Below the pieces are notes generated by a model. The model was not told where the DNA came from, ran no database searches, and saw only the letters and a program-made list of their open reading frames with translations. A DNA stretch of 64,000 bases from the NCBI RefSeq assembly GCF_003703975.1, contig NZ_QTJY01000003.1:124001-188000 (forward strand), in the 5' to 3' direction. This stretch comes from Larkinella soli (GTDB taxonomy: Bacteria; Bacteroidota; Bacteroidia; Cytophagales; Spirosomataceae). The stretch's first letter is position 1. Every line of letters begins with the position of its first letter. Shown here one piece after another: positions 1 to 64,000 of the stretch. The translations under genes were made by a program, and so were the position numbers.

Positions 1-25
1 ATTAGGAGTATAAACGAAGCCGATT

Positions 26-358
26 ATGTCACTTCTCCACCTGCCTGTCCCTGACATGGAGGCACTACGCGAGGCTGAAAAGCAGAGAATTAAGTTCCTG
101 AAGATGGTAGGTTACCCCGAACGGATTAGCCACTGGCTCAAAGATGTGACTGCCTATCAGCGAATGGAGTACGATTATCTTATGGATTGCGAGTCGCTGG
201 CCTTGTTCGTTGAACTACGCTTTGCAGGGAAGAAGCCGAAAGGGTTCCGCGATGCGGACGACGCTCGGTTCTCTTTCGGTCGGTTGCCGGATAGAGTGCG
301 TAAGTTTAGGGTCTACTCGGACAAGGTACGGCTTTTGGATAGCTACGAAGATTGGTAA
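26..358 (+). CDS. Hypothetical phage-region protein
   Basis: This is a 110-residue soluble protein with no recognised domain, rich in charged residues and ending SYEDW. It and the next gene are on the plus strand, against the direction of the head genes beside them. The downstream start codon begins two bases after this stop, so the two are probably cotranscribed. It could be an independently expressed accessory gene inside the late region. Function is unknown. Confidence 0.6.
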   Translation: MSLLHLPVPDMEALREAEKQRIKFLKMVGYPERISHWLKDVTAYQRMEYDYLMDCESLALFVELRFAGKKPKGFRDADDARFSFGRLPDRVRKFRVYSDKVRLLDSYEDW

Positions 359-359
359 C

Positions 360-683
360 ATGGGAAGAAGTAACCTGCCTGCCACCTCATCAGGCTTTAA
401 CGCCGACGATCAGGAGATCATCGACCTGGTTACGCCACTGATGCAATACATGGTGGACATTAACGACACGTACATGCGTTTTCGGTTTCCGCGTGGGGTA
501 CTGTCTCACGAAATCAGAATCAGGCAATTAACCCGGCTCTTTAAGGAGATTACTATTGATCTTGACGACTACAGGTACGGGGGTGGGCTAAATCCGGGGG
601 ATGCCGCCACCTACACGTTTTACTTTCGTTCCCGCACTACTTTGCCCGGGCCGCCGCCAGCGTCCGGGTTGCTCCCTGCTTGA
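360..683 (+). CDS. Hypothetical phage-region protein
   Basis: This is a 107-residue product starting at the ATG just after the upstream stop (MGRSNLPATS). That start is preferred to an upstream in-frame start lying wholly inside the previous gene. The middle is acidic and helix-prone (about residues 15-75). The proline-rich last 25 residues overlap the 3' end of the opposite-strand gene at 637-876, so the natural C-terminus is less certain. No domain recognised. Confidence 0.45.
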   Translation: MGRSNLPATSSGFNADDQEIIDLVTPLMQYMVDINDTYMRFRFPRGVLSHEIRIRQLTRLFKEITIDLDDYRYGGGLNPGDAATYTFYFRSRTTLPGPPPASGLLPA

Positions 684-876
684 CCGGAGAATTGGCGTTA
701 TACCGCTTGATGAAGGCGTCGAACTTGACGGACAGGTAAAACCCATACCGCACGAAAAAAAGCTCCTGAGCAGCCTCAAAAGCGTCTTCCCGGCTGGCTT
801 TGTGAATCTCCCGCTTGCACTTCTCGTAGAGCGTCACGAAAGCGTCGTAATCCGTCGGTCGTTTGTTTTGCGTCAT
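637..876 (-). CDS. Hypothetical small phage protein
   Basis: A 79-residue basic, helical-looking protein (MTQNKRPTDY...). It is the leftmost minus-strand gene of the block and lies four bases downstream of the next minus gene, as in the rest of the operon. Its 3' end overlaps the convergent plus-strand gene by 47 bases. No motif assigns a function; placement after the head morphogenesis genes is the only clue. Confidence 0.6.
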   Translation of the reverse strand: MTQNKRPTDYDAFVTLYEKCKREIHKASREDAFEAAQELFFVRYGFYLSVKFDAFIKRYNANSPVKQGATRTLAAARAK

Positions 877-879
877 AGG

Positions 880-1119
880 TTACAAGTCGAATTTGTCCCC
901 GAGTCTGGCCCGGATGATGATGTACTCCGTCTGGGCGTCCGAACCTGGACTCATGTGCAGTATCTTTTCGCCTAATTCGTCGTAGAGGTCACGGGCCTCG
1001 TCGAGGGTCATGTCTGCCCGGCTGGTCTGAATGTCCAATAACAGAAGATCCAAAGCCGTACAGGTGTCCTGAATCCTTTTTCTGAGCCGCCAAACGGCGT
1101 TCGGGTCAATTTGCGTCAT
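880..1119 (-). CDS. Hypothetical small phage protein
   Basis: A 79-residue protein beginning MTQIDPNAVW. This internal ATG is chosen because it forms an ATGA overlap with the stop of the upstream gene (1,116-1,119), the coupling used throughout this operon. A longer in-frame extension would lie entirely over the upstream gene. The product looks mainly helical, without cysteines clustered for metal binding. Function unknown. Confidence 0.6.
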   Translation of the reverse strand: MTQIDPNAVWRLRKRIQDTCTALDLLLLDIQTSRADMTLDEARDLYDELGEKILHMSPGSDAQTEYIIIRARLGDKFDL

Positions 1120-1286
1120 AGGTGGTTCAGAATGTTTTTCACAGCATACATGAGAATGCCTAAGCCTAACGTAAAGGTCAATGACCCAAAGGCCAGAGCC
1201 AGCATTCCGTAAGTGCCGGGGCCGACTTTGACGACACGCATAGGCGGACGCGGTGGGGCAGGTTTGGGAGTCTCTAAATTGTTCAT
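1116..1286 (-). CDS. Small single-span membrane protein
   Basis: A 56-residue protein starting MNNLETPKPA, with a proline-rich N-terminus and one hydrophobic segment (about residues 26-50, YGMLALAFGS onward) ending near NHL. The start is chosen because its ATG overlaps the upstream stop as ATGA at 1,283-1,286, and the gene's own stop overlaps the next ATG the same way. Among head genes it could be a membrane accessory or lysis-related protein, but nothing in the sequence decides this. Confidence 0.55.
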   Translation of the reverse strand: MNNLETPKPAPPRPPMRVVKVGPGTYGMLALAFGSLTFTLGLGILMYAVKNILNHL

Positions 1287-1510
1287 TTTCGCATCCAGTT
1301 TGGGCATGGATTTGCCCGGTAGTACTTACCATCCTTGCCGAAATCCCAAACGCTACTGGTTTCTCGCATTAGTGGCAGGACTTCCTTTTCCCGAATCAGA
1401 GCCTGTTTGGCTTTTCGGCGGTAAGAACGATTAGCGAACCGTTTACAGTCCTTTTCGCTGTCGCAGGTCGTAATCGCGATGTAAGGTTTTTTCTTTCTGC
1501 TTCTGCTCAT
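1283..1510 (-). CDS. Small basic phage protein
   Basis: A 75-residue strongly basic protein starting MSRSRKKKPY. It has an arginine/lysine-rich first half (CKRFANRSYRRK) and a C-terminus with YRANPCPNW. Small proteins opening with this SRSRKK pattern are frequent in phages, usually without assigned function. Nucleic-acid binding is plausible from composition only. The longer in-frame start covers the neighbouring gene and was rejected. Confidence 0.6.
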   Translation of the reverse strand: MSRSRKKKPYIAITTCDSEKDCKRFANRSYRRKAKQALIREKEVLPLMRETSSVWDFGKDGKYYRANPCPNWMRK

Positions 1511-1511
1511 G

Positions 1512-1730
1512 TCAGTAAGAATGCTCGAAGTCGATTTTCGTGAGTTCGTCCCGTTCGTTGAAGTGGAAGGTGATAATCGAGTATTCAGGCCCGCCAAAGG
1601 TCAACCAAGACAGTTCTTCGTGGCTACCCTCCAGCCGAATGCGGTTTAGAAGTTCCATGTATTCGTAGTCCAGTTCGGCGTCGTATAGCGCCCCGCGAAT
1701 CTGGTCTAACTTGGTTGGGAAGGTGTTCAT
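1512..1730 (-). CDS. Hypothetical small acidic phage protein
   Basis: A 72-residue acidic protein (MNTFPTKLDQ...). Its start overlaps the stop of the head morphogenesis gene as ATGA, so it is probably translated by coupling from it. No domain or membrane segment is visible. Its position makes a head-assembly accessory role possible, but this is only positional inference. Confidence 0.6.
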   Translation of the reverse strand: MNTFPTKLDQIRGALYDAELDYEYMELLNRIRLEGSHEELSWLTFGGPEYSIITFHFNERDELTKIDFEHSY

Positions 1731-2608
1731 ACCGTTTCTTCGCTTAGTTCCTGCATCAACTCCCCGGCCGCCAGCCGCTGCGGGATGTCGGGTTTAGGGG
1801 CCAGCACCGGCAGCCCGTTCCGCATCTTGGGTACATACGAAACGGCACATCGACACGAGACCACATTAGCCGCCCCTCCCGCCGGGTCGCCGGGGTATTT
1901 CATCTTCCGCCCTCCGACCACAAACAGCGCATCCTTCGGAATCGGAGGCTTGCCGAGCATGGCCCGGTGGGCGGGGCGGGTTCTCGAATCCCCCGTGGCA
2001 ATCCAGACTTTTTCCAGCACCAGCCCCGTACTTTCGGCCCCCATCTGCGCCCCCAGGTTTGCGGCCCGCGTCGTCTCGGTGCGGGCGATCAGCAGCGCCC
2101 GGTTACGCATCGCCCTGCCGCCCAAAACCTCTCGGATCAGCCTTGCCGTGGCCCGGATGTCGAGCCGGTCGGTAGCCGCCCGCGTCAGCGCGTCGCGGAT
2201 CAGCCGCCGGGTGGTGACGGTGATCTGCTGTACGCGGCTGGCCGTGTCTTTGTCGGCCATCAGGGTACGCATCAACTCCTGCCACTTGCGGGAGAAGAAG
2301 CCGGCGGAGAACAGCACCGATTCCCGCTTCATGGCAAACCGCACCCGCTCCCGGACGAGGTGGAACTCCCGTTCAGCGGCGGCGGGGCCGACGGCGTTGT
2401 AGATTTCCTCAATGAGACGGTATACGGCTTCACGGGTAATACGATTCTCGGCTGAGGCTGGCCCGCCTTCACCACCGGACACTGCATCCTGCACCTGCTG
2501 GAGCCATTCCCGCAACACACGGGCGGCAATTCGGTAGGCGCGTCGTTCCATGCGCCGCTGGAATCGGCTGGCTTCTTTGGCGTATCGTCGTTGTTCATGG
2601 GCGGTCAT
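1727..2608 (-). CDS. Phage head morphogenesis protein (MuF-type minor capsid protein)
   Basis: A 293-residue protein with a basic, helical N-terminal half and a C-terminal MuF-type domain. The recognisable pieces are LIARTETTRAANLG (about residues 173-186), TGDSRTRPAH (205-214) and the final NVVSCRCAV (248-256), the usual SPP1 gp7/Mu F signature. In known phages these minor head proteins sit with the portal during procapsid assembly. Here the gene lies downstream of terminase and portal as expected, but is separated from the portal by a cassette of small genes. It starts in an overlap with the upstream gene and ends in one with the downstream gene. Confidence 0.88.
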   Translation of the reverse strand: MTAHEQRRYAKEASRFQRRMERRAYRIAARVLREWLQQVQDAVSGGEGGPASAENRITREAVYRLIEEIYNAVGPAAAEREFHLVRERVRFAMKRESVLFSAGFFSRKWQELMRTLMADKDTASRVQQITVTTRRLIRDALTRAATDRLDIRATARLIREVLGGRAMRNRALLIARTETTRAANLGAQMGAESTGLVLEKVWIATGDSRTRPAHRAMLGKPPIPKDALFVVGGRKMKYPGDPAGGAANVVSCRCAVSYVPKMRNGLPVLAPKPDIPQRLAAGELMQELSEETV

Positions 2609-2871
2609 CTAAATTCGTTAGGATAGTCTCTTCGTAGAATCCTCCAACCCAAAACATTCTGAAGGGCATGAATACCGTCCACCCATTGCCGCATTTCGTC
2701 AGGATGAGTGGTAGGCTCTTTAATAAAAAGGTTGTGCGCCTTTACGATCAGGTTCATGATCTCCCGTTCTTGTGGCGTGTAGGGCTTAGCCTTTTCGGCC
2801 TCGTCCCACTCTTTAGCCATTTGAGTCAATCGGCCGCTGGTATCAATGTATTCGGGGTTTTCAACTTGCAT
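2605..2871 (-). CDS. Hypothetical small phage protein
   Basis: An 88-residue helical protein starting MQVENPEYID; a longer in-frame start would lie over the upstream gene. The second half (MRQWVDGIHALQNVLGWRIL) looks like a helical hairpin of a type common in small phage proteins. A comparison with the Acb2/Tad1-type anti-defence hairpin was considered, but the match by eye is too weak to call. The stop overlaps the MuF gene start. Confidence 0.6.
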   Translation of the reverse strand: MQVENPEYIDTSGRLTQMAKEWDEAEKAKPYTPQEREIMNLIVKAHNLFIKEPTTHPDEMRQWVDGIHALQNVLGWRILRRDYPNEFR

Positions 2872-2873
2872 AC

Positions 2874-3182
2874 CTATTCCCGTTTGAGTGCTTCCATCAA
2901 CTCGTCCAGCGTCCCGAACAACTCCGACTCCCGGCAGGGCGGGACACCCTCGCCCTGAAAGTAGACCCAGTGATCCTGCGCGAAGACGATGCACGACACG
3001 GGCCGGCAGACGGGCGTTTCCCCGTCGAGCGTCCAGACCCCCTGCCCGACGTGGTAGCGGGGCTTGGGGGCTTCCTGTAGGGCGGTCAGCAGGTCAGCCG
3101 CTTCCGGCTCGGCTTCGTCGCCCCCCGGCCAGATGTCCCGCAGGGGCTTCAGGGGCTGGCTGGTGTCTTTGTCGGGCTTCAT
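2874..3182 (-). CDS. Hypothetical small phage protein
   Basis: A 102-residue protein (MKPDKDTSQP...). Residues 40-85 (YHVGQGVWTLDGE...QDHWVYFQGEGVPPC) suggest a small beta-rich domain, followed by a short helix. The start overlaps the stop of the HELAH-motif gene by four bases. No enzyme motif is visible and function is unknown. Confidence 0.6.
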   Translation of the reverse strand: MKPDKDTSQPLKPLRDIWPGGDEAEPEAADLLTALQEAPKPRYHVGQGVWTLDGETPVCRPVSCIVFAQDHWVYFQGEGVPPCRESELFGTLDELMEALKRE

Positions 3183-3703
3183 GGTTGAAAAAGGTCGTCT
3201 TGTACGTACCCATCCATGTACTCTCTCAGAAAATCAAGATGCTCGGTGTTGAAATAGGCCCCAAAATGGTCAACCCCCAACGGCGCATCCCTGTGAATCA
3301 GGTTGTATAGGTAAAAGGCCATTGATTCGGCTTCCTGCTCCATCCTGGCCCACCACGAGAGTTCAACGTTCGCTGCGACAAACTTGCCTTCCTCAGCCTG
3401 AATCGCGTGGGCCAGTTCGTGGTAAAGGGTCGGCAGTCCGCCCTCCCTGTAGGCAATCACCCGGTTATAGGTGTCACAGTAGCCGCTTACATTACGCTCA
3501 GTGCTTTCAAAGTCGTACCCGCTAAGTACACCAACGATTTCGGCAAACGGCGCGTCGGCCTTGAGTCGTTTGCGGAATGTTTTAATCTTGGCGTTAGCGG
3601 CCTTTAAAACCCCTTTGTCAATAAGACGGAATGACGGCGCATCCAACAACAACGTACCGCTATTGGTAAAGGCCTTGCGTTGCAACAGTTCAAAGTTGCT
3701 CAT
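3179..3703 (-). CDS. Putative zinc metallopeptidase-like protein (HELAH motif)
   Basis: A 174-residue protein with a clear HExxH zinc-binding motif, LYHELAHAIQ (about residues 93-102), and downstream glutamates (EQEAESMAFY) that could give the third ligand. Many small phage and toxin-antitoxin-associated metallopeptidases have only this motif in common. The ATG at 3,703 forms a TGATG overlap with the upstream stop and is preferred to the GTG one codon earlier. It lies between portal and MuF genes, so a role in head maturation, peptidoglycan handling or an ImmA-like regulatory cleavage are all possible. Confidence 0.6.
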   Translation of the reverse strand: MSNFELLQRKAFTNSGTLLLDAPSFRLIDKGVLKAANAKIKTFRKRLKADAPFAEIVGVLSGYDFESTERNVSGYCDTYNRVIAYREGGLPTLYHELAHAIQAEEGKFVAANVELSWWARMEQEAESMAFYLYNLIHRDAPLGVDHFGAYFNTEHLDFLREYMDGYVQDDLFQP

Positions 3704-3897
3704 CACTTCAGTTCTCGTATCGTTCCATCACTGCACCGCTCGCCGATCACCCGGCAGTAGCCGAGGTCGTGGTTGCGGCAGAAGTTCTGAGCCGCTTGGG
3801 CATCGTCGGCCCACACGTCCGGCCCTCTAAAGCGGCGCGGCCCTTCGTGGGGCTGGTCGGGGTCAATGGCTTGGATTTCGGTGGCGTAGGGGTTCAT
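3703..3897 (-). CDS. Hypothetical small phage protein
   Basis: A 64-residue protein (MNPYATEIQA...) with two cysteines (residues near 39 and 55) and a conserved-looking centre, VWADDAQAAQNFCRNHDLGYCRVIG. Its stop overlaps the start of the HELAH gene (TGATG), indicating translational coupling. No known domain. Confidence 0.55.
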   Translation of the reverse strand: MNPYATEIQAIDPDQPHEGPRRFRGPDVWADDAQAAQNFCRNHDLGYCRVIGERCSDGTIRELK

Positions 3898-3906
3898 GGT
3901 CGGTTG

Positions 3907-4182
3907 TTATAGGTAATACTCCATATCAAACAGCTTCAACTTGGCATCTAACTCAAAGGGCGGATTAGGCCACGGGGCCAAGAAATGATGCCCGAACATC
4001 TTAATGAAGCACCAAAACTGGAAAAGCACATAGCCCTCTGCATCCACCTCTGAATAGTAGACTTCTAAGGTCTTTTGCAGTTCCACGGACAGGAATCCAT
4101 CTTCGTAAGCCTTCCACTCCACAAATCCTTCGGGCGTGAGCTTGACCTTGATGTAGTCGTTAAAGTTGAATTTCTGTTCCAT
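3907..4182 (-). CDS. Hypothetical phage protein
   Basis: A 91-residue aromatic-rich protein (MEQKFNFNDY...) with KLTPEGFVEWKAYE and a hydrophobic segment, VLFQFWCFIKMFGHHFL, which is probably core rather than a membrane span. It is spaced nine bases from its downstream neighbour. Function unknown. Confidence 0.55.
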   Translation of the reverse strand: MEQKFNFNDYIKVKLTPEGFVEWKAYEDGFLSVELQKTLEVYYSEVDAEGYVLFQFWCFIKMFGHHFLAPWPNPPFELDAKLKLFDMEYYL

Positions 4183-4185
4183 GCC

Positions 4186-4437
4186 TTACGCCGCCCGCCC
4201 GTTTAAGTGCGCCCCTTCCATTTCCACCCCCGCCTTCGCTTCCGACAGCACCAGATCATGCGTCCCCATGTCGTACTTTGCCCCGCAGACCGAGCAGAGG
4301 GCTTCGATCTTGCCGAGGATGAACTGGTCGGCCACGCGGTCGATGATGCCGTCCTGCCCCAGCAGTTTGGCGTGGGTGTCCTTGCGCTGGCGCACCAGCT
4401 TTCTGAGTTCGGTTTCAACCTGGTCTTTGGTTCTCAT
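4186..4437 (-). CDS. Hypothetical small phage protein with one CxxC pair
   Basis: An 83-residue protein with a helical, charged first half (MRTKDQVETELRKLVRQRK) and one CSVCGAK pair near residue 48. A single CxxC could bind zinc only by dimerising or with other ligands. The gene lies three bases upstream of the following gene. No family recognised. Confidence 0.55.
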   Translation of the reverse strand: MRTKDQVETELRKLVRQRKDTHAKLLGQDGIIDRVADQFILGKIEALCSVCGAKYDMGTHDLVLSEAKAGVEMEGAHLNGRAA

Positions 4438-4452
4438 ATCGGGGCAATGGGT

Positions 4453-4770
4453 TCACACAAAAAGGGTTTCAGATGGTAAAGGTCGTTTGGCACCGAAGTT
4501 GAAGTTGAAGAACAGCAGATCAACTTCCATCGTGTACCGGGTGCTTCCTATCCACTTGAAGCGCCGAAATCCGAGCAGACTGCGACGCTCACTACAGTTG
4601 CCAACGTTGATCGGATAGCCGACCGAAAGTACACGCAATTCGTTGGAGTGCCCCACATCAAACTTCAGCAACCCCAGATGGTATTTGCCTATCCAGATAC
4701 CTCCTATGATGATTGCGACTTCCATAGCCTTCCCGTTTAATTCCCTAATAAGATACTCAAAAACAGGCAC
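4453..4770 (-). CDS. Hypothetical phage protein
   Basis: The frame encodes 105 residues from a GTG at 4,770. An ATG at 4,725 (MEVAIIIGGIW) with a GGGAAGG stretch just upstream is an equally plausible start and would give 90 residues. The sequence looks beta-rich (VAIIIGGIWIGKYHLG...MEVDLLFFNFNFG). It follows the portal gene by a few bases. Unknown function. Confidence 0.45.
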   Translation of the reverse strand: MPVFEYLIRELNGKAMEVAIIIGGIWIGKYHLGLLKFDVGHSNELRVLSVGYPINVGNCSERRSLLGFRRFKWIGSTRYTMEVDLLFFNFNFGAKRPLPSETLFV

Positions 4771-4775
4771 ATATC

Positions 4776-6149
4776 CTAATAACTTCCATCGTTTTCCGGC
4801 ACTTCATTCTGCCCCGGCTGCATCCCGTATTCCGACATCGGCGTGAAGCCCGAAGGCACCCACCGCTCGTTCATCAGGGGGTTGCTGGCGTCTTCCTCAT
4901 ACTGCATCGCCGCCAGCCGCTGGTTGGGCGTCAGCCACCACGCTTTCGTCAGCCGGTCGACCATCTTGTCCATGTCCTCCTGCATCTCGGGGAAGTCCGT
5001 CACGTCGCAGTCGACAAAGTACCGCTTTCCGCCCCGGTTGAACGGCTCAAACGCCCGGTTCAGATCGTCCCTCAGCGACATGAGCCGGGGGATCACCGCG
5101 TCGACGATAGCGGCTTTCTTGGCCTCGTTGCGGTTGTTGAACGTGGCGTCGGCCCCAAACAGCCGGTGGTCCAGCCCGTAGACGTTGCAGAAGTCGCGCA
5201 GGGCGAAGCTGCGGGCTTCCTGCAAGGCCAGGTCTTTGGGCGACAGGCCCAGGTTCATCCACTTCAGCCCTACGCTCGATACGTGGATGCCGCCGACCTT
5301 GCTGCCAATGTTGTATTCAATCTGCGCCGCCTGATCCTCAGTGAGCGACTCCATCAACTTGTCGTCCAGCGTCAGAATGCCCTTCGGTCCGCCGTTCTGA
5401 TACTGGGTGATGCTCTGCTTCTTGGCGTCATTGCCCTCCTGAAGCGAGAAGGCCAGCACCTCCAGCGGAGACAACCCTTCCAGTTCAGCCCCGTAGCCTT
5501 CAATCGAGGGGCGGAAGTTGTGGCTGTAGATCATCTGCTCGGGCGTAAAATCCTCCTGCCAGGGGGTAAACCTGAAACCCTTGATCTGCCCGTAGTTATC
5601 CCCAGCCTTTATCTCCATCAGCGGTGAGGGGTAGATGTACAGCTCCTGCGGCTCTAACGCCCCCGAGTTGACGCGGATGAACCGCTTACCGCTCAGCAGC
5701 TCGTAGCCGATGGCGGCCTCGCGGAAGCTCAGGCCCGTCTGGTAGGGGTTGGGCCGCTCCAAAAGGTTCTTGATCGGGTGGTCGCCGTCGACCTCCTCCA
5801 GCGCTTTGGTGCGCATCAGCTTGGCCGCCTTCAGACTCTCCGAGGTGGCGTCCTCGCCGGTCAGCGTCTTGTACGAGCGCAGCGACTTCTCATCGCGCAC
5901 CTGGTAGAGATAGAACGGCGCCCGCATGGCCTTGCGGATGATGAAGGTCACCACGCTGTAGAGGTCGGAGTTCTTCAGGTAGCCCTCATCGATCAGCGTA
6001 CCGACCTTCCAGTCGTAGAGTTGCAGACGGCCGTTGGCGACCACGTAGGAGAAGCGGGCGCGGGGGCCGGGACCGGGCTGGAAGACCTCGGCTTTCAGGT
6101 GGGGCGTCAGACCAAAGACCTTCGCGGCCGTGCGTTGGAGTGCATTCAT
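4776..6149 (-). CDS. Phage portal protein (HK97 family)
   Basis: A 457-residue protein, the usual size for HK97-type portals. The recognisable core includes NLLERPNPYQTGLSFREA, YELLSGKRFIRVN, ELYIYPSPLMEI and the later QYQNGGPKGIL region. In known phages twelve copies form the ring through which DNA is packaged. Its ATG overlaps the stop of the large terminase gene (ATGA at 6,146-6,149), the standard order. Small genes rather than a capsid protease follow, which is unusual. Confidence 0.93.
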   Translation of the reverse strand: MNALQRTAAKVFGLTPHLKAEVFQPGPGPRARFSYVVANGRLQLYDWKVGTLIDEGYLKNSDLYSVVTFIIRKAMRAPFYLYQVRDEKSLRSYKTLTGEDATSESLKAAKLMRTKALEEVDGDHPIKNLLERPNPYQTGLSFREAAIGYELLSGKRFIRVNSGALEPQELYIYPSPLMEIKAGDNYGQIKGFRFTPWQEDFTPEQMIYSHNFRPSIEGYGAELEGLSPLEVLAFSLQEGNDAKKQSITQYQNGGPKGILTLDDKLMESLTEDQAAQIEYNIGSKVGGIHVSSVGLKWMNLGLSPKDLALQEARSFALRDFCNVYGLDHRLFGADATFNNRNEAKKAAIVDAVIPRLMSLRDDLNRAFEPFNRGGKRYFVDCDVTDFPEMQEDMDKMVDRLTKAWWLTPNQRLAAMQYEEDASNPLMNERWVPSGFTPMSEYGMQPGQNEVPENDGSY

Positions 6150-7489
6150 CGGAATACCAATTCTTTTTTCGGTTTCAGTTCAAACCATTCGCGGAACATA
6201 AGCGTGTCGCCCCCGTCCGGTGAACGGCCAATCAACTCTTTGACCTTCTCTTTGGGCACCACCGCCCGTTTGCCGTCCTTGTCCATGTCCTTCTGCTTCA
6301 CCTGCTCTAAGTCCTGAATCAGCCGCTCCTTCTCTTCGGTGGGCATGGGGCAGGCGATGTAAACGCCCCCGTGGTTGATGCGGTCGGCGAGCCGGTAGTA
6401 GCACTGCGCCTTCAGGTTGGCGTAGTTGGGTTTTACGCGCCCCTGGGGGGTGGCCTCCTCCAGCGGCGAAGAGCCGTTGAGAAAGCCCTTGATGGCCTTG
6501 CGCTTGTAGTCGCGGAAGATGTCGAACACCCCGCCCCCAACGCCGTCCTCATCGACGATCACATGGGAGGCCGGCACGTTGTGCTTGGTCATCAGGGCTT
6601 CGATCTGGTCGGCCAGATGGGTCATGCTGCACTTGGGCAGGCTGTGCCAGCCGATGATGCGCCAGCCCGACCAGACGGCGATTTTGGCCGCATCGCCCCC
6701 GAAGCGGGCCGCATCGCAGGTGATGTACTTCTCGCCCTCGGCTACGAAATCGTTCTTCCAGAGGTCTAAAATCGCGTCGTATTCGATCAATGCCGCCGGG
6801 TCTGAGTCATATTCCCAGTTGCCGTACAAAAGGCGCTCCTTGCTGGCTTTGTCGAGCGTATGCAGGTTGTTGATGTAGTGGCGCGAGATGTGCGGGTTGT
6901 CCGTCACCAGCGAGGGCACGAAGGCCCGGTCATGCGGCATCTGCTGGGCTTTGAACGGCCGGTAGAACGACTCATAGGCCCAGCCCTTCGCCGGGTTGCA
7001 GGTCATCAGCAGTTTGGGTTTGAGTCCGAACTCGTCGAGCTTGTAGCGGATGCGGGACTTAACGATGTTCTTGGCCTTCTCGGTGATCTGGTTGGCCTCA
7101 TCGATAAAAGCCCCGGTTACTTCCAGAGAACCGAGGCTGTCAAAGTTGGGGTCGGACGGGTAGGCAAACAGGTCTTTCAGCAGGATTTCCGAACCACCGG
7201 AAAAGCGAATCACCCCGGCGTTCTCCCTGTACTGGTAGTCCACGTCGGCCACAAGTCCCTCGCGGGCGGCGATTTCAAAAAACGTCTTCAGCGTCGTTTC
7301 CTTCAAGGTTTTCAGCACCGCCCGGCCCATGAGCCACCGGCTGCCGGGGTATTCGTAACAGTTGAAGATGAGCCAGAAGCAGCCCAGCGCGGATTTACCG
7401 CCCCCGGCCGCCCCACCGTAGAGCAGTTCGGTGATGGCCTCGCTTTCGAGCAGGTCAATGGCCCGCGTCTGCTTCTGGGTCAGGTTCAT
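6146..7489 (-). CDS. Phage terminase large subunit
   Basis: A 447-residue DNA-packaging motor. The ATPase part has Walker A GGAAGGGKS (residues 25-33) and Walker B GAFIDEAN (126-133). The nuclease part shows YITCDAARFGGD, with the acidic residue near 259, and VIVDEDGVGGG near 311-320, the pattern of the RNase H-like terminase nuclease. It cuts concatemeric DNA and drives it through the portal encoded next. Its 5' end overlaps the small terminase gene by about 35 bases, suggesting coupled translation. Confidence 0.96.
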   Translation of the reverse strand: MNLTQKQTRAIDLLESEAITELLYGGAAGGGKSALGCFWLIFNCYEYPGSRWLMGRAVLKTLKETTLKTFFEIAAREGLVADVDYQYRENAGVIRFSGGSEILLKDLFAYPSDPNFDSLGSLEVTGAFIDEANQITEKAKNIVKSRIRYKLDEFGLKPKLLMTCNPAKGWAYESFYRPFKAQQMPHDRAFVPSLVTDNPHISRHYINNLHTLDKASKERLLYGNWEYDSDPAALIEYDAILDLWKNDFVAEGEKYITCDAARFGGDAAKIAVWSGWRIIGWHSLPKCSMTHLADQIEALMTKHNVPASHVIVDEDGVGGGVFDIFRDYKRKAIKGFLNGSSPLEEATPQGRVKPNYANLKAQCYYRLADRINHGGVYIACPMPTEEKERLIQDLEQVKQKDMDKDGKRAVVPKEKVKELIGRSPDGGDTLMFREWFELKPKKELVFR

Positions 7490-7820
7490 TCCCGTAGTCT
7501 TTCACCATGCGTACTGTCCGCACCGATAGCTCCCCGCCGAGGTTCACGTCCTGTTTGGGCAGCCCGTAGGCCGAGTCCATCAAGGCCTTGTAGGCGCTCG
7601 TGTCCCCGCTGCGGGCTTTCTTGATCAGCGCCAGGGTCATGATGTCCTCCTCACTGAGCTGTTCCTGCTGGCCCGTAATGGGGTTTTTCACCTTCTCCTG
7701 CGCCTCGAGCCACTTGCGGGCAATAGTCGAACGGTTGCGGCTGCCGGGGGGTCTCCCCGCCGGATTTCCCGACTCCCCGGGTTCCAGCCGGATCAGCGTA
7801 CCGCCGTTTTTGCCTGCCAT
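7455..7820 (-). CDS. Phage terminase small subunit-like protein (DUF5681)
   Basis: A 121-residue protein with the N-terminal signature GESGNPAGRPPGSRNRST, typical of DUF5681 proteins encoded directly before large terminases. By position it is the DNA-recognition subunit of the packaging complex. The ATG giving MAGKNGG is chosen; a GTG three codons upstream is possible. It overlaps the large terminase gene by about 35 bases. Confidence 0.85.
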   Translation of the reverse strand: MAGKNGGTLIRLEPGESGNPAGRPPGSRNRSTIARKWLEAQEKVKNPITGQQEQLSEEDIMTLALIKKARSGDTSAYKALMDSAYGLPKQDVNLGGELSVRTVRMVKDYGNEPDPEADAGH

Positions 7821-7847
7821 CGTTTTCACGTTGTATTCACGTTGTTG

Positions 7848-9011
7848 TTATGCCGTCAGCCAGTCGGCCTTCGTAATGTCTTCTCCGTTGCGTTTGACCG
7901 TGTAGGGTCTGTTGTTCTGGGCCATGTACGCCACCCAGCGCTTGACGATCACGTCGACAAAACGCGGGTCGTATTCCATCAGGTAAGCAGGGCGATGGTA
8001 TTGCTCTGCAGCCATCAATGTGACCCCGCTGCCGCCGAAATAGTCAGCAACCAGCCGGAAATTACTATCGAACCGATCAAAGATCCATGCCACCAAACCA
8101 ACCGGCTTTTGAGTAGGGTGAATGCGGTTAGTCTTCTCTGATGCTTTCGTAAACTGGCGTACCACACTTCGAAAGTTGGCCCATGCCAGCTCGCAGTCTG
8201 TTTGGTCGCTTTGTCCGTTGTCCTTGTCCCATACCAGCCAGCATTCACTATCGGGAAGAACAGAAGAGTAATAGTTTGCGCCCCACCAGACCTGTTTGGC
8301 GTCAGGATAGAGGGAATAAATCAGCCGGAAGGCGTCTTTGGCGACGTCGGGGTTGTCATCTCCTAAGATGTCCCGCCCATAGGTATCCTTCAACACGCCA
8401 CTTTTGGAGACCGCGTTCATGCCATACGGCGGATCGGTATGCACCAGGTCAGGCACTTCCCCATCCATCAGCCGCACCACTGCATCCGAGTCCGTCGAAT
8501 CCCCGCACAGCACCCGGTGGCCGTTCAACTCGTAGAGGTCGCCCAGTACGGTAACGGGGTCGGCGGGCGGCTCTCCGGTGTAGTTGTCCTCCTCGGCCTC
8601 TGCCGCTTCGACCGGCCAGTCCATCTCCAGGCCCCAGGCGGCCAGCTCGGCCACGTCCCATTCGTTGGCAAGCAGATCGGTGTCATGCTCGCCGTAAGGC
8701 ACGTTGTCCTTGATGGTGTAGGCCCGTAGCTTCTCGGCGGCCGTATCGGCGGGCAGCACCTTGCAGGGCACGGTCTTGTACTTCAGCTCCTTCATGGCCC
8801 GAAGGCGCATGTTGCCCGCGATGACCACGAAGCGGTCGTCGTAGGGGTAGACGATGCACTCGCGCAGGTCGAGCATCTCCGGGTCGTCGCGGATGGACTG
8901 CACGAGTTTATGGAACCGCTCGTCTTTGATGAAGCGGGGGTTTTTGGGAAGGCCCTCGATCTGGCCGTCGTTGGTATCCAGAAGGGCGATGTCCAGGAGT
9001 TGTGTCGTCAC
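7848..9011 (-). CDS. ParB-like/DPPY DNA methyltransferase fusion
   Basis: A 387-residue two-domain protein. Residues about 1-110 resemble a ParB/sulfiredoxin-type domain (VIAGNMRLRAMKEL...KDNVPYGEHD). The rest is an amino-methyltransferase with catalytic HTDPPYGMN (DPPY at 193-196) and the AdoMet motif DYFGGSGVTLMAAE near residue 340, a beta-class order. DPPY enzymes usually methylate adenine N6. This architecture is common in phages just upstream of terminase genes. The only reasonable start is GTG at 9,011. No cognate nuclease is nearby, so protection from host restriction or a regulatory role is likelier than a complete restriction-modification system. Confidence 0.88.
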   Translation of the reverse strand: MTTQLLDIALLDTNDGQIEGLPKNPRFIKDERFHKLVQSIRDDPEMLDLRECIVYPYDDRFVVIAGNMRLRAMKELKYKTVPCKVLPADTAAEKLRAYTIKDNVPYGEHDTDLLANEWDVAELAAWGLEMDWPVEAAEAEEDNYTGEPPADPVTVLGDLYELNGHRVLCGDSTDSDAVVRLMDGEVPDLVHTDPPYGMNAVSKSGVLKDTYGRDILGDDNPDVAKDAFRLIYSLYPDAKQVWWGANYYSSVLPDSECWLVWDKDNGQSDQTDCELAWANFRSVVRQFTKASEKTNRIHPTQKPVGLVAWIFDRFDSNFRLVADYFGGSGVTLMAAEQYHRPAYLMEYDPRFVDVIVKRWVAYMAQNNRPYTVKRNGEDITKADWLTA

Positions 9012-9066
9012 AACGGGCTATCGGATTACCTTGCTAATATAGATAAATTCAATAGAATCAACAACT

Positions 9067-9417
9067 TCATAGATTTGATCTATGTTTGCGGAACTCACTC
9101 AGCCCCGCCCGGACCGTCTCCACGCGCCGGCGGGCCACCTCCACGCGGCTGCCGTCCGTGAGCGAGAGCAGGCCGAAGTACGTGCGCCCGGGCTTCTCCA
9201 CGTCGTAGCGCACCACATGGGCGGGGTTCACCAGGACCTGCTTGCTGGCCCGCAGGAAGGCGGGAAGGCGCTCTTGCCACTCTTTCAGGGTGACGCACAT
9301 GAGGTAGCTGTCCTCGGCGGTGATGACGCGGCTGTAGGCCCCTTCGCCTTCGATGCGGACGACGGCCTCGGCGGGCAGGGGCACGGCCTTGCCGCGCTGG
9401 CGGACGAGCAGGGTCAT
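9067..9417 (-). CDS. Stand-alone LytTR-type DNA-binding protein
   Basis: A 116-residue protein consisting essentially of one LytTR domain. It shows VVRIEGEGAYSRVIT, a central leucine-rich helix (LKEWQERLPAFLRASKQVLVN) and the closing VARRRVETVRAGL. LytTR domains normally form the output half of Bacteroidota response regulators; here there is no receiver. Its place between early/middle genes and the methyltransferase-packaging block suggests a phage transcription regulator, possibly of late genes. A 17-base perfect palindrome lies at its 3' end. Confidence 0.8.
   Translation of the reverse strand: MTLLVRQRGKAVPLPAEAVVRIEGEGAYSRVITAEDSYLMCVTLKEWQERLPAFLRASKQVLVNPAHVVRYDVEKPGRTYFGLLSLTDGSRVEVARRRVETVRAGLSEFRKHRSNL
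9068..9084. repeat. 17-bp perfect palindrome at a gene junction
   Basis: CATAGAT-TTG-ATCTATG has 7-base arms and a 3-base centre. It overlaps the last codons of the LytTR gene and lies about 60 bases upstream of the methyltransferase start in an AT-rich stretch. No T-tract follows it, so an operator is likelier than a terminator. Confidence 0.5.
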
Positions 9418-9659
9418 GGGGCGGAATCGTTGCGGGTTAATTGCTCATACGCAATGGGGTTGAACACCTTCATGTCTTCCTCTCGCATTTCAGAAATGCT
9501 CAGAACGACGATGTTTGCCCCCTTAAGGTGAGGCTTCAGGTCAACAATGGTTTCTTCAAGTTCGGTTAAGCTTGGATACTTAGCGTTACGCCGGTAAAAG
9601 CTGGCGGTTACTTCGCTGGTTAAAACCTGAGCCTGATAGCTGATATAGAAGTATCTCAT
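9414..9659 (-). CDS. Hypothetical small phage protein
   Basis: An 81-residue protein (MRYFYISYQA...) with alternating beta/helix character: a YFYISYQA strand at the start and VVLSISEM in the middle. Such short proteins opening with a FYISY strand are frequent in Bacteroidota phages without assigned function. Both ends overlap neighbours by four bases, indicating coupled translation. Confidence 0.6.
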   Translation of the reverse strand: MRYFYISYQAQVLTSEVTASFYRRNAKYPSLTELEETIVDLKPHLKGANIVVLSISEMREEDMKVFNPIAYEQLTRNDSAP

Positions 9660-10081
9660 ACGGCTTCAACGTTTTGCGGCAACTCCTCCACCGTGGCGAA
9701 CTGCCCGGCGCGGATGGCCTTCAGAATCTCCCGCATCAGGGGGATGCCCACCGTGCCGCCTTCGGGCGACTTCTGGGCGGACAGTGCCATGCAGGTGGCG
9801 ATCATGTCCCCGATGAGGTCATACGTGTCGTACAGGGGCGCTTCGAGGGCCATCTCCCCGGCCTCGGGGCTGTGCTGGTGAATCATCCGGTACAGGGCCG
9901 ACTGATCTTTCTCCAGCAGCTCGGCCAGCTTGCCCGCGTGGTACTTCTGGGTCTGGCGCAGCTGCCCGCTGCCCTTGAGGTCGTCGTAGTGTTCGAGGTA
10001 GCAGTATTTGAGACCTTGCACGATCAAACCGAGCGTGTCTTTGGCTCCGGGGGTGAGTTGGGGGTTAGTCTGCATCTTCAT
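9656..10081 (-). CDS. Hypothetical phage protein
   Basis: A 141-residue, mostly helical, acidic protein. The ATG at 10,081 is preferred to a TTG one codon earlier; an ATG at 10,075 is also possible. Charged helices (KYHAGKLAELLEKDQSALYRMI) dominate. No known domain. Confidence 0.6.
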   Translation of the reverse strand: MKMQTNPQLTPGAKDTLGLIVQGLKYCYLEHYDDLKGSGQLRQTQKYHAGKLAELLEKDQSALYRMIHQHSPEAGEMALEAPLYDTYDLIGDMIATCMALSAQKSPEGGTVGIPLMREILKAIRAGQFATVEELPQNVEAV

Positions 10082-10259
10082 CAAGGAGTTGGTTCAGTTG
10101 CCCCGCTATCCGGCGGCTGTGGTTTTCGTAGTAAAGGGCGTCTTCCTGACTGGCATTTCGCTGGCGTCCCTCCTGCTGGCAGGCTAAGGTTCGGTAGTAG
10201 TCGAGCCGTATCTGGCAATAGTGGTAGAGGGCGACGAGTTCGGGGATGGTTCGGCTCAT
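10065..10259 (-). CDS. Hypothetical small helical phage protein
   Basis: A 64-residue protein starting MSRTIPELVA. This ATG is chosen because it forms an ATGA overlap with the stop of the 58-residue gene upstream. The product looks like a two-helix hairpin (ALYHYCQIRLDYYRTLACQQ ... NHSRRIAGQLNQLL). Its 3' end overlaps the next gene by about 17 bases. Confidence 0.55.
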   Translation of the reverse strand: MSRTIPELVALYHYCQIRLDYYRTLACQQEGRQRNASQEDALYYENHSRRIAGQLNQLLDEDAD

Positions 10260-10432
10260 GGGTAGCGGTATATCTTGTTCCACGATAAGAGGTACCGCCC
10301 GAAGCGTTTACCACGGTAGCCGTTGCGTTCGCTGAACAGCAGCCGATGCCTGCGGGCGTCCTTTAGTTGGAGGTAGTAGCCAAAAGCGCGGACGGCGACG
10401 ATGGTGTTTTGGGGATATTCGATCAGGGGCAT
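10256..10432 (-). CDS. Very small basic phage protein
   Basis: A 58-residue open frame (MPLIEYPQNT ... IYRYP) shorter than usual gene-calling cut-offs. It fills the gap between two recognised genes: its stop overlaps the next ATG (ATGA at 10,256-10,259) and its start lies 10 bases inside the upstream gene. The product is basic and tyrosine-rich (RRHRLLFSERNGYRGKRFGRYLL). The tiling and coupling support it; function is unknown. Confidence 0.6.
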   Translation of the reverse strand: MPLIEYPQNTIVAVRAFGYYLQLKDARRHRLLFSERNGYRGKRFGRYLLSWNKIYRYP

Positions 10433-10755
10433 GGGTTCTGCTCTTGCAATGAAGGTAATTCAACGGATAGGCCCATTTTCGTAGCCATCTCCTGAAGGAT
10501 GCGGTTAAATTCGGCTAACTCGATTTTTTGAATGCCCGGAGGGTTCAGGTCAAAGAGGGATTGAGCCGGACCAGACACAATGCTCATCAGAGAAGGCGTA
10601 AGCGCCAGTACGGAATCGGGCAGTTGCAGGTAGTAGTAGTGATTCCGCTGTTTGCTGGAATCAATGAACAGGTAAGCCGCGCCGATTTCGGGGTTTAGCT
10701 GTTCTGCCGCCCACCACTGTTTGCTGGGCACAAAGCCTTCGGGATATAGTTTCAT
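10423..10755 (-). CDS. Hypothetical phage protein
   Basis: A 110-residue protein starting MKLYPEGFVP. This ATG overlaps the stop of the 33-residue upstream gene as ATGA. It has WWAAEQLNPEIGAAYLFIDS and a helical C-terminal part (EFNRILQEMATKMGLSVELP). No domain recognised. Confidence 0.55.
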   Translation of the reverse strand: MKLYPEGFVPSKQWWAAEQLNPEIGAAYLFIDSSKQRNHYYYLQLPDSVLALTPSLMSIVSGPAQSLFDLNPPGIQKIELAEFNRILQEMATKMGLSVELPSLQEQNPCP

Positions 10756-10853
10756 GGCAACGTAGCGGGTTGTAGCCCCCACCACAGGCCCCAGATCATG
10801 CCGCCCAGAACGAGCAGCAGGAAACCGGCGGTGGTGAGGGCGTAGGGTTTCAT
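10752..10853 (-). CDS. 33-residue single-span membrane peptide
   Basis: A tiny open frame (MKPYALTTAG ... QPATLP) that is almost entirely one hydrophobic segment, FLLLVLGGMIWGLWWG. It is locked into the operon by ATGA overlaps at both ends (10,850-10,853 and 10,752-10,755), which is strong positional support for translation. A membrane-acting peptide such as a holin-like or superinfection-exclusion factor is conceivable, but is inference only. Confidence 0.6.
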   Translation of the reverse strand: MKPYALTTAGFLLLVLGGMIWGLWWGLQPATLP

Positions 10854-11350
10854 GGGTTCTTTCCCGTTCTTCTTGCTGTTATTTCTAACAGTTCATTTAA
10901 CCGTTTCTCGAACTCAGGCACCTCTTCTTCCGGCCGTTGGTCTTTGTGTTGCTCGCAAAACCAATTGCGTTTAGTATCGTAGCAATGCTGAGTAGGGACA
11001 CCGCAAATGTGGCAGCGGTCCAACGGCTCGAATGCCTTGCTTTTGAACATCCCACAGTGTTTGCAAAAGCCCGCCCCATTCCGGTAGTTTCGACGTTCAA
11101 AGTCGTGTCCAGAACAGGCTTGGAACCGTTGAAGCTGCCCCCATGCTGATTCCTCTGCTTCCTCGATGGTTTTGCCTTCGCCCCGAATGAAGGTGTCAGG
11201 GTTATTGGGGAATGCTTCAAAGAACGCGGTGAGATAGTTGCCTTTGCTACTAAATACCAAACCATCATCTCCGGCCTGAACGAAACAGTCGTCCTGCCAA
11301 TCTTTTAGGCACGTGTAAGGCCCACTGATCGTAGTTCTTGCAATCTTCAT
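10850..11350 (-). CDS. Zinc-binding phage protein of unknown function
   Basis: A 166-residue protein. The first half includes KTIEEAEESAWGQLQ, resembling small HicB-like or substrate-recognition folds. The second half is cysteine-rich (CSGHDFERRN, FCKHCGMFKS, CHICGVPTQHC, FCEQH), consistent with two zinc sites. Nucleic-acid or protein binding is likely; no specific family was recognised. Its stop overlaps the ATG of the small membrane peptide. Confidence 0.65.
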   Translation of the reverse strand: MKIARTTISGPYTCLKDWQDDCFVQAGDDGLVFSSKGNYLTAFFEAFPNNPDTFIRGEGKTIEEAEESAWGQLQRFQACSGHDFERRNYRNGAGFCKHCGMFKSKAFEPLDRCHICGVPTQHCYDTKRNWFCEQHKDQRPEEEVPEFEKRLNELLEITARRTGKNP

Positions 11351-11365
11351 AGAGTGGTGGCCTAA

Positions 11366-11557
11366 TTAATCTGTTAACTCTAAAACCTTTGAAGACCAAT
11401 ATCGATCAGCCTCCTCCTGTGAACCAAAGCTTGTCACCTTGTCCGGGTCGCTTGACGTATTTCCGGGTGTCCATTCTCTTATCTCCCACGCTCCAGAGAC
11501 TTCGTTGTACTTGGGGCAGCCGATTGCCTCCCATGTAGACTGTGGTTTTTTTCTCAT
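11366..11557 (-). CDS. Hypothetical small phage protein
   Basis: A 63-residue soluble protein (MRKKPQSTWE...) with tryptophans at WEAIG, WEIREW and YWSSK. It looks like one compact alpha/beta domain. It is spaced 15 bases from the downstream gene. Function unknown. Confidence 0.5.
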   Translation of the reverse strand: MRKKPQSTWEAIGCPKYNEVSGAWEIREWTPGNTSSDPDKVTSFGSQEEADRYWSSKVLELTD

Positions 11558-11563
11558 GGTTAT

Positions 11564-11806
11564 TCACCCCCTCCTGCGGGGCTTGGTTTTGGTTTGCGGT
11601 CGGGACAGAATGCGGTGGCCGGTGGCTTCGTAGTGCGCGATCTTGCGCTCTAACGCTTCGGGGTAGCAGTACACGGTCGCCTGCGGCTGGTGAGCCGCCT
11701 GCACGACGAACGCCACGAGTCCGGCGGGGCGGGGCAGCATCCCCCGGTAGCGATTCGGTTGCAGGTCGGCGTGCGGATTGTACCGCTGTTGGTGGTCGGG
11801 GGTCAT
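11564..11806 (-). CDS. Hypothetical small basic phage protein
   Basis: An 80-residue protein (MTPDHQQRYN...) with a central hydrophobic strand (GLVAFVVQA), a helix (PEALERKIAHYEATG) and a very basic tail (KTKPRRRG). The start overlaps the upstream stop as ATGA. A DNA-binding role would fit the tail, but no motif is diagnostic. Confidence 0.55.
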   Translation of the reverse strand: MTPDHQQRYNPHADLQPNRYRGMLPRPAGLVAFVVQAAHQPQATVYCYPEALERKIAHYEATGHRILSRPQTKTKPRRRG

Positions 11807-12072
11807 AGGATGGCTTTGATTAGGCGTTTATTCCGGGCTGTGGCGCGTTGTTTCGGCCGAAGGGCTATCGGAACCCACGGCACGTAGATCGTGAACTCAT
11901 GGGCGGCTTCTGCCCCCTTTCCGTCGATGGAATACACCCTCACCGTATGGCGACCGAAACCCAGTCCACCGTCGTAGTGAACCGCGCTGTCCTTGTAGTT
12001 GATGTGCGGATTGGCTTCGATTCGGGTTCGGAGCGAATCGGGTTTGGGCGGGAATTGGTAGTCGGGTGCCAT
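11803..12072 (-). CDS. Hypothetical small phage protein
   Basis: An 89-residue protein (MAPDYQFPPK...) whose centre (GFGRHTVRVYSIDGKGAEAAHEFTIYVP) reads like a few beta strands, followed by a basic C-terminal helix. It overlaps the next gene by four bases. No recognised family. Confidence 0.55.
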   Translation of the reverse strand: MAPDYQFPPKPDSLRTRIEANPHINYKDSAVHYDGGLGFGRHTVRVYSIDGKGAEAAHEFTIYVPWVPIALRPKQRATARNKRLIKAIL

Positions 12073-12079
12073 TGATGAT

Positions 12080-12472
12080 TTACTGGTTACGAGCTGGTGA
12101 TTTACTGGTGATGATGGTGATTTTAATGCCCCGCGTCGCTTCGAGCAGCTTGGCTTTCAGGCGGAACAGTTTGTAGGCGGGGCCGCTACGGGCACCTTTT
12201 ACATCTTGGCATTCCTGCGAACCGTCAAGGTGATACAAAACGAAGTCGGCCACATAGGTACAGACTACCACACCCTCCACGATGATCGGGAACGGCACCT
12301 GCACATCGAAGCCCTGAATCTCCCCGGCGGCGGCCCTCAGCCTCAGCTGGCCGTAGTAGTCGGCCTCGGCCTTGCTGTCGAAGCGGATGCCGTCCACCTC
12401 GGTCTGGCGGCTGCGGTATTTGGTGGGCTTTTTCGGCACCCTGTGGGCCTGATATTCGGCGGGGGTCATCAT
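12080..12472 (-). CDS. DUF1064 phage nuclease-like protein
   Basis: A 130-residue protein starting MMTPAEYQ. It shows the DUF1064 pattern: a basic lead (KKPTKYRSRQTEVDGIRFDSKAEADYYGQLRL), a central FDVQVPFPI strand, and YVADFVLYHLDG ... CQDVKGARS...FRLKAKLLEA. The E/D...D...DVKG...K arrangement resembles PD-(D/E)xK nucleases such as very short patch endonucleases. A nuclease is therefore plausible, but activity is not proven by sequence. The start codon overlaps the upstream stop. Confidence 0.8.
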   Translation of the reverse strand: MMTPAEYQAHRVPKKPTKYRSRQTEVDGIRFDSKAEADYYGQLRLRAAAGEIQGFDVQVPFPIIVEGVVVCTYVADFVLYHLDGSQECQDVKGARSGPAYKLFRLKAKLLEATRGIKITIITSKSPARNQ

Positions 12473-12759
12473 ACGGCGGCAGGGGTTACGTACTTGGCAT
12501 TGAAGTACTTCCACGACTCCCATTCTTGCTCCTGTCGTTCCATCCTCATATCCTCATCATGAAGGCGATTCATTTCAGGATCGTGCATCATGGTAAGCCA
12601 GAAGTCCGGCTTGAAGCAAGGCATCTCCTTTTGGAAAGGGAAACTGGTCAGGTAGGCCACGTGGGGCTTCTCAGAGCAATAGTAGCCGCAAAAGATTTCT
12701 CCATAGTCTCCATCGGACTCGGCTGAAAAGTGGGCACAGTTTCGGCAGTTCTTTTTCAT
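12469..12759 (-). CDS. Cysteine-rich zinc-binding-like phage protein
   Basis: A 96-residue protein opening MKKNCRNCAHF, with further cysteines at FCGYYC and MPCF. The CxxC...C...C...C layout fits a small zinc site. The C-terminal half is a charged helix (MNRLHDEDMRMERQEQEWE). Both ends overlap neighbours by four bases. Function unknown. Confidence 0.6.
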   Translation of the reverse strand: MKKNCRNCAHFSAESDGDYGEIFCGYYCSEKPHVAYLTSFPFQKEMPCFKPDFWLTMMHDPEMNRLHDEDMRMERQEQEWESWKYFNAKYVTPAAV

Positions 12760-13040
12760 GGCTTATACTTGGCTTTAATATCCTGAATCAGCGCGTCCAA
12801 CGCTTCGGCGGGCGTGTTACCCCGGCCGACGGGGGTGTTGGTTCTGCGCAGTTCTTCCCAAATGAGAATATTCCAACCATCACTGTCATGCACGGCTTCG
12901 GGAACCGCTTCCGTGGAAACCGCCATCGCAATCCACGCCCCGCCGGAGTACGCCCCCTGATAGCGGTCTTTGAAGATCGTGCAGGGGTAGACCTCGCCTT
13001 TCAGGGCCTGCTCGTAGAGGTAGCGCTGGTCGTGGGTCAT
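12756..13040 (-). CDS. Hypothetical small phage protein
   Basis: A 94-residue protein (MTHDQRYLYE...) with a beta-rich middle (AYSGGAWIAMAV...GWNILIWEEL) and a helical end (TPAEALDALIQDIKAKY). It sits between the DPPY methyltransferase and a cysteine-rich protein, with four-base overlaps on both sides. No domain recognised. Confidence 0.6.
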   Translation of the reverse strand: MTHDQRYLYEQALKGEVYPCTIFKDRYQGAYSGGAWIAMAVSTEAVPEAVHDSDGWNILIWEELRRTNTPVGRGNTPAEALDALIQDIKAKYKP

Positions 13041-13696
13041 ACGGCAGCAGGAAATAAACTGAGTTGCTTGATGTGGTTCTGGTAGCGTTCCACTCCCTTC
13101 TGGTAGTATTCGGGGTCAATCTCCCAGCCGTCCAGATCGTACCCCATGTCGTGACAGGCCAACGCAATGGACATACTGCCGAGGTGGGTGTCAAGGATCT
13201 TATCACCAGGCTTGGCATAATTCTTTAGAAGCCACTTGTAGAGGGCGACAGGCTTCTCGGTAGGATGAATCCGAATCTGCTTGTCTTTCATGTTCTCCTG
13301 AAGCATCCCCTGCCAACGCCATTTGAATTTGCGGACAGCAGTAGGGAAAGAAGACCATGCAAGCTCACAATCAGCAAAATCGTTTTGCCCGTTGTCCTTA
13401 TCCCACACAATCCAGCAGGAGGAGTCAATAGGGAGTCGGCTGATGAAGTGATTGGCCCCCCAGATGATTTGATTTTTCGATACGCGACGCAGTTCCCGGA
13501 AGTACTCAGCTTTGGGCGGATCTTTGTCCCATCCTTTCGAAGTAAAGGACTTGGCTTTAGCCAGTAAACTCCTGGTGTGGTTCGTCCCTCCATCCTCCCC
13601 GATCCCGTAAGGCGGGTCAACGATAGCGAGGTCATACGCCTTATCCGGCATCTGCCGCATGGCTTCCAGCGAGTCTCCTAAGTGCAGGTTTATCAT
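13037..13696 (-). CDS. Phage DPPY-type DNA methyltransferase
   Basis: A 219-residue compact amino-methyltransferase. The catalytic motif is AIVDPPYGIG (DPPY at 27-30), the target region lies in the middle (WDKDNGQNDFADCELAW) and the AdoMet motif is late (ILDTHLGSMSIALAC). The central WDKDNGQ.D..DCELAW block is nearly the same as in the ParB fusion at 7,848, so the two are related. It has no nuclease partner. The gene overlaps both neighbours by four bases. Confidence 0.9.
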   Translation of the reverse strand: MINLHLGDSLEAMRQMPDKAYDLAIVDPPYGIGEDGGTNHTRSLLAKAKSFTSKGWDKDPPKAEYFRELRRVSKNQIIWGANHFISRLPIDSSCWIVWDKDNGQNDFADCELAWSSFPTAVRKFKWRWQGMLQENMKDKQIRIHPTEKPVALYKWLLKNYAKPGDKILDTHLGSMSIALACHDMGYDLDGWEIDPEYYQKGVERYQNHIKQLSLFPAAV

Positions 13697-14022
13697 GGCT
13701 TTACATTGGTTTTCTCCGCCCCCGTCAGCTGGCGGATTTCGCAGTCAAAGAAGTAGCTTTCCAGTACCAGCGGCAAACCGTCGGTCAGCATGGAGTCGTA
13801 GGGCGGAAGTCGGTAGTAGTACTTGCCCATCCGGCGGCCTGCCCGGTTGGCACAGGCACAGTCAAGGTCAAGAACGTACTGCCGGAGGTCACGGACGGCA
13901 TCGTTACGGGCAAGGTCACGACGGCACTGGCGAATAGCGAGTAGGTTGCCAATCGTAAGAATGGTGAAAAGGGCCGCAACGGATAAAATGGCACAAGACA
14001 AAATGGTTACAGCGGGGGTCAT
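13693..14022 (-). CDS. Small membrane-anchored phage protein
   Basis: A 109-residue protein starting MTPAVTILSC. This internal ATG overlaps the stop of the 50-residue gene upstream; a longer in-frame start would lie over it. One hydrophobic segment (residues 4-30) is followed by a soluble part with CRRDLARNDAVRDLRQYVLDLDCACANR. One-span topology is likely. It may act with the two tiny membrane proteins encoded just upstream. Confidence 0.55.
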   Translation of the reverse strand: MTPAVTILSCAILSVAALFTILTIGNLLAIRQCRRDLARNDAVRDLRQYVLDLDCACANRAGRRMGKYYYRLPPYDSMLTDGLPLVLESYFFDCEIRQLTGAEKTNVKP

Positions 14023-14171
14023 TTCTTCTCGGCCATTAGCAGTTCGTAGATAATCCAGGCGATGGACACGGCCAGGGCCGTGGCGTAAACCTTCAGGGCG
14101 ATGCCGCCCAGCGAAAGGCAGGTCAGCGTCGCCAGCAGGCACAAAAGGCAGATCAAAAGGGTCGTTCTCAT
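14019..14171 (-). CDS. 50-residue two-span membrane peptide
   Basis: A short open frame (MRTTLLICLL ... LLMAEKK) made of two hydrophobic stretches with a basic end. Its stop overlaps the next start (ATGA at 14,019-14,022), and it lies five bases downstream of another small membrane gene. The size and topology recall holin-like proteins, but its place between methyltransferase genes is not that of a usual lysis cassette. Confidence 0.6.
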   Translation of the reverse strand: MRTTLLICLLCLLATLTCLSLGGIALKVYATALAVSIAWIIYELLMAEKK

Positions 14172-14175
14172 GGCT

Positions 14176-14388
14176 TCAAATCACGCCCCAGTGGCGCAGA
14201 AAGGTGATCAGGACAAACAGGTAGATCGGCACGGTGATCACCGAAATCAGCGTGACCAGCCGGGCCTCGGTCTTCAGGTAGTCTTTCATCTGTTGGGCCT
14301 TGCTCTGCACCCACAGGCGGGCGTAGATCGCGTAGATTTCCACGATACCGGCGTCGTGGTTGGGCTTCTTCATCGGAGAGTACATCAT
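14176..14388 (-). CDS. Small C-terminally anchored membrane protein
   Basis: A 70-residue protein (MMYSPMKKPN...) with a soluble helical part and a C-terminal hydrophobic segment (VTLISVITVPIYLFVLITFL). The start could be either of the first two ATGs, or the one at 14,373 (MKKPNHDAG). It is the first of three consecutive tiny membrane proteins downstream of the cytosine methyltransferase. Confidence 0.55.
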   Translation of the reverse strand: MMYSPMKKPNHDAGIVEIYAIYARLWVQSKAQQMKDYLKTEARLVTLISVITVPIYLFVLITFLRHWGVI

Positions 14389-14402
14389 GGCGATACGGGG
14401 GT

Positions 14403-15464
14403 TTAGTGGGTGAAACAGGAATGAAGGCGTTTGCCGATGGCTTCCACGACGTTGACCGTGACGGCGTTGCCGACCATGCGGTATCGCTGGGTTTTCGGCA
14501 CGGACTTGACCTCGTAGTTGTAAATGCCGTAGCGAGTCCAGTTATCGGGGAAGCCCTGAAGGCGTTCACATTCGATCTCGGTCAAACGACGGATGCCCGT
14601 GTCGGCCTGAATGTTAGGAACGACTGTCCCGCTGTTCTGTGAACCGCGACGGAGCGTAGGGGCAAGACCTTCTGAATCGTAAACCCGGTCGGACTGGCTG
14701 TAGGGGGTGCCGTTGACCACCTTAATGATCGGCTGTCCGCTTCCGTCCTGACGCGCCCGGGCGTTGATGGTAGGGCTGTTGCCGTCCTGACGCCAGCGGA
14801 AACCGCTGTCCAGGCGGTAGTCACCCACCTGCACCACCGTCCGCTGTCCGTGGTTGTCTACTCCTTTGGAGTAGTTGGCATCGAGACAATTGACGGTTTG
14901 TGCCCCGGCTGCGAGAGGATGCGGGAAATCGCGTTCGGTGAAAGGAAATACCCCGGGTCGACTTCTTCCATCAAGATGTCCGATAAGGTAGACCCGCTCC
15001 CGATTCTGGGGTAGAAACCAGTCTGTATTAAGCAATTGCCATTCAAGTCGGTAACCCCCAATGTTGGCAAAGGCCTGGACAATTGCCCAAAAGTCTGCGC
15101 CATCGTTTGTGGAGAAAGCCCCTTTAACATTTTCCCAGATAAAAATATCTGGTCGGCATTCTGCAATAAGGCGCATTGCCTGGAGGATAAGAGAACTTCT
15201 TTGTCCGTCCATCCCACTTCGCTGTCCAGCCACCGAGAAATCCTGGCAAGGACTTCCGAAAGTGATGATGTTGGGTCGGGGCAGCTGATGGGATCGAACA
15301 GCGGTAACTGACCCGAGGTTGGACGAGTCGGGGAAGTTGTACTGGTAGTTGGCTGAGGCATGTTTGTCTATCTCGCTGTTAAAGTGCCAGTCAAAGTGAA
15401 AGCCGGCCTGCATGAGGCCTTTGGCGAATCCGCCGATGCCGGAAAAGAGGTCCAGGAGTGTCAT
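14403..15464 (-). CDS. Phage DNA cytosine-5 methyltransferase (first of two)
   Basis: A 353-residue Dcm-type enzyme with the main C5 motifs in order: DLFSGIGGFAKGL (I), GSPCQDFSVAGQR with catalytic Cys near 73 (IV), IWENVKGA (VI), QNRERVYLIG (VIII), a variable target region with CLDANYSKGVDNHGQRT, LTEIECERLQGFPDNW (IX) and MVGNAVTVNVVEAI (X). It methylates cytosine C5 in an unknown sequence. The start MTLLDLFSG overlaps the upstream stop (ATGA). The +1 frame is open over 14,858-15,361 and also looks protein-like; see the separate entry. Confidence 0.93.
   Translation of the reverse strand: MTLLDLFSGIGGFAKGLMQAGFHFDWHFNSEIDKHASANYQYNFPDSSNLGSVTAVRSHQLPRPNIITFGSPCQDFSVAGQRSGMDGQRSSLILQAMRLIAECRPDIFIWENVKGAFSTNDGADFWAIVQAFANIGGYRLEWQLLNTDWFLPQNRERVYLIGHLDGRSRPGVFPFTERDFPHPLAAGAQTVNCLDANYSKGVDNHGQRTVVQVGDYRLDSGFRWRQDGNSPTINARARQDGSGQPIIKVVNGTPYSQSDRVYDSEGLAPTLRRGSQNSGTVVPNIQADTGIRRLTEIECERLQGFPDNWTRYGIYNYEVKSVPKTQRYRMVGNAVTVNVVEAIGKRLHSCFTH
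14858..15361 (-). other. Open +1 frame within the first cytosine methyltransferase gene
   Basis: A 167-codon frame lies wholly inside the methyltransferase gene, shifted +1. Its C-terminal part, LSDILMEEVDPGYFLSPN, resembles a segment I recall (not checked) from C-terminal parts of annotated phage cytosine methyltransferases or small phage proteins. In the gene's own frame the same bases encode the usual CLDANYSKG region. It may be a translated overlapping gene, a frameshift product, or a by-product of constraint on both frames. No frameshift site or start signal is evident. Confidence 0.4.
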
Positions 15465-15760
15465 GCCGCCTTCTGGTGTTGCGGCCCCATCTCCACGAGG
15501 CGGGCCGGTTCGTTCTTCCAGGTAAAGCCGTAGCGGGTGTGTCTGACCCCCTGCCGGCGGGCGTAGTGCTTGATGATGGCGATGGCATCGGGCCACAGGC
15601 CCCAGGGGATGCCCCGTTCGCCCTCTTCCAAAGCCTTACCGAAGTCGTGCGGGGTGCGGCACCCGGCGAGGTAGTCGCGCAGCTGGTCGAGGGTGGTGAC
15701 CTTCTTTCGGGCCTTCAGCTCGGCCCACACGGCGCGGAAGTCTTTGTATTGGCTGGCCAT
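15461..15760 (-). CDS. Hypothetical phage protein between two methyltransferases
   Basis: A 99-residue basic protein (MASQYKDFRA...) with WAELKARKKVTTLDQLRDYL and a C-terminal half rich in histidine and arginine (IIKHYARRQGVRHTRYGF). It lies exactly between the two cytosine methyltransferase genes and overlaps the downstream one by four bases. An accessory to DNA modification is possible by position only. Confidence 0.6.
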   Translation of the reverse strand: MASQYKDFRAVWAELKARKKVTTLDQLRDYLAGCRTPHDFGKALEEGERGIPWGLWPDAIAIIKHYARRQGVRHTRYGFTWKNEPARLVEMGPQHQKAA

Positions 15761-15765
15761 GTGCT

Positions 15766-16947
15766 TCAGGCGGGTTGAGATTCGATGTGTTCGATGGCTT
15801 TGAAGAGTTGGTACACCAGCTGGGGCACTACGGCGTTTCCGGCGGCTTTGATGGTTCGAGTTCGGTCCAGTCTGGCGGAAAACCCATCATTTCGAGTACG
15901 AAGCGGGGATTCAGTTGGGAAGTCTTCCCATCCTCTCCGAGCATACCGTGCATGGAGTGAGCCAGCGTGTCGTTCTGCCGCTTCGGGTCGGTTCGGGTGC
16001 AGCCCCCCTTCGCATCCGAGGATGCTGTCGGGGTGGGCAAAAGACTGGCTACCGCCCATCCCAACTTGTTCAGTTTCTGCCGACCGTCGCCCGAGCAGTT
16101 CAGGTTCACGTCGTTGCTGGCTTTGCAGGCATTCGGGGTTGGCAGTAAGGCCCGACTTAGGGCCGTCTCCAGATTGTTGTGTTTGTCGTTCAGCCGGCTC
16201 TCCGAAACTCCCCCGGTCATCGCGCTCCGGGGCGTTGGAAGTAGGGATTGCGCCAATTCTGCCGGATTCAGGCTGCGACCCTTGCGGAACCGTTCCGACC
16301 GGACCCGGTTGGTTGCCGTAGGCGTTGATAGAAGTCCGCTCCGGACCACTCCCGCCAAGCCCAGCCGTGAGCTCGACCCGTCCGGGTTCTTCATCCGCAC
16401 ACTGCCCGTTTCGGTCAGATACGGTTCCCCGCTGCCGCTGTTGAACCCCTCCTGAGCGGCTGGCGTGGGCAATAATCCAAAGTCGGTCCCGGCGGTGGGG
16501 GGCGTTGACACCGCAAGCTGGAAGTACAAACGATTGGACTTCGTAGCCCGCAGCTTCCAGGTCAGTGCACACTTCGTTGAATACCAGTCCAGCGTTCCAA
16601 TTAAGTAGGCCGAATACGTTTTCGCCCACCACCCAACGCGGCTGAATTTCCCGAATGACTCTAAGCATTTCGGGCCACAGGTGGCGTTCATCCTCCTTGC
16701 CGAGCCGCTTTCCGGCGAGGGAGTAGGGCTGACAGGGGAAACCCCCGCAAACAAGGTCAATTGCGCCCCGGTAGGGCTTGCCGTCGAAGGTCTTGATGTC
16801 GCTGTAGCGTTCTGCATTGGGAAAGTTTTTAGCCAGCACCTTGCGGCACCATTCATCGATTTCAACCTGCACCACCGTCTCCCACCCCATCCATTCGGCG
16901 GCAAGGTCAAATCCTCCAATACCTGCGAATAAGCTGCACACTCTCAT
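15766..16947 (-). CDS. Phage DNA cytosine-5 methyltransferase (second of two)
   Basis: A 393-residue enzyme with SLFAGIGGFDLAAEWMG (motif I), GGFPCQPYSLAGKR with catalytic Cys72 (IV), VVGENVFGLLNW with Glu109 (VI), APHRRDRLWIIAHA (VIII) and a final AAGNAVVPQLVYQLFKAI (X). Between VIII and X lies a long glycine/proline/glutamine-rich region of low structure (about residues 165-350). It contains the target-recognition part but no clear motif IX in this frame; a NPRFVLEMMGFPPDW segment resembling that part is in the +1 frame. No restriction partner is visible. Confidence 0.88.
   Translation of the reverse strand: MRVCSLFAGIGGFDLAAEWMGWETVVQVEIDEWCRKVLAKNFPNAERYSDIKTFDGKPYRGAIDLVCGGFPCQPYSLAGKRLGKEDERHLWPEMLRVIREIQPRWVVGENVFGLLNWNAGLVFNEVCTDLEAAGYEVQSFVLPACGVNAPHRRDRLWIIAHASRSGGVQQRQRGTVSDRNGQCADEEPGRVELTAGLGGSGPERTSINAYGNQPGPVGTVPQGSQPESGRIGAIPTSNAPERDDRGSFGEPAERQTQQSGDGPKSGLTANPECLQSQQRREPELLGRRSAETEQVGMGGSQSFAHPDSILGCEGGLHPNRPEAAERHAGSLHARYARRGWEDFPTESPLRTRNDGFSARLDRTRTIKAAGNAVVPQLVYQLFKAIEHIESQPA
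15828..16919 (-). other. Long open +1 frame within the second cytosine methyltransferase gene
   Basis: A 363-codon stop-free frame covers almost the whole methyltransferase gene in the +1 phase. It reads like a patterned protein, with LTLFAGVSPVSP, CALTWKLRATKSNRLYFQL, five copies of LL(P/S)TP, and near the end RFVLEMMGFPPDWTEL. These segments match what I recall, unchecked, from C-terminal parts of annotated phage cytosine methyltransferases. The first ATG lies 28 bases after the enzyme's own start. It may be an overlapping gene or a frameshifted extension. Confidence 0.45.
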
Positions 16948-17031
16948 CTCGTTTTCGTTTCGGGGGAAGAACCGGGGCAGGCCCTTCGCCCGCCCGGTTG
17001 CTTGGTTTTACCCTTTCATTCATGAACACAC

Positions 17032-17682
17032 TCAAAATGGCAGGTCGCCCGTCTCCTCCTCCACGCCGACCGGCTCCTGACTGCCGACCTGCGCGGCCTG
17101 CGGCTGCGGGTTTTCCTCGCCCATCAGCTTGCGGTACTGTTCGGACTCCTTCAGCTTGTTCTGAATCCATTCCGGCAGGGCGGCCAGCTTGGCGGGCGTA
17201 AAGGAATCCCACGAGAACAGCAGCGTCGGCGTGATCTGGGCGGGGCAAGTGAAGCCCTCGGGCATCGGCGTGATGCTGGCGATCTTGGCGTAGATCTTGC
17301 CCGTCTTGGACGCCTTATGCACGATGTTGAGCATGCAGGGATGACCCAGAATGGCGGTGATGTCGACTTTGCGGGCCTGTTCTTCGGTGTATACCTTGCC
17401 GCGCCACGATTCGAGGTCTTTGCGCAGGTTGGCCTTCTCGGACATGAACAGGCTGTATTCTTTGGTGATGGTGAAGGGTTCCTCGCCCTTTTCGGCAGAA
17501 AAGACCTTCTTCTTCATCGGCAGCTCCCAACCGAGGATGGCTTTGGGCGTCAGGCGGGGGTCAGACCCCTCGAAGGTTTCCATGACCTTGCCGACTTCGA
17601 CCATCATGTAGCAGCGGGCGATGTGGTTGCCTTCCGGCACGAGTTCGCGTTGGGTTTCGGAGGATTCAGCGTAGATAGCCAT
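17032..17682 (-). CDS. Phage protein with SSB-like acidic tail
   Basis: A 216-residue protein. The body (residues 1-165) has features of a conserved phage replication/recombination protein (YMMVEVGKVMETF, ILGWELPMKKK, SEKANLRKDLESWRGK, ITAILGHPCMLNIVH). The C-terminus is a flexible proline/glutamine linker ending EEETGDLPF. That acidic tail with a terminal Pro-Phe is the hallmark through which SSB proteins recruit partners, so a single-stranded-DNA-binding role is likely, though no OB-fold signature can be proven by eye. Confidence 0.65.
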   Translation of the reverse strand: MAIYAESSETQRELVPEGNHIARCYMMVEVGKVMETFEGSDPRLTPKAILGWELPMKKKVFSAEKGEEPFTITKEYSLFMSEKANLRKDLESWRGKVYTEEQARKVDITAILGHPCMLNIVHKASKTGKIYAKIASITPMPEGFTCPAQITPTLLFSWDSFTPAKLAALPEWIQNKLKESEQYRKLMGEENPQPQAAQVGSQEPVGVEEETGDLPF

Positions 17683-17708
17683 TGTGATAGTGGTTTGATA
17701 GTTTGGAA

Positions 17709-17816
17709 TTATTGGATAAGGCTGGTGATAAGCACGACCAGATAAGATTCAGCTGCGGTAAAGGCGACCCAGAACAGGGCTTTCTTCCAGCGGGGTTGTT
17801 TCGATAGCCAGATCAT
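17709..17816 (-). CDS. 35-residue single-span membrane peptide
   Basis: A very short open frame (MIWLSKQPRW ... TSLIQ) with a basic lead and one hydrophobic segment (ALFWVAFTAAESYLVVLITSLI). Its ATG overlaps the stop of the upstream gene as ATGA (17,813-17,816), as in the other tiny genes of this operon. Function unknown. Confidence 0.5.
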   Translation of the reverse strand: MIWLSKQPRWKKALFWVAFTAAESYLVVLITSLIQ

Positions 17817-18187
17817 GCCAGAAAGATCGTTTTGGTGTTTCTCAGGAACTCCGCCCATTGGTGGTGCTGGGCCGAACAGGTATGGTAGACGCCTTTCACC
17901 CGCAGCAGCATGCCGGAGAGGTAGTACCGCCAGCGCCAGCGTTTATCGGGATCGGGAACCATATCGTCCAGATGCTCCGAGCAAAACCGCTCGCTGAAGC
18001 GGTAGGCGTAGTCGACCAGAACGGCTGGGTCTTGCTTGGGCAGCCCGCAGAAGTCTTCGCAGAGACCGATCAACAGCCCACCCCAGAAGGTGGCGTTCGC
18101 CATCGTGTTCTGGCCGGGGAAGTGGTTCAGGTGTTCCTTGTAGAAGATGACCGCTTCCTGAGCGACCGTTTCCGAAATCGTCTTCAT
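17813..18187 (-). CDS. Hypothetical phage protein
   Basis: A 124-residue helical protein (MKTISETVAQ...) with many aromatics (WRWRYYLSGMLLRVKGVYH) and scattered cysteines (GLCEDFCGLP, RFCSEH, HTCSAQHH). It overlaps the upstream gene by four bases and is the second gene of the operon. No family recognised. Confidence 0.6.
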   Translation of the reverse strand: MKTISETVAQEAVIFYKEHLNHFPGQNTMANATFWGGLLIGLCEDFCGLPKQDPAVLVDYAYRFSERFCSEHLDDMVPDPDKRWRWRYYLSGMLLRVKGVYHTCSAQHHQWAEFLRNTKTIFLA

Positions 18188-18474
18188 TGGAGGCGGGCGG
18201 CTTGAGCGTAGAAGGACACAATCTTGTGCAGCCGCTCTTTCTGAGCGCGGGCCACCCCAATCAGCCGAATGGCCTTTTCTTCGGAAACTTCGTCGCCCTT
18301 CGTAAGCAACTCAATCGCCTTAGCTCGGGTACTCTGAGCCAGCCGGTAGAGTTTTTCGAGTTGGTAGGTACGATACGGCGTTGCGATCATGGCTTTAGCC
18401 TGGGGGTCGTTTTCAACCAGGGCCACCGGCTGGTACTTGCGATTGACCGGGGCGTTTTGCATCTTTGTGTTCAT
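18184..18474 (-). CDS. First gene of the middle/late phage operon, hypothetical
   Basis: A 96-residue basic, helical protein starting MNTKMQNAPV; the longer in-frame start would extend through the promoter region. The second half (TKGDEVSEEKAIRLIGVARAQKERLHKI) looks like a helical pair. It is the first gene after the promoter/operator module at 18,547-18,570, with a leader of about 65 bases containing a 10-bp stem hairpin. Confidence 0.6.
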   Translation of the reverse strand: MNTKMQNAPVNRKYQPVALVENDPQAKAMIATPYRTYQLEKLYRLAQSTRAKAIELLTKGDEVSEEKAIRLIGVARAQKERLHKIVSFYAQAARLQ

Positions 18475-18484
18475 GTGATTTTTG

Positions 18485-18522
18485 AATCGCCCGCTTAGAG
18501 CTTCCCGGCACGGCGGGCGATT
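18485..18522. promoter_or_regulatory. Hairpin in the 5' leader of the leftward operon
   Basis: Arms AATCGCCCGC (18,485-18,494) and GCGGGCGATT (18,513-18,522) form a perfect 10-bp stem with an 18-base loop. In the minus direction the stem ends about ten bases before the ATG at 18,474, so it could control translation or stability, or be an antitermination site. On the plus strand a run of six T follows, so it might also stop rightward transcripts. Confidence 0.55.
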
Positions 18523-18546
18523 TTTTGTTTGGGTGAATGAATGAGA

Positions 18547-18570
18547 CAAATCTATACAAATGTTTCCAAA
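18547..18570 (-). promoter_or_regulatory. Leftward promoter with overlapping operator (copy 1)
   Basis: The minus strand has TAGATTTG (18,554 to 18,547), a perfect match to the Bacteroidota -7 consensus TAnnTTTG. One base upstream is ACAAATGTTTCCAAA (18,556-18,570 on the plus strand), in the -10 to -25 zone where a repressor would block the polymerase. The same arrangement recurs at 23,637-23,660 with 22 of 24 identical bases. Two more copies of the octamer ACATTTGT lie at 18,577-18,584 and 18,620-18,627. Confidence 0.7.
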
Positions 18571-18719
18571 TACGCAACATTTGTTTCAAATAAAATTAAA
18601 CATTTATCTTACTATTGAAACATTTGTTCCTAAGTCTTTATCCTTCAACTTATTATCAGTTGCAAGAATGAGGGGATTATAGTAGGTTAATAGCGGAGAA
18701 CATATCGTCTACTGTTACT

Positions 18720-19922
18720 ATGAAATGGCGTTCCAGCCTGGAAGCCCTGTTTATTTTAAATGCCTTCCTGATCTGTGCTTACCTAATCGCTCTGCCGCTC
18801 TGGAAGGGCGAGTTAGGCTATACGCTGGCGGAAACGCTGATGAATTACACCTTCGGCTTTTACCGCCGGGCGCTGATGGGCAACCTGCTGATCCACCTTC
18901 CGGGCTGGGTTTGGATTCTGGCGGCCATTACCCTCCTATACACCCTTTGCCTGATGGCTCCCCTTGTGCTGATCCGGCGTCTTGCGAAAGGAAGCGGCTG
19001 GACGCTGCCGGTGATGATCGCTCTGTTTTACTGTCCTTTCGGGACTGCCCTGTATCTGAAAGACCCGCTGGCCGTCCGCAAGGAATTATTCTTCTACCTG
19101 CTGTTCTGGGCGTTTTACGAAACCGGCGTGCGACGGCCGGGCTGGCGGGTGGGCGCAGCGGGACTACTGATCGGGCTAGGCTGTCTGATCCACGAAAGTT
19201 TCCTGTTTCTGTTTCTGCCCTTCCTCCTGGGGTTCCTGTGGCTCAATGCGTGGGTGGCAAGGCCCTGGCAGGCCGTGTTGGGACTGTGGGGAGTTGTGGT
19301 GACGCTGCTGCTCTCCTACCTGCCGGGCAATTCGGCCGCCGTCACCGAACAACTCATCGGCCAATACGTCGCCCTGGGCTTTGAACGCGCACAGTTTACC
19401 GCCTTTGAATACTTTCAGAAACTGCCCCCGGGTCAGAACATCCGGGAAGCATCGCGCCACCTGACGGGGGTAAACCCCCTCGTCTACGGAGGGCTGTACC
19501 TGCTGTTTGGCTCCCTGCTATGGGTGATGCCCCGGCTGGCGGGCGCTCGGGTTCAGCTGCCCCGACCGAAAGACCTGCTGATTGCCCTGGCCGTTATCCT
19601 CGTCGCGGCCTTTTCGCTGGGCTTCATTGCGATGGATTACGGCCGCTGGCTGGGCGTGGCCTTTACCACGTCGCTGCTGCTGACGGCCTCGCAGCTACCC
19701 AAAGCCAAAGCCCGAACCGTTGCCAGTCCGGGCCTATGGGGGTGGGCCGCTCTGCTTGTCTGCTTTGCCGCCTTCTTTGTGCTGCGGGTTCCCCATTTTA
19801 CCGACCTTGCCTTCGATCCGGCGCAATGGGCGATGGTTCACCGGCTGCTGGGCAAAGACCTGCTGTTACTGGCCGTAGCCATGGGGCTGATTCGGTTCAG
19901 CCGAATTTTGATCCGGGTTTAG
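18720..19922 (+). CDS. Polytopic membrane protein, GT-C glycosyltransferase-like (candidate lysogenic conversion gene)
   Basis: A 400-residue integral membrane protein with about ten hydrophobic spans. Polar points between them recall GT-C-type or polysaccharide-related membrane proteins: NYTFGFYRRALMGNLL near residue 45, a charged KDPLAVRKELFF loop, IHESFLF, and MDYGRWLGV near 310. No catalytic motif is certain. It is the only plus-strand gene in a 20-kb leftward block and has its own upstream region. It ends in a short convergent overlap with the primase-helicase gene. These traits fit a cargo gene altering the host surface; inference from position and topology. Confidence 0.6.
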   Translation: MKWRSSLEALFILNAFLICAYLIALPLWKGELGYTLAETLMNYTFGFYRRALMGNLLIHLPGWVWILAAITLLYTLCLMAPLVLIRRLAKGSGWTLPVMIALFYCPFGTALYLKDPLAVRKELFFYLLFWAFYETGVRRPGWRVGAAGLLIGLGCLIHESFLFLFLPFLLGFLWLNAWVARPWQAVLGLWGVVVTLLLSYLPGNSAAVTEQLIGQYVALGFERAQFTAFEYFQKLPPGQNIREASRHLTGVNPLVYGGLYLLFGSLLWVMPRLAGARVQLPRPKDLLIALAVILVAAFSLGFIAMDYGRWLGVAFTTSLLLTASQLPKAKARTVASPGLWGWAALLVCFAAFFVLRVPHFTDLAFDPAQWAMVHRLLGKDLLLLAVAMGLIRFSRILIRV

Positions 19923-21721
19923 GCCACTTTCAGTTTGCCGTCGCTGCGTCCCTGCGCGTCGCTGTTGATCAGTTCGTCCAGCGGATTTTTCCCAAAACGA
20001 TAGTAACGATTCGACGCCCGGCTGAACGTGTATTCCTTCATACCCGGAATCCCTACTAAGCGCTGCTTCTTCACCTTCTTGACATGGGCCTCCACTTCCG
20101 TCCGGCTGGGGTCGGTTTCCTGCCAGGGTCGACGAATCACGATCAGGTTGTCAATCTTATTGGCCCACATCGCCCCGCCCGACAGGTCGTAAAAACCGAT
20201 CAGGTCGTATTCGCCGTCCTTGTTCTTCTTGCGGTCGCCTTTTGGGTGCACCACCATCCAGTAGGCAATGTTCTGGTTGATGGAAAACCGCTTCCGCTTC
20301 GTTAGAAAGCCTTCCAGGTACTGATCGTCCCGGAGGCTGAAATCCCGGCTGAGCTGGTTGTACGGGTCGACAATCACCCCCTGAACGCCATGGTGTTTGA
20401 TGCAGTAGTCGAAGTTGGACTCCACCTCTTCGATGGTGTGGGCCGTTTCGGGGTAGATGTAGAAGAAATGATCCTGAATGAAGTTGGCGGCCTCCGCGTA
20501 TTGCTGATCGCTCATCCGGTTGTTGTAGCCGATGTCGACCGACTTGCCCACCATGGCGTGAATCAGTCCGTTGTAGAAGTCTTTTTCGGGGTACGACTCC
20601 GGGCTGAAGACCGCCCACTTCCAGCCGTCGAACAGCGACTTGAACAGCGCCATCTGGAGCATGAACTCCGACTTTCCGCTATTGGGGTAACCGGTGAATA
20701 CGGTTACCTCGCCTTTCTTGATGGTGAAGTGTTCGTCCAGATCGGGCATGTAGGTCGTTTCACCCCGCAGCCGCCCGTTTTTGAACTCCGACACCATTTC
20801 ATCCCAGCAGCCCGACAGAAACCGAATGCCGTTGGTGGTCTCGGTCTTAGGGGCGGGTTCGTCCTCCGGCACGTGGTCGTAGATGGGCCGCTCCTTGCCG
20901 TACTGGATGCCGTCGCGGATCGTCTTCTGGGCCGTATGGAAGTTGACCACGCCCGGCTTGTCCCGAACCTCGCTTTCCAGAACGTGAATGGCGTCTTCTT
21001 CCCGTACCTGCCCTGCGGCAATGAACCCCCCCGCCAGTCGGGCGGCCTTCAGCAGCTGGTTGTGCTTCTCCCCATCGGCCGCCCGGCGGATCATCGACGC
21101 GCAGATGTTCAGCTTGCCGTAGTCGGTGTGGCGGGCCTGGGTAGCCGCCTGGGGCGGAGTTTCGTCCGGCACTTCGTAGCCGGTGAACTCGTCGCATTCG
21201 GGGTTGATGTAAAGGTCGGGGTCCCACGATTCAAAGCAGATACGGGCGACGTCCTTGCCCGACGGGTCGACCTTATAGCCCATGTCGGCAAAGTAGCGCG
21301 AGAGCGCCTGAAAATGGCCCCGGTGGGCGGTCTTGTTGCCCGGGATCTTCACCAGGCACTTTACGCCCGTTCCCGAGGGACTGATAAAAGCCGCGTACAC
21401 GAACGGCACGTCGGACAACGTATCCCGGAAGGCGGCCGGGTCGGGCAGATCGTCGAAGTCGAGGATGATGTAGCCGTTGTGGTGGGTAATGGCCTCGTTG
21501 GCCCGCTTGATGAACTGCCCGGAAAACAGGATGCAGGGCAGTTTCATCTTCAGCTTCTGTTGGGTATCCGGGTCGGTGGCCTTGCGGATCTGTTCGACCA
21601 TGGGGCGGCTGGCGCCAGACTGAATGCGCTTCAGCACGTCGAAGAGGAAGGTGTATTCGACCTCATCGGGCTTAAAGATGTTCTGTAGCACCGTGACGGG
21701 TGCCATGGGGTATTTAGGCAT
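19919..21721 (-). CDS. Phage primase-helicase (VirE-N/BT4734-like plus RecA-type ATPase)
   Basis: A 600-residue replication protein. Residues about 60-190 match the BT4734/VirE N-terminal domain seen in mobile elements of Bacteroidota (YIILDFDDLPDPAAFRDTL, FISPSGTGVKCLVKIP, CFESWDPDLYINP). It is followed by a helical linker and a RecA-like ATPase with Walker A TGYPNSGKSEF near residue 345 and VDPYNQL as probable Walker B. The combination resembles bifunctional primase-helicases that prime and unwind at the phage fork. It lies downstream of the initiator and RNase H genes in the early operon. Confidence 0.85.
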   Translation of the reverse strand: MPKYPMAPVTVLQNIFKPDEVEYTFLFDVLKRIQSGASRPMVEQIRKATDPDTQQKLKMKLPCILFSGQFIKRANEAITHHNGYIILDFDDLPDPAAFRDTLSDVPFVYAAFISPSGTGVKCLVKIPGNKTAHRGHFQALSRYFADMGYKVDPSGKDVARICFESWDPDLYINPECDEFTGYEVPDETPPQAATQARHTDYGKLNICASMIRRAADGEKHNQLLKAARLAGGFIAAGQVREEDAIHVLESEVRDKPGVVNFHTAQKTIRDGIQYGKERPIYDHVPEDEPAPKTETTNGIRFLSGCWDEMVSEFKNGRLRGETTYMPDLDEHFTIKKGEVTVFTGYPNSGKSEFMLQMALFKSLFDGWKWAVFSPESYPEKDFYNGLIHAMVGKSVDIGYNNRMSDQQYAEAANFIQDHFFYIYPETAHTIEEVESNFDYCIKHHGVQGVIVDPYNQLSRDFSLRDDQYLEGFLTKRKRFSINQNIAYWMVVHPKGDRKKNKDGEYDLIGFYDLSGGAMWANKIDNLIVIRRPWQETDPSRTEVEAHVKKVKKQRLVGIPGMKEYTFSRASNRYYRFGKNPLDELINSDAQGRSDGKLKVA

Positions 21722-21742
21722 AGGGACAGATGGTTATAGGGT

Positions 21743-22132
21743 TTATTTTCTTCCGAAGTCGGCCGGGTTTTCACCCCAGCGGATTTTATCCCAATACCGC
21801 AGACGACGGTAGGAATCGTTTAAGGTCTGGAGTTTCACGTTGGCCCGGCGTACCAGGTCTTTCACCGTTTCGCTGGCCGTGGCGGGCGCTTTGCCCTCGC
21901 CGTTTCTCACCCACGCCATGGCGGTGCTGCTGTCGGTGTAGATGGTCAGAATGTCCGAGATCGAAAGTGCGTGGACAATCGCCAGAAATTCGGCCACGTT
22001 GTTGGTGCCGTTCCGGATCGGCCCGTAGCGGAACAGCTTTTTGCCGCTGGCAAGGCATACCCCCTGCCACTCCATGGCGCCGGGGTTGGGACAGCAGGAG
22101 CCGTCGACCACTATTCCAATCGAGGGTTTCAT
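21743..22132 (-). CDS. rnhA: Ribonuclease HI
   Basis: A 129-residue RNase H fold protein with the four catalytic acids in order: Asp10 (VVDGSCCPNPG), Glu48 (NVAEFLA), Asp67 (IYTDSST) and Asp125 (NPADFG). It cuts RNA in RNA-DNA hybrids, for example primers and origin transcripts. Length is slightly below the bacterial norm. It sits between the initiator and primase-helicase genes and overlaps the zinc-ribbon gene by four bases. The symbol is by family only; it is phage-encoded. Confidence 0.92.
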   Translation of the reverse strand: MKPSIGIVVDGSCCPNPGAMEWQGVCLASGKKLFRYGPIRNGTNNVAEFLAIVHALSISDILTIYTDSSTAMAWVRNGEGKAPATASETVKDLVRRANVKLQTLNDSYRRLRYWDKIRWGENPADFGRK

Positions 22133-22422
22133 GCGGTCTGGTAGCGTAGGCGTTCAATCTGTTCCTTCAGCGCCTGTCGGTAGCGGCTGTTGAGGGTTCG
22201 GATGTTGTCATAGCACCAGCTGAGCCAGCCCGCATCCTGCACCTCACCGATCCGCCGGCCGGTATACTTGCCCCAATAGATTTTTAATTCCGTCAGCGGC
22301 TGGGGCAGAAACCGCAGATGGGCCTTGCATTCGGGGCAGACGGCTTCCAGGTGGGGGCCGTTCTGACGGACCAGCGGCGTTGTGGTGTGGCCGCAGGTGT
22401 GGCAGGTCAGTTGTGCATCCAT
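22129..22422 (-). CDS. Zinc-ribbon protein with DUF3820-like segment
   Basis: A 97-residue protein with an N-terminal zinc ribbon (LTCHTCGH ... AVCPECKA). The second half (YWGKYTGRRIGEVQDAGWLSWCYDNI) resembles the small DUF3820-type module often attached to exonucleases and phage replication proteins. It overlaps both the initiator gene and the RNase H gene, so it is probably made together with them. A DNA-binding accessory in replication is likely; exact role unknown. Confidence 0.7.
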   Translation of the reverse strand: MDAQLTCHTCGHTTTPLVRQNGPHLEAVCPECKAHLRFLPQPLTELKIYWGKYTGRRIGEVQDAGWLSWCYDNIRTLNSRYRQALKEQIERLRYQTA

Positions 22423-23291
22423 GAGAATTGGCGGACGGGTTTTGGTTTCGGTTGGTTTTCCTGGCGGAACTCGGGCTGTAGCAGTTCCTGATAGGTTTCC
22501 TGTCCGGGCGGACGCTCCTGCGGCTTTTCTTCCGGGATCCGGGGTTTGCGTTCGCAGTATTTGCGGTAGTCTTCGTCGGTTTCCTCGAATACCACCCCCG
22601 TCCAGTTTCGCTCGATAGTGGTTTCCATGAGCTTGATGCTGAAAGCTTCGTCGTAGCGGGCGAGTTTGTTCAGCGACAACTGGAGGGCGTTAGCGGATTT
22701 AGTAGACCATTTCGGTTGACGGGTCAACTGGCCCCACACGGTTTTGAAGCGGTCGGTGGCAAAGTCGGGGAAAGCAAGTTCGGCGGGTTTTTGGGCCTTC
22801 CTTTTCGATGGCTTGGCTGCGGGGGCGTCTTCTTCACTGCTCTTCGCTTCAACCGGCTGAGGCTCTCTCTCTTTTTCAGTATTGTTTTCAGTATTATTAT
22901 TTTTGTGTGCAGTTTCTTCACACCTTTCCTGTGCAGTTTCTTCACAGGGGGTGTGAACTTCCTTCACAGGGTGTGCAGTTTCTTCACAGGGGGGGGTGTG
23001 CAGTTTCTTCACACCTTGAACGGCATCATACCAAAGGTCGGTCGTGCGTAAAAAGTCGCTTTCGTTGCGTTCGACCAACCCTTTTTCCTCAAGGACTTGA
23101 ACGATGGTAATGATGGCCCGGCGGGACATGCCCATTTCATCGGCCATTTTTCCGCGTGACTGGCTGCACCACCCTGGAACCGGCGCTTTAGGATTGGCCG
23201 ACAGGTTATAGATCATGTCCGCAATGCAGTATTCATTGCAGGAGAGGCCGAAGTGCTTACGGACCTGGTGTAGGACAGTCGTATACAGCAT
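22407..23291 (-). CDS. Phage replication initiator with intragenic origin
   Basis: A 294-residue protein with an N-terminal winged-helix domain (about residues 1-95; KMADEMGMSRRAIITIVQVLEEKGLVER). A low-complexity middle has a repeated VKKLHTPPCEETAH-like unit, and the C-terminal half is DnaD/O-protein-like (FKTVWGQLTRQPKWSTKSANALQLSLNKL). The repeated unit is encoded by direct DNA repeats, so the gene probably contains the origin that its product binds, as lambda O does. It is the second gene of the early operon, followed by the RNase H and primase-helicase genes. Confidence 0.8.
   Translation of the reverse strand: MLYTTVLHQVRKHFGLSCNEYCIADMIYNLSANPKAPVPGWCSQSRGKMADEMGMSRRAIITIVQVLEEKGLVERNESDFLRTTDLWYDAVQGVKKLHTPPCEETAHPVKEVHTPCEETAQERCEETAHKNNNTENNTEKEREPQPVEAKSSEEDAPAAKPSKRKAQKPAELAFPDFATDRFKTVWGQLTRQPKWSTKSANALQLSLNKLARYDEAFSIKLMETTIERNWTGVVFEETDEDYRKYCERKPRIPEEKPQERPPGQETYQELLQPEFRQENQPKPKPVRQFSWMHN
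22861..23013. other. Putative phage replication origin: iterons plus AT-rich element
   Basis: Four exact copies of TGTGCAGTTTCTTCACA (22,906-22,922; 22,930-22,946; 22,972-22,988; 22,997-23,013) and one degenerate copy (22,952-22,968) lie 20-25 bases apart start to start. Each is an imperfect inverted repeat (TGTG...CACA). Directly beside them, 22,876-22,905, is a 30-base stretch almost free of G and C suited to unwinding. The layout inside the initiator gene is that of lambda-type origins. Confidence 0.75.
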
Positions 23292-23294
23292 GAC

Positions 23295-23594
23295 CTACAC
23301 ACTTTGCAACATTTCTTGCTTTTTCCGGCGTCGATCCTGAATCTCCTGCTCATGCCGGGCCAGCACCACCTCGGCGGCTTCAAGCACATCGGGGTTATAG
23401 CAGTCATCGCCCCATAAGCTCCTGATGATGTACTTTTTGGAAACGTCAATATTCCACTCGTGGAGGACTTTTTGAATTTTGGTGCTGTAGTTAGATACCT
23501 TTTCGCCTGTGGTTCCATCCGGATTGATACCCCTCAAACGACCGTACACTAGTTCTCTGCGACCATTTGTGTCAATTTTTTTTGCGTTTCTCAT
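23295..23594 (-). CDS. First gene of the phage early operon, hypothetical
   Basis: A 99-residue basic protein (MRNAKKIDTN...) with a charged helical C-terminus (EQEIQDRRRKKQEML). It is divergent from the regulator gene and follows the promoter/operator module at 23,637-23,660 with a leader of about 36 bases. Its place is that of a Cro-like or other early regulator, but no helix-turn-helix is certain. The initiator gene starts four bases downstream. Confidence 0.65.
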   Translation of the reverse strand: MRNAKKIDTNGRRELVYGRLRGINPDGTTGEKVSNYSTKIQKVLHEWNIDVSKKYIIRSLWGDDCYNPDVLEAAEVVLARHEQEIQDRRRKKQEMLQSV

Positions 23595-23611
23595 ATATTT
23601 GGGTACATTTG
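23581..23611 (+). promoter_or_regulatory. Promoter of the XRE-type regulator gene
   Basis: TTTG (23,581-23,584), 19 bases, then TACATTTG (23,604-23,611) matches the Bacteroidota TTTG-N19-TAnnTTTG promoter exactly. It points toward the regulator start at 23,710. The -7 element overlaps one copy of the octamer ACATTTGT, and an operator-like site lies just downstream at 23,646-23,660, so autoregulation is likely. Confidence 0.65.
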
Positions 23612-23636
23612 TCCGTGTTTGTAAATCTTTGCCTTA

Positions 23637-23660
23637 CAAATATAAACAAATGTTTCCAAA
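23637..23660 (-). promoter_or_regulatory. Leftward early promoter with overlapping operator (copy 2)
   Basis: Minus-strand TATATTTG (23,644 to 23,637) is a perfect -7 element for the operon starting at 23,594. ACAAATGTTTCCAAA (23,646-23,660) is adjacent upstream, identical in sequence and spacing to the copy at 18,556-18,570. The shared site predicts that one repressor controls both leftward operons. Confidence 0.7.
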
Positions 23661-23709
23661 CTAAGAAAGAATTGTTTCCTAATAATTTCACAAACTCCCC
23701 ATCAACCTA

Positions 23710-24225
23710 ATGGAAGAAAAAGAAAGGCTGCGTAAGTACGTGGTCGATTTTATGAACCGAAAGGGCGGCTATGCCGAGGTGGCCAAAGCCTCCGGTATCA
23801 GCCGGCAATTGCTTAAACACGTGGACAGTGGAAGGAATGCCCCCGGTGTTGAAGTCCTTCGGGAGCTATTTGAAAAGTTTCCCAACGAATTTGATTTGCT
23901 GGAAGCGATCACTGGTAAGCCTGGACTCGGAGGTTCCAAAGAGGGAACAAAGGAAGCGACCGTCTATAAGGCCCAGCTGAAGCAGGCCGAAGAGGTTGCC
24001 GCAAAGGAACGGCAGGAAAAAGAAAAGGAACGCCGGGAGAAGGAAGAAGCCCAAAGGGAGCTGGTTACAACCCAGAAGGAGTTCATCAATTTTATGCGTG
24101 AAGTAAAATTGGGAAAATCTGAGGGTGTATCCAGAACGCCGGTGCTGGCTGAATACTTTGACTGGATGGAAACCTGCGAACGCTACCAGAGTCTGAGCGG
24201 CCGCATGGTGAAGGCCAGTGCCTAA
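23710..24225 (+). CDS. XRE-type phage regulator with coiled coil
   Basis: A 171-residue protein. Residues about 5-65 form a helix-turn-helix of the XRE kind (YAEVAKASGISRQLLKHVDSGRNAPGV). A strongly charged coiled coil follows (about residues 85-130, KQAEEVAAKERQEKEKERREKEEAQREL), then a short C-terminal domain. It is divergent from the early operon with operator-like repeats between, the classic place of a lysogeny repressor. It lacks a LexA-like peptidase domain, so induction would not work by self-cleavage. Confidence 0.75.
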   Translation: MEEKERLRKYVVDFMNRKGGYAEVAKASGISRQLLKHVDSGRNAPGVEVLRELFEKFPNEFDLLEAITGKPGLGGSKEGTKEATVYKAQLKQAEEVAAKERQEKEKERREKEEAQRELVTTQKEFINFMREVKLGKSEGVSRTPVLAEYFDWMETCERYQSLSGRMVKASA

Positions 24226-24292
24226 AGTTCAGTACAGCAGCGGGTACACCCGATTGACCTATGGGGTCAAAACGGCTAAAACAGCGGAAAAG

Positions 24293-24333
24293 CCGTCTTT
24301 CAGAACCTCCATTCTGGGGGATTTGAAAGACGG
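24293..24333. terminator. Bidirectional terminator-like hairpin
   Basis: CCGTCTTTCA (24,293-24,302) and TGAAAGACGG (24,324-24,333) form a perfect 10-bp stem between the convergent regulator gene and the host gene at 24,354. No long T-run follows on either strand, so termination may be partial. It also marks the probable prophage edge. Confidence 0.55.
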
Positions 24334-24353
24334 TTTACCGTAGAGAGTAGCGG

Positions 24354-25097
24354 TCAGGCGGTGGCCTGCCGTTCGACGAGCCGCCCGGCCAGGGGCAGCA
24401 GGGTATGTTCCAGCGGCAGCCGGCGTCTGGACTCCACCATGAAGGTGGCCGGGTTGGGCAGGTGGGGCCGCCGGCGGATGAGATCGAGTTTCAGGGCCTC
24501 GAACGTCCGGCCGATGCCTTTCCGGACCGAGTCGATGTACTGCGTCCGGACGGACGGGTCACCGACCGGATCGGCGGCCGGGTTCGGCCGAAAGGACGGC
24601 AGACCGCTCCACTTCAGGCAGAAGTAATAGATGTGCGTCTGGGCATGGTCCGTCCAGTGCAGAAACAGGTAGCCTTCGTTGCGGTACAGGGGCAGCATCC
24701 CGATGGGAATCAGTTTCAGCCCGGCTTCGATTTCGTCGGCCATCTGCTGGCCTTCGCTGAGCGTTTTCCCGAAACGCGGCACCGCAAAATCGATGATGGA
24801 GTCGATTTCCCGGAGTTTTTCATCTTCGTCTACGCGGGAAGTGTACTGAAAGCCAAGAGTTTCCCAATCAATTCCGGTAACTTCTTTTGGAAATGAGGCC
24901 GAAAGTGTACCTTTACGGGCCCTAAACCGGAGGCCGCTCTCGTAGTGGTCGCGTAATTCTGTCAGATCGGGGTAAAACTTTTTGTCAGAGAAGTGTCGCT
25001 GAACATGTTGGAGGTATGCCAGAACGACAAATTTTTTGTACTCAAAATCGATCCAATTCTGAGTCAACCAGTCTTTCTGAAGGTTTTTCATCGGCAT
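24354..25097 (-). CDS. Conserved Bacteroidota protein of unknown function
   Basis: A 247-residue soluble protein starting MPMKNLQKDWLT, with ATG at 25,097 or two codons later; a TTG further upstream is less likely. The opening (KDWLTQNWIDFEYKKFVVLAYLQ) resembles a chromosomal Bacteroidota protein family I recall but cannot name. The rest mixes a helical DEKLREIDSIIDFA part with a beta-rich IYYFCLKWSGLP part. It is probably a host gene just outside the prophage. Function unknown. Confidence 0.7.
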   Translation of the reverse strand: MPMKNLQKDWLTQNWIDFEYKKFVVLAYLQHVQRHFSDKKFYPDLTELRDHYESGLRFRARKGTLSASFPKEVTGIDWETLGFQYTSRVDEDEKLREIDSIIDFAVPRFGKTLSEGQQMADEIEAGLKLIPIGMLPLYRNEGYLFLHWTDHAQTHIYYFCLKWSGLPSFRPNPAADPVGDPSVRTQYIDSVRKGIGRTFEALKLDLIRRRPHLPNPATFMVESRRRLPLEHTLLPLAGRLVERQATA

Positions 25098-25390
25098 TAC
25101 TGTACTGAATTCGATTGGTGCTGTCGTCAATTAAGATAACGAAAAATCAAACTCTGCCAAATAGTCTTCGGCCATTTTTTTTCTTCGCAGAAAACTCTTC
25201 TCCCTAATCGATTGATTACCAAACTGGCAGAATCAAACCGGAAAATTTGTCAGTTTTAAGGCAGCGGCCGGACTTGGCATAATATGTGTCAGTGGCGGAT
25301 GCGAAACCTTTTGGCGGTGGCGGACACCGGATCCGAAGCCGTCCCGACGAGAATAACACAGTTCTAACATCTAAACACAAGCCCATTACT

Positions 25391-25684
25391 ATGGAAGCAG
25401 TAACGGAAAGTAAAGTAAACGTAAGACCGTTGGCTGACCGGGTGCTGGTTGAACCGGCTCCTGCTGAAGAAAAAACCGCATTTGGTATCATCATCCCCGA
25501 TACGGCGAAAGAGAAGCCCCAGCGCGGTACCATCGTAGCCGTCGGTACGGGCAAGAAGGATGAGCCGCTGACGGTACAGGTCGGCGACACGGTTCTGTAC
25601 GGCAAATACGCCGGTACGGAAATCACCGTGGAAGGCAGGGAATACCTCATCATGCGTGAGTCCGACATCTTCGCGATTGTCTGA
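25391..25684 (+). CDS. groES: Co-chaperonin GroES
   Basis: A 97-residue GroES with [26 protein letters not shown] (including the mobile loop), [24 protein letters not shown] and the closing [14 protein letters not shown]. Its heptamer caps GroEL during protein folding in the cytoplasm. It is the first gene of the usual groES-groEL operon, 67 bases upstream of groEL. The ATG at 25,391 is the natural start. No CIRCE element (TTAGCACTC-N9-GAGTGCTAA) was seen in the 260 bases upstream, so HrcA-type control is not supported here. Confidence 0.98.
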
Positions 25685-25730
25685 ACGGCTGCTTCGGCGG
25701 CCCGACCGTTTACTTCAATTCGTTCGTTAA

Positions 25731-27380
<1,650 letters not shown>

Positions 27381-27403
27381 TCAGCCTACCCGATTCCGTA
27401 CCG

Positions 27404-27430
27404 AAAACCCCGGCCGACGCCGGGGTTTTT
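27404..27430 (+). terminator. Rho-independent terminator of groES-groEL
   Basis: AACCCCGGC-CGAC-GCCGGGGTT forms a 9-bp stem with a 4-base loop and is followed by a T-run. It lies about 25 bases after the groEL stop. Confidence 0.9.
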
Positions 27431-27634
27431 GCATTTCGGGGAATCTGAGTAATAATTTCCACAGTAAAACCCCAAATTTTCTCCACAAAGCGACGATTCC
27501 GCAATCGAACTGGGGGCAAAATCGGGCCGATTTGGCCTCTTTTTCCCAGTAAATAACCGCTTCAATGCTTTGGCACGCTATTTTCTCAATCGTTAACCGT
27601 AGAACGTTATGTTTAACTAAATATAGGAAACGTC

Positions 27635-27799
27635 ATGGGAAATCTTCTGTACACCATTGCGGTGATTCTGATCATCCTCTGGTTAGTCGGTTTGGTAGGC
27701 TTCAATAGTTTTGGGCTGGGTAACATCATCCACGTATTGCTGGTAATCGCAGTCATTGCTATCATCCTTCGTCTGATCCGCGGTGACCGACCGGTATAG
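27635..27799 (+). CDS. Small lmo0937-family membrane protein
   Basis: A 54-residue protein, MGNLLYTIAV ... RGDRPV, with two hydrophobic spans (LLYTIAVILIILWLVGLVGF and IIHVLLVIAVIAIILRLI). This pattern is that of the lmo0937-type small membrane proteins, often stress-responsive, of unknown function. It is followed by its own terminator, so it is a single-gene unit. The ATG is the only start giving this family pattern. Confidence 0.8.
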   Translation: MGNLLYTIAVILIILWLVGLVGFNSFGLGNIIHVLLVIAVIAIILRLIRGDRPV

Positions 27800-27819
27800 G
27801 GGATGAATAAAGAATATTA

Positions 27820-27851
27820 AAAACCTCCGGACGCACTCCGGAGGTTTTTTT
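27820..27851 (+). terminator. Rho-independent terminator
   Basis: ACCTCCGG and CCGGAGGT form an 8-bp stem around a 7-base loop and are followed by a run of seven T. It lies about 20 bases after the small membrane protein gene. Confidence 0.9.
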
Positions 27852-27924
27852 ATGCCCGCCGGTTAAACCATGCCCCTCCCGCGCCGGTCCAACCCGCATT
27901 GGACAACCAACCGGATATTACGTC

Positions 27925-28350
27925 ATGAAAAAAGCACTTTTTGCGATAGTTACGGCCGCCCTCCTGATCGGGGGCTGCACCTCCCAGCGACCCACCACCA
28001 GCGACCGCTACGACCGGCGCGACGACTACGAGTACGGACGGAATGACCGCTACGACCGCGACCGGGACCGCGACGACTACGAAATGCGGGAGACCGGCCT
28101 CGAACGACGGCTCCAGCGCTGGGAGAACGAACTGGACCTGAGCAACCGCCAGAAACGCCAGATCCGCGACATCCAGGAACGCTACGAACAACGGGGCCTG
28201 ACCCGCGAAGAACGGAACGACCGGTATGCCTACCGGAAAATCCAGCAGCAGAAACGGCAGGAACTGCTCTCGGTGCTGACCCCCGCCCAGCGCGACCGGC
28301 TCAGCCAGCTCGAACAGCGCAACCGCGGCTACAACGACCGCCGGGGTTAA
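27925..28350 (+). CDS. Arg/Asp/Tyr-rich lipoprotein with LTxxQ motif (Spy/CpxP-like)
   Basis: A 141-residue protein with a lipoprotein signal (lipobox LIGGC, Cys near 18) and a low-complexity stretch rich in Asp, Arg and Tyr (RDRDRDDYE). The helical domain (LDLSNRQKRQIRDIQERY ... LLSVLTPAQRDRLSQL) contains an LTPAQ motif like the periplasmic stress proteins Spy and CpxP. A periplasmic chaperone-like or envelope-stress role is a reasonable guess, not proven. It is monocistronic, with a terminator at 28,361. Confidence 0.7.
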   Translation: MKKALFAIVTAALLIGGCTSQRPTTSDRYDRRDDYEYGRNDRYDRDRDRDDYEMRETGLERRLQRWENELDLSNRQKRQIRDIQERYEQRGLTREERNDRYAYRKIQQQKRQELLSVLTPAQRDRLSQLEQRNRGYNDRRG

Positions 28351-28360
28351 TCCACACCAG

Positions 28361-28390
28361 AAAGGCGCCGTTCGGCGCCTTTTTCTTTTT
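28361..28390 (+). terminator. Rho-independent terminator
   Basis: AAAGGCGCC-GTTC-GGCGCCTTT is a 9-bp stem followed by a T-rich run. It lies just after the lipoprotein gene. Confidence 0.9.
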
Positions 28391-28431
28391 CCGGGAATTC
28401 GATACCTTCCCCACTTCAACCGGTTCCCGTC

Positions 28432-29541
28432 ATGACCTCCTTCCGAACCTTCCTCTGCCTGCTCCTTCTCACCGGCTTCCTGCCCCACTCTCCTGGTTTC
28501 CCAACGCCCCCTCACCGCAAAACCACCGTGGCCATCCGGGGCGAACAGTTTTTCATCAATGGCCGGCCGACCTTCCGGGGCCGGAACCGGAACGGAAACC
28601 GGATCGAAGGGCTGCTGCCGAACGCCCGCATGGTGCAGGGCATCTTCGACGACCGGAACTCCGACACCCGTGCCAGATGGGCTTACCCCGATACCCGGAC
28701 CTAGGACCCCGACCGGAACACGCGCGAGTTCGTCGAGGCCATGCCGGTCTGGAACCGGCACGGCCTCTTGGCGGTTACGCTGAACCTCCAGGGCGGCAGC
28801 CCGGAGGGGTATTCCCAAAGCCAGCCCTGGATCAACTCGGCCTTCAACCCCGACGGAACCTGGCACCCGGCCTATTTCAACCGCCTAAGGAAAATTCTCG
28901 ATAAAGCCGACGAACTGGGCATGGTGGTGATTCTCGGTCTGTTCTATTTCGGACAGGATCAATTTCTAAAGGACGAAGCCGCCGTGGTCCGGGCGGTGGA
29001 CGGTACGGCGGAGTGGCTGTTGAACGAGGGATACCGCCACGTGCTGATCGAAATCAACAACGAGTGCGACATCCGCTACGACCACCCGATTCTGCAACCC
29101 GCCCGGGTCCACGAACTGATCCGGCGGGTGAAGGATAAGAAACGAAAGGGCGGCCGGCTGCTGGTCGGCACCAGTTTCAGCGGGGGCAAACTGCCGACGG
29201 AAAAGGTGGTTCGCGAATCGGATTTTCTGCTCCTTCACGGCAACGGGGTGTCGGACCCCGCCCGCATCGGGGAGATGGTCCGGCAAAGCCGCGCCCTCCC
29301 CGGCTACCGGCCGATGCCGATTGTTTTCAACGAAGACGATCACTTCGACTTCGACCAACCCGTCAACAATTTTCGGGCGGCCACGGCGGCCTATGCTTCC
29401 TGGGGCTTTTTCGATTACCGGATGAAGAATGAAGGCTTTGACGAGGGTTACCAGTCGGTGCCGGTCAACTGGCAGATCAGCTCGGCCCGCAAAAAGGGCT
29501 TTTTCGACACCCTGAAGGAAATCACCGGCGGTCTGCCCTGA
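28432..29541 (+). pseudogene. Secreted glycoside-hydrolase-like gene interrupted by an amber codon
   Basis: One reading frame encodes a signal peptide (MTSFRTFLCLLLLTGFLP) and a TIM-barrel glycosidase-like protein of about 369 codons, broken by TAG at 28,702-28,704. The frame resumes at once (DPDRNTREFVEAMPVW). Downstream are INNECDIRYDHPIL and IVFNEDDHFDFD, whose glutamates suit acid/base and nucleophile roles as in clan GH-A. From what I recall of the family a tryptophan stands at the stop, so TGG to TAG would explain it. It may be a true nonsense mutation, a sequencing error, or a natural suppressor case. Confidence 0.75.
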
Positions 29542-29551
29542 CCGGCGCCCT

Positions 29552-32500
29552 TCAGTGTTTCGTCAGGTATTCCTGGGGTGACTTGCCGAATTCCTTTTTG
29601 AAGCACCGGCTGAAGTAGGCCGGATCGTTGAAGCCCACCTTCCAGGCCACTTCCGAGACGTTGTATTGCCGGCTTTCGAGCAGTTGAAGGGCGCATTTCA
29701 GCCGTACCTGCCGGATAAATTCCGTCCCCGACAGATTCACCAGACTTTTCAGCTTCCGGTAAAACTGCATCCGGCTCATGTTCATGGCGTCTTCGAGCTG
29801 CTCGGCATCGAAATGCGGGTCGTCGAGGTGGGCTTCGATGATCTGGATGGTTTTTTTGATGAACTGCTCCTCCTTCGGCGGCAGGCTGAGGGCTTCGGAA
29901 CCGGTCAGCAGCCTCTTGCCGAATTTCTCCCGCAGCGCCTGCCGGTTCAGGATCAGCCCCTTCACCCTGGCTTCGAGGAGGGACAGATTGAACGGCTTCG
30001 TCACGTAGTCGTCGATGCCGGTATCGAACGCATTGAGCTGGCTCTGGCTGCTCGACCGCGACGTCAGCAGCAGGAAGGGAATATGGCTGGTTTTTTCGTC
30101 GGCCTTCAGCGTGCGGCACAGTTCGGCGCCGTCCATCTCGGGCATCAGCCAGTCGGAGATGACCAGATCCGGAACGTGTTTGCGCGCCTGCACCTGGGCC
30201 TGCCGACCGTCGGAAGCCGTCAGGACGTGGTAAGTGGAGGAAAACTGTTCCTTCAGGTAGTTCCGGAGTTCCTCGTTGTCCTCGACGATCAACAGCAGCG
30301 GCAGGGATTTGGCCGGATGCACCGCCAGCCGCTCCTCGACGATCACCGGCAGCAGGGGCGGGCCGTTTTCGGCGACGGGTTCGGCGGCAAACGAAAGCCA
30401 TTCTTCCGGGAAGGCCTGCTCGTCCAGAGGCAGCGTGACCTGAAAGGTGGTTCCGGCCTTTTCGGTGCTTTCCACCTCGATCCGGCCCCGGTGCAGTTCG
30501 ACCAGCTCGCGGGTCAGGGCCAGTCCGATGCCGCTGCCCGATTTCTTCTGGGTGTCGTGCCCGTTCACCTGGTAGAACCGTTCGAAAATGTGGCTCAGGT
30601 TTTCCGGCGAAATGCCGACGCCGGTGTCCTGAACGGTGATCGTCAGCGTATTGGCGGAGGGCGCGGCCGTTACCAGCAGCGTGACCCGGACCTCGCCCCC
30701 CTCCGGTGTGAACTTCAGGGCATTGGACAGCAGGTTGTACAGAATCTTCTCGACAATATCGGGGTCGAAGAACCCATCGAAGGCGTCATAGTTACTCTTG
30801 AACTGCAGCGCCACGCGTTTCTTTTCGGCCAGTTCCTCGAAATACCGGACGATCCTTTCCACAAACGGCACCACGTCGTTGCGCGATATATCCGGAATCA
30901 GGCTCCGGCTTTCGAGCTTCGACAGGTCGAGGAGCTGGTTGACGAGCCGGAGCAGCCGCTGGCCGTTGCGCTGGATGGTCAGGAGCTGGCGCTGGATGTG
31001 TTCCTCGAAACTGCGTTCGGCCACCAGTTTTTCGAGGGGCGTCAGGATCAGGGTCAGGGGCGTCCGGAACTCATGGGAGATGTTCGTGAAGAAGCTGGTT
31101 TTGGCGTCGTCCAGCGCCTTGATATTCTCGGCTTCGATCTGCTTGATGCGGATGTCGGCTTTCAGCCGTTCGCGAATCAGGATCACTCGGCGCAGGGCGT
31201 ACAGCAGGCCCAGAAAGACCATCCCGTAGAGCGAATAGGCCCACCACGTCCGGTACCAGGGAGGCAGAACCTCGATGACCACTGAAACCGGGCGGCTCCA
31301 GTCGCTGTTGCCGACGGCGGATTTGACCAGAAACGTATACGTTCCTTCCCGCAGGTTGGTATAGGTGGCCGACCGCTGCCGGCCCACGTAGTTCCAGTCC
31401 GGCTCGAACCCGTCCAGCTTGAAGGCATACCGGATGTTGCGGTTATAGAGGTAGGAAATCCCGGTAAACTCCAGCGTAAATACCGACTGGCTGGCCCTGA
31501 ACACCAGTTTGCGGGCATCGGTCATGTCGACGCGGGAGGGGGCATCCTCGTCGGAGGGGTTGACCGGCCGGTTGAACAGCTTCAGGTCCGACAGGTAGAC
31601 CCGGGGTGGGGCGGCTTTCTGCCGTACCCGTTCCGGCCGGAACACCACCAGCCCCTGCATGTTGCCGAAGGCCAGTTCACCGTTGGGCAGGTCCGTGGAC
31701 GCCCGGGGTAGAAACTCCCGGCCCACCAGCCCGTCGCTGGGGTAGTAATTCTCGACCGAGCCCGTCCGCGGGTCGTACCAGGAAATCCCGCCGTTGGACG
31801 ACAGCCAGAGGTTTTGCCGCCGGTCCTCGCGGATGCCGGAAATGAAGTTGTTCGACAAGCCGTTCTTGGTGGTGATGCGGACGAAAGCATCCGTCCGCCG
31901 GTCGTACCGGTTCAGGCCGGCGCCGTTCGTGCCGATCCAGAGCCGCCGGAGGCCGTCCTCATACAGACAGGTGATGCTGTTGCCGCCGAGGCTGCCCCGT
32001 CGCCCGTCGGCGGAATAATACCGGACCGCTCCCGACCGGCGGTTCCAGCGCAGCAGGCCCGAGTTGTAGGTGCCGATCCAGAGGTTGCCGGACGCGTCTT
32101 CCAGAAATTCGTTGAAATCGAAGCGTTCGTGTGCTTTCCGCAGGGGGCTGATGTCGACGGCTTCGACCCGGTGGGTTTTCTCATCGAACAGGTAAAGTTC
32201 CTTTTCGTGCGTACAGACCCACACCCGGCCGTCGCGGGCGCGGGCGAACCCTTTGACGGACTTGCTGATGCCCAGGTTGGTAAACGGATAAAACCGTTGC
32301 CGGGCCGCATCGTAAAAAACGAAGCCGCTCGTCCAGGCGCTGATGAGGAGGTTGCCGGCCGGGGTGGAAAACAGGGCGCTGATGTCGTCGGAGCCGAGCG
32401 GGCTGTTGCGGGTCGTGAAGTGTTCGAACCGTTTGCGGTCGGCGGAGAGATGGGTCAGTCCCTTGTTCGAGCCGACCCAGAGGTCACCGTGGCGGTCGTG

Positions 32501-33598
32501 GGCCACGGCCGTCACCTTGGCGGTCAGAAGGCTCTGCGGGTTGCGGGGCTGGTGGCCGATCGATACGAACTTCTCCGACTCGGCCCGCAGGATGTTGACG
32601 CCCCCCTGCCAGGTGCCGATCCAGAGATTTCCTTCCGAGTCACGCAGTGCTTTTTTGAGGGCGTGGGTGCTGAGGCTCTTCTCGTTGTCGATGTCCGGCA
32701 GGTTCAGTTCGGGGGTGCGGATCTCCCCTTTCGGATACAGCAGTGCCCCGAAGTCGGTGATGACCCAGAGGTTTCCGGGCCGGTCCTCCACCACGTCGGT
32801 GATGATGTTCATCGTTTCGTAAACGCCCGGCCGGTAGAACACGCGGGAAAAGGTCCCCCCGGCGGGTTCGAACCGGAACAGGCCCTGGCCGGACGTCCCG
32901 ACCCAGAACCGGCCGAAGCGGTCTTCCTGCAGAATGCTGATGCCCCGGTGCTGCTCGACGACATCTTTCTGAAACGGAATGGCATAGACGGTCAGCCGGT
33001 GGTCCCGAAAGGCAAGGGCCAGCAGTTTACCGCTTCCCGTACCGATCCAGAGCCGCCCGGCGGTATCCCGGTAAAGCGCCATGACGGACGGCCCGATTTC
33101 GGCCCGGTTCACCGGGTGGACCTGCCGCCTGACGTAATCATAATAGAACAACCCGTCCTCCGAGGTGCCGAACCACAGTTTGCCGTCGGCTTCGGCAAAA
33201 CAGGAAATACTGATCTGAGCGATGTTGCGGCCACCGGCCGCTACCCGGAAATGCTCGAAGGTTTCTCCGTCCTCCCGCAGCCGGCAAAGGCCGCCCTTTC
33301 GCGGCCCGGCCCAGATGGCGCCGTTCCGGTCCGCAAAAACGGTGGCGATGTCGTTGCCGGAGAGCGTCCGGGGCTGGTCGGGCTGCTGCCGGAAGACCTT
33401 GAACGAATAGCCGTCGTAGCGGTTCAGACCGTCGGCGGTCGCCATCCAGATAAAGCCCTTTTTATCCTGTACCAGCTCCCAGACCGTACTCTGTGACAGC
33501 CCGTCCGACGGGGTCAGGTGCTCGAAGGAAACCTGCGCCCGAACGGAGAGGCAGGCGGTGAGCAGGACGGCAACCAGGATCGATACCGATTTGAGCAT
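29552..33598 (-). CDS. Hybrid two-component system regulator (HTCS)
   Basis: A 1,348-residue single-protein signalling system. It has a signal peptide, a large periplasmic sensor of Reg_prop propeller repeats (many GLWIGT/GNLWIGT units, residues about 30-690) and a Y_Y_Y domain ending near 780. One membrane span (about 785-803) precedes a histidine kinase (phospho-acceptor His near 842, SHEFRTPLTLI; ATPase GSGIGLALTRELV), a receiver (Asp near 1,149, ISDWLMPEMDG) and a C-terminal AraC-type DNA-binding domain (AWKVGFNDPAYFSRCFKKEFG). HTCS proteins sense oligosaccharides and activate adjacent polysaccharide loci. It is divergent from susC with 110 bases between. Confidence 0.97.
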   Translation of the reverse strand: MLKSVSILVAVLLTACLSVRAQVSFEHLTPSDGLSQSTVWELVQDKKGFIWMATADGLNRYDGYSFKVFRQQPDQPRTLSGNDIATVFADRNGAIWAGPRKGGLCRLREDGETFEHFRVAAGGRNIAQISISCFAEADGKLWFGTSEDGLFYYDYVRRQVHPVNRAEIGPSVMALYRDTAGRLWIGTGSGKLLALAFRDHRLTVYAIPFQKDVVEQHRGISILQEDRFGRFWVGTSGQGLFRFEPAGGTFSRVFYRPGVYETMNIITDVVEDRPGNLWVITDFGALLYPKGEIRTPELNLPDIDNEKSLSTHALKKALRDSEGNLWIGTWQGGVNILRAESEKFVSIGHQPRNPQSLLTAKVTAVAHDRHGDLWVGSNKGLTHLSADRKRFEHFTTRNSPLGSDDISALFSTPAGNLLISAWTSGFVFYDAARQRFYPFTNLGISKSVKGFARARDGRVWVCTHEKELYLFDEKTHRVEAVDISPLRKAHERFDFNEFLEDASGNLWIGTYNSGLLRWNRRSGAVRYYSADGRRGSLGGNSITCLYEDGLRRLWIGTNGAGLNRYDRRTDAFVRITTKNGLSNNFISGIREDRRQNLWLSSNGGISWYDPRTGSVENYYPSDGLVGREFLPRASTDLPNGELAFGNMQGLVVFRPERVRQKAAPPRVYLSDLKLFNRPVNPSDEDAPSRVDMTDARKLVFRASQSVFTLEFTGISYLYNRNIRYAFKLDGFEPDWNYVGRQRSATYTNLREGTYTFLVKSAVGNSDWSRPVSVVIEVLPPWYRTWWAYSLYGMVFLGLLYALRRVILIRERLKADIRIKQIEAENIKALDDAKTSFFTNISHEFRTPLTLILTPLEKLVAERSFEEHIQRQLLTIQRNGQRLLRLVNQLLDLSKLESRSLIPDISRNDVVPFVERIVRYFEELAEKKRVALQFKSNYDAFDGFFDPDIVEKILYNLLSNALKFTPEGGEVRVTLLVTAAPSANTLTITVQDTGVGISPENLSHIFERFYQVNGHDTQKKSGSGIGLALTRELVELHRGRIEVESTEKAGTTFQVTLPLDEQAFPEEWLSFAAEPVAENGPPLLPVIVEERLAVHPAKSLPLLLIVEDNEELRNYLKEQFSSTYHVLTASDGRQAQVQARKHVPDLVISDWLMPEMDGAELCRTLKADEKTSHIPFLLLTSRSSSQSQLNAFDTGIDDYVTKPFNLSLLEARVKGLILNRQALREKFGKRLLTGSEALSLPPKEEQFIKKTIQIIEAHLDDPHFDAEQLEDAMNMSRMQFYRKLKSLVNLSGTEFIRQVRLKCALQLLESRQYNVSEVAWKVGFNDPAYFSRCFKKEFGKSPQEYLTKH

Positions 33599-33708
33599 AC
33601 GAAGTGCGCGTCTGACGGCAGGGTACCTATGACAGAATAGGACAAAATTTCCTTTTCAAGTTACCATTTTTATCCTGCTAAAAACAACCATTTATCCCTC
33701 ATTAAATT

Positions 33709-36700
33709 ATGAATCGATTTTACCCTTACCGGAGATTTTCTCTTGTGGTAACGATCATTTTGCTGACGATCAGCAGTGTTTTCGCCCAGACCCGAACGGT
33801 TCGGGGCCGGGTGATCGACGAAAAGACCAACACGCCCCTGCCGGGCGCGAACGTCATGATTGCCGGCACCACGCAGGGAACCACGGCCGACGCCAACGGT
33901 AATTTCACCCTTTCCGTGCCGACGACCGCCCGCCAGCTGGTGGTATCGTTTGTGGGTTACGTCCGCCGGGAAATCGCCCTCACCAACGCCGGGGAGTATG
34001 CGATCTCGCTGGCTTCGGACGAAAAGACGCTCCAGGACGTGGTGGTGATCGGTTACGGGTCGCGGGAACGTAAGGACGTGACCGGGGCCATCTCGAACAT
34101 CAAGGCCGATGAAATTGCCAAAAGCGTCAACGTGGCGCCCGAACTGGCCCTGCAGGGCCGTCTGACCGGCGTCCAGGTCACGCAGAACAGCGGAAACCCC
34201 AACTCCCGCCCGACGGTGCGCATCCGGGGTGTCGGGACGTTCGGGAACGCCGAGCCGCTCTACGTCATCGACGGGATTCCCCTTCAGGAATACGGGAACG
34301 GCACGGAGTCCGGCCTGGTGGGCGACATCCGGGGGAACGTCAACATCCTGACCATGCTCAACCCCGGCGACATCGAGTCCGTGTCGGTACTGAAGGATGC
34401 CGCAGCTTCGGCGGTTTACGGGGTTCGGGCGGCCCACGGCGTCATTCTGATCACGACCAAGCGCGGCCGGGCCGGCAAACCCCGGGTGGAGGTGAACGCC
34501 TTCCGGGGCGTGCAGAACCTGCCGAAGACCTACGATATGCTGAACGTACAGCAGCTGACGGCGCTGACGCAGGAAGCCTACAAGAACAACCCGAACGAGG
34601 CTAAAAACCTGCCCGCCGAATTCGACCCCTCCAAGCCGCAGTACCTCGGCGGCCGCCCCACGGTGGACTGGCAGACGCCGGGAATCAACAAAAACGCGGT
34701 CCTGGAAGACTACAGCGTCCGGGTGTCGGGCGGCAGTGAAAATACCAACTATTACGTTTCCGGCGGCTTCTCACGCACCGAGGGCGTCACCGTGCAGAAC
34801 AACCTGAAGCGGTACAGCCTGGCCGCCAGCGTCAACAGCACCATTTCGAAGTATCTGTCGACCGGCGTCAATTACCGGGTCGGGCTGGTGCAGGCGCTCG
34901 ACAACTTCCGTACCGACCTCGGCTACCTGGCCGGCACCACCCCCTGGCAGCCGATCTACGACCCCAACGGCCCCTACGGGTTCGCCCCGGCCTACCGGGT
35001 GACGTTCAAGCAGAACCCCAAGTTCGTGCCGACCGATCTGACCTCCGGGGCCGCCTATGACATCGACCAGCAGGCGCCACTCTGGGGGCCGGAAACCAAC
35101 GCCAACCCCTACGCCTGGCAGCAGATCGGCCGCACCGACTACACGCTGGTGAACAACATCGGCTCGGCCTTCGTCCAGCTCGAACCCCTGCCGGGCCTGC
35201 GGTTCAAGGGAACGCTGGGAGTCAACTGGTTCTATAACCGCCGGAACGAATTCCACCACTTCGACGAATACCTGTTTTCGCAGACGCCCGGCAACCCCTA
35301 CGCGGGTAACGACGGCACCTCCAAAGGCAGCTACGGCGAGCGCCATGCCCGCAACCTGAACCTGGTGAAGGAATTCAGCGTCAACTTCGTCCGGGCGTTC
35401 GGCGATCACCGGCTCGACCTGCTGGTCAACGCCAGCGAACAGCGCAACACCTACGAATTCATCAGCGGCAGCACCGGCCAGCTCACCTCGGCCGAACCGG
35501 ATTTCCGCACCCAGATCGGGGGTCCGATCCAGTACGTCAGTGCCGGAACCATCAAGGACCGCGAAGCCCTGATCGGCTATCTCGGGCGGGTCAGTTACAA
35601 CTACGCCGGGCGGTATTACATCGACGCCACCCTGCGCCGGGACGGCAGCTCGAAGTTTGCCCCGGGCTACAAATGGGGCACTTTCCCGGGGGTGGCCGTG
35701 GCCTGGCGGGTCAGCGGGGAGAAGTTCATGCAGAGCGTGGCGGTGATCAACGACCTGAAGCTGCGGGCCGGCTGGGGGCGGCTGGGTAACGATAAAACGC
35801 GGGCTTTCGCCTACCTGTCGTCCGTATCCACCTCGCCCGACTACGCCTTCGGTTCCGGCAACGGCAACGGGGTCGGCAGCGTCCGCTTCGGGGCCAGCCT
35901 GCCCGACTTTCCGAACGTGAACCTGTCGTGGGAAACCGCCGAATCCTTCAACGTCGGGGTGGACGCCACCCTGCTTCGGTCCATCACGATTACCATGGAA
36001 TACTACAACAAGCTGACGAAGGGCATCCTGCAGTCGACGGCCATTCCGTCGAGCGTGGGGAACCAGAATGACCCGATCATCAACATCGCTTCGGTGCGGA
36101 ACAGCGGGGTCGAACTGGCGCTCGGTTACAACAAGCAGTTCGGGGCGGTGGGCTTCAATGCGTCGGCCAACCTGACGACCGTGAAGAACAATGTGGTGAG
36201 CGTCTTCAAAGACCAGCCGTTCGGCGGGGAGGGCGGCCGCATCGAAGTGGGCTACCCCCTCTCCTACCTCTGGGGATACAAGGTCGGGGGCGTGTTCCAG
36301 ACCCAGGCCGAAATCGACCAGTGGAAAGGCAAATACAAGGACGAGAACAACAACAATAACTTCGCCCCCGGCGACATGTATTTCCAGGACGTATACGGTA
36401 ACCCGAAAGAAGCCGGCGAACGCATCAACGCCAGCCCGGACAACATCGTGAACTCCAACGACCGAACGTTCATCGGCAAAACCATCCCGGGCTACTTCTA
36501 CGGCCTGAACCTCGGCGCCAACTGGAAGGGCTTCGACCTCTCGGTCTTCTTCCAGGGCATCGGCGACGTGCAGAAATACAACTCGGCCCGCGCGGGCGGG
36601 GAGAGCATGGCCGGCCCCGGCAACAACTACTGGACCTCGACGCTCAACCGCTGGACCGGCCCCGGCACCTCGACCACCATGCCGCGAGCCGTCCGGAGCG

Positions 36701-36951
36701 ACCCGGCCCAGAACAACCGCTTCTCGGACCGCTTCGTGGAAGACGCCGGTTTTGCGCGCCTGAAGAACCTCCAGATCGGCTACACGCTGCCGAAATCGTT
36801 CGCGCGGAGACTGGGCGGTCTGGAAAACGGCCGCATCTACCTCAGCGGCACCAACCTGCTGACGCTGACGAACTGGACCGGCCTCGACCCCGAAAACGAC
36901 GCCATTCCGCCCGCCCGTTCGCTTGTTGCCGGTATCAATCTATCCTTCTGA
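33709..36951 (+). CDS. SusC/RagA-type TonB-dependent outer-membrane receptor
   Basis: A 1,080-residue receptor with a signal peptide (cleavage after VFAQ, about residue 26). A carboxypeptidase-D-regulatory-like domain follows (TVRGRVIDEKTNTPLPGANVMI), then the TonB box/plug region (LQDVVVIGYGSRERKDVTGAISNI; VRIRGVGTFGNAEPLYVIDGIPL) and a long beta barrel. It imports a glycan or other large nutrient, energised by TonB, with the SusD protein encoded nine bases downstream as lid. The HTCS gene beside it probably controls expression. Substrate cannot be read from the sequence. Confidence 0.96.
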   Translation: MNRFYPYRRFSLVVTIILLTISSVFAQTRTVRGRVIDEKTNTPLPGANVMIAGTTQGTTADANGNFTLSVPTTARQLVVSFVGYVRREIALTNAGEYAISLASDEKTLQDVVVIGYGSRERKDVTGAISNIKADEIAKSVNVAPELALQGRLTGVQVTQNSGNPNSRPTVRIRGVGTFGNAEPLYVIDGIPLQEYGNGTESGLVGDIRGNVNILTMLNPGDIESVSVLKDAAASAVYGVRAAHGVILITTKRGRAGKPRVEVNAFRGVQNLPKTYDMLNVQQLTALTQEAYKNNPNEAKNLPAEFDPSKPQYLGGRPTVDWQTPGINKNAVLEDYSVRVSGGSENTNYYVSGGFSRTEGVTVQNNLKRYSLAASVNSTISKYLSTGVNYRVGLVQALDNFRTDLGYLAGTTPWQPIYDPNGPYGFAPAYRVTFKQNPKFVPTDLTSGAAYDIDQQAPLWGPETNANPYAWQQIGRTDYTLVNNIGSAFVQLEPLPGLRFKGTLGVNWFYNRRNEFHHFDEYLFSQTPGNPYAGNDGTSKGSYGERHARNLNLVKEFSVNFVRAFGDHRLDLLVNASEQRNTYEFISGSTGQLTSAEPDFRTQIGGPIQYVSAGTIKDREALIGYLGRVSYNYAGRYYIDATLRRDGSSKFAPGYKWGTFPGVAVAWRVSGEKFMQSVAVINDLKLRAGWGRLGNDKTRAFAYLSSVSTSPDYAFGSGNGNGVGSVRFGASLPDFPNVNLSWETAESFNVGVDATLLRSITITMEYYNKLTKGILQSTAIPSSVGNQNDPIINIASVRNSGVELALGYNKQFGAVGFNASANLTTVKNNVVSVFKDQPFGGEGGRIEVGYPLSYLWGYKVGGVFQTQAEIDQWKGKYKDENNNNNFAPGDMYFQDVYGNPKEAGERINASPDNIVNSNDRTFIGKTIPGYFYGLNLGANWKGFDLSVFFQGIGDVQKYNSARAGGESMAGPGNNYWTSTLNRWTGPGTSTTMPRAVRSDPAQNNRFSDRFVEDAGFARLKNLQIGYTLPKSFARRLGGLENGRIYLSGTNLLTLTNWTGLDPENDAIPPARSLVAGINLSF

Positions 36952-36960
36952 TTCACCCGT

Positions 36961-38457
36961 ATGAAAAGCCTTAAATCCCTCACCGCATCGGTCACCATCG
37001 CCCTGCTCGGAGTGTCGTATGCCTGCAACGAAAAGAGCATCGACCTCCAGCCGCTGAGCGTCACGGAAGCCGCCTACTTCAAGGAAGAGATCGATTTCGA
37101 ACGCTCGATTCTGGCCGTCTATGCCAAGCTGACGGACTTCTATTATTTCAATGCCAACAACCCGATTCACGGCGTATGGCAGCTCCCGGGCGACGACATC
37201 ACGACCACCGGCACCGAGGCCTTTGAAATTTTCGGAACCCTGCAGCCGGCCAACGGGAAGCTGAACTATTACTACAAAACGTCGTATCAGCTCATCAACC
37301 GGGCCAACACCAGCCTTCAGAAAATCGCGGAGGTGGGGCCGGGCGTGTACAAAACGGCCAATCTGAAGAACTACCACCAGGGCGAAGCCCTGTTTCTGCG
37401 GGGATTGATGTATTTCAACCTGGCGAACTTCTTCGGCACCGCCCCGCTCATCACCGAGCGCATCCAGAGCACGGAGCAGATTACGCAGCCCAACTCGAAG
37501 GAAGGCGACCTCCTCGACCAGGCCATCAAGGACTTCACCGAAGCCGCCGGGCTGCTGCCCCCGAAATGGGAAGACGCCAACCGGGGCCGGGCCACGGCCA
37601 ACTCGGCCAACGGGATGCTCGGCAAGGCCCTGGTGTTCCGGGCGACGATCAAAAACCAGGCGGCAGACTACACGGCGGCCATCGCGGCCTTCAACAAGAT
37701 CACGGGGGCGTCGCTGGTGCCGGATTTCGGCCAGAACTTCGACGTCGCCACCGAGAACAACGCCGAATCGCTGTTCGAGTTTCAGGCCACCCAGCCCGGT
37801 TTCGACAACGTCTGGCTTTCGAACGACTTCAACAACGACGTCGGCTCGACCTCGGCCTACTGGGGCTGGTACGAAAACCACTACAGCCTGTTCGGGGCCG
37901 CGCCCTATCTGGCGACCAAAAAACTCCAGGCGGCTTTCGACCCGAAGGACCCCCGGTATAAACTGACGATGGACTCGACGCGGGCGGTGAAGAAATACGT
38001 GCTGAAAGACCAGAAAACCCAGTCGGGCGTGGGGTCGCTCAACAACGCCCGGATTCTGCGCTATGCCGACGTGCTGCTGCTGAAGGCCGAGGCCGTTCTG
38101 CAATCGGGCGGATCGACGGCCGAGGCCGTCGGGCTGATCAACCAGGTCCGGAGCCGGGCCCGGAAGATGGTGGCAAACGGAACCGTCCCGGCCGATTACG
38201 CTACCTCGGAAACCGACAAAAACCGGATCTTCAACTGGATCATGAACGAACGGTTTCTGGAACTGGCCGGGGAGGAAGGCCACCGCTGGTTCGACCTGCG
38301 CCGGTGGCACATCGGCGGCAAGATCAACCTGACCGGTTTCAATTTCAGCTCCGACCGCAACGACGTGTCGATCTCGGTTCCGAAAAACCTCTATTACCCC
38401 ATTCCGAACAACGAAATCGACCTGAACCCGAACATCCGGCAGAACGCCGGCTATTGA
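36961..38457 (+). CDS. SusD/RagB-type outer-membrane nutrient-binding lipoprotein
   Basis: A 498-residue lipoprotein (signal MKSLKSLTASVTIALLGVSYAC, lipid Cys near 22). The SusD core is visible as EALFLRGLMYFNLANFFGTAPLITE and the C-terminal RNDVSISVPKNLYYPIPNNEIDLNPNIRQNAGY. TPR-like helices in this family hold the substrate over the SusC barrel. It forms an operon with the receptor gene. Confidence 0.96.
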   Translation: MKSLKSLTASVTIALLGVSYACNEKSIDLQPLSVTEAAYFKEEIDFERSILAVYAKLTDFYYFNANNPIHGVWQLPGDDITTTGTEAFEIFGTLQPANGKLNYYYKTSYQLINRANTSLQKIAEVGPGVYKTANLKNYHQGEALFLRGLMYFNLANFFGTAPLITERIQSTEQITQPNSKEGDLLDQAIKDFTEAAGLLPPKWEDANRGRATANSANGMLGKALVFRATIKNQAADYTAAIAAFNKITGASLVPDFGQNFDVATENNAESLFEFQATQPGFDNVWLSNDFNNDVGSTSAYWGWYENHYSLFGAAPYLATKKLQAAFDPKDPRYKLTMDSTRAVKKYVLKDQKTQSGVGSLNNARILRYADVLLLKAEAVLQSGGSTAEAVGLINQVRSRARKMVANGTVPADYATSETDKNRIFNWIMNERFLELAGEEGHRWFDLRRWHIGGKINLTGFNFSSDRNDVSISVPKNLYYPIPNNEIDLNPNIRQNAGY

Positions 38458-38598
38458 GATGACGCCTGGCCCCCGGTGGTGAGCCGGGGGCCAAATCCCT
38501 CCCGAACGCCCCGATTTGCAATATTTATCCAAGTTTTTGCACAAATCGTCCAACTGGTTCCGTCGCCTTCCGGCTACCTTAGCCCCTGCCAACCGACC

Positions 38599-38745
38599 AT
38601 GTTTTTGACCCGAATCATCCGGAAGTATCGTCACAAGATGCAGGATCAGGTCAGCCCGGGCCGTTACGACCGGACCTACCTTTTCGAGATTTTGCTGCTG
38701 CTGCTTCTGGTTCTCATGGTCATTTTCGGTATCGGCTGGATGTAA
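38599..38745 (+). CDS. Small single-span membrane protein
   Basis: A 48-residue protein (MFLTRIIRKY ... IFGIGWM) with a basic N-terminal half and one strongly hydrophobic C-terminal segment (LFEILLLLLLVLMVIFGIGW). The ATG at 38,599 is preferred to longer in-frame starts, which run into the intergenic region after susD. It ends 22 bases before the GntR-type gene. Function unknown. Confidence 0.5.
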   Translation: MFLTRIIRKYRHKMQDQVSPGRYDRTYLFEILLLLLLVLMVIFGIGWM

Positions 38746-38767
38746 GGTCACCCAAACCGACGAAATC

Positions 38768-39799
38768 ATGATAGGCAGTCCTGTCAAAAACGGAAGTTTC
38801 CTGCAAATCGACGAATCCGGCAAAACCCCGAAATTTCTACAGATCGTCAACGGCGTCATCTCCGGTATCGAAACCGGCGTTTTCAAACCCGGTGACCGCC
38901 TTCCGTCCATCAACGAAACCAGCGCCGAATATTACCTGGCCCGGGCCACCGTCGAGAAAGCCTACGGCAGCCTGCTGAAAAGCGGCCACATCACTTCCCT
39001 CTACCGGAAAGGATTTTTCGTCGCCGACGGCAAAGCCCTCAAACGGGTGCTGTTTCTGGTCGGGCGGATCAACGACAGCAGCCATGTCCTCTTCAATGCC
39101 CTGAGCGACGCACTGGGCCGGAACTACCGGATCGATATGTTCGCCTACGAATACCGGAAGGAATTCTTCTGCGATATTCTGGATAACCAGGCCGGGAAAT
39201 ACCATTACTACGTCGTGATGCCCCACCACCTGGGTGAGTCCGACGACCTTCGTAACACCCTGCGGAAAATCCCGAACGAGCGGCTTTTTCTGCTGGAGGA
39301 AGGGCCCTCGCCGATTTCCCGGAACTGCTCCTCGGTGGGCTACGGCTGCGGACGGCAGTTCCGGGACCTGCTGGAACAGAATGCGGGCCTCTTCGGAAAA
39401 TACCGGAAACTGAACTTCGTCACCACCGACCGGGAATACATTCCCGCCGACTGGTACAGCGCCTTCCTCAACTTCACGAACGCCTTCGGCCCGGAAGGGC
39501 GCATTCTGGACGGTATGGACGAAGCCCCCCTCGAACCGGGCAACGCCTACCTCCTGTTCGACGACGAGGACCTGGTCGAGACCATCCGGACCCTCGACCG
39601 CCGGGGGCTGAAGCCGGGCCGGGACATCGGACTGCTTTCCTTCAACGACGCCGGTTACAAGGCCCTGCTGGCAGGCGGCATTTCCGTGATCCGGACGGAC
39701 TTCTCCGCCCTCGCCCGGCAACTGAGCGACCTCATCGCGTCGGGCAAACGCCGGCACGTCCGCATCCCGCTCCAGTTCATTCACCGCCCCTCCCTCTGA
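38768..39799 (+). CDS. GntR-family transcription regulator with sugar-binding-like domain
   Basis: A 343-residue regulator. Residues about 18-85 form a GntR winged helix (KFLQIVNGVISGIETGVFKPGDRLPSINETSAEY, ARATVEKAYGSLLKSGHI). A periplasmic-binding-protein/LacI-like effector domain follows (VLFLVGRINDSSHVLFNALSDAL ... DIGLLSFNDAGYKALLAGGISVIRTDF). This architecture is common in Bacteroidota sugar loci, where an effector sugar changes DNA binding. With the HTCS protein it gives this locus a second, cytoplasmic sensor. Confidence 0.9.
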   Translation: MIGSPVKNGSFLQIDESGKTPKFLQIVNGVISGIETGVFKPGDRLPSINETSAEYYLARATVEKAYGSLLKSGHITSLYRKGFFVADGKALKRVLFLVGRINDSSHVLFNALSDALGRNYRIDMFAYEYRKEFFCDILDNQAGKYHYYVVMPHHLGESDDLRNTLRKIPNERLFLLEEGPSPISRNCSSVGYGCGRQFRDLLEQNAGLFGKYRKLNFVTTDREYIPADWYSAFLNFTNAFGPEGRILDGMDEAPLEPGNAYLLFDDEDLVETIRTLDRRGLKPGRDIGLLSFNDAGYKALLAGGISVIRTDFSALARQLSDLIASGKRRHVRIPLQFIHRPSL

Positions 39800-39886
39800 C
39801 CTTTCGTTATCCCCATTTCGGTTGTCATCCCTATGCTTATATACAACCAAATGCATTTATCAAGCCCAGTCTTTCTTCGCTACGAT

Positions 39887-40229
39887 GCTTTTGTCATTCC
39901 GACGCAGGGGGACCCTCCTGCTGGTCCGAATCCGTCATTTCGGAGCCGCAAAAGTCCCTTATGGCGCTTTCCCCAACCGTCAGTGGGCCGCTTGCGCATT
40001 CGGGCAGACTCTCCGGACCGCCCCCGGCTGAACCACCACCCCCCGGCCCCCTCCTTAGCAAGGAGGGGGGGCTTCGCAGAACCTGAAAATGGCGGAGCAC
40101 TCCCCCTCCTTTCTAAGGAGGGGGCCGGGGGGTGGTCCTGACGAGACAAGGAGTTTTCCCTATAAACCTCCGGGTCCAGGATCCCTCGTTCCTCGGGATG
40201 ACAAAAGCAATGTGATGACAAAAGCGTCG
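39887..40229. repeat. Palindromic intergenic element (MITE/REP-like)
   Basis: The 489 bases between two genes hold a nested inverted repeat and no gene. The outer ends GCTTTTGTCATTCCGA (39,887-39,902) and TCGGGATGACAAAAGC (40,193-40,208) match in 15 of 16 positions. A further TGATGACAAAAGCGTCG lies at 40,213-40,229. Inside is a perfect 24-bp inverted repeat, 40,035-40,058 against 40,113-40,136, and each arm runs into its own small hairpin of CTCCTT/AAGGAG type. It resembles mobile palindromic repeats found in many copies in Bacteroidota genomes. Confidence 0.75.
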
Positions 40230-40288
40230 GAAGGATAAAACCAGCAACTCCCCACAACTCCCGAACCCCTCAACCCCAAACTCCTGAC

Positions 40289-43200
40289 ATGAAGCGCCTA
40301 CTCCTCCTTGCCTGTATCGGTTCCATCTCCTGGATGCTGGGGAGCGAGCCGACCGGCGGCCGGCTCTTCCGGCGGCTGCCGTCGTCCCGGACCGGAATCG
40401 GGTTCAGCAACCGGATTCAGGAGTCCGACACGTTCAATATCCTGCGGTTCGAATACCTGTATAACGGCGGGGGCGTCGGTATCGGGGATTTCAATAACGA
40501 CGGCCGGCAGGACGTCTACTTTTCAGGCAATCAGGTGTCGGGGCGGCTGTATCTGAACCGGGGCGGGATGCAGTTCGAGGACGTCACCGAACCGGCAGGC
40601 CTGAAAACCGACGTCTGGTGTACCGGGGTGACCGTGGTTGACCTCAATCAGGACGGCTTTCAGGATCTATACGTCAGCGTGGCCGGTTTCGGCTCCGACA
40701 CTTCCCGGCGGGCCAACCGCCTGTTCATCAACGAAACCCGTACTCCGGGCGCGCCGGTCCGGTTCCGGGAAATGGCGCGGGAATACGGGCTGGACGATCA
40801 GGGATACAGCACCCAGACCGCCTTTTTCGATTACGATCACGACGGCGACCTCGACGCCTACGTCCTGACCAACGCCCTCGACCGCCAGAACCGCAACGCC
40901 CTCCGGCCCAAACGGCTGAACGGCGAAGCGCCCTCCACCGACCGGCTCTACCGCAACGACGGCCCCCGGGACCATCCCCGCTTCACCGACGTTTCGCGTC
41001 AGGCCGGGATCACCATCGAGGGTTACGGCCTGGGGCTGGCCATCAGCGACCTGAACGGCGACGGCTGGGAGGACGTCTATTGCGCCAATGATTTCCTGTC
41101 GAACGACCTCGTCTGGATCAATAACCGGAACGGCACTTTCACCAACCGGGCGGCCGACTACCTCCGCCACCAGACTCACAACGGCATGGGTGTCGACATC
41201 GCCGACGTCAACAACGACCGCCTGCCCGACATCATGGTGGTGGACATGCTCCCCCACACCAACGAACGGCAGAAAATGATGCTGCCGGGCTATAATTACG
41301 ACCGTTTCCGGATGGACCTCCAGATGGGCTACCAGCCGCAATACATGCGAAACACGCTTCAGTTAAACCGGGGAGCCGGACCGGACGAACCGGTCGGCGG
41401 GCACCGCCCGGCGCGGTTCTCGGAGATCGGCCAACTGGCCGGGGTCGACAAAACCGACTGGAGCTGGGCGCCCCTGTTCGCCGACTTCGACAACGACGGC
41501 TTTCGTGACCTGCTGATCACCAACGGCTACCGCCGGGACGTCACCAACCTCGACTTCACGGCCTATCTGGCCGACCTCGGTGCGGGCGGTTTCGGCGATA
41601 CGCAGGAAAAACAACTGAAAGCCGCCCGCCGGCTCCGGGAACTGCCGGAGGTAAAGCTGACGAATTTCTGCTTCCGCAACCGGGGCGACCTGACGTTCGA
41701 GGACGTTTCCGCCCGCTGGGGCTTCGATGCGCCCGGGTATTCTAACGGGGCCGCCTATGCCGACCTCGACAACGACGGCGACCTCGATATCCTCATCAAC
41801 CGGATCGACGACGAAGCCCTGGTCTACGAAAACACGCTGAATGAAACCGGTACCGGAAAGCCGGAAGAAAAAGCCGCCTGCAACCACTGGCTTCGGGTGG
41901 CCCTCGACCGGAAGCCTGCCCAGGGCACGAAGGTACTGGTCTATACCGGCCGGGAGGTGCAATCGGCAGAATTGAACCCGACGCGGGGGTATGTTTCCTC
42001 GGTGGAGCCGGTTCTCCATTTCGGATTAGGAAAGACCGCGCTGGTGGATTCGGTGGAGATTGACTGGAATACCGGCCAAAGGCAGGTGCTGCGCCGGGTG
42101 CCGGCCGATCAGCTTTTGACCGTTGCCTTCCGCCCGGAAGGTTTCTCCCGGCCCGAATCCTCCAGTGCCCTGACGGCTTTTCAGGAACTGGACCCGGTAG
42201 AAACCGGGCTGGCCTATACGCATGTCGAAAGCGAATTCAACGACTTTGCCCGCACGCCCCTCCTCCCCCACAAGCATTCGCAGAACGGGCCTTCCCTGGC
42301 CGTGGGAGACGCCGACGGCAACGGGCTGGAGGACCTGTACGTCGGGGCCGATTTCGGTCGGCCGGGGGTTTTGTTCCTCCAGCAGCCTGACGGTCGGTTT
42401 ACCCGGAAAGAAATTCCGAAAAACGCGGATCAGGAAGATACCGGGGCGCTGTTCCTCGACACCGACCGGGACGGAGATGCCGACCTGTACGTGGTCAGTG
42501 GCGGAAGCCATGCCGACGGCCTTTCACCGGCTTACCGGGACCGGCTGTACCGCAACGACGGCCGGGGAAATTTCCGGCCGGACGAAACCGCCCTCCCCCG
42601 CATCGGGATCAGCGGCTCGTGCGTGGTTGCGGCCGATTTCGACCGCGACGGCGACCTCGATCTGTTTCGGGGCAGCCGCCTGGAACCGGGGCGCTACCCC
42701 ATGCCGGTATCGAGCCTGCTGCTGCGGAACGACGGCGGGCATTTCACCGACGTAACCGCCCAACTGGCCCCCGGCCTTCAAAAAATCGGCCTGGTCACCT
42801 CCGCCGTCTGGACCGATACCGACCGGGACGGCTGGCCCGACCTCGCCCTCACCGGCGAATGGATGCCCCTCATAATCCTCAAAAACGCAAAAGGCCAACA
42901 ATTCAATCATTCAGCAATTCAATCATTCAACCATTCTCCCGGCCCCGGCTGGTGGAACACCCTGATCGCCTGCGACTTCGACCACGACGGCGACGCGGAC
43001 CTGATGGCCGGCAACCGGGGGCTGAACACCCGCTACCGGCCCACGCCCGAACGGCCCATCGAGGTGTATGCCGCCGACTTCGACAATAACGGCCGGCTGG
43101 ACCCGATCCTGACCCATTACAACGGAGCCCGGAAATTCCTGACCCCGGCCCGCGACCTGCTGATGTTCCAGATTCCGTCCATGAAGCGACGGTTCCCGGA

Positions 43201-43669
43201 TTTCGCGTCCTACGCCAAAGCCGGTTTTGCGGAGTCATTCACGGCGGAGGAAATCCGGTCGGCCTACCATACGAGCGCCACCGAGTTCCGGAGTATGTAC
43301 TTTGAAAATGCCGGCAGCGGCCGGTTCAACGCCCGGCCGCTGCCGATGGAAGCCCAGTTCTCGACGGTGCAGGGCATTCTGGTGCGGGATTTCAACCAGG
43401 ACGGCCACCCGGACGCCCTGCTCACCGGAAATTCCTATGCGACGGAAACCATCGGGGGCTGGCCCGATGCTTCGTGCGGCACGCTGCTGCTGGGCGACGG
43501 CCGGGGCGGGTTCCGGCCCGAACCGAATTCCGGCCTTCACGCCGACCGCGACGCCAAAGGCTCCGTCCTTCTGCACAGGAAGCACGGTTCTGCGCTGCTG
43601 GTGGTCGCCAACACCGGCGGGCCGCTGGAAACCTACCGGATCACGCCCAGATACCGTCCCATCCAGTAG
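40289..43669 (+). CDS. Secreted FG-GAP/VCBS-repeat protein with ASPIC/UnbV domain
   Basis: A 1,126-residue protein with an N-terminal signal-like segment. More than a dozen calcium-binding-type repeats of the form D-x-[ND]-x-DG-x-x-D are seen (DFNNDGRQDVYF, DYDHDGDLDAYVL, DLDNDGDLDILI, DTDRDGWPDLAL). They form two propeller-like sets around an ASPIC/UnbV domain (NHWLRVALDRKPAQGTKVLV ... VDSVEIDWNTGQRQ, residues about 530-610). Such proteins are common beside SusCD genes and are thought to bind glycans or act extracellularly. About residue 872 an AT-rich repeat inserts FNHSAIQSFNHS. The 3' end overlaps the next, convergent gene by 37 bases. Confidence 0.85.
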   Translation: MKRLLLLACIGSISWMLGSEPTGGRLFRRLPSSRTGIGFSNRIQESDTFNILRFEYLYNGGGVGIGDFNNDGRQDVYFSGNQVSGRLYLNRGGMQFEDVTEPAGLKTDVWCTGVTVVDLNQDGFQDLYVSVAGFGSDTSRRANRLFINETRTPGAPVRFREMAREYGLDDQGYSTQTAFFDYDHDGDLDAYVLTNALDRQNRNALRPKRLNGEAPSTDRLYRNDGPRDHPRFTDVSRQAGITIEGYGLGLAISDLNGDGWEDVYCANDFLSNDLVWINNRNGTFTNRAADYLRHQTHNGMGVDIADVNNDRLPDIMVVDMLPHTNERQKMMLPGYNYDRFRMDLQMGYQPQYMRNTLQLNRGAGPDEPVGGHRPARFSEIGQLAGVDKTDWSWAPLFADFDNDGFRDLLITNGYRRDVTNLDFTAYLADLGAGGFGDTQEKQLKAARRLRELPEVKLTNFCFRNRGDLTFEDVSARWGFDAPGYSNGAAYADLDNDGDLDILINRIDDEALVYENTLNETGTGKPEEKAACNHWLRVALDRKPAQGTKVLVYTGREVQSAELNPTRGYVSSVEPVLHFGLGKTALVDSVEIDWNTGQRQVLRRVPADQLLTVAFRPEGFSRPESSSALTAFQELDPVETGLAYTHVESEFNDFARTPLLPHKHSQNGPSLAVGDADGNGLEDLYVGADFGRPGVLFLQQPDGRFTRKEIPKNADQEDTGALFLDTDRDGDADLYVVSGGSHADGLSPAYRDRLYRNDGRGNFRPDETALPRIGISGSCVVAADFDRDGDLDLFRGSRLEPGRYPMPVSSLLLRNDGGHFTDVTAQLAPGLQKIGLVTSAVWTDTDRDGWPDLALTGEWMPLIILKNAKGQQFNHSAIQSFNHSPGPGWWNTLIACDFDHDGDADLMAGNRGLNTRYRPTPERPIEVYAADFDNNGRLDPILTHYNGARKFLTPARDLLMFQIPSMKRRFPDFASYAKAGFAESFTAEEIRSAYHTSATEFRSMYFENAGSGRFNARPLPMEAQFSTVQGILVRDFNQDGHPDALLTGNSYATETIGGWPDASCGTLLLGDGRGGFRPEPNSGLHADRDAKGSVLLHRKHGSALLVVANTGGPLETYRITPRYRPIQ

Positions 43670-45852
43670 GGAAGCAGCCAGATGTCGCCCGCGCTGTGTT
43701 CGGAGGTTCCGTTGCCGCCCTTGCGGTCGAGGCTGAACATGTTGGCGTTGTGCCGCTGGACCGGCCGCTCGTCGGGGGGCAGCACTTCCCGGGTGGTTTG
43801 TCGACGGAAATTGGGTTCGATCATCTCGATGTCTTTCCGGTGGCTGTTCATGATCGACCAGTCGATGAGGTCGAGGGGATGTTCCTTCAGGTACCAGACA
43901 GCTTCGTTCAGGTCGAAATTTCGGGTGCCGGTCAGGGCGGTGAAAATGTTCCAGGCCCCCTCCTTCTCCGGCCGCTCGGCTTCCCAGTGGTCGATAATGG
44001 CCTGCCGGTATTTCGCTTTCAGGGTATCGTTGAGGGCATAGCGGTACAGGCCCCAGTAGCCCACGAAATACATTTCGTCGTCGGAGTGATTCCAGCCGTC
44101 GGAGAGCATTTTGCTGTGGTCGTCAGCCTGGTCCGGCGCCCGTCCGATTTCCTTCATAGGCGTCATCAGGTTGTCCAGATACCCGTGTTTCTGCATCAGT
44201 TCGAGGGCCTTCTGCCGATATTTTTCCTTGCGGGTAAAGTGGTAGGCGGTTTGCAGCATCCCGATGATGTTGGACGAGTTCAGCTTCCGGTCGCCGACGG
44301 TTTTCGGGAACGAGTTGACGTAGGTCGGATTCCATTTGCCCCAGAGTGTCGGCTTACCGTCGTAGTCGATGAGATACAGGTCGTTGCGAACGATGTGGCT
44401 CATCAGGGTGTCGATGAGCATCACGGCCTGTTTCTTCAGCCGGGCGTCGTCGATCAGTTCGGCAATGGCCCCGAAGGCGAAGATGTGGCCGATGGCCTCA
44501 TCGCTGGAGGTGGTGGCCTTCCAGTCCCAGTCCGGGTGTTTGGCGTGCTGCCAGCGCTCCGGGTCCGACAGTTCGGCGATGTGGCCGCTACGCTCGAACG
44601 AACGGGCCGGGAAACCGGGCACGGGGTTGATGGTATACAGGCGCTCCATGGCATCGAGCGACTCACGACAGTTCTGCAGGGCCTCAGGCTCTTTCGTCAC
44701 CGCATACCGGAACACCTCGGCCGCCAGATACATGGACGTCCAGAGTCCGTCGTTGTCCGAATCGGCCAGAAAACCGGTGCCGAGATTTCCTTTCTCCATG
44801 CCGCTCAGCGATGCGTTGAAGCCGTTGCGGATGTGCCGCGAACGCACCTGCTCCTCATAAAACCGGGCCTTGTCCAGCAGCGTCATGGTTTTAAAACAGA
44901 TTTCGCCCAAACCGGCTTTGGTCAGCACCAGCACCGAGCCCCGGCGACCCCGTGCCAGACCGACCACCTCGTTGGAAGGCAGCCAGCGTTCGCCGTTGAA
45001 ATAGTCGAAGCCGCCGTCCGGCCTCCGGGCGAAAGCCCCCTGCGGGGAGCCGAACCAGAGCCGCCCGTCGACCTCCGCCACCGCCGTAATCTCGGTGGAG
45101 GGCAGTTTTTTCCGGACGGTACCGACCGGTTTTCGGTTCACCGCGTCGAACTCGATATATCCGTCCCGTGTGCCGACGATCACCTTCCGGCCCTGTTCAG
45201 CCAGGTCGAACGCCATGAAATCGGCCCCGTCGAACACCTTCGTCAACTGGTTGCCGGAGAGGGAGAACGTCGACAGGGAGCGCCGGCCCAGCACCCAGAA
45301 CCGGTCGGTGCCCTCCTGCGCCCGGAGGGCGATCACCTCGTCGGCCGGGAGGCTGCCCTTCCAGAGCGTTTTCGAATCCCGGACTAGATGCAGGGCGCTT
45401 CCGTCGGAAATCAGGGTGCTGAAATCCCGGCCGCAGGCCATCCATTTCGCGTTAGGCAACTCATGACGGAAATACGGCTGCCCCGCCCAGGCATTGCTCA
45501 GGACGGCCTGCCGGTCAAGGTAAACCAGCTGCTGATCGTGGGTAGCCACGGCCCGCAGGTCCTTGTCCTTCATGAACCGGTAGCGGTTGTCGGGAACGAC
45601 CATGCCGGGGTGCAGGAACTGGCCGCCCGTGGGATGAAAAAGTTCGCCGTCGGAACTCAGCAGGCTGATAACCCCGTTGCGGTCGCAGGCCAGCCCGGAC
45701 AGGCTGACGTTGGGTTGATTCAGGTAGTATTTGACGCTGTAGTCCTGTACAAAGGGTTTGTCCTGATATACCGCCTGGGCGGAAAGCAGGTGGGTTTGGG
45801 CCAGCAGGACGACGGCCGTCATCCAACGATAACAGGTAGTAGCTATTCGCAT
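43633..45852 (-). CDS. Secreted propeller plus helical-domain protein, unknown function (paralogue 1)
   Basis: A 739-residue protein with a signal peptide (MRIATTCYRWMTAVVLLAQTHLLSAQ region). An N-terminal propeller-like half (residues about 50-320, GRLWFGSPQGAFAR, RFWVLGRRSL) and a C-terminal half, probably an alpha/alpha toroid, follow. Conserved points in the second half, shared with the gene at 46,998, are RHIRNGF, SDNDGLW, RYAVTKEP, TTSSDEAIGHIFAF, IDYDGKPTLWGKW, HPLDLIDWS and a final LLPYWMGRYLGVI. No enzyme family recognised. It is downstream of the ChbG-like deacetylase gene in the same direction. Confidence 0.75.
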   Translation of the reverse strand: MRIATTCYRWMTAVVLLAQTHLLSAQAVYQDKPFVQDYSVKYYLNQPNVSLSGLACDRNGVISLLSSDGELFHPTGGQFLHPGMVVPDNRYRFMKDKDLRAVATHDQQLVYLDRQAVLSNAWAGQPYFRHELPNAKWMACGRDFSTLISDGSALHLVRDSKTLWKGSLPADEVIALRAQEGTDRFWVLGRRSLSTFSLSGNQLTKVFDGADFMAFDLAEQGRKVIVGTRDGYIEFDAVNRKPVGTVRKKLPSTEITAVAEVDGRLWFGSPQGAFARRPDGGFDYFNGERWLPSNEVVGLARGRRGSVLVLTKAGLGEICFKTMTLLDKARFYEEQVRSRHIRNGFNASLSGMEKGNLGTGFLADSDNDGLWTSMYLAAEVFRYAVTKEPEALQNCRESLDAMERLYTINPVPGFPARSFERSGHIAELSDPERWQHAKHPDWDWKATTSSDEAIGHIFAFGAIAELIDDARLKKQAVMLIDTLMSHIVRNDLYLIDYDGKPTLWGKWNPTYVNSFPKTVGDRKLNSSNIIGMLQTAYHFTRKEKYRQKALELMQKHGYLDNLMTPMKEIGRAPDQADDHSKMLSDGWNHSDDEMYFVGYWGLYRYALNDTLKAKYRQAIIDHWEAERPEKEGAWNIFTALTGTRNFDLNEAVWYLKEHPLDLIDWSIMNSHRKDIEMIEPNFRRQTTREVLPPDERPVQRHNANMFSLDRKGGNGTSEHSAGDIWLLPYWMGRYLGVIR

Positions 45853-45885
45853 GGTTCGTTCAGGTAAGTACGGAAAAACCGGTAG

Positions 45886-46932
45886 TTATTTGATTTGCCG
45901 CCGGCGTTCCATCAGTTCGCGCCAGGTGGTCAGGATGATGCCTTCGGACTGGAGGAAGGCTTTCAGGTCGGGGTCCATCATGGAGAGCATGTCGGCCAGC
46001 CGCGAGCCGCCCGACCCGCTGACGTACTGGAAGGTATCGTTCCGGTCGTTGCTGTGGACGATGAGCATGGCGACGCCCGGCTGCATTTTCCGGAGGGTCT
46101 CCTTGAATTTCTCCGTTTTGTATTTCCCCCAGGCTTCGAAGTTGTTGTCGGCATTCCGTGGTTTCCAGGAGCCGCTCATGGTGTGCAGGTCGTCGAGAAC
46201 CGGCAGGCCGGCGTTCCAGATCTTTTCCCCGATGGCTTTCGTCTGCTTCAGGGGTTCCGGCACCGGAAGTTCCATGCCGTCCCGCCATTTGCCCTCGGCC
46301 TTCAGTTTGTCGATGACCGGCTGCACTTCGCATTCGATCAGCAGTTTGTTGTTGCCGCCGGGAAACATCACCGGAATGCCGTACTCGATCCCGACCTTGA
46401 TGTATCGTTCCAGAAAAGCCGGGGTGGCAAACAGCGTCCCCATGTGCGAATCGAGGTGCGTGGGTTTGAGGCCCATCTTTATGGCCCGGTCCACCTGCGC
46501 CCGGATTTCGGTTTCGATTTCGTCGGGGCTGCCGTGTTTCACCACCTCCTCGACCGAGCGCCAGAGCGCCCCCTCGTTGTCGGTCAGGGTGGGAACCTGT
46601 TTGATGCCGGCCAGGGGAGCCCAGCGGTAGTCTCTCCATTCGGAGGTGAGCGTCAGGTGAATACCGGCGTCGACCGTCGGGTTTTTCAGGACGTAGTTGA
46701 CGAAGCTGGCCGCCCAGGCGCAGGGCATCATGATGCTGGTGGAGGTTGCCACGCCCTGCTCGATGGATTTGATGGTACCCTGGTTGGCGGAGTAGAACAT
46801 GCCGGCGTCGTCGACGTGGAAAATCACCACCTTCGCTCCTTTCGGCCAGCCCAGTTTCTCCGCATACGTCTGCTGCCCCCAGGCCGCCCCATTCACAAAA
46901 CACACGAAAGCAATCAAACACAAAACTCTCAT
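45886..46932 (-). CDS. Secreted ChbG/YdjC-type carbohydrate deacetylase
   Basis: A 348-residue protein with a signal peptide (MRVLCLIAFVCFVNGAAWGQ). Metal-site motifs of the ChbG/HpnK family are present: FHVDDAGM (about residues 38-45), GIHLTLTSEW (near 95) and THLDSHMGTLF (near 140), with a late LIVHSND. The family removes acetyl groups from N-acetylated sugars with a divalent metal. The ATG at 46,932 is preferred to a TTG nine bases upstream. It lies between two paralogous secreted proteins transcribed the same way, so all three may process the same glycan. Confidence 0.88.
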   Translation of the reverse strand: MRVLCLIAFVCFVNGAAWGQQTYAEKLGWPKGAKVVIFHVDDAGMFYSANQGTIKSIEQGVATSTSIMMPCAWAASFVNYVLKNPTVDAGIHLTLTSEWRDYRWAPLAGIKQVPTLTDNEGALWRSVEEVVKHGSPDEIETEIRAQVDRAIKMGLKPTHLDSHMGTLFATPAFLERYIKVGIEYGIPVMFPGGNNKLLIECEVQPVIDKLKAEGKWRDGMELPVPEPLKQTKAIGEKIWNAGLPVLDDLHTMSGSWKPRNADNNFEAWGKYKTEKFKETLRKMQPGVAMLIVHSNDRNDTFQYVSGSGGSRLADMLSMMDPDLKAFLQSEGIILTTWRELMERRRQIK

Positions 46933-46997
46933 AACCAACAAGTTTTAAAGATTACAACCATTCATTCGAAACGACGAACCATCATTCAATCATTCAA

Positions 46998-49247
46998 TTA
47001 TTCAATCATTCCCATATACCTCCCCAGCCAGTAGGGGAACAGCCAGAAGACCGGTTCGCGCTCGATGTCGGGGTTGCCGTTGACGGCCGCCCAGGGGTTT
47101 TTGTCCCAGCGGACCACGGTGCGGATGCTGGCCGGCGGCAGTTCGCTGGTCTGCCATTCGTCCAGCACCGGCGAGCGCACGATCCGGATGTCCTCGCGTT
47201 TCGTGTGGTCGACGGTCCAGTTGATCAGGTCCAGGGGCGTGTCGACCAGAAATTCGATGGACGAGGCCAGTTCCACCTTTTTACCCGTCGCATAGCCGTA
47301 CAGAAAATTGATCTGAGGGTTCCGGTCGCCCTTCCGGCGCTCCATCCAGTCGTCCATGTGTTTGATATAGCGTTTCCTGAGCGTCAGATCCTCTTCACAG
47401 CGAATCAGGATCGGATACACGTAGGATTGCAGCATGACGTCGAAGTAGATGAACCAGGCCGGGTTCTGCTCCGGAATGCGGTCCATGTTTTCCAGGTAAT
47501 GTTCCTTTTCGATCAGCCGAAGGTATTCTTTCTGGTATTTTTCCTGACACGTCATGTAATACCCCAGCTTCAGGAAAGCCAGCAGTTCCATCGAGTTCTG
47601 GCTCCGGTCGGGCGCCCATTCGGGGTCGCGGTTGAGCCGGCCGGGCGACCAGACCGCCCAGCGCGTCGGTTTGCCGTCGATGTCCACCAGGTTGTAATCG
47701 TGCTTCATCAGGTAATCCAGAATCCGTGCGACGTGCTGCCGGATCACGGTCTTCTCCGCTTCGTCGGCCACCAGTTCATAGTAGAAATAATAGCCAAACA
47801 TATGGCCGCATAATTCGTCGCTGCTCGTATCCCCCTTCCAGAGCCACTTCCCGTCCGCCGACTTGCGCCAGCGCACCTCCACCGGCTTGAAGCGGGGTTC
47901 CTTCACCAGCTCGTCGGCCAGTTCCCGGGTCGTGTAGGTCCGGTTGGCATCGTCGACGGTCTTCCAGTCGGCGGGTACGATGGTGCGGGCAAAAAAGCCG
48001 TCCGTTCCGGTCACTTCCTGGAGCAGTTTCAGAAACCGGAAGGCCTTGGCGGCCTTCTCCTTCGCATCCGGGCTCTTCGTGACGGCATAGCGGAGGGCTT
48101 CCATGGCGAGGTAGTTGCCGGTGTATTCCCCGTCGTTGTCGTCGTCGTCCGGTTCCCAGGTCGACAGGTCGCCCGGCGTCCGCAGGCGGCACTGGCCGGC
48201 AATCCAGGGCGTGCGGATGTGCCGTTTCATCAGCACATCGTAGAAATAATCCTGCTTCCGGGCCAGCGTCATCGGCCGTCGGCGGATGGCGCTCACTCCC
48301 TGGGGGGTGGCGATCCAAGCCGTTCCGTCGCGGTCGAAGGCGATGTCGTTTACCTGGTCGTCGAGCAGCCACCGCCGGCTGAACCGCAGCGAACGGCTGC
48401 CGTCGGGCCGAAACCGCACCACGCCCCCTTTGGTTCCGACCCACATGGTGCTGTCGGGCGCGCGTTCGACCGTGGTCACCTCGGCCGAGGGAAGGCCGTC
48501 TTTCGGTCTTAAAAACCGGACCGTCTTTCCTTCCTTCAGGATGGAAACGCCCCCGAGGGCACCCGCCCAGAGGTTACCTTCCGTGTCGAAAGCCACCCCT
48601 TTTACGTAGGCGCTCGGCAATTCGGTGGGGGCCACGATCCGGCGGGTCACGGCCTTTCCAATCTCATACAGGCCGACGTCCGACGCGATCCAGAAACTCC
48701 CCTTCGGCCCGGCCACGGCGGCCCGGACGGAACGGGCCAGGGTATCGGTTTTTTTCTGCCAGCCTCCGGGTCCGAGCAGCCAGAGGCCATGCGGTCCGAG
48801 GGCATACAGACCTTCCGGCGCCGGAGCCAGCACGGCGATGGGCGATGGCGGCCCGGTTTGCGGAACGACCGTGTTTCCTTCGGCGCGGTAAATCCCGTTC
48901 CAGGCACTCATCCAGACGGTTCCCCGGCGGTCGGTGGTTACGGAGAAGGCCGGGCCGCGGTCGGCTTCCGGCAGCACGGGAAGGAAGGCGGTTTCACCGG
49001 TTTTTTTTCGGTAGACGCCCGCTTCCGTAGCGATCCAGACCTGGCCGGCCCCGTCCACCGTGATGCTCCGTACCCCGACCGGCTTTCCATCCGGAAAAAC
49101 CGGATACGGCTCATGATACTCCTGCAGAAAGTCCCTGTCCTTCCAGACGGTGCCGGCTTCCGGCCGGTCGTTCCGCGGCAGCGACTTGAAAAACAGAAAC
49201 AGGATACCGAGGAGCAGCGTCAGTTTGAAAAGGCCGGAAAGGGTCAT
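46998..49247 (-). CDS. Envelope-anchored propeller plus helical-domain protein, unknown function (paralogue 2)
   Basis: A 749-residue protein with an N-terminal hydrophobic segment (LFKLTLLLGILFLFF, uncleaved anchor or signal). Reg_prop-like repeats follow (QVWIATEAGVYRK, TVWMSAWNGIYRA, NLWAGALGGVSIL, TMWVGTKGGVVRF, TAWIATPQGVSAI; residues about 50-330), then a helical half. The second half carries the motifs of the paralogue at 43,633: RHIRTPW, DDNDGEY, RYAVTKSP, DTSSDELCGHMFG, VDIDGKPTRWAVW, TPLDLINWT and LFPYWLGRYMGMI. It is probably the first gene of the unit with the deacetylase and paralogue 1. Confidence 0.75.
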   Translation of the reverse strand: MTLSGLFKLTLLLGILFLFFKSLPRNDRPEAGTVWKDRDFLQEYHEPYPVFPDGKPVGVRSITVDGAGQVWIATEAGVYRKKTGETAFLPVLPEADRGPAFSVTTDRRGTVWMSAWNGIYRAEGNTVVPQTGPPSPIAVLAPAPEGLYALGPHGLWLLGPGGWQKKTDTLARSVRAAVAGPKGSFWIASDVGLYEIGKAVTRRIVAPTELPSAYVKGVAFDTEGNLWAGALGGVSILKEGKTVRFLRPKDGLPSAEVTTVERAPDSTMWVGTKGGVVRFRPDGSRSLRFSRRWLLDDQVNDIAFDRDGTAWIATPQGVSAIRRRPMTLARKQDYFYDVLMKRHIRTPWIAGQCRLRTPGDLSTWEPDDDDNDGEYTGNYLAMEALRYAVTKSPDAKEKAAKAFRFLKLLQEVTGTDGFFARTIVPADWKTVDDANRTYTTRELADELVKEPRFKPVEVRWRKSADGKWLWKGDTSSDELCGHMFGYYFYYELVADEAEKTVIRQHVARILDYLMKHDYNLVDIDGKPTRWAVWSPGRLNRDPEWAPDRSQNSMELLAFLKLGYYMTCQEKYQKEYLRLIEKEHYLENMDRIPEQNPAWFIYFDVMLQSYVYPILIRCEEDLTLRKRYIKHMDDWMERRKGDRNPQINFLYGYATGKKVELASSIEFLVDTPLDLINWTVDHTKREDIRIVRSPVLDEWQTSELPPASIRTVVRWDKNPWAAVNGNPDIEREPVFWLFPYWLGRYMGMIE

Positions 49248-49412
49248 CGGTGCGTTCGGTCAGGGGCTGATACGCCCACAATACTCCCCGGTTCCCCGAC
49301 CGGACTATCGGCAGCGGTAATTTTTCGTGAACGGCAGGCGGAAAGTTTAACACACCGGTAATAGTCCATTTGGCATCTTTGCCGGTATTAGATAGTGACT
49401 AACCGTATCCCT

Positions 49413-50804
49413 ATGCGAACCGGACTTTTCCGTGATATAATTTATTGGTTTCTTCTCGTACCGGCCCTGCTGCCCGCCTACGCGCAGGAACACAAGTCCT
49501 ATCCGCCCTCGGTCTATCCAGACCGCCTGGTGCTGGGGTACCAGGGCAACCCGGCCACCTCGCAATCCGTCAACTGGCGCACCGACTCCACCGTCACCGG
49601 GGCCGTCGGGGCCGTCGCTGAAGCCGACCCCTCGCCCGACTTCGTCAAAAAGGCGGCCACGGTTCCGGCCCAGACGCAGCGGGTGGTGCTGGACGGCCGG
49701 ACGGTGCTGTACCATACGGTTCAGTTCAGCAACCTGAAACCCAATACCCAGTATGCCTACCGGGTCGGCGACGGCACCCACTGGACGGAGTGGTTCCATT
49801 TCACGACGGCCCAGGACAGCCCGGCTCCCTTCTCGTTCATCTATTTCGGCGATGCCCAGAACGACATCCGTTCCCTCTGGTCGCGGGCCATCCGGGGTGC
49901 CTATTCCAACCTGCCGAAAGCCAAGCTGATGATCCATGCCGGCGACCTGATCAACACCTCGAATACCGACTGGCAGTGGGCCGAATGGTTCGAAGCGGGC
50001 GGCTGGATCAACGGCATGATTCCGACCCTGGCCGCACCCGGCAACCACGAATACTTCAAACCGGAAAACGGCCCGCGCCGGGTGTCGATGCACTGGCGGC
50101 CGTCGTTCGTGCTGCCGGAAAACGGCCCCGAGAGGCTGAAGGAGACGGCTTATTATCTGGATTATCAGGGCGTGCGGTTCGTGGCGCTCGACTCCCAGGG
50201 AGCCCTGCTCGACTCGACGCTGCTGAAAACCCAGGCCGACTGGCTCGACCGGACCCTGGCCGACAATCCGAACCGCTGGACGGTGGTGGTGCATCACCAT
50301 CCGATTTACTCCACGGCCAAAGGGCGCGACAATAAGGAATGGCGGGCGGCCATGGAGCCGCTTTACAAAAAGCACAAAGTCGACCTGGTGCTCCAGGGAC
50401 ACGATCACACGTATGCGCGCGGACTTAATATGCCGCTCGGAAAAAGCCGGAAATACCCCGACGGGCCGGTGTATGTGGTGTCGGTCAGCGGGCCGAAGAT
50501 GTATGACCTCGGCCTCCAGGACTGGATGGACCGGGCGGCTTCCAATACCCAGCTGTACCAGATCATCTCCATCGACGGGAACCGGCTCTCCTACCAGTCG
50601 TTCACGGTGACGGGCGAACGCTACGACGCCTTCGAACTGACGAAGGACGGCCGGGGGCGGAATGTGCTGGCGGACACCTCTCCGGCCCTGGCACCCGAAC
50701 GGCTCGACCTGCCGGCCGAGTACCGGAACCGGTATAAGGAGGCCGATCTGGAGGAATACAACCGGCGCTTCCGGGAGTACAAGGCCCGCAAGCAGGGAAA
50801 GTAA
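49413..50804 (+). CDS. Secreted purple-acid-phosphatase-like metallophosphoesterase
   Basis: A 463-residue protein with a signal peptide ending near AYAQ. An N-terminal fibronectin-III-like domain (YPDRLVLGYQGNPATSQSVNWRTDS...LKPNTQYAYRVG) precedes the phosphoesterase domain. Its metal motifs are FIYFGDAQND, IHAGDLIN, APGNHEYF, VVHHHPIYS and LVLQGHDHTYARG, the purple acid phosphatase series. The expected reaction is hydrolysis of phosphate monoesters in the periplasm or outside. The ATG at 49,413 is preferred to a GTG 18 bases earlier. Confidence 0.92.
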   Translation: MRTGLFRDIIYWFLLVPALLPAYAQEHKSYPPSVYPDRLVLGYQGNPATSQSVNWRTDSTVTGAVGAVAEADPSPDFVKKAATVPAQTQRVVLDGRTVLYHTVQFSNLKPNTQYAYRVGDGTHWTEWFHFTTAQDSPAPFSFIYFGDAQNDIRSLWSRAIRGAYSNLPKAKLMIHAGDLINTSNTDWQWAEWFEAGGWINGMIPTLAAPGNHEYFKPENGPRRVSMHWRPSFVLPENGPERLKETAYYLDYQGVRFVALDSQGALLDSTLLKTQADWLDRTLADNPNRWTVVVHHHPIYSTAKGRDNKEWRAAMEPLYKKHKVDLVLQGHDHTYARGLNMPLGKSRKYPDGPVYVVSVSGPKMYDLGLQDWMDRAASNTQLYQIISIDGNRLSYQSFTVTGERYDAFELTKDGRGRNVLADTSPALAPERLDLPAEYRNRYKEADLEEYNRRFREYKARKQGK

Positions 50805-51128
50805 GCCGGACCGAAAAACATACTGCGCAAATTGAAGGTATATTTACGCAATTTGCGACGAAAGTTTACGGGAAATGATGTTACTTTAACTTTATAATCT
50901 TCGACCTGCGGAGAATTGGGAGACCGGGCGTGGCGGCAGGAGCGGAATTACCTTCAATAGCGGAAATCATCGGGCAATAGAACGGGAGTACAGGAATCAA
51001 TACCGGAACAGGGTATACGCGGACTGCTTCGATTCAGTGGATTAGGATAATCGCTTTATTTTTTATCAGTATATAAAGTCAGTATTCCATACGTGCTTTT
51101 TCCAGAGGATCATTAATCTCCGTTTCCA
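50805..51128. promoter_or_regulatory. Intergenic region upstream of the ECF sigma gene
   Basis: These 324 bases contain no open frame of note. CGCAAATT (50,826-50,833) and AATTTGCG (50,850-50,857) form an 8-base inverted repeat with a 16-base spacer, which may be an operator or weak terminator after the phosphatase gene. An AT-rich stretch near 51,050-51,085 probably contains the sigma-factor promoter; no clear TAnnTTTG box was found. Confidence 0.4.
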
Positions 51129-51701
51129 ATGAGCGCTCCTACCGTTGAAATTCTCCAGAAGGTAATTCAGGGTGACCAGAAGGCCTTTGCCGTTCTGTAC
51201 AACCATTACCGCAAACCGGGGCTGAAGTTCTGCATCACGATCCTCAAGGACGAGGAAGAAGCCGAGAACATGCTCCACGAGGTCTTCATCAAGCTCTGGG
51301 AGCGCCGTAGCCAGATCAATCCGGAACTGAACTTCACCTCCTATCTCTTCACCTGCCTGCGGAACCTGGCGTTCGATAATCTGAAGAAAATCGAGAAAAG
51401 CCAGCACCTCCGCCAGCAGTACATGGAGCGCATGGAAGCCGCCCGCGAGGAGGAACTCGAAGAACAGGAGGCCAAAATCCGGCTGCTGAATACGGCCATC
51501 GACCTGTTGTCGGAAAAGCGGAAGCAGATTCTGATGCTGAACGTCGAGGAAGGCAAATCCTACCAGGAAATTGCCGAGATGATGCACATCTCCAAAAATA
51601 CCGTCAAGAACCAACTGGTGAAGGCCAAACAGTTCCTGCGCGAAAAGGTCGACTTCGCCACCGTGGCTACCCTCATTTCCCTGTTTCTCCTGAATCGCTG
51701 A
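51129..51701 (+). CDS. ECF RNA polymerase sigma factor
   Basis: A 190-residue sigma-70 family ECF factor. Region 2 is FAVLYNHYRKPGLKFCITILKDEEEAENMLHEVFIKLW with YLFTCLRNLAFDNLKK; region 4 has KRKQILMLNVEEGKSYQEIAEMMHISKNTVKNQLVKAK. The C-terminal hydrophobic tail (VATLISLFLLNR) is typical for Bacteroidota members. It directs polymerase to the downstream SusC/SusD operon, and the FecR-type protein encoded next controls it. Confidence 0.96.
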   Translation: MSAPTVEILQKVIQGDQKAFAVLYNHYRKPGLKFCITILKDEEEAENMLHEVFIKLWERRSQINPELNFTSYLFTCLRNLAFDNLKKIEKSQHLRQQYMERMEAAREEELEEQEAKIRLLNTAIDLLSEKRKQILMLNVEEGKSYQEIAEMMHISKNTVKNQLVKAKQFLREKVDFATVATLISLFLLNR

Positions 51702-51793
51702 CCCTTCCCTTCCGGCAAAAAATATTTTCCTGATCGATAGTCTTTTAGAAACCGGCCACCGTATCATAAGCAGATTCACAAACGAAGCTTACG

Positions 51794-52816
51794 ATGCAAC
51801 GGTCCCGCGCCGACTATTTGATTAACAAACTGATCAGCAATGAGCTGTCGAAGGCCGAACTGGACGAATTGCTGGAAGGTCTGGCCAACGACGACTCGCT
51901 GAAGGAGTATTCAGATATTCTGGAGCGTTATTTCCATTCGCTGATGGCGGAGGAAACGACCGACACCCCGGCCGACCCGGCCCCCTCCCCCGAAGCCGAA
52001 CCCCTCCCCGAACGCCCCGGACTTTTCCGTCGTTTTTTTTCTGACTACGGCCGGCTGGCCGCCACGGTCGCCCTCGTGCTGGCGCTGGGAGCCGGCTGGT
52101 ATGCGTTCATCGACCGGCCCGGCAACGCGCGGCTCACCGGCCGCATCTCCGCGACGACTCCCCACGACGCCTTTGCCCGGAAAGAGGCCGTTCCGCGCGG
52201 GAGCCGGAAGAACGTCCAACTGAGCGACGGCAGCAGGGTCCGGATCAATTCGGCGAGCCGCCTGAGTTTTCCGGAGCGTTTCGGCCGGAACGAACGGAAG
52301 CTGGCCCTGAACGGCGAGGCTTATTTCGACGTCAAACGCGACCCCGCCCGCCCGTTCACCATTGCCCTTGACGACCTGAAAGTGAAAGTGCTCGGCACCT
52401 CCTTCAACATCCGGTCCTATGCCGAAGACGACGAGATCGTGATCACGGTGCATTCCGGGAAGGTCAGCGTCGACATCGCGGGCCGGCCTGAATCGCCCGT
52501 CATCCTGACGAAAAACCAACAGCTCACCTTTCATAAAAAAACCGATCAGTATCAGATTACCAGCGTGGATGCCGGGCAGGAAAGCATCTGGGTCGACGGG
52601 GCGCTGCAATTCGGCAACACGCCCCTCGAACAGGTCGAACGGACCCTGGAACGGTGGTACAACGTCGAGGTCGTCATCCAGGATTCGACGATGTACGGGT
52701 CGTCCTTTACCGGAAAGCACCGGAACGAAAGCCTGCCGGCCATCCTAGAATCGCTCTGTTTTGCCATGAACGCCCGCTATGAGATCGACGGGCGGACCGT
52801 CACTATTTCGCGTTAA
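51794..52816 (+). CDS. FecR-type anti-sigma factor
   Basis: A 340-residue single-span membrane protein. It has a cytoplasmic N-terminal domain that would bind the sigma factor, a proline-rich stretch, a transmembrane helix (about residues 88-105) and a periplasmic FecR domain (VQLSDGSRVRINSASRLSFPERFG...LNGEAYFDVKRDP...VLGTSFNIRSY). A C-terminal DUF4974-type part (EQVERTLERWYNVEVVI) follows. It passes the substrate signal from the STN domain of the next receptor to the sigma factor. It lies 93 bases after the sigma gene. Confidence 0.95.
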   Translation: MQRSRADYLINKLISNELSKAELDELLEGLANDDSLKEYSDILERYFHSLMAEETTDTPADPAPSPEAEPLPERPGLFRRFFSDYGRLAATVALVLALGAGWYAFIDRPGNARLTGRISATTPHDAFARKEAVPRGSRKNVQLSDGSRVRINSASRLSFPERFGRNERKLALNGEAYFDVKRDPARPFTIALDDLKVKVLGTSFNIRSYAEDDEIVITVHSGKVSVDIAGRPESPVILTKNQQLTFHKKTDQYQITSVDAGQESIWVDGALQFGNTPLEQVERTLERWYNVEVVIQDSTMYGSSFTGKHRNESLPAILESLCFAMNARYEIDGRTVTISR

Positions 52817-52853
52817 CCCTAATTACCTTCATGAAACACTCAATCCAAAAACT

Positions 52854-55800
52854 ATGAATGCGAACTCTATCGTCCAGCAGACCCTGAGGTGTCTTTTTGC
52901 AATGGCATTGCTGGTGGGGACGTGTTGCTCCGCTGCATCGGCGAAACAGCCGGAAAATGACCTGGAGAAGGTAAAAACCAGCTTCAGTCACGAGGAGGGA
53001 TCGATCCTGAAAATCATGGACAAGATCACCCGGACTACCGGTTACACCTTCTTTTACGAGGATAACCTGAAGAATGACCTGTCCAGATCCATCCGCATTG
53101 AAAATGGCACAAATCTACAAAGCGTCTTAGCCAGCATCTCCCAACAGACGGCCCTCGAATTCCGGACCGTCAACAAAAACATCATTATCCGAAAAAAATC
53201 CGACGCCCTGACCGATCCGAACGACGCCCGGCAGAACCGTAAGGTATCCGGCCGGGTGACCTCGAACATCGACGGTACAGGGCTTCCGGGGGTAAACATC
53301 GTCATCAAGGGTTCGCAGGTCGGGACCACCACCGACGGCAACGGCCGCTACGCCCTCGATGTGGCCGGCCCCAACACCACTCTGGTTTTCTCCTACATCG
53401 GCTATCAGGCCCAGGAGGTAACCGTCGGCAGCCGGAACACCATCGACGTGGTCTTGACGGAAGGGGCCGAAACCCTGCAGGAAGCGGTCGTAACGGCGCT
53501 CGGTATCAAGCGGGAAAAACGCTCGCTGGGGTATGCGGTACCTGAACTGAAGGGCGACGCCCTGACCAACGTTCCGCAGGAAAACGCCATCAATTCGCTG
53601 GCCGGCCGGGTTCCGGGGGTCGCCATCAACCAGACCAGCGGGGTCGGTTCATCGATCAGCGTCGTGATCCGGGGGGCCAAATCCCTCACCGGCGACAACC
53701 AGCCCCTGTTCGTGATCGACGGGGTGCCGGTGGCGAACAACCTGAATAACCTCCGCTCCATGGGTGACCGCAACAACGTGGACTACGGGAACGCCATCTC
53801 CGACCTCAACCCGGAGGACATCGAGAGCATCTCGGTATTGAAAGGCCCCAGCGCAGCGGCCCTGTACGGCTCGCGGGCCGGTAATGGGGTCATCCTCGTG
53901 ACGACAAAAAAAGGATCGAAAAGCCGGGGGCTCGGCATTACGTTTTCCACCAGCAACGTGTTCGAGCGGCCCTACCGCTACCTGGACTTCCACTACAAAT
54001 ACGCCAACGGCGACCGCAACAACCGTCTGGACGAAAGTTCGGCTTACTGGGGCGGCCCGGCATTGGATATGGGGAATACGGCGGTGCAGTGGAACAGCCC
54101 GGTGGGACCCGACGGCAACAAGGTGGCCACCCCGCTGGTGTCCTACAAGGACAACATGAGAAACTTCCTCGAAACCGGCCTCACCTCGACCAACAATATC
54201 GCCCTGGCCGGGGCCGGTGACAAAACCACCTACCGGGTTTCGTTCAACAACATGACCAACAAGGGTCTGATCCCGAATTCGGACCTGTACCGGAATTCCC
54301 TGGCCTCGGCGGTTTCGTTCGATCTCAACAAGAACTTCCGGCTGAATACGAACCTGAACTTCGTCCGTTCGAAATCGAACAACCGCCCGTCGACCAACAA
54401 CCGGGGTGCCAACCCGCTGGAAGCGGTGTATCTGTATCCGCACGTCGACGTTCGTCAACTGAAGGACTACTGGGTGCCGGGCAGCGAGGAAATTCAGCAG
54501 CGGGCTCCGGCGACCAATGGGGACAATCCGTATTTCCTGGCTTACGGGATCAATAACGGCTTTGTTCGGGACCGCATCTTCGGAAACATCAAGCTGGACT
54601 GGACGATATCGCAGGACCTATCGGCCTACGGCCGGATTTCGCATGACCAGTTTACCGAAAACCGCGAAACCAAAATCCCCTGGAGCTATTCCCGGGTCCG
54701 GAACGGGGGCTATTATCTCCAGGACATCGCCCGTCAGGAAACCAACGCCGACTTCATGGTGACCTATAAGAAGAAGCTGAACGACTTCGACTGGAGCATC
54801 GCCGGGGGCGGAAACTACATGACCCAGAAGTACCGCGATTCGTACATGGGCGGATCGGCCCTGACCATTCCGGGGCTGTACCGCATCGGCAACGTCCCGA
54901 ACACCGCCCTCCAGTTCAGCAACGGAACGGCCGAAAAAGCCATCTACAGCCTGCTGGGTACGGCTTCCCTGGGGTATAAGGACATGGTATACCTCGACCT
55001 GACCGCCCGCAACGACTGGTCGAGCACGCTGCCGGCCTCCAACCGTTCCTACTTCTACCCCTCCGCTTCGCTGGCCTGGCTCGCCAACTACACCTTCAAT
55101 CTGCCGCAGCAGATTTCCCTGCTGAAGCTCCGTGCCAACTGGGCGCAGGTAGGGAACGACACCGATCCTTACCGGCTGGTGCCCGCCCTCGGAACCGGCT
55201 CGTGGGGAAGCCTCATCACGACCAACGTTTCGGGGACGCTGCTGAACCCGCAGCTGAAACCCGAGATCCAGACCTCGACGGAATTCGGGATGGAACTGAA
55301 CCTGTTCAGCAACCGGCTGCGGTTCGACGGTACCTATTACAACGCCGAAAATCGGAATCAAATCCTGACCGTGACCACACCGACCTCTTCGGGCTACGGC
55401 AGTAAACTGATCAACGCCGGTGCGCTGGTCAGCAAAGGCTGGGAACTGGCCCTGGGCGGAACCCCCATCAAGGACCTTGCCGGCTGGACCCTCGACCTCA
55501 ACCTGAACTTCACCCGCAACCGGACCACCATCAAGGAACTGGCCCCAGGCATCGACTTCTACCAGCTCTGGGACGACAACAACGGCGGTGCCTTTTCCTT
55601 CGTGGGGGAAGAGATCGGCAACCTGTACAGCCGTGGGTATGCCACCGTTACCGACCCCAGTTCCCCTTACTACCGCTGGCCGATCCTGAGCAAGAACGGC
55701 GAATGGATCGCCGTCAACGACCGGAACAAGCGGGAGAAGGTGGGCAACTTCAACCCCCGTTTCATGATGGGGATGCAGGCCGCCATCAGCTACAAGCGGT

Positions 55801-56450
55801 TTACCCTGAACGCCAGCTTCGACTGGCGCAGCGGAGGTAATTTTCAGTCGTATACCTACCGCTACGGCGAGTCCGACTGGCGGTCGCAGCGCCAGTTGAA
55901 CAACCTGATCCCGGGTGGTTTATACTCGCCTGAGGAACTGGCCAACCTGCTCAAGTCCAACCCGGAGCAATACATCATCCCTGAGAACGGCAACTTCCCG
56001 CGGGTGGGCGGCCATACCAAGGAAACCGGCGGAATGGGCTTCGATTCGAACGGAGACGGGGTACTGGAATACGACGGAGGATTCATTCCGGGCGTGATTC
56101 AGAATGCCGACGGTTCCTATACCGAACACCTCGGCGGCCCGGGCACCAACGTCTACCCGATCACCGACACCTATCCGTGGAGCTTCAACAAGCAGATCAC
56201 TTTCGATGCCTCGTTCGTGAAGCTGCGGGAAATATCGCTCGGCTACACCCTTCCGAAGCTGGGGGCTTTCCGGAACGTCAACGTTTCGGTATACAGCCGC
56301 AACCTGATCCTGTGGACGGCCGCCAAAATCGGTATCGACCCCGAGCGCGCCTTCCAGGCCGACAACGGCCGGTTCCGTCAGGGAATCGAGCTGCAGAACG
56401 TGATGCCGTGGACCATTCCGGTAGGTTTTAAAGTAGGATTCAGTCTGTAA
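52854..56450 (+). CDS. SusC-type TonB-dependent receptor with STN signalling domain
   Basis: A 1,198-residue receptor. A signal peptide (to about residue 30, SAASA) is followed by an STN domain (VKTSFSHEEGSILKIMDKITRTTGYTFFYE ... LQSVLASISQQTALEFRTV) that contacts the anti-sigma factor. Then come a carboxypeptidase-regulatory-like domain (KVSGRVTSNIDGTGLPGVNIVI), plug (TLQEAVVTALGIKREKRSLGYAV; ISVVIRGAKSLTGDNQPLFVIDGVPV) and barrel. The ATG at 52,854 starts just after the anti-sigma gene; a longer in-frame start would overlap it. Substrate unknown. Confidence 0.96.
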   Translation: MNANSIVQQTLRCLFAMALLVGTCCSAASAKQPENDLEKVKTSFSHEEGSILKIMDKITRTTGYTFFYEDNLKNDLSRSIRIENGTNLQSVLASISQQTALEFRTVNKNIIIRKKSDALTDPNDARQNRKVSGRVTSNIDGTGLPGVNIVIKGSQVGTTTDGNGRYALDVAGPNTTLVFSYIGYQAQEVTVGSRNTIDVVLTEGAETLQEAVVTALGIKREKRSLGYAVPELKGDALTNVPQENAINSLAGRVPGVAINQTSGVGSSISVVIRGAKSLTGDNQPLFVIDGVPVANNLNNLRSMGDRNNVDYGNAISDLNPEDIESISVLKGPSAAALYGSRAGNGVILVTTKKGSKSRGLGITFSTSNVFERPYRYLDFHYKYANGDRNNRLDESSAYWGGPALDMGNTAVQWNSPVGPDGNKVATPLVSYKDNMRNFLETGLTSTNNIALAGAGDKTTYRVSFNNMTNKGLIPNSDLYRNSLASAVSFDLNKNFRLNTNLNFVRSKSNNRPSTNNRGANPLEAVYLYPHVDVRQLKDYWVPGSEEIQQRAPATNGDNPYFLAYGINNGFVRDRIFGNIKLDWTISQDLSAYGRISHDQFTENRETKIPWSYSRVRNGGYYLQDIARQETNADFMVTYKKKLNDFDWSIAGGGNYMTQKYRDSYMGGSALTIPGLYRIGNVPNTALQFSNGTAEKAIYSLLGTASLGYKDMVYLDLTARNDWSSTLPASNRSYFYPSASLAWLANYTFNLPQQISLLKLRANWAQVGNDTDPYRLVPALGTGSWGSLITTNVSGTLLNPQLKPEIQTSTEFGMELNLFSNRLRFDGTYYNAENRNQILTVTTPTSSGYGSKLINAGALVSKGWELALGGTPIKDLAGWTLDLNLNFTRNRTTIKELAPGIDFYQLWDDNNGGAFSFVGEEIGNLYSRGYATVTDPSSPYYRWPILSKNGEWIAVNDRNKREKVGNFNPRFMMGMQAAISYKRFTLNASFDWRSGGNFQSYTYRYGESDWRSQRQLNNLIPGGLYSPEELANLLKSNPEQYIIPENGNFPRVGGHTKETGGMGFDSNGDGVLEYDGGFIPGVIQNADGSYTEHLGGPGTNVYPITDTYPWSFNKQITFDASFVKLREISLGYTLPKLGAFRNVNVSVYSRNLILWTAAKIGIDPERAFQADNGRFRQGIELQNVMPWTIPVGFKVGFSL

Positions 56451-56477
56451 CCGCCCATTAAGAAACGATAAAAGGAA

Positions 56478-58175
56478 ATGAAACGACTCTCCGTTTTTTC
56501 AAAAGCCGTTTTCGCTCTTGCCATTCTGCTGGTGTCTTCCTCCTGCGAGGATAAACTGACGGAGCTGAACGAAAACCCCAACGTCGTCGACCCGGCTTCG
56601 GCCAACCCCAATATGCTCATGCCGACGGTCATGACCGAGGTCGGCAAGCAGTACCTGAACCTTGGTTACGGCGATGTTGCCGGGGTGGTTCAGCACACCC
56701 AGAAGGACGGCTGGTTCAGTGGGCACAACAGCTACGACTGGACGCCCAACGACTGGAGCACCTACTACAACCTGCTGAGAAACAACGAATTTCTGTACAA
56801 GCGATCTGTAGAACTCAACTACAAGTTTCACCAGGGAGTGGCCCTGACGATGCGGGCGTTTCTGTTCGGGCAGATCACCGACCTCTGGGGCGATGCCCCC
56901 TACACGGACGCGCTGAAGGGCGATGTTTCCAACGACTACATCCTGCCCAAATTCGACAGCCAGGAAGTGATCTACAAAGGCATCCTCGAAGACCTGAAAG
57001 CCGCATCGGCCCTTTTTGCCTCCGGCGACGCTACCGGTTACCGGACGGGCTACGACGTCTTCTACAACGGCGACCCGGCCAAATGGCAGAAGTTCTCGAA
57101 CTCACTGCTGCTCCGCTATTACATGCGGCTTTCGGCCAAGCTGCCGGATGTGGCCAAGGCAGGGATCGAAAGCATCTACGCTTCCGGCGTGTTCATCAAA
57201 ACCCCGGCCGAGGATGCCGTGATGGAATACGTCGGCGGCACTTCCGGAAACTCCTGGCCGGGAGCGGCCGAATTCGAATCCGACCCCTCGGAGTTCCGCC
57301 GTCGGAAGCCTGCCAAAATGCTGACCGACAAGCTGCTGTCGGTCGACGACCCCCGTCTGAAAGTCTGGTTCCAGCCGGTTTACGTTCGCTGGGTGGCCGA
57401 CCCCACGCTGACGGTGCCCGTCGATCCTTTTATCCGGAAGAACGGGGTGATTCAGAACGGGACCGTCTCGCTGACCGATGCCAAATACCTGACCGAAATA
57501 AAAGCCGGGGCCAAATTTACGCGGCACTACAATCCGAACACCTTCACGGTGGCCGTCGATACCCGCGAATATGTGGGCGTTCCGGCCGGACTGATCGACC
57601 CGAGTTCGTATAACTACAACCCGACCCCCGGACAGGTGGTCCAGAACCAGCACGTCTCCCAACTGGCCGAAGTGTACCGGGGAACGAAAGGCGGGTTGCT
57701 GAAAGCCCGGATCATCTCGGCGGCCGAAGTGTCGTTCATCCTGGCGGAAGCGGCCCTGAAAGGCTGGGCTGCCGGATCGGCCGAAACGCATTATAACGCG
57801 GGGATCAAAAACTCCCTCGAAACCTGGGGAGTCGGCGGTCAGTATGCCACCTTCATTCAGCATAAGGACGTCAAGTTCAGCAACAAGCTGGAGCAGATCA
57901 TGGAACAGAAATGGATCGCCGGCTGGACGGCGGCAACGGAAGCCTGGATGGATTACCGCCGGACCGGGCTGCCGGCCTTCAAAGCCGGACCGGCCTCGCC
58001 CGAAGCCGTTCTGCCCGTTCGGTTCATTTACGGCGATAATGAAACCAACTACAACAACGCTAACATCCTGAGCGCTCTTTCCAAACTGGAGGAAAACCCC
58101 TATACCAAAATTCGGGGTAAGAACAGCCAGTGGGCCAAGCCCTGGATCATTCAGGGAACCGGCAAACCCTGGTGA
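56478..58175 (+). CDS. SusD/RagB-type outer-membrane lipoprotein
   Basis: A 565-residue lipoprotein (signal MKRLSVFSKAVFALAILLVSSSC, lipid Cys near 23). It has the SusD-like_2 pattern (LTELNENPNVVDPASANPNMLMPTVMTEV ... LTMRAFLFGQITDLWGDAPYTDALKG ... EVSFILAEAALKGWAAGSAETHYNAGI). It pairs with the receptor encoded 27 bases upstream. The operon ends at a strong terminator. Confidence 0.95.
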   Translation: MKRLSVFSKAVFALAILLVSSSCEDKLTELNENPNVVDPASANPNMLMPTVMTEVGKQYLNLGYGDVAGVVQHTQKDGWFSGHNSYDWTPNDWSTYYNLLRNNEFLYKRSVELNYKFHQGVALTMRAFLFGQITDLWGDAPYTDALKGDVSNDYILPKFDSQEVIYKGILEDLKAASALFASGDATGYRTGYDVFYNGDPAKWQKFSNSLLLRYYMRLSAKLPDVAKAGIESIYASGVFIKTPAEDAVMEYVGGTSGNSWPGAAEFESDPSEFRRRKPAKMLTDKLLSVDDPRLKVWFQPVYVRWVADPTLTVPVDPFIRKNGVIQNGTVSLTDAKYLTEIKAGAKFTRHYNPNTFTVAVDTREYVGVPAGLIDPSSYNYNPTPGQVVQNQHVSQLAEVYRGTKGGLLKARIISAAEVSFILAEAALKGWAAGSAETHYNAGIKNSLETWGVGGQYATFIQHKDVKFSNKLEQIMEQKWIAGWTAATEAWMDYRRTGLPAFKAGPASPEAVLPVRFIYGDNETNYNNANILSALSKLEENPYTKIRGKNSQWAKPWIIQGTGKPW

Positions 58176-58194
58176 GCAGTCAAAAGTGTCAACA

Positions 58195-58226
58195 GAAAAG
58201 GGTGGAAACTTTCCACCCTTTTTTTA
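58195..58226 (+). terminator. Rho-independent terminator of the second SusC/SusD operon
   Basis: AAAGGGTGGAAA and TTTCCACCCTTT form a long stem around a one- to two-base loop, followed by a run of T. It lies about 20 bases after the SusD stop. Confidence 0.92.
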
Positions 58227-58253
58227 CTTTACCCATCTTCAGCCTCATCCGCC

Positions 58254-59528
58254 ATGAACCGACCCATTCTCCTCTCTCTCCTGCTGCTTCTGTGCCTGAC
58301 TTCGGCAGGGCGGGCGCAGTCGTTCCGGGCCGGGGCCGCCGTCCGGGTGCTGACGCCCGACCCCCTTCTGCCGGTTTCCGGCGGCATCGGCACTCCCAAA
58401 AAAGCCGTTGAAAAGAAGGGCGACCTGTTTGCCCGGGCGGTGGTCTTCGAACAGGACGGCACCCGGGTCGCCATCGTCAGCGTCGATAACCTGGGCTGGC
58501 CGTCGGCGCTGGGCAACCGGTCGCGGGCGCTGATCAAAGGAATTCCGCCGGAAAACGTGCTCATCGGAGCCACGCACACCCACAGCGGCCCCGACGCCTA
58601 TGGGTTCCCGGACGAATCCGGAAAGTCCCTGGCCGACCTGCCCTACCTCGACCGCTGCGTGCGGCTCATTGCCGACGCGGTCAATGAAGCCGGCGAAAAG
58701 CTTCAGCCGGCCGTGCTGAAAATCGCCGTCGGCGAGGCCAAAGGAAAAATCGCCTACAACTACTACGCCGACCAGCTCTACGACCCCCGCTGCGGGGTGA
58801 TTCAGGCGCTGGCGGTCGCCGGACCGAACCGGGGCAAACCGATCGTTACCCTGGTGAACTATGCCGTCCATCCCGAGATCATCGGCTCGGGCCGGGGCCT
58901 CCTCAGCCCCGACCTCTGCGGCCCCCTCTATGCCCGGATCGAAGCGAAGGCGGGCGGCATCGCTCTGTTCATGAACGGGGCGCAGGGCGGCATGGTCACG
59001 GCCGACAACCGGCGGGAAAACGGCCAGGAAGCCAATACCTGGGAGGAGTGCATCCGCATTGGCGAACTGCTGGCGGACGAAGCCCTCCGGATCGTGGAAC
59101 CGGCGCCCGTGCTGGAAAACCCGGCCCTCTACTGTGCCGCCCGGAAGGTGGAGTTTCCCGTCGATGCGGAGATCATGCGGTATATCATCCGAAAATCCCC
59201 GCTGAACTACGCCATCGGGGCCGACAACCGGGTAACCGCCCAGGTAAACCTGCTGAACCTCGGTCCCGCCCGGATTCTGACCATTCCGGGGGAGGCCCTG
59301 CCCAACATCGGTTATTACGTCAAGCGACACATGAATACCCGCTTCCCGTTTCTGTTCGGCCTGACCAACGATGCCTTCGGTTATATGCTGACGAAGGTCG
59401 ATTTCAACAGTTTCAAACGTTATGAATACATCAGCCGCACCAGCCTCGGCGAGATGACCGGAGAAATCTACATGGAGGCCGTGCTGAAATGGCTGTCGGA
59501 AAGCCCCAGGCCGGAGGGAAACAACTAA
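58254..59528 (+). CDS. Secreted neutral ceramidase-like hydrolase
   Basis: A 424-residue protein with a signal peptide (cleavage near GRAQ). It resembles the N-terminal domain of neutral/alkaline ceramidases: FRAGAAVRVLTPDP, DLFARAVVFEQDGTRVAIVSVDNLGW, IGATHTHSGPDAYG (metal-binding His) and VNYAVHPEIIGS. It is shorter than a full ceramidase and lacks the C-terminal domain, as many bacterial relatives do, so the substrate may not be ceramide. It is followed at 35 bases by the PhoPQ-related gene. Confidence 0.82.
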   Translation: MNRPILLSLLLLLCLTSAGRAQSFRAGAAVRVLTPDPLLPVSGGIGTPKKAVEKKGDLFARAVVFEQDGTRVAIVSVDNLGWPSALGNRSRALIKGIPPENVLIGATHTHSGPDAYGFPDESGKSLADLPYLDRCVRLIADAVNEAGEKLQPAVLKIAVGEAKGKIAYNYYADQLYDPRCGVIQALAVAGPNRGKPIVTLVNYAVHPEIIGSGRGLLSPDLCGPLYARIEAKAGGIALFMNGAQGGMVTADNRRENGQEANTWEECIRIGELLADEALRIVEPAPVLENPALYCAARKVEFPVDAEIMRYIIRKSPLNYAIGADNRVTAQVNLLNLGPARILTIPGEALPNIGYYVKRHMNTRFPFLFGLTNDAFGYMLTKVDFNSFKRYEYISRTSLGEMTGEIYMEAVLKWLSESPRPEGNN

Positions 59529-59563
59529 CCGTCCACAAATAACCCTTTGAAATTTACCTACTT

Positions 59564-60940
59564 ATGAACCGCCTTTTTCTAATCCTTGCCCTGCTGGTTA
59601 CCCCGGTTTTGCTGTTCTCCTTCGAAACCGGAAACCGTGAACCCGTGACGCCGGCCACCGCCCTGCAAAGTTACCTCGGCAACGGCGATCCCTCCTTCAA
59701 ATGGGAACTCAAAGACCGGTTCGAAGCCGGTGACGTTCAGGGGTACAACCTGCTCCTGACTTCGCAGAAATGGCGGGATCATACCTGGAAACACCAGCTG
59801 ACGATTCTGGTTCCGAAGGAAAACCGGTTCGACGGCGCGCTGCTGTTCATCACGGGCGGTTCGCTGGAAAACGGCCTGCCCCGCTGGAGCGGCCCCGACG
59901 ACAGGCTCCTGCGCGGCCTGGGGCCGATTGCGGTGAAGAACAGGGCCATCGTGGCCGTTCTCCGGCAAACCCCCAACCAGCCGCTGTATGACAACCTGAC
60001 CGAGGACGCCCTGATCTCGTTCACGCTTCACAACTTTAAGAAAGACCGTGACTACACCTGGCCGCTGCTGTTCCCGATGGTGAAGGGCGCCGTGCGGGCG
60101 ATGGACGCCGTGCAGGCTTTCTCGAAGCAGAACCTGAACCACACGGTTTCCCGCTTCGTCGTCTCGGGGGCCTCCAAACGGGGCTGGACCACCTGGCTGA
60201 CGGGCGCCAACGACAAGCGGGTGACGGCCATCGCCCCGATGGTCATCGACATCCTGAACATGCCCGTCAGCCTGGATTATCAGGTGAAGGTCTGGAAGGA
60301 ATACAGCATCCAAATTGAGGACTACGTCAAGCTGGGCATCCCGCAGACCGCCCGCTCCGAAGCCGGCAGCGCCATCAACACGATGGTGGACCCCTACTCC
60401 TACCGGAAAAACCTGACCATGCCCAAGATGATCTTCATGGGTACCAACGACGAGTACTGGGTGGTCGACAACATCAAGAACTATTACGACGACATCCCCG
60501 GCCAGAACCTGATCCATTACGTCCCGAACGCGGGGCATAACCTCGGCGACGGCCGGCAGGCGTTCGAAGGGCTGAGCGCCTTTTTCGGAATGACGATGGC
60601 CGGTAAACCGTATCCGGTCTGCACCTGGAAAGCCACCCCCGGCAAGGACGGGCTTCAGGTCACGGTCCGGACCACGGCCGACGCGCTCACCGACGTGGTG
60701 GTCTGGTCGGCCAACTCGACCGATACCGACTTCCGCAATGAAAAGTGGACCAGCCGAAGCTTAGGCATTAAAAACCAGGGAACGGTCGCGCATACGGAAA
60801 GCTATCCGGCCTCCGGCTACCACGCCTTTTACGTCGACCTGAAATATGCCGACCCCAACGGCGGCACTTACACGGAAAGCACCCGGATGTTCGTCACGGA
60901 CAACGATGAAGCCTTCCTGAAACCGGGTTCGTTCCAGTGA
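59564..60940 (+). CDS. Secreted PhoPQ-activated pathogenicity-related-type hydrolase
   Basis: A 458-residue protein with a signal peptide and the PhoPQ-related (PqaA-type) alpha/beta hydrolase pattern. VSGASKRGWTTWLTGANDKRV (nucleophile elbow GASKRG) is followed by IDILNMPVSLDYQVKVWKEYS, IFMGTNDEYWVVDN (acid Asp) and VPNAGHNLGD (His). Function in the family is poorly known. Here it lies in tandem with the ceramidase-like gene, so the two may act on the same ester or amide substrate. Confidence 0.88.
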   Translation: MNRLFLILALLVTPVLLFSFETGNREPVTPATALQSYLGNGDPSFKWELKDRFEAGDVQGYNLLLTSQKWRDHTWKHQLTILVPKENRFDGALLFITGGSLENGLPRWSGPDDRLLRGLGPIAVKNRAIVAVLRQTPNQPLYDNLTEDALISFTLHNFKKDRDYTWPLLFPMVKGAVRAMDAVQAFSKQNLNHTVSRFVVSGASKRGWTTWLTGANDKRVTAIAPMVIDILNMPVSLDYQVKVWKEYSIQIEDYVKLGIPQTARSEAGSAINTMVDPYSYRKNLTMPKMIFMGTNDEYWVVDNIKNYYDDIPGQNLIHYVPNAGHNLGDGRQAFEGLSAFFGMTMAGKPYPVCTWKATPGKDGLQVTVRTTADALTDVVVWSANSTDTDFRNEKWTSRSLGIKNQGTVAHTESYPASGYHAFYVDLKYADPNGGTYTESTRMFVTDNDEAFLKPGSFQ

Positions 60941-60947
60941 GGCCGGA

Positions 60948-61535
60948 TCAGACCAGGCGTTTGGGAAGCAGGCGGCCGGTCGACTTCATGTACGCCCGGT
61001 ACTGCTCCCCGAACTGGTCGATCATCATCTGTTCCTCCCGGTCTACCCGGCCGAGGTACATAATCCAGAACCAGATCAGGAGCAGCCCGCCGACCAGCCA
61101 GTTGGCCGAAAGTAGCAGGGTTCCGATGCCCGACAGCAGAAAAGCCAGGTACATCGGGTGCCGGACGTAGGCATAAATGCCCCGGACCACGAGCGTATGG
61201 TTTTCCCGGATGTTCAGTTGACCGTTCCAGTTGGAACCCAGCGCTGAGTGCGACAGCAGCAGCACCACGGTTCCGGCCACGACTACCAGAAAACCAGTAT
61301 ATCTCAGGCCGTCAGGCAGGGAGAAATGCGCAAAGTCGAGCCAGGGGGTCAGCCCGTAAATCAGGGGCAGCAGAAACAGGTAAAAGCCGGTTCGGTACAT
61401 CAGCATCTCCCGGCCGGGGTTGACGGTCCGGACCGGTTTTCCAAACGGATTTCTCCGGAGAATGAGCATTCGGATGATTTGTCCGGGGAGGTAGCAGGCC
61501 AGGAGCAGAATCCGGAAGGTAAGTTCGTCCGCCAT
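60948..61535 (-). CDS. Isoprenylcysteine carboxyl methyltransferase-type membrane protein
   Basis: A 195-residue polytopic membrane protein starting MADELTFRIL; the upstream in-frame extension would overlap the next gene. The C-terminal part has the ICMT/phospholipid methyltransferase signature VVRGIYAYVRHPMYLAFLL ... RVDREEQMMIDQFGEQYRAYM. It probably methylates a lipid or small molecule using AdoMet. It forms a unit with the membrane protein gene 13 bases upstream. Confidence 0.88.
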   Translation of the reverse strand: MADELTFRILLLACYLPGQIIRMLILRRNPFGKPVRTVNPGREMLMYRTGFYLFLLPLIYGLTPWLDFAHFSLPDGLRYTGFLVVVAGTVVLLLSHSALGSNWNGQLNIRENHTLVVRGIYAYVRHPMYLAFLLSGIGTLLLSANWLVGGLLLIWFWIMYLGRVDREEQMMIDQFGEQYRAYMKSTGRLLPKRLV

Positions 61536-61548
61536 GAGGAAGGTGGGT

Positions 61549-61938
61549 TTAGCTGACGCTTGTTTCCTGCCGAAAGAGCATTCCGGACCAGGCCGCAAGG
61601 CCGGCGGCCAGCAGCGCCTGCGCCCAGCCCAGCGCGGTCTCCACGCCGTTCAGGACGGCGATGGAACTGATCACGACGAGGGCCAGGTTGGAAACGAGGA
61701 TAAACAGAATCATCGCCTTCCGGCCGAGAGACGGGCCGGCATTCCGGGCATACCAGCAGGCCATGCCGACCGCGAAGAGGGTGGTTCCCCATCCCTGGGC
61801 TACAAACCGGGCCCCCGCGTTGATCCATTGCGGGTTGGTGAGGTATTGATCGCCCATCAAATCCGGCGTGAAGGTGAGGGAAATCCCGAACAGCATACAG
61901 ATGATGCCTACCGTCGAGAACAGCAGTTTGGGTTGCAT
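61549..61938 (-). CDS. Small four-span membrane protein
   Basis: A 129-residue protein starting MQPKLLFSTV with four hydrophobic spans (LLFSTVGIICMLFGISL, FVAQGWGTTLFAVGMACWY, MILFILVSNLALVVISSIAV, WAQALLAAGLAAWSGM). It resembles DUF4345-like small membrane proteins by layout only. Longer in-frame starts would enter the intergenic region. Probably cotranscribed with the methyltransferase gene. Confidence 0.7.
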   Translation of the reverse strand: MQPKLLFSTVGIICMLFGISLTFTPDLMGDQYLTNPQWINAGARFVAQGWGTTLFAVGMACWYARNAGPSLGRKAMILFILVSNLALVVISSIAVLNGVETALGWAQALLAAGLAAWSGMLFRQETSVS

Positions 61939-62085
61939 GATCGTGAAGTGATTAAGGGTAGAGACAAGACGCAGCAAAGTAAGAATAAATACCCGGATCC
62001 GCACACGGGAAAACCACCCGATCTACGGGGCATTTTCCGGTATATCCAATTGATAATCATTTACATTCATTTACGGCCGTTGCCC

Positions 62086-62880
62086 ATGAAGTTTCTGTTC
62101 CTGCTGGGCCTTTTTCTGACCGGTTTTCATTCCCGTTCCCAGCCCGGTATTTCGGCTCACCGGGGGGCTTCGGGGGCCGCGCCGGAAAACACCCTGTCCA
62201 CCTTTCGGGAAGCCCTGAAACTGGGCGTCGATTACATCGAGATCGACGTCCGGACGACGAAAGACGGCCGGCTGGTGATCCTGCACGACGGCTCTCTGGA
62301 TCGCACCACCACCGGGTCGGGACCGGTCCGGGATAAAACCTTACCGGAGGTGAAAGGGCTGTCGGCCGGAAAAGGCTTCGGGGCGCGGTTCGCCGGCGAA
62401 AAAGTCCCGACCCTGGAAGAGGTCTGCGCCCTGCTGCGCGACTGGAATGCCGGCCACTCCGACCGTAAGGTCAATCTGTATGTCGATTGCAAGGAGGTTG
62501 CCGCCGGGCCGCTGGTGCAGACGCTGCGGAGCTATGGGCTGCTGCGGGAAGCGGTTTTCTACGGCTCCGACGCCTACCTGCTCAGCCTGAGACAGGAAGC
62601 CCCCGACGCCCGGCTGATGCCGTCCCTGAAGAAGGCCGAAGACCTCCCCGCCAAAGTGCAGGCCCTGTCGCCCTATGCCTTCGATGTGCGCTGGAACCTC
62701 CTGAGCGACACCCTCGTCGGGCAGATTCACCGGCACGGCATCCGGATTTTCTCCGACGCCCTGGACGATTTCGAACAGCCGGAACAATACCGCAAAGCCG
62801 CCCGGATGGGCATCGACGTGATCCAGACCGACTTTGTCAGCCGGGTGCGGGAGGCCCTGGAAGGGGAGAAAAAACAGTAA
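62086..62880 (+). CDS. Secreted glycerophosphodiester phosphodiesterase
   Basis: A 264-residue protein with a signal peptide (MKFLFLLGLFLTGFHSRSQ) and the GDPD signature: ISAHRGASGAAPENTLSTF, GVDYIEIDVRTTKDGRLVILHDGSLDRTT, and the late MGIDVIQTDF. It cuts glycerophosphodiesters into glycerol-3-phosphate and an alcohol in the periplasm. The ATG at 62,086 gives the normal signal peptide; a much longer in-frame extension runs through the opposite-strand gene and is rejected. Confidence 0.93.
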   Translation: MKFLFLLGLFLTGFHSRSQPGISAHRGASGAAPENTLSTFREALKLGVDYIEIDVRTTKDGRLVILHDGSLDRTTTGSGPVRDKTLPEVKGLSAGKGFGARFAGEKVPTLEEVCALLRDWNAGHSDRKVNLYVDCKEVAAGPLVQTLRSYGLLREAVFYGSDAYLLSLRQEAPDARLMPSLKKAEDLPAKVQALSPYAFDVRWNLLSDTLVGQIHRHGIRIFSDALDDFEQPEQYRKAARMGIDVIQTDFVSRVREALEGEKKQ

Positions 62881-62962
62881 GGGTCAATTTTTTCATTAAC
62901 TTTCGTTCAGCTTTTCAGACAGTAAAAAGATAGAAAGCCGGTAAAGACTAACCGATTGGTTA

Positions 62963-63265
62963 ATGAAGGGTGCAAAGCGACCATCTTTTTCCCCCCTTGC
63001 GTTTTGGGACGTCAATTTCGAAACAATCGATTTTGAAAAGCATAGTCAGTTTGTAATCGAAAAAATCGTTAACTACGGAACCTGGGAGGATTTTGTAGAA
63101 ATGTTGAGATTCTACGGAATCCATCGTTTCAAGGAGGAGATTCTCAAGGCGGCTTATTTAAAAAAGGAGGCTTTGAATTTCGTTTGTGTCATTTTTGACC
63201 TAAGCCCCACCGACTTCACATGCTACACACGGAGACAGTCGCAGAACCTACCCTGGACTTATTAA
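62963..63265 (+). CDS. DUF6922-type antitoxin-like protein
   Basis: A 100-residue protein with FWDVNFETIDFEKHSQFVIEKIVNYGTWEDF and a helical C-terminus, the pattern of DUF6922 proteins encoded directly upstream of AbiEii-type nucleotidyltransferases. Its 3' end overlaps the next gene by 46 bases, as in such pairs. It would be the antitoxin; since the toxin gene is damaged, it may persist only as a remnant or to protect against related systems. Confidence 0.75.
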   Translation: MKGAKRPSFSPLAFWDVNFETIDFEKHSQFVIEKIVNYGTWEDFVEMLRFYGIHRFKEEILKAAYLKKEALNFVCVIFDLSPTDFTCYTRRQSQNLPWTY

Positions 63266-63653
63266 AACGGCTTTCTTCGATTCCAGAACTGGCAGCATTT
63301 GCCCTGGTTGGAGGCACTAACCTTTCTTTACGTTTCGGACATCGTATGTCAGTCGATCTCGACTTTTTTACATCTAACCCCTTCGACCTTTTTGAAACGC
63401 AGGAAATTTTGAGAGAGAACTTCCCAACCGCCCTGCAACTCTATGCAGGGAATCAAACTCTGCAATACTTTATAGAAGGCGTGAAGGTTGATCTGATTCT
63501 TCATAAATATCCTTACCTTCAGCCAATTGACACAGTTGATGGGATTCGTTTGACCTCATTGCCGGCCCAATCGATTTAAAAGACATTGAATGGTCCGAAG
63601 TCAAAGAAGTCATTATTGAAAAGACCAAAGGTTTTATCCGGAATTCAATCTGA
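63220..63653 (+). pseudogene. AbiEii-like nucleotidyltransferase toxin, internally deleted
   Basis: The intact frame encodes 119 residues with the nucleotidyltransferase core FALVGGTNLSLRFGHRMSVDLDFFT and DLILHKYPYLQPIDTVDGIRL, then shifts frame and stops at SLPAQSI. The bases just after encode, in another frame, DLKDIEWSEVKEVIIEKTK up to a stop at 63,653, which looks like the C-terminus of the same family. The central helical part (usually around one hundred residues) is missing. A deletion of that part explains both the loss and the frame change. Confidence 0.7.
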
Positions 63654-63750
63654 GGTAATTCGTATTCTTCTCCTGCCGTACAAATTTCCGGTCATCCCGA
63701 TAGCCTGAACCCCCTCCTCCTCCGTACTACTTCTGAATTTAATTCCTGAC

Positions 63751-64000
63751 ATGGAAACCATTGCGCCATTAGCCATCCACGGGGGCGAAAAAACCGTGGG
63801 CCGCAGCTTTCCCTGGCCCGTTTTCGACGAAAGCGAGGTCGAGGCCGTAGCCGATCTGGTACGCAGCGGCCGCTGGGGTGACCCCGACTGCGCCGACACC
63901 GTCGAAACCTTCGAGAAGGAATTTGCGGCCTACTGCGGCGCCCGCTACGCCGTCAGCTGCGTGAACGGCTCGGTGTCCCTGCGGCTGGCGCTGATCGCCT
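63751..64000 (+). CDS. DegT/DnrJ/EryC1/StrS-type aminotransferase (5' part)
   Basis: The first 83 residues (METIAPLAIHGGEKTV...) are present and the gene runs off the window. FPWPVFDESEVEAVADLVRSGRWGD, FEKEFAAYCGARYAVSCVNGSVSLRLAL is the opening of the PLP-dependent DegT family, which aminates keto-sugars or related compounds. The lysine that binds PLP lies beyond the edge. No partner gene can be seen. Confidence 0.85.
   Translation, partial: METIAPLAIHGGEKTVGRSFPWPVFDESEVEAVADLVRSGRWGDPDCADTVETFEKEFAAYCGARYAVSCVNGSVSLRLALIA

Follow-up and report, generated by a model that had tools for sequence, protein, structure and literature searches.

The window, by which we mean the whole stretch of 64,000 nucleotides that was analysed, carries on its minus strand (15766..16947) a gene for the catalytic subunit of a cytosine-C5 methyltransferase, here called alpha (393 aa). 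Its motifs I, IV (PC), VI (ENV), VIII and X were recognized, with motifs I-VIII followed by a linker predicted to be disordered and then by motif X. Motif IV reads GGFPCQPYS (16720..16746, minus strand, as for all features of this locus) with the catalytic Pro-Cys intact, and G68-P74 and S76 are invariant among 57 aligned alphas. Motif VIII, APHRRDRLW (16477..16503), also consists of invariant columns; it lies at the end of the alpha-dominated part of the overlap and served as a boundary in the codon-position test. Motif X, IKAAGNAVVPQ (15820..15852), extends beyond the stop codon of the nested protein described below, and its G370, N371, A372, V374 and P375 do not vary among the 57 alphas. 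The intervening variable region (residues ~170-345, 15913..16440) is open in the alpha frame and appears to be constrained mainly via the other frame.

The preliminary description had drawn attention to a long stop-free +1 frame inside this 393-codon gene, and such a frame is indeed there: the +1 ORF at 15828-16919 encodes 363 aa from the first TTG, within an open run of 371 codons. The conserved protein in this frame, beta, most likely occupies 15828..16817, starting at an ATG at 16817 (329 aa), and is proposed to be a recognition subunit with motif IX. The upstream part of the listed ORF (16818..16919, from TTG 16919) lies outside beta, contains stops in relatives and is probably a shadow. 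The five LL(P/S)TP units, CALTWKLRATKSNRLYFQL and RFVLEMMGFPPDWTEL, which had been noted in the +1 frame, were every one found in place. Pattern parsing divided this array (15918..16475) into LLPTP-type units at 16475-16335, 16334-16245, 16244-16149, 16148-16044 and 16043-15918, each 30-47 aa long. Motif IX follows as LNPRFVLEMMGFPPDW (15867..15914), in which 12 of 16 positions are invariant among 57 betas, and the FPPDW-like piece was likewise located in the +1 frame.

In line with the preliminary description, which saw no clear motif IX there, motif IX is missing from alpha, and Pfam PF00145 covers only residues 1-163. The match of alpha to phrog_363 spans residues 1-391, and its profile aligns to complete methyltransferases over residues 1-168 only. 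The structure model matches M.HhaI over 198 residues and predicts residues 170-345 to be unstructured. A recognition domain and motif IX in the same chain were not found in alpha: its middle is predicted to be unstructured, and none of 80 alphas contains the motif IX pattern. On these sequence and model comparisons, alpha by itself does not look like a complete enzyme.

The surroundings have the look of a prophage, with terminase-, portal- and ParB-methylase-like ORFs, named by eye, at about 4.8-9.0 kb. Among them, the ORF at 7848-9011 (minus strand) joins what by eye is a ParB-like domain to a DNA methylase, and adjoins the terminase-like and portal-like ORFs. A complete cytosine methyltransferase gene neighbouring alpha (14403-15464, minus strand) contains a +1 ORF of its own (14858-15361, minus strand, 167 aa), whose protein gave a weak match to phrog_16143 (E 5.8e-4). 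The same +1 relation was found in 57 of 57 viral relatives of this second pair, with 7 stops in total in the matches of the inner frame and none in those of the outer one. In 32 non-redundant loci, the rate at position 3 of the outer frame was.174 in the overlap, where this position was still the fastest, versus.399 and.364 in the parts coded by the outer frame only (pairs not disjoint). The shared +1 relation and the damped outer wobble indicate that 14858-15361 probably encodes a real protein.

Conservation of the nested arrangement

Viral contigs were scanned with beta, and 166 relatives were confirmed, of which the best 80 were fetched. All 80 show the same +1 relation between alpha and beta, in a sample that, having been found by beta similarity, can be enriched in open beta frames (although tblastn matches run on across stops) but not in open alpha frames or in a wobble switch. 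Beta is nested in a single alpha ORF in 75 of them, and the remaining five have a stop in motif IV of alpha. The alpha ORF extends beyond the beta stop in all 80. The motif IX pattern was found in every beta, and motif X was found in 79 alphas (L067 fails the pattern). One of the loci, L001, lies on an IMG/VR viral contig of 55,580 bases with an identical gene; it is a public copy of the prophage in the window and not an independent case.

A further 69 loci, 64 on bacterial contigs and 5 in annotated phages, were inspected in the same way, and 68 were in the +1 relation. Nesting is complete in 57; the beta run begins before the alpha run in 4, alpha ends before beta in 7, and L154 is shifted by an indel. 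In two Bacteroides relatives (L145 and L147), in-frame stops interrupt alpha both in its variable region and shortly before motif X, with beta open, and the ORF coordinates of two others (L146 and L148) are identical to theirs. The +1 frame inside alpha also exists in phages and prophages of E. coli, namely K1G, phage P, N15 and E. coli strain A16. GenBank annotates both coding sequences, separate and nested, in Paenibacillus phage Leyra and Escherichia phage K1G; in N15 and E. coli A16 only alpha is annotated, despite an open beta frame. The arrangement is sparse among relatives of the host (9 of 99 genomes, its own included), as expected for mobile DNA.

Selection in the two frames

The alignments comprised 57 loci, that is, the 80 minus 8 without a motif I match and 15 near-identical ones, with the window sequence in place of L001. 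For the codon-position and stop tests another 8 without the motif VIII pattern were dropped, which left 49. Positions are numbered by the alpha codons, where position 3 is the wobble position of alpha and position 1 that of beta. Substitution rates at positions 1/2/3 were.116/.071/.342 in the alpha-only start (23 disjoint pairs) and.132/.071/.280 in the overlap from motif IV to motif VIII (24 disjoint pairs). In the overlapping variable region they were.296/.093/.090 (24 disjoint pairs); position 1 exceeded position 3 in 23 of the 24 pairs and the reverse was seen in none, with a ratio of 3.31 (95% interval 2.84-3.86). The alpha-only tail gave.135/.071/.359 (23 disjoint pairs), with position 3 ahead in 21 pairs and position 1 in 2. 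Wobble at position 1 in the variable region means that beta is under the stronger constraint there, and alpha elsewhere. Judged by these rates, the stronger constraint along the gene lies first on alpha, then on beta and finally on alpha again.

Stop codons were counted in the same 49 loci. With beta held fixed and codons permuted, 327.7 stops were expected in the alpha frame of the variable region and none was seen. With alpha fixed and with fixed bounds, none was seen in the beta frame of this region versus 85.0 expected. Between motifs IV and VIII (bounds fixed from alpha codon 51), the beta frame had 8 stops, in 7 loci, versus 112.7 expected, and all 8 precede the beta open runs, that is, they lie before alpha base 178. 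The third frame, used as a control, showed no shortage: the variable region had 704 stops versus 704.8 expected, and the stretch between motifs IV and VIII had 363 versus 323.6.

Beta as a protein

When the alpha codons were permuted synonymously, 8 of 10,000 permutations reached the observed length of the +1 open run, and the other sense frame was unremarkable (9,324 of 10,000). The mean permuted +1 run was 154 codons, which marks the +1 frame of this gene as shadow-prone. A permutation test on a single gene is suggestive; the comparative tests decide.

In a profile search, beta matched phrog_1008, labelled DNA methyltransferase, with an E value of 1.9e-28; the best stretch covers residues 38-213 of the 363-aa ORF and positions 22-178 of the 329 in the profile. 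This label and the annotations of phage records agree with the statement in the preliminary description that LLPTP and MGFPxxW segments occur in annotated phage methyltransferases. No match to Pfam or NCBIfam was obtained up to E 1, and a search of the PDB with the beta profile by sequence found nothing. The structure model of beta was of low quality (pLDDT 56.5), and no usable structural match came from it. Relatives of beta are present in 69 phage records, and in 220 when the more distant beta of an E. coli phage is the query.

An in-frame ATG precedes a shared Trp anchor by 62-90 codons in all 57 non-redundant loci (L001 included), although this may partly reflect conserved alpha residues. 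In the matched parts of the 80 relatives, stops in the beta frame fall only at query residues 6-48, plus residue 357 near the C-terminus in three loci. The stops at residues 6-48 imply a true start later than the listed TTG. The conserved beta therefore most likely starts at ATG 16817, upstream of which no obvious Shine-Dalgarno sequence was seen by inspection, and the first 34 codons of the listed ORF are probably shadow. The earlier caution that long open shadow frames are common in GC-rich genes applies to these ~34 codons, which contain stops in many relatives. Lack of homologues with an open +1 frame, or constraint in the methyltransferase frame only, had been named as grounds for abandoning the second protein; we found frame-keeping homologues and constraint in both frames. 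From the comparison of relatives, we conclude that two conserved proteins share the DNA, which was one of the two alternatives first offered and which is supported by the ATG in 57 of 57 loci, the open beta frame upstream of motif VIII and the separate coding sequences in phage records.

The unit array of beta

Pattern parsing of 57 betas gave 205 LLPTP-type units, 1-6 in each and with a median length of 39 aa, some neighbours being merged by the parsing (lengths of 65-107 on the list). The 205 units fall into 107 families, of which 28 are common to at least two betas, and 25 of these 28 occur with differing neighbours. Among the shared families, 22 are confined to inner positions, and the other 6 always come last in the array, before motif IX. 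The most frequent unit was seen in 19 betas, where it stands first, second or third and has 13 different neighbours on its right. Altogether, 56 unit architectures were counted among the 57 betas. Like the modules of multispecific methyltransferases, the beta units stand in tandem and are exchanged between enzymes. No report of such unit shuffling was found in the literature, nor of constraint switching between frames in such methyltransferase genes.

Pairs such as L021 and L024 are ~99% identical in their best alignment, yet it spans only the first 483 bases of alpha. With a single alignment kept per pair, this limit falls near the end of motif VIII and suggests exchange of a block at that point.

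Recognition domains have a TL motif, given as P(STCA)PT(ILV)(TASV) in PMC2413257. In its strict form this motif was found in 1 of the 205 units, and P(STCA)PT in 68. The putative motif IX of beta can be aligned with RLTEIECERLQGFPDNW in the complete methyltransferase next to alpha, but weakly (hhalign probability 1.6%, E 0.032). The place of the units between motifs VIII and IX, their exchange as modules and the precedent of multi-domain phage enzymes together suggest that beta is the DNA-recognition subunit and that each unit may be a recognition module.

A stop codon in motif IV of some relatives

Motif IV is intact in the window, and the following concerns relatives only. In 5 of the 80 loci (L002, L010, L012, L042 and L065), a TAA splits alpha between the Pro and the Cys of GGFP-CQPYS. 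Pattern scans followed by filtering yielded 29 distinct viral loci (among them L086-L093, L163-L215 and L314-L359) in which 6 or 9 bases, with a stop as their first codon, are inserted; this stop was preset for the seven obtained by a scan restricted to TAACTA and the eleven from a scan demanding TRR. The stop is TAA in 18, TGA in 8 and TAG in 3 of the 29, and the last codon of the insert encodes Pro in 20 and is CTA, CTT or TCA in 9. A scan in which the inserted codon was left free gave 15 distinct hits of the methyltransferase class, which had 15 stops and no sense codon. Three loci placed by the filter in the class 'other' (L314, L329 and L340), with a context that is clearly that of a methyltransferase, also have stops, and hits outside methyltransferases have mixed codons. 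A beta-type frame is open for at least 170 codons after the site in 27 of the 29 loci; it is cut by the contig end in L324 and has 8 codons in L329.

Substitution rates on the two flanks of the stop were determined from 18 non-redundant loci in all, with pairs that are not disjoint and with the L208 lineage clearly unlike the others. At positions 1/2/3 they were.286/.137/.547 upstream of the stop (15 loci) and.176/.135/.547 in the alpha tail beyond it (17 loci). By this measure, alpha evolves under ordinary purifying selection both before and after the stop.

Matching codons on either side of a stop make up the arrangement known as a stop-hop. A 2016 review reports demonstrations of in-frame bypassing with synthetic constructs and states that for stop hopping of the natural, in-frame kind 'no occurences are known' (PMC5009743). 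A further literature search listed no report of it, nor was any found of alpha genes with a stop at exactly this place in motif IV. These relatives are a candidate for a natural in-frame ribosomal stop-hop. The stop in them might also be passed by readthrough, or alpha might be made in two pieces.

Discussion

We consider it very probable that the locus encodes a nested two-subunit m5C methyltransferase of a prophage, in which the +1 frame of the gene for the first subunit encodes the second. According to this proposal, alpha would fold into an AdoMet-binding and catalytic domain (motifs I-VIII), continue as a long disordered linker and end in the motif X helix. Beta would be translated from its own internal ATG and would supply what alpha is missing, namely motif IX and a DNA-recognition region made of the five LLPTP-type units. 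The two chains presumably bind each other and would associate into one complete enzyme, whose parts would lie along the DNA in the canonical order of motifs I-VIII, recognition region, motif IX and motif X. Points that speak against this proposal are the poor model of beta and the empty PDB search, the weak hhalign match of its motif IX, the single unit with a strict TL motif, the lack of an obvious Shine-Dalgarno sequence, and the loci in which alpha ends before beta or has stops in its variable region. From the phage setting we infer that its job may be protection of phage DNA from host restriction.

A bolder extension of this proposal, possible but on the whole doubtful, is that beta is a modular specificity subunit in which each unit of ~39 aa reads one DNA target. 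Phages would then change targets by swapping units in the second frame, which would be tolerated since alpha is a disordered tether there; in some relatives alpha would in addition be controlled by a stop-hop at Pro-Cys, as the first natural case.

Other explanations were weighed against the nested two-subunit enzyme. The idea that a GC-rich gene simply left a shadow frame open by chance is hardly credible: the +1 frame is shadow-prone, with permuted runs as long as those given above, but 8 of 10,000 permutations, the switch of wobble positions, the stop counts and the existence of a conserved protein family all stand against chance. Programmed frameshifting, by which ribosomes would leave alpha for beta after motif VIII and return before motif X to give one canonical chain, would account for the canonical order of the parts and for a middle of alpha that is predicted to be unstructured and less constrained than beta. 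It requires two opposite shifts, however, and is difficult to reconcile with the beta frame, which upstream of motif VIII shows 8 stops where 112.7 are expected and which in all 57 loci offers an in-frame ATG. Moreover, the middle of alpha stays open against 328 expected stops, which frameshifting does not require. We regard frameshifting as improbable, and the +1 shift to an alternative C-terminus that had been suggested in the preliminary description is not needed, as beta has an ATG of its own.

Both proteins could also be real without beta being a methyltransferase subunit; it might be an inhibitor or another DNA-binding protein that shares the DNA. The lack of a usable structural match for the beta model, and the fact that a single unit out of 205 has the strict TL motif, would fit this reading. 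Against it, the motif IX-like block that alpha is missing sits in beta in 80 of 80 loci, public labels call the protein a DNA methyltransferase, and M.EcoHK31I provides a precedent of two polypeptides with motif IX in the small chain, as laid out in PMC3404938. A beta that is no methyltransferase subunit therefore seems quite unlikely, and the nested two-subunit enzyme is the reading that we retain.

The locus is a clean natural example of dual coding, in which two conserved proteins overlap over most of a gene and the stronger selection changes frame and back. For split methyltransferases of this class, it suggests a recognition part located in the second protein and not in the first. Where records list only alpha, expression tests may include or lose beta unnoticed. 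The shuffling of units offers a testable model of how phages change their methylation targets. What is new is this shuffling and the proposed location of the recognition region; the two-polypeptide m5C enzyme itself is already known.

Comparison with known systems

The closest counterpart is M.EcoHK31I, whose small chain, reportedly described by Lee et al. in 1995, is said to be encoded inside the large one in another frame. The account of this enzyme (YGGCCR) in PMC3404938 places motifs I-VIII and X on the large chain and motif IX on the small one. Compared by motif layout, the present system is alike, with motifs I-VIII and X on alpha (X in 79 of 80) and motif IX on beta (80 of 80). The predicted recognition domain of M.EcoHK31I is placed in the large chain (PMC3404938), whereas here the corresponding region of alpha is predicted to be disordered and the beta frame is the more constrained. 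Unlike its counterpart, beta also carries an array of shuffled units.

M.AquI (CYCGRG) also consists of two polypeptides, with motifs I-VIII and motif IX on separate chains, motif X on the small chain as well, and a variable region split between the chains, according to the description in PMC3404938. In contrast, motif X stays on alpha in the present system. The genes of M.AquI are not known to be nested.

M.SPRI is an example of the multispecific m5C methyltransferases of Bacillus phages. Such enzymes of temperate Bacillus phages have several recognition domains arrayed in one polypeptide (PMC12707154). Their domains are in a single chain, whereas the unit array here is on a separate chain encoded in the +1 frame. 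The nested pairs of Leyra and K1G, in the latter with an 'Mte8-like protein' (PHROG 1008 and 363), have the same nested +1 architecture, and the annotation rows examined for them do not state a recognition role, which is the role that we propose for beta.
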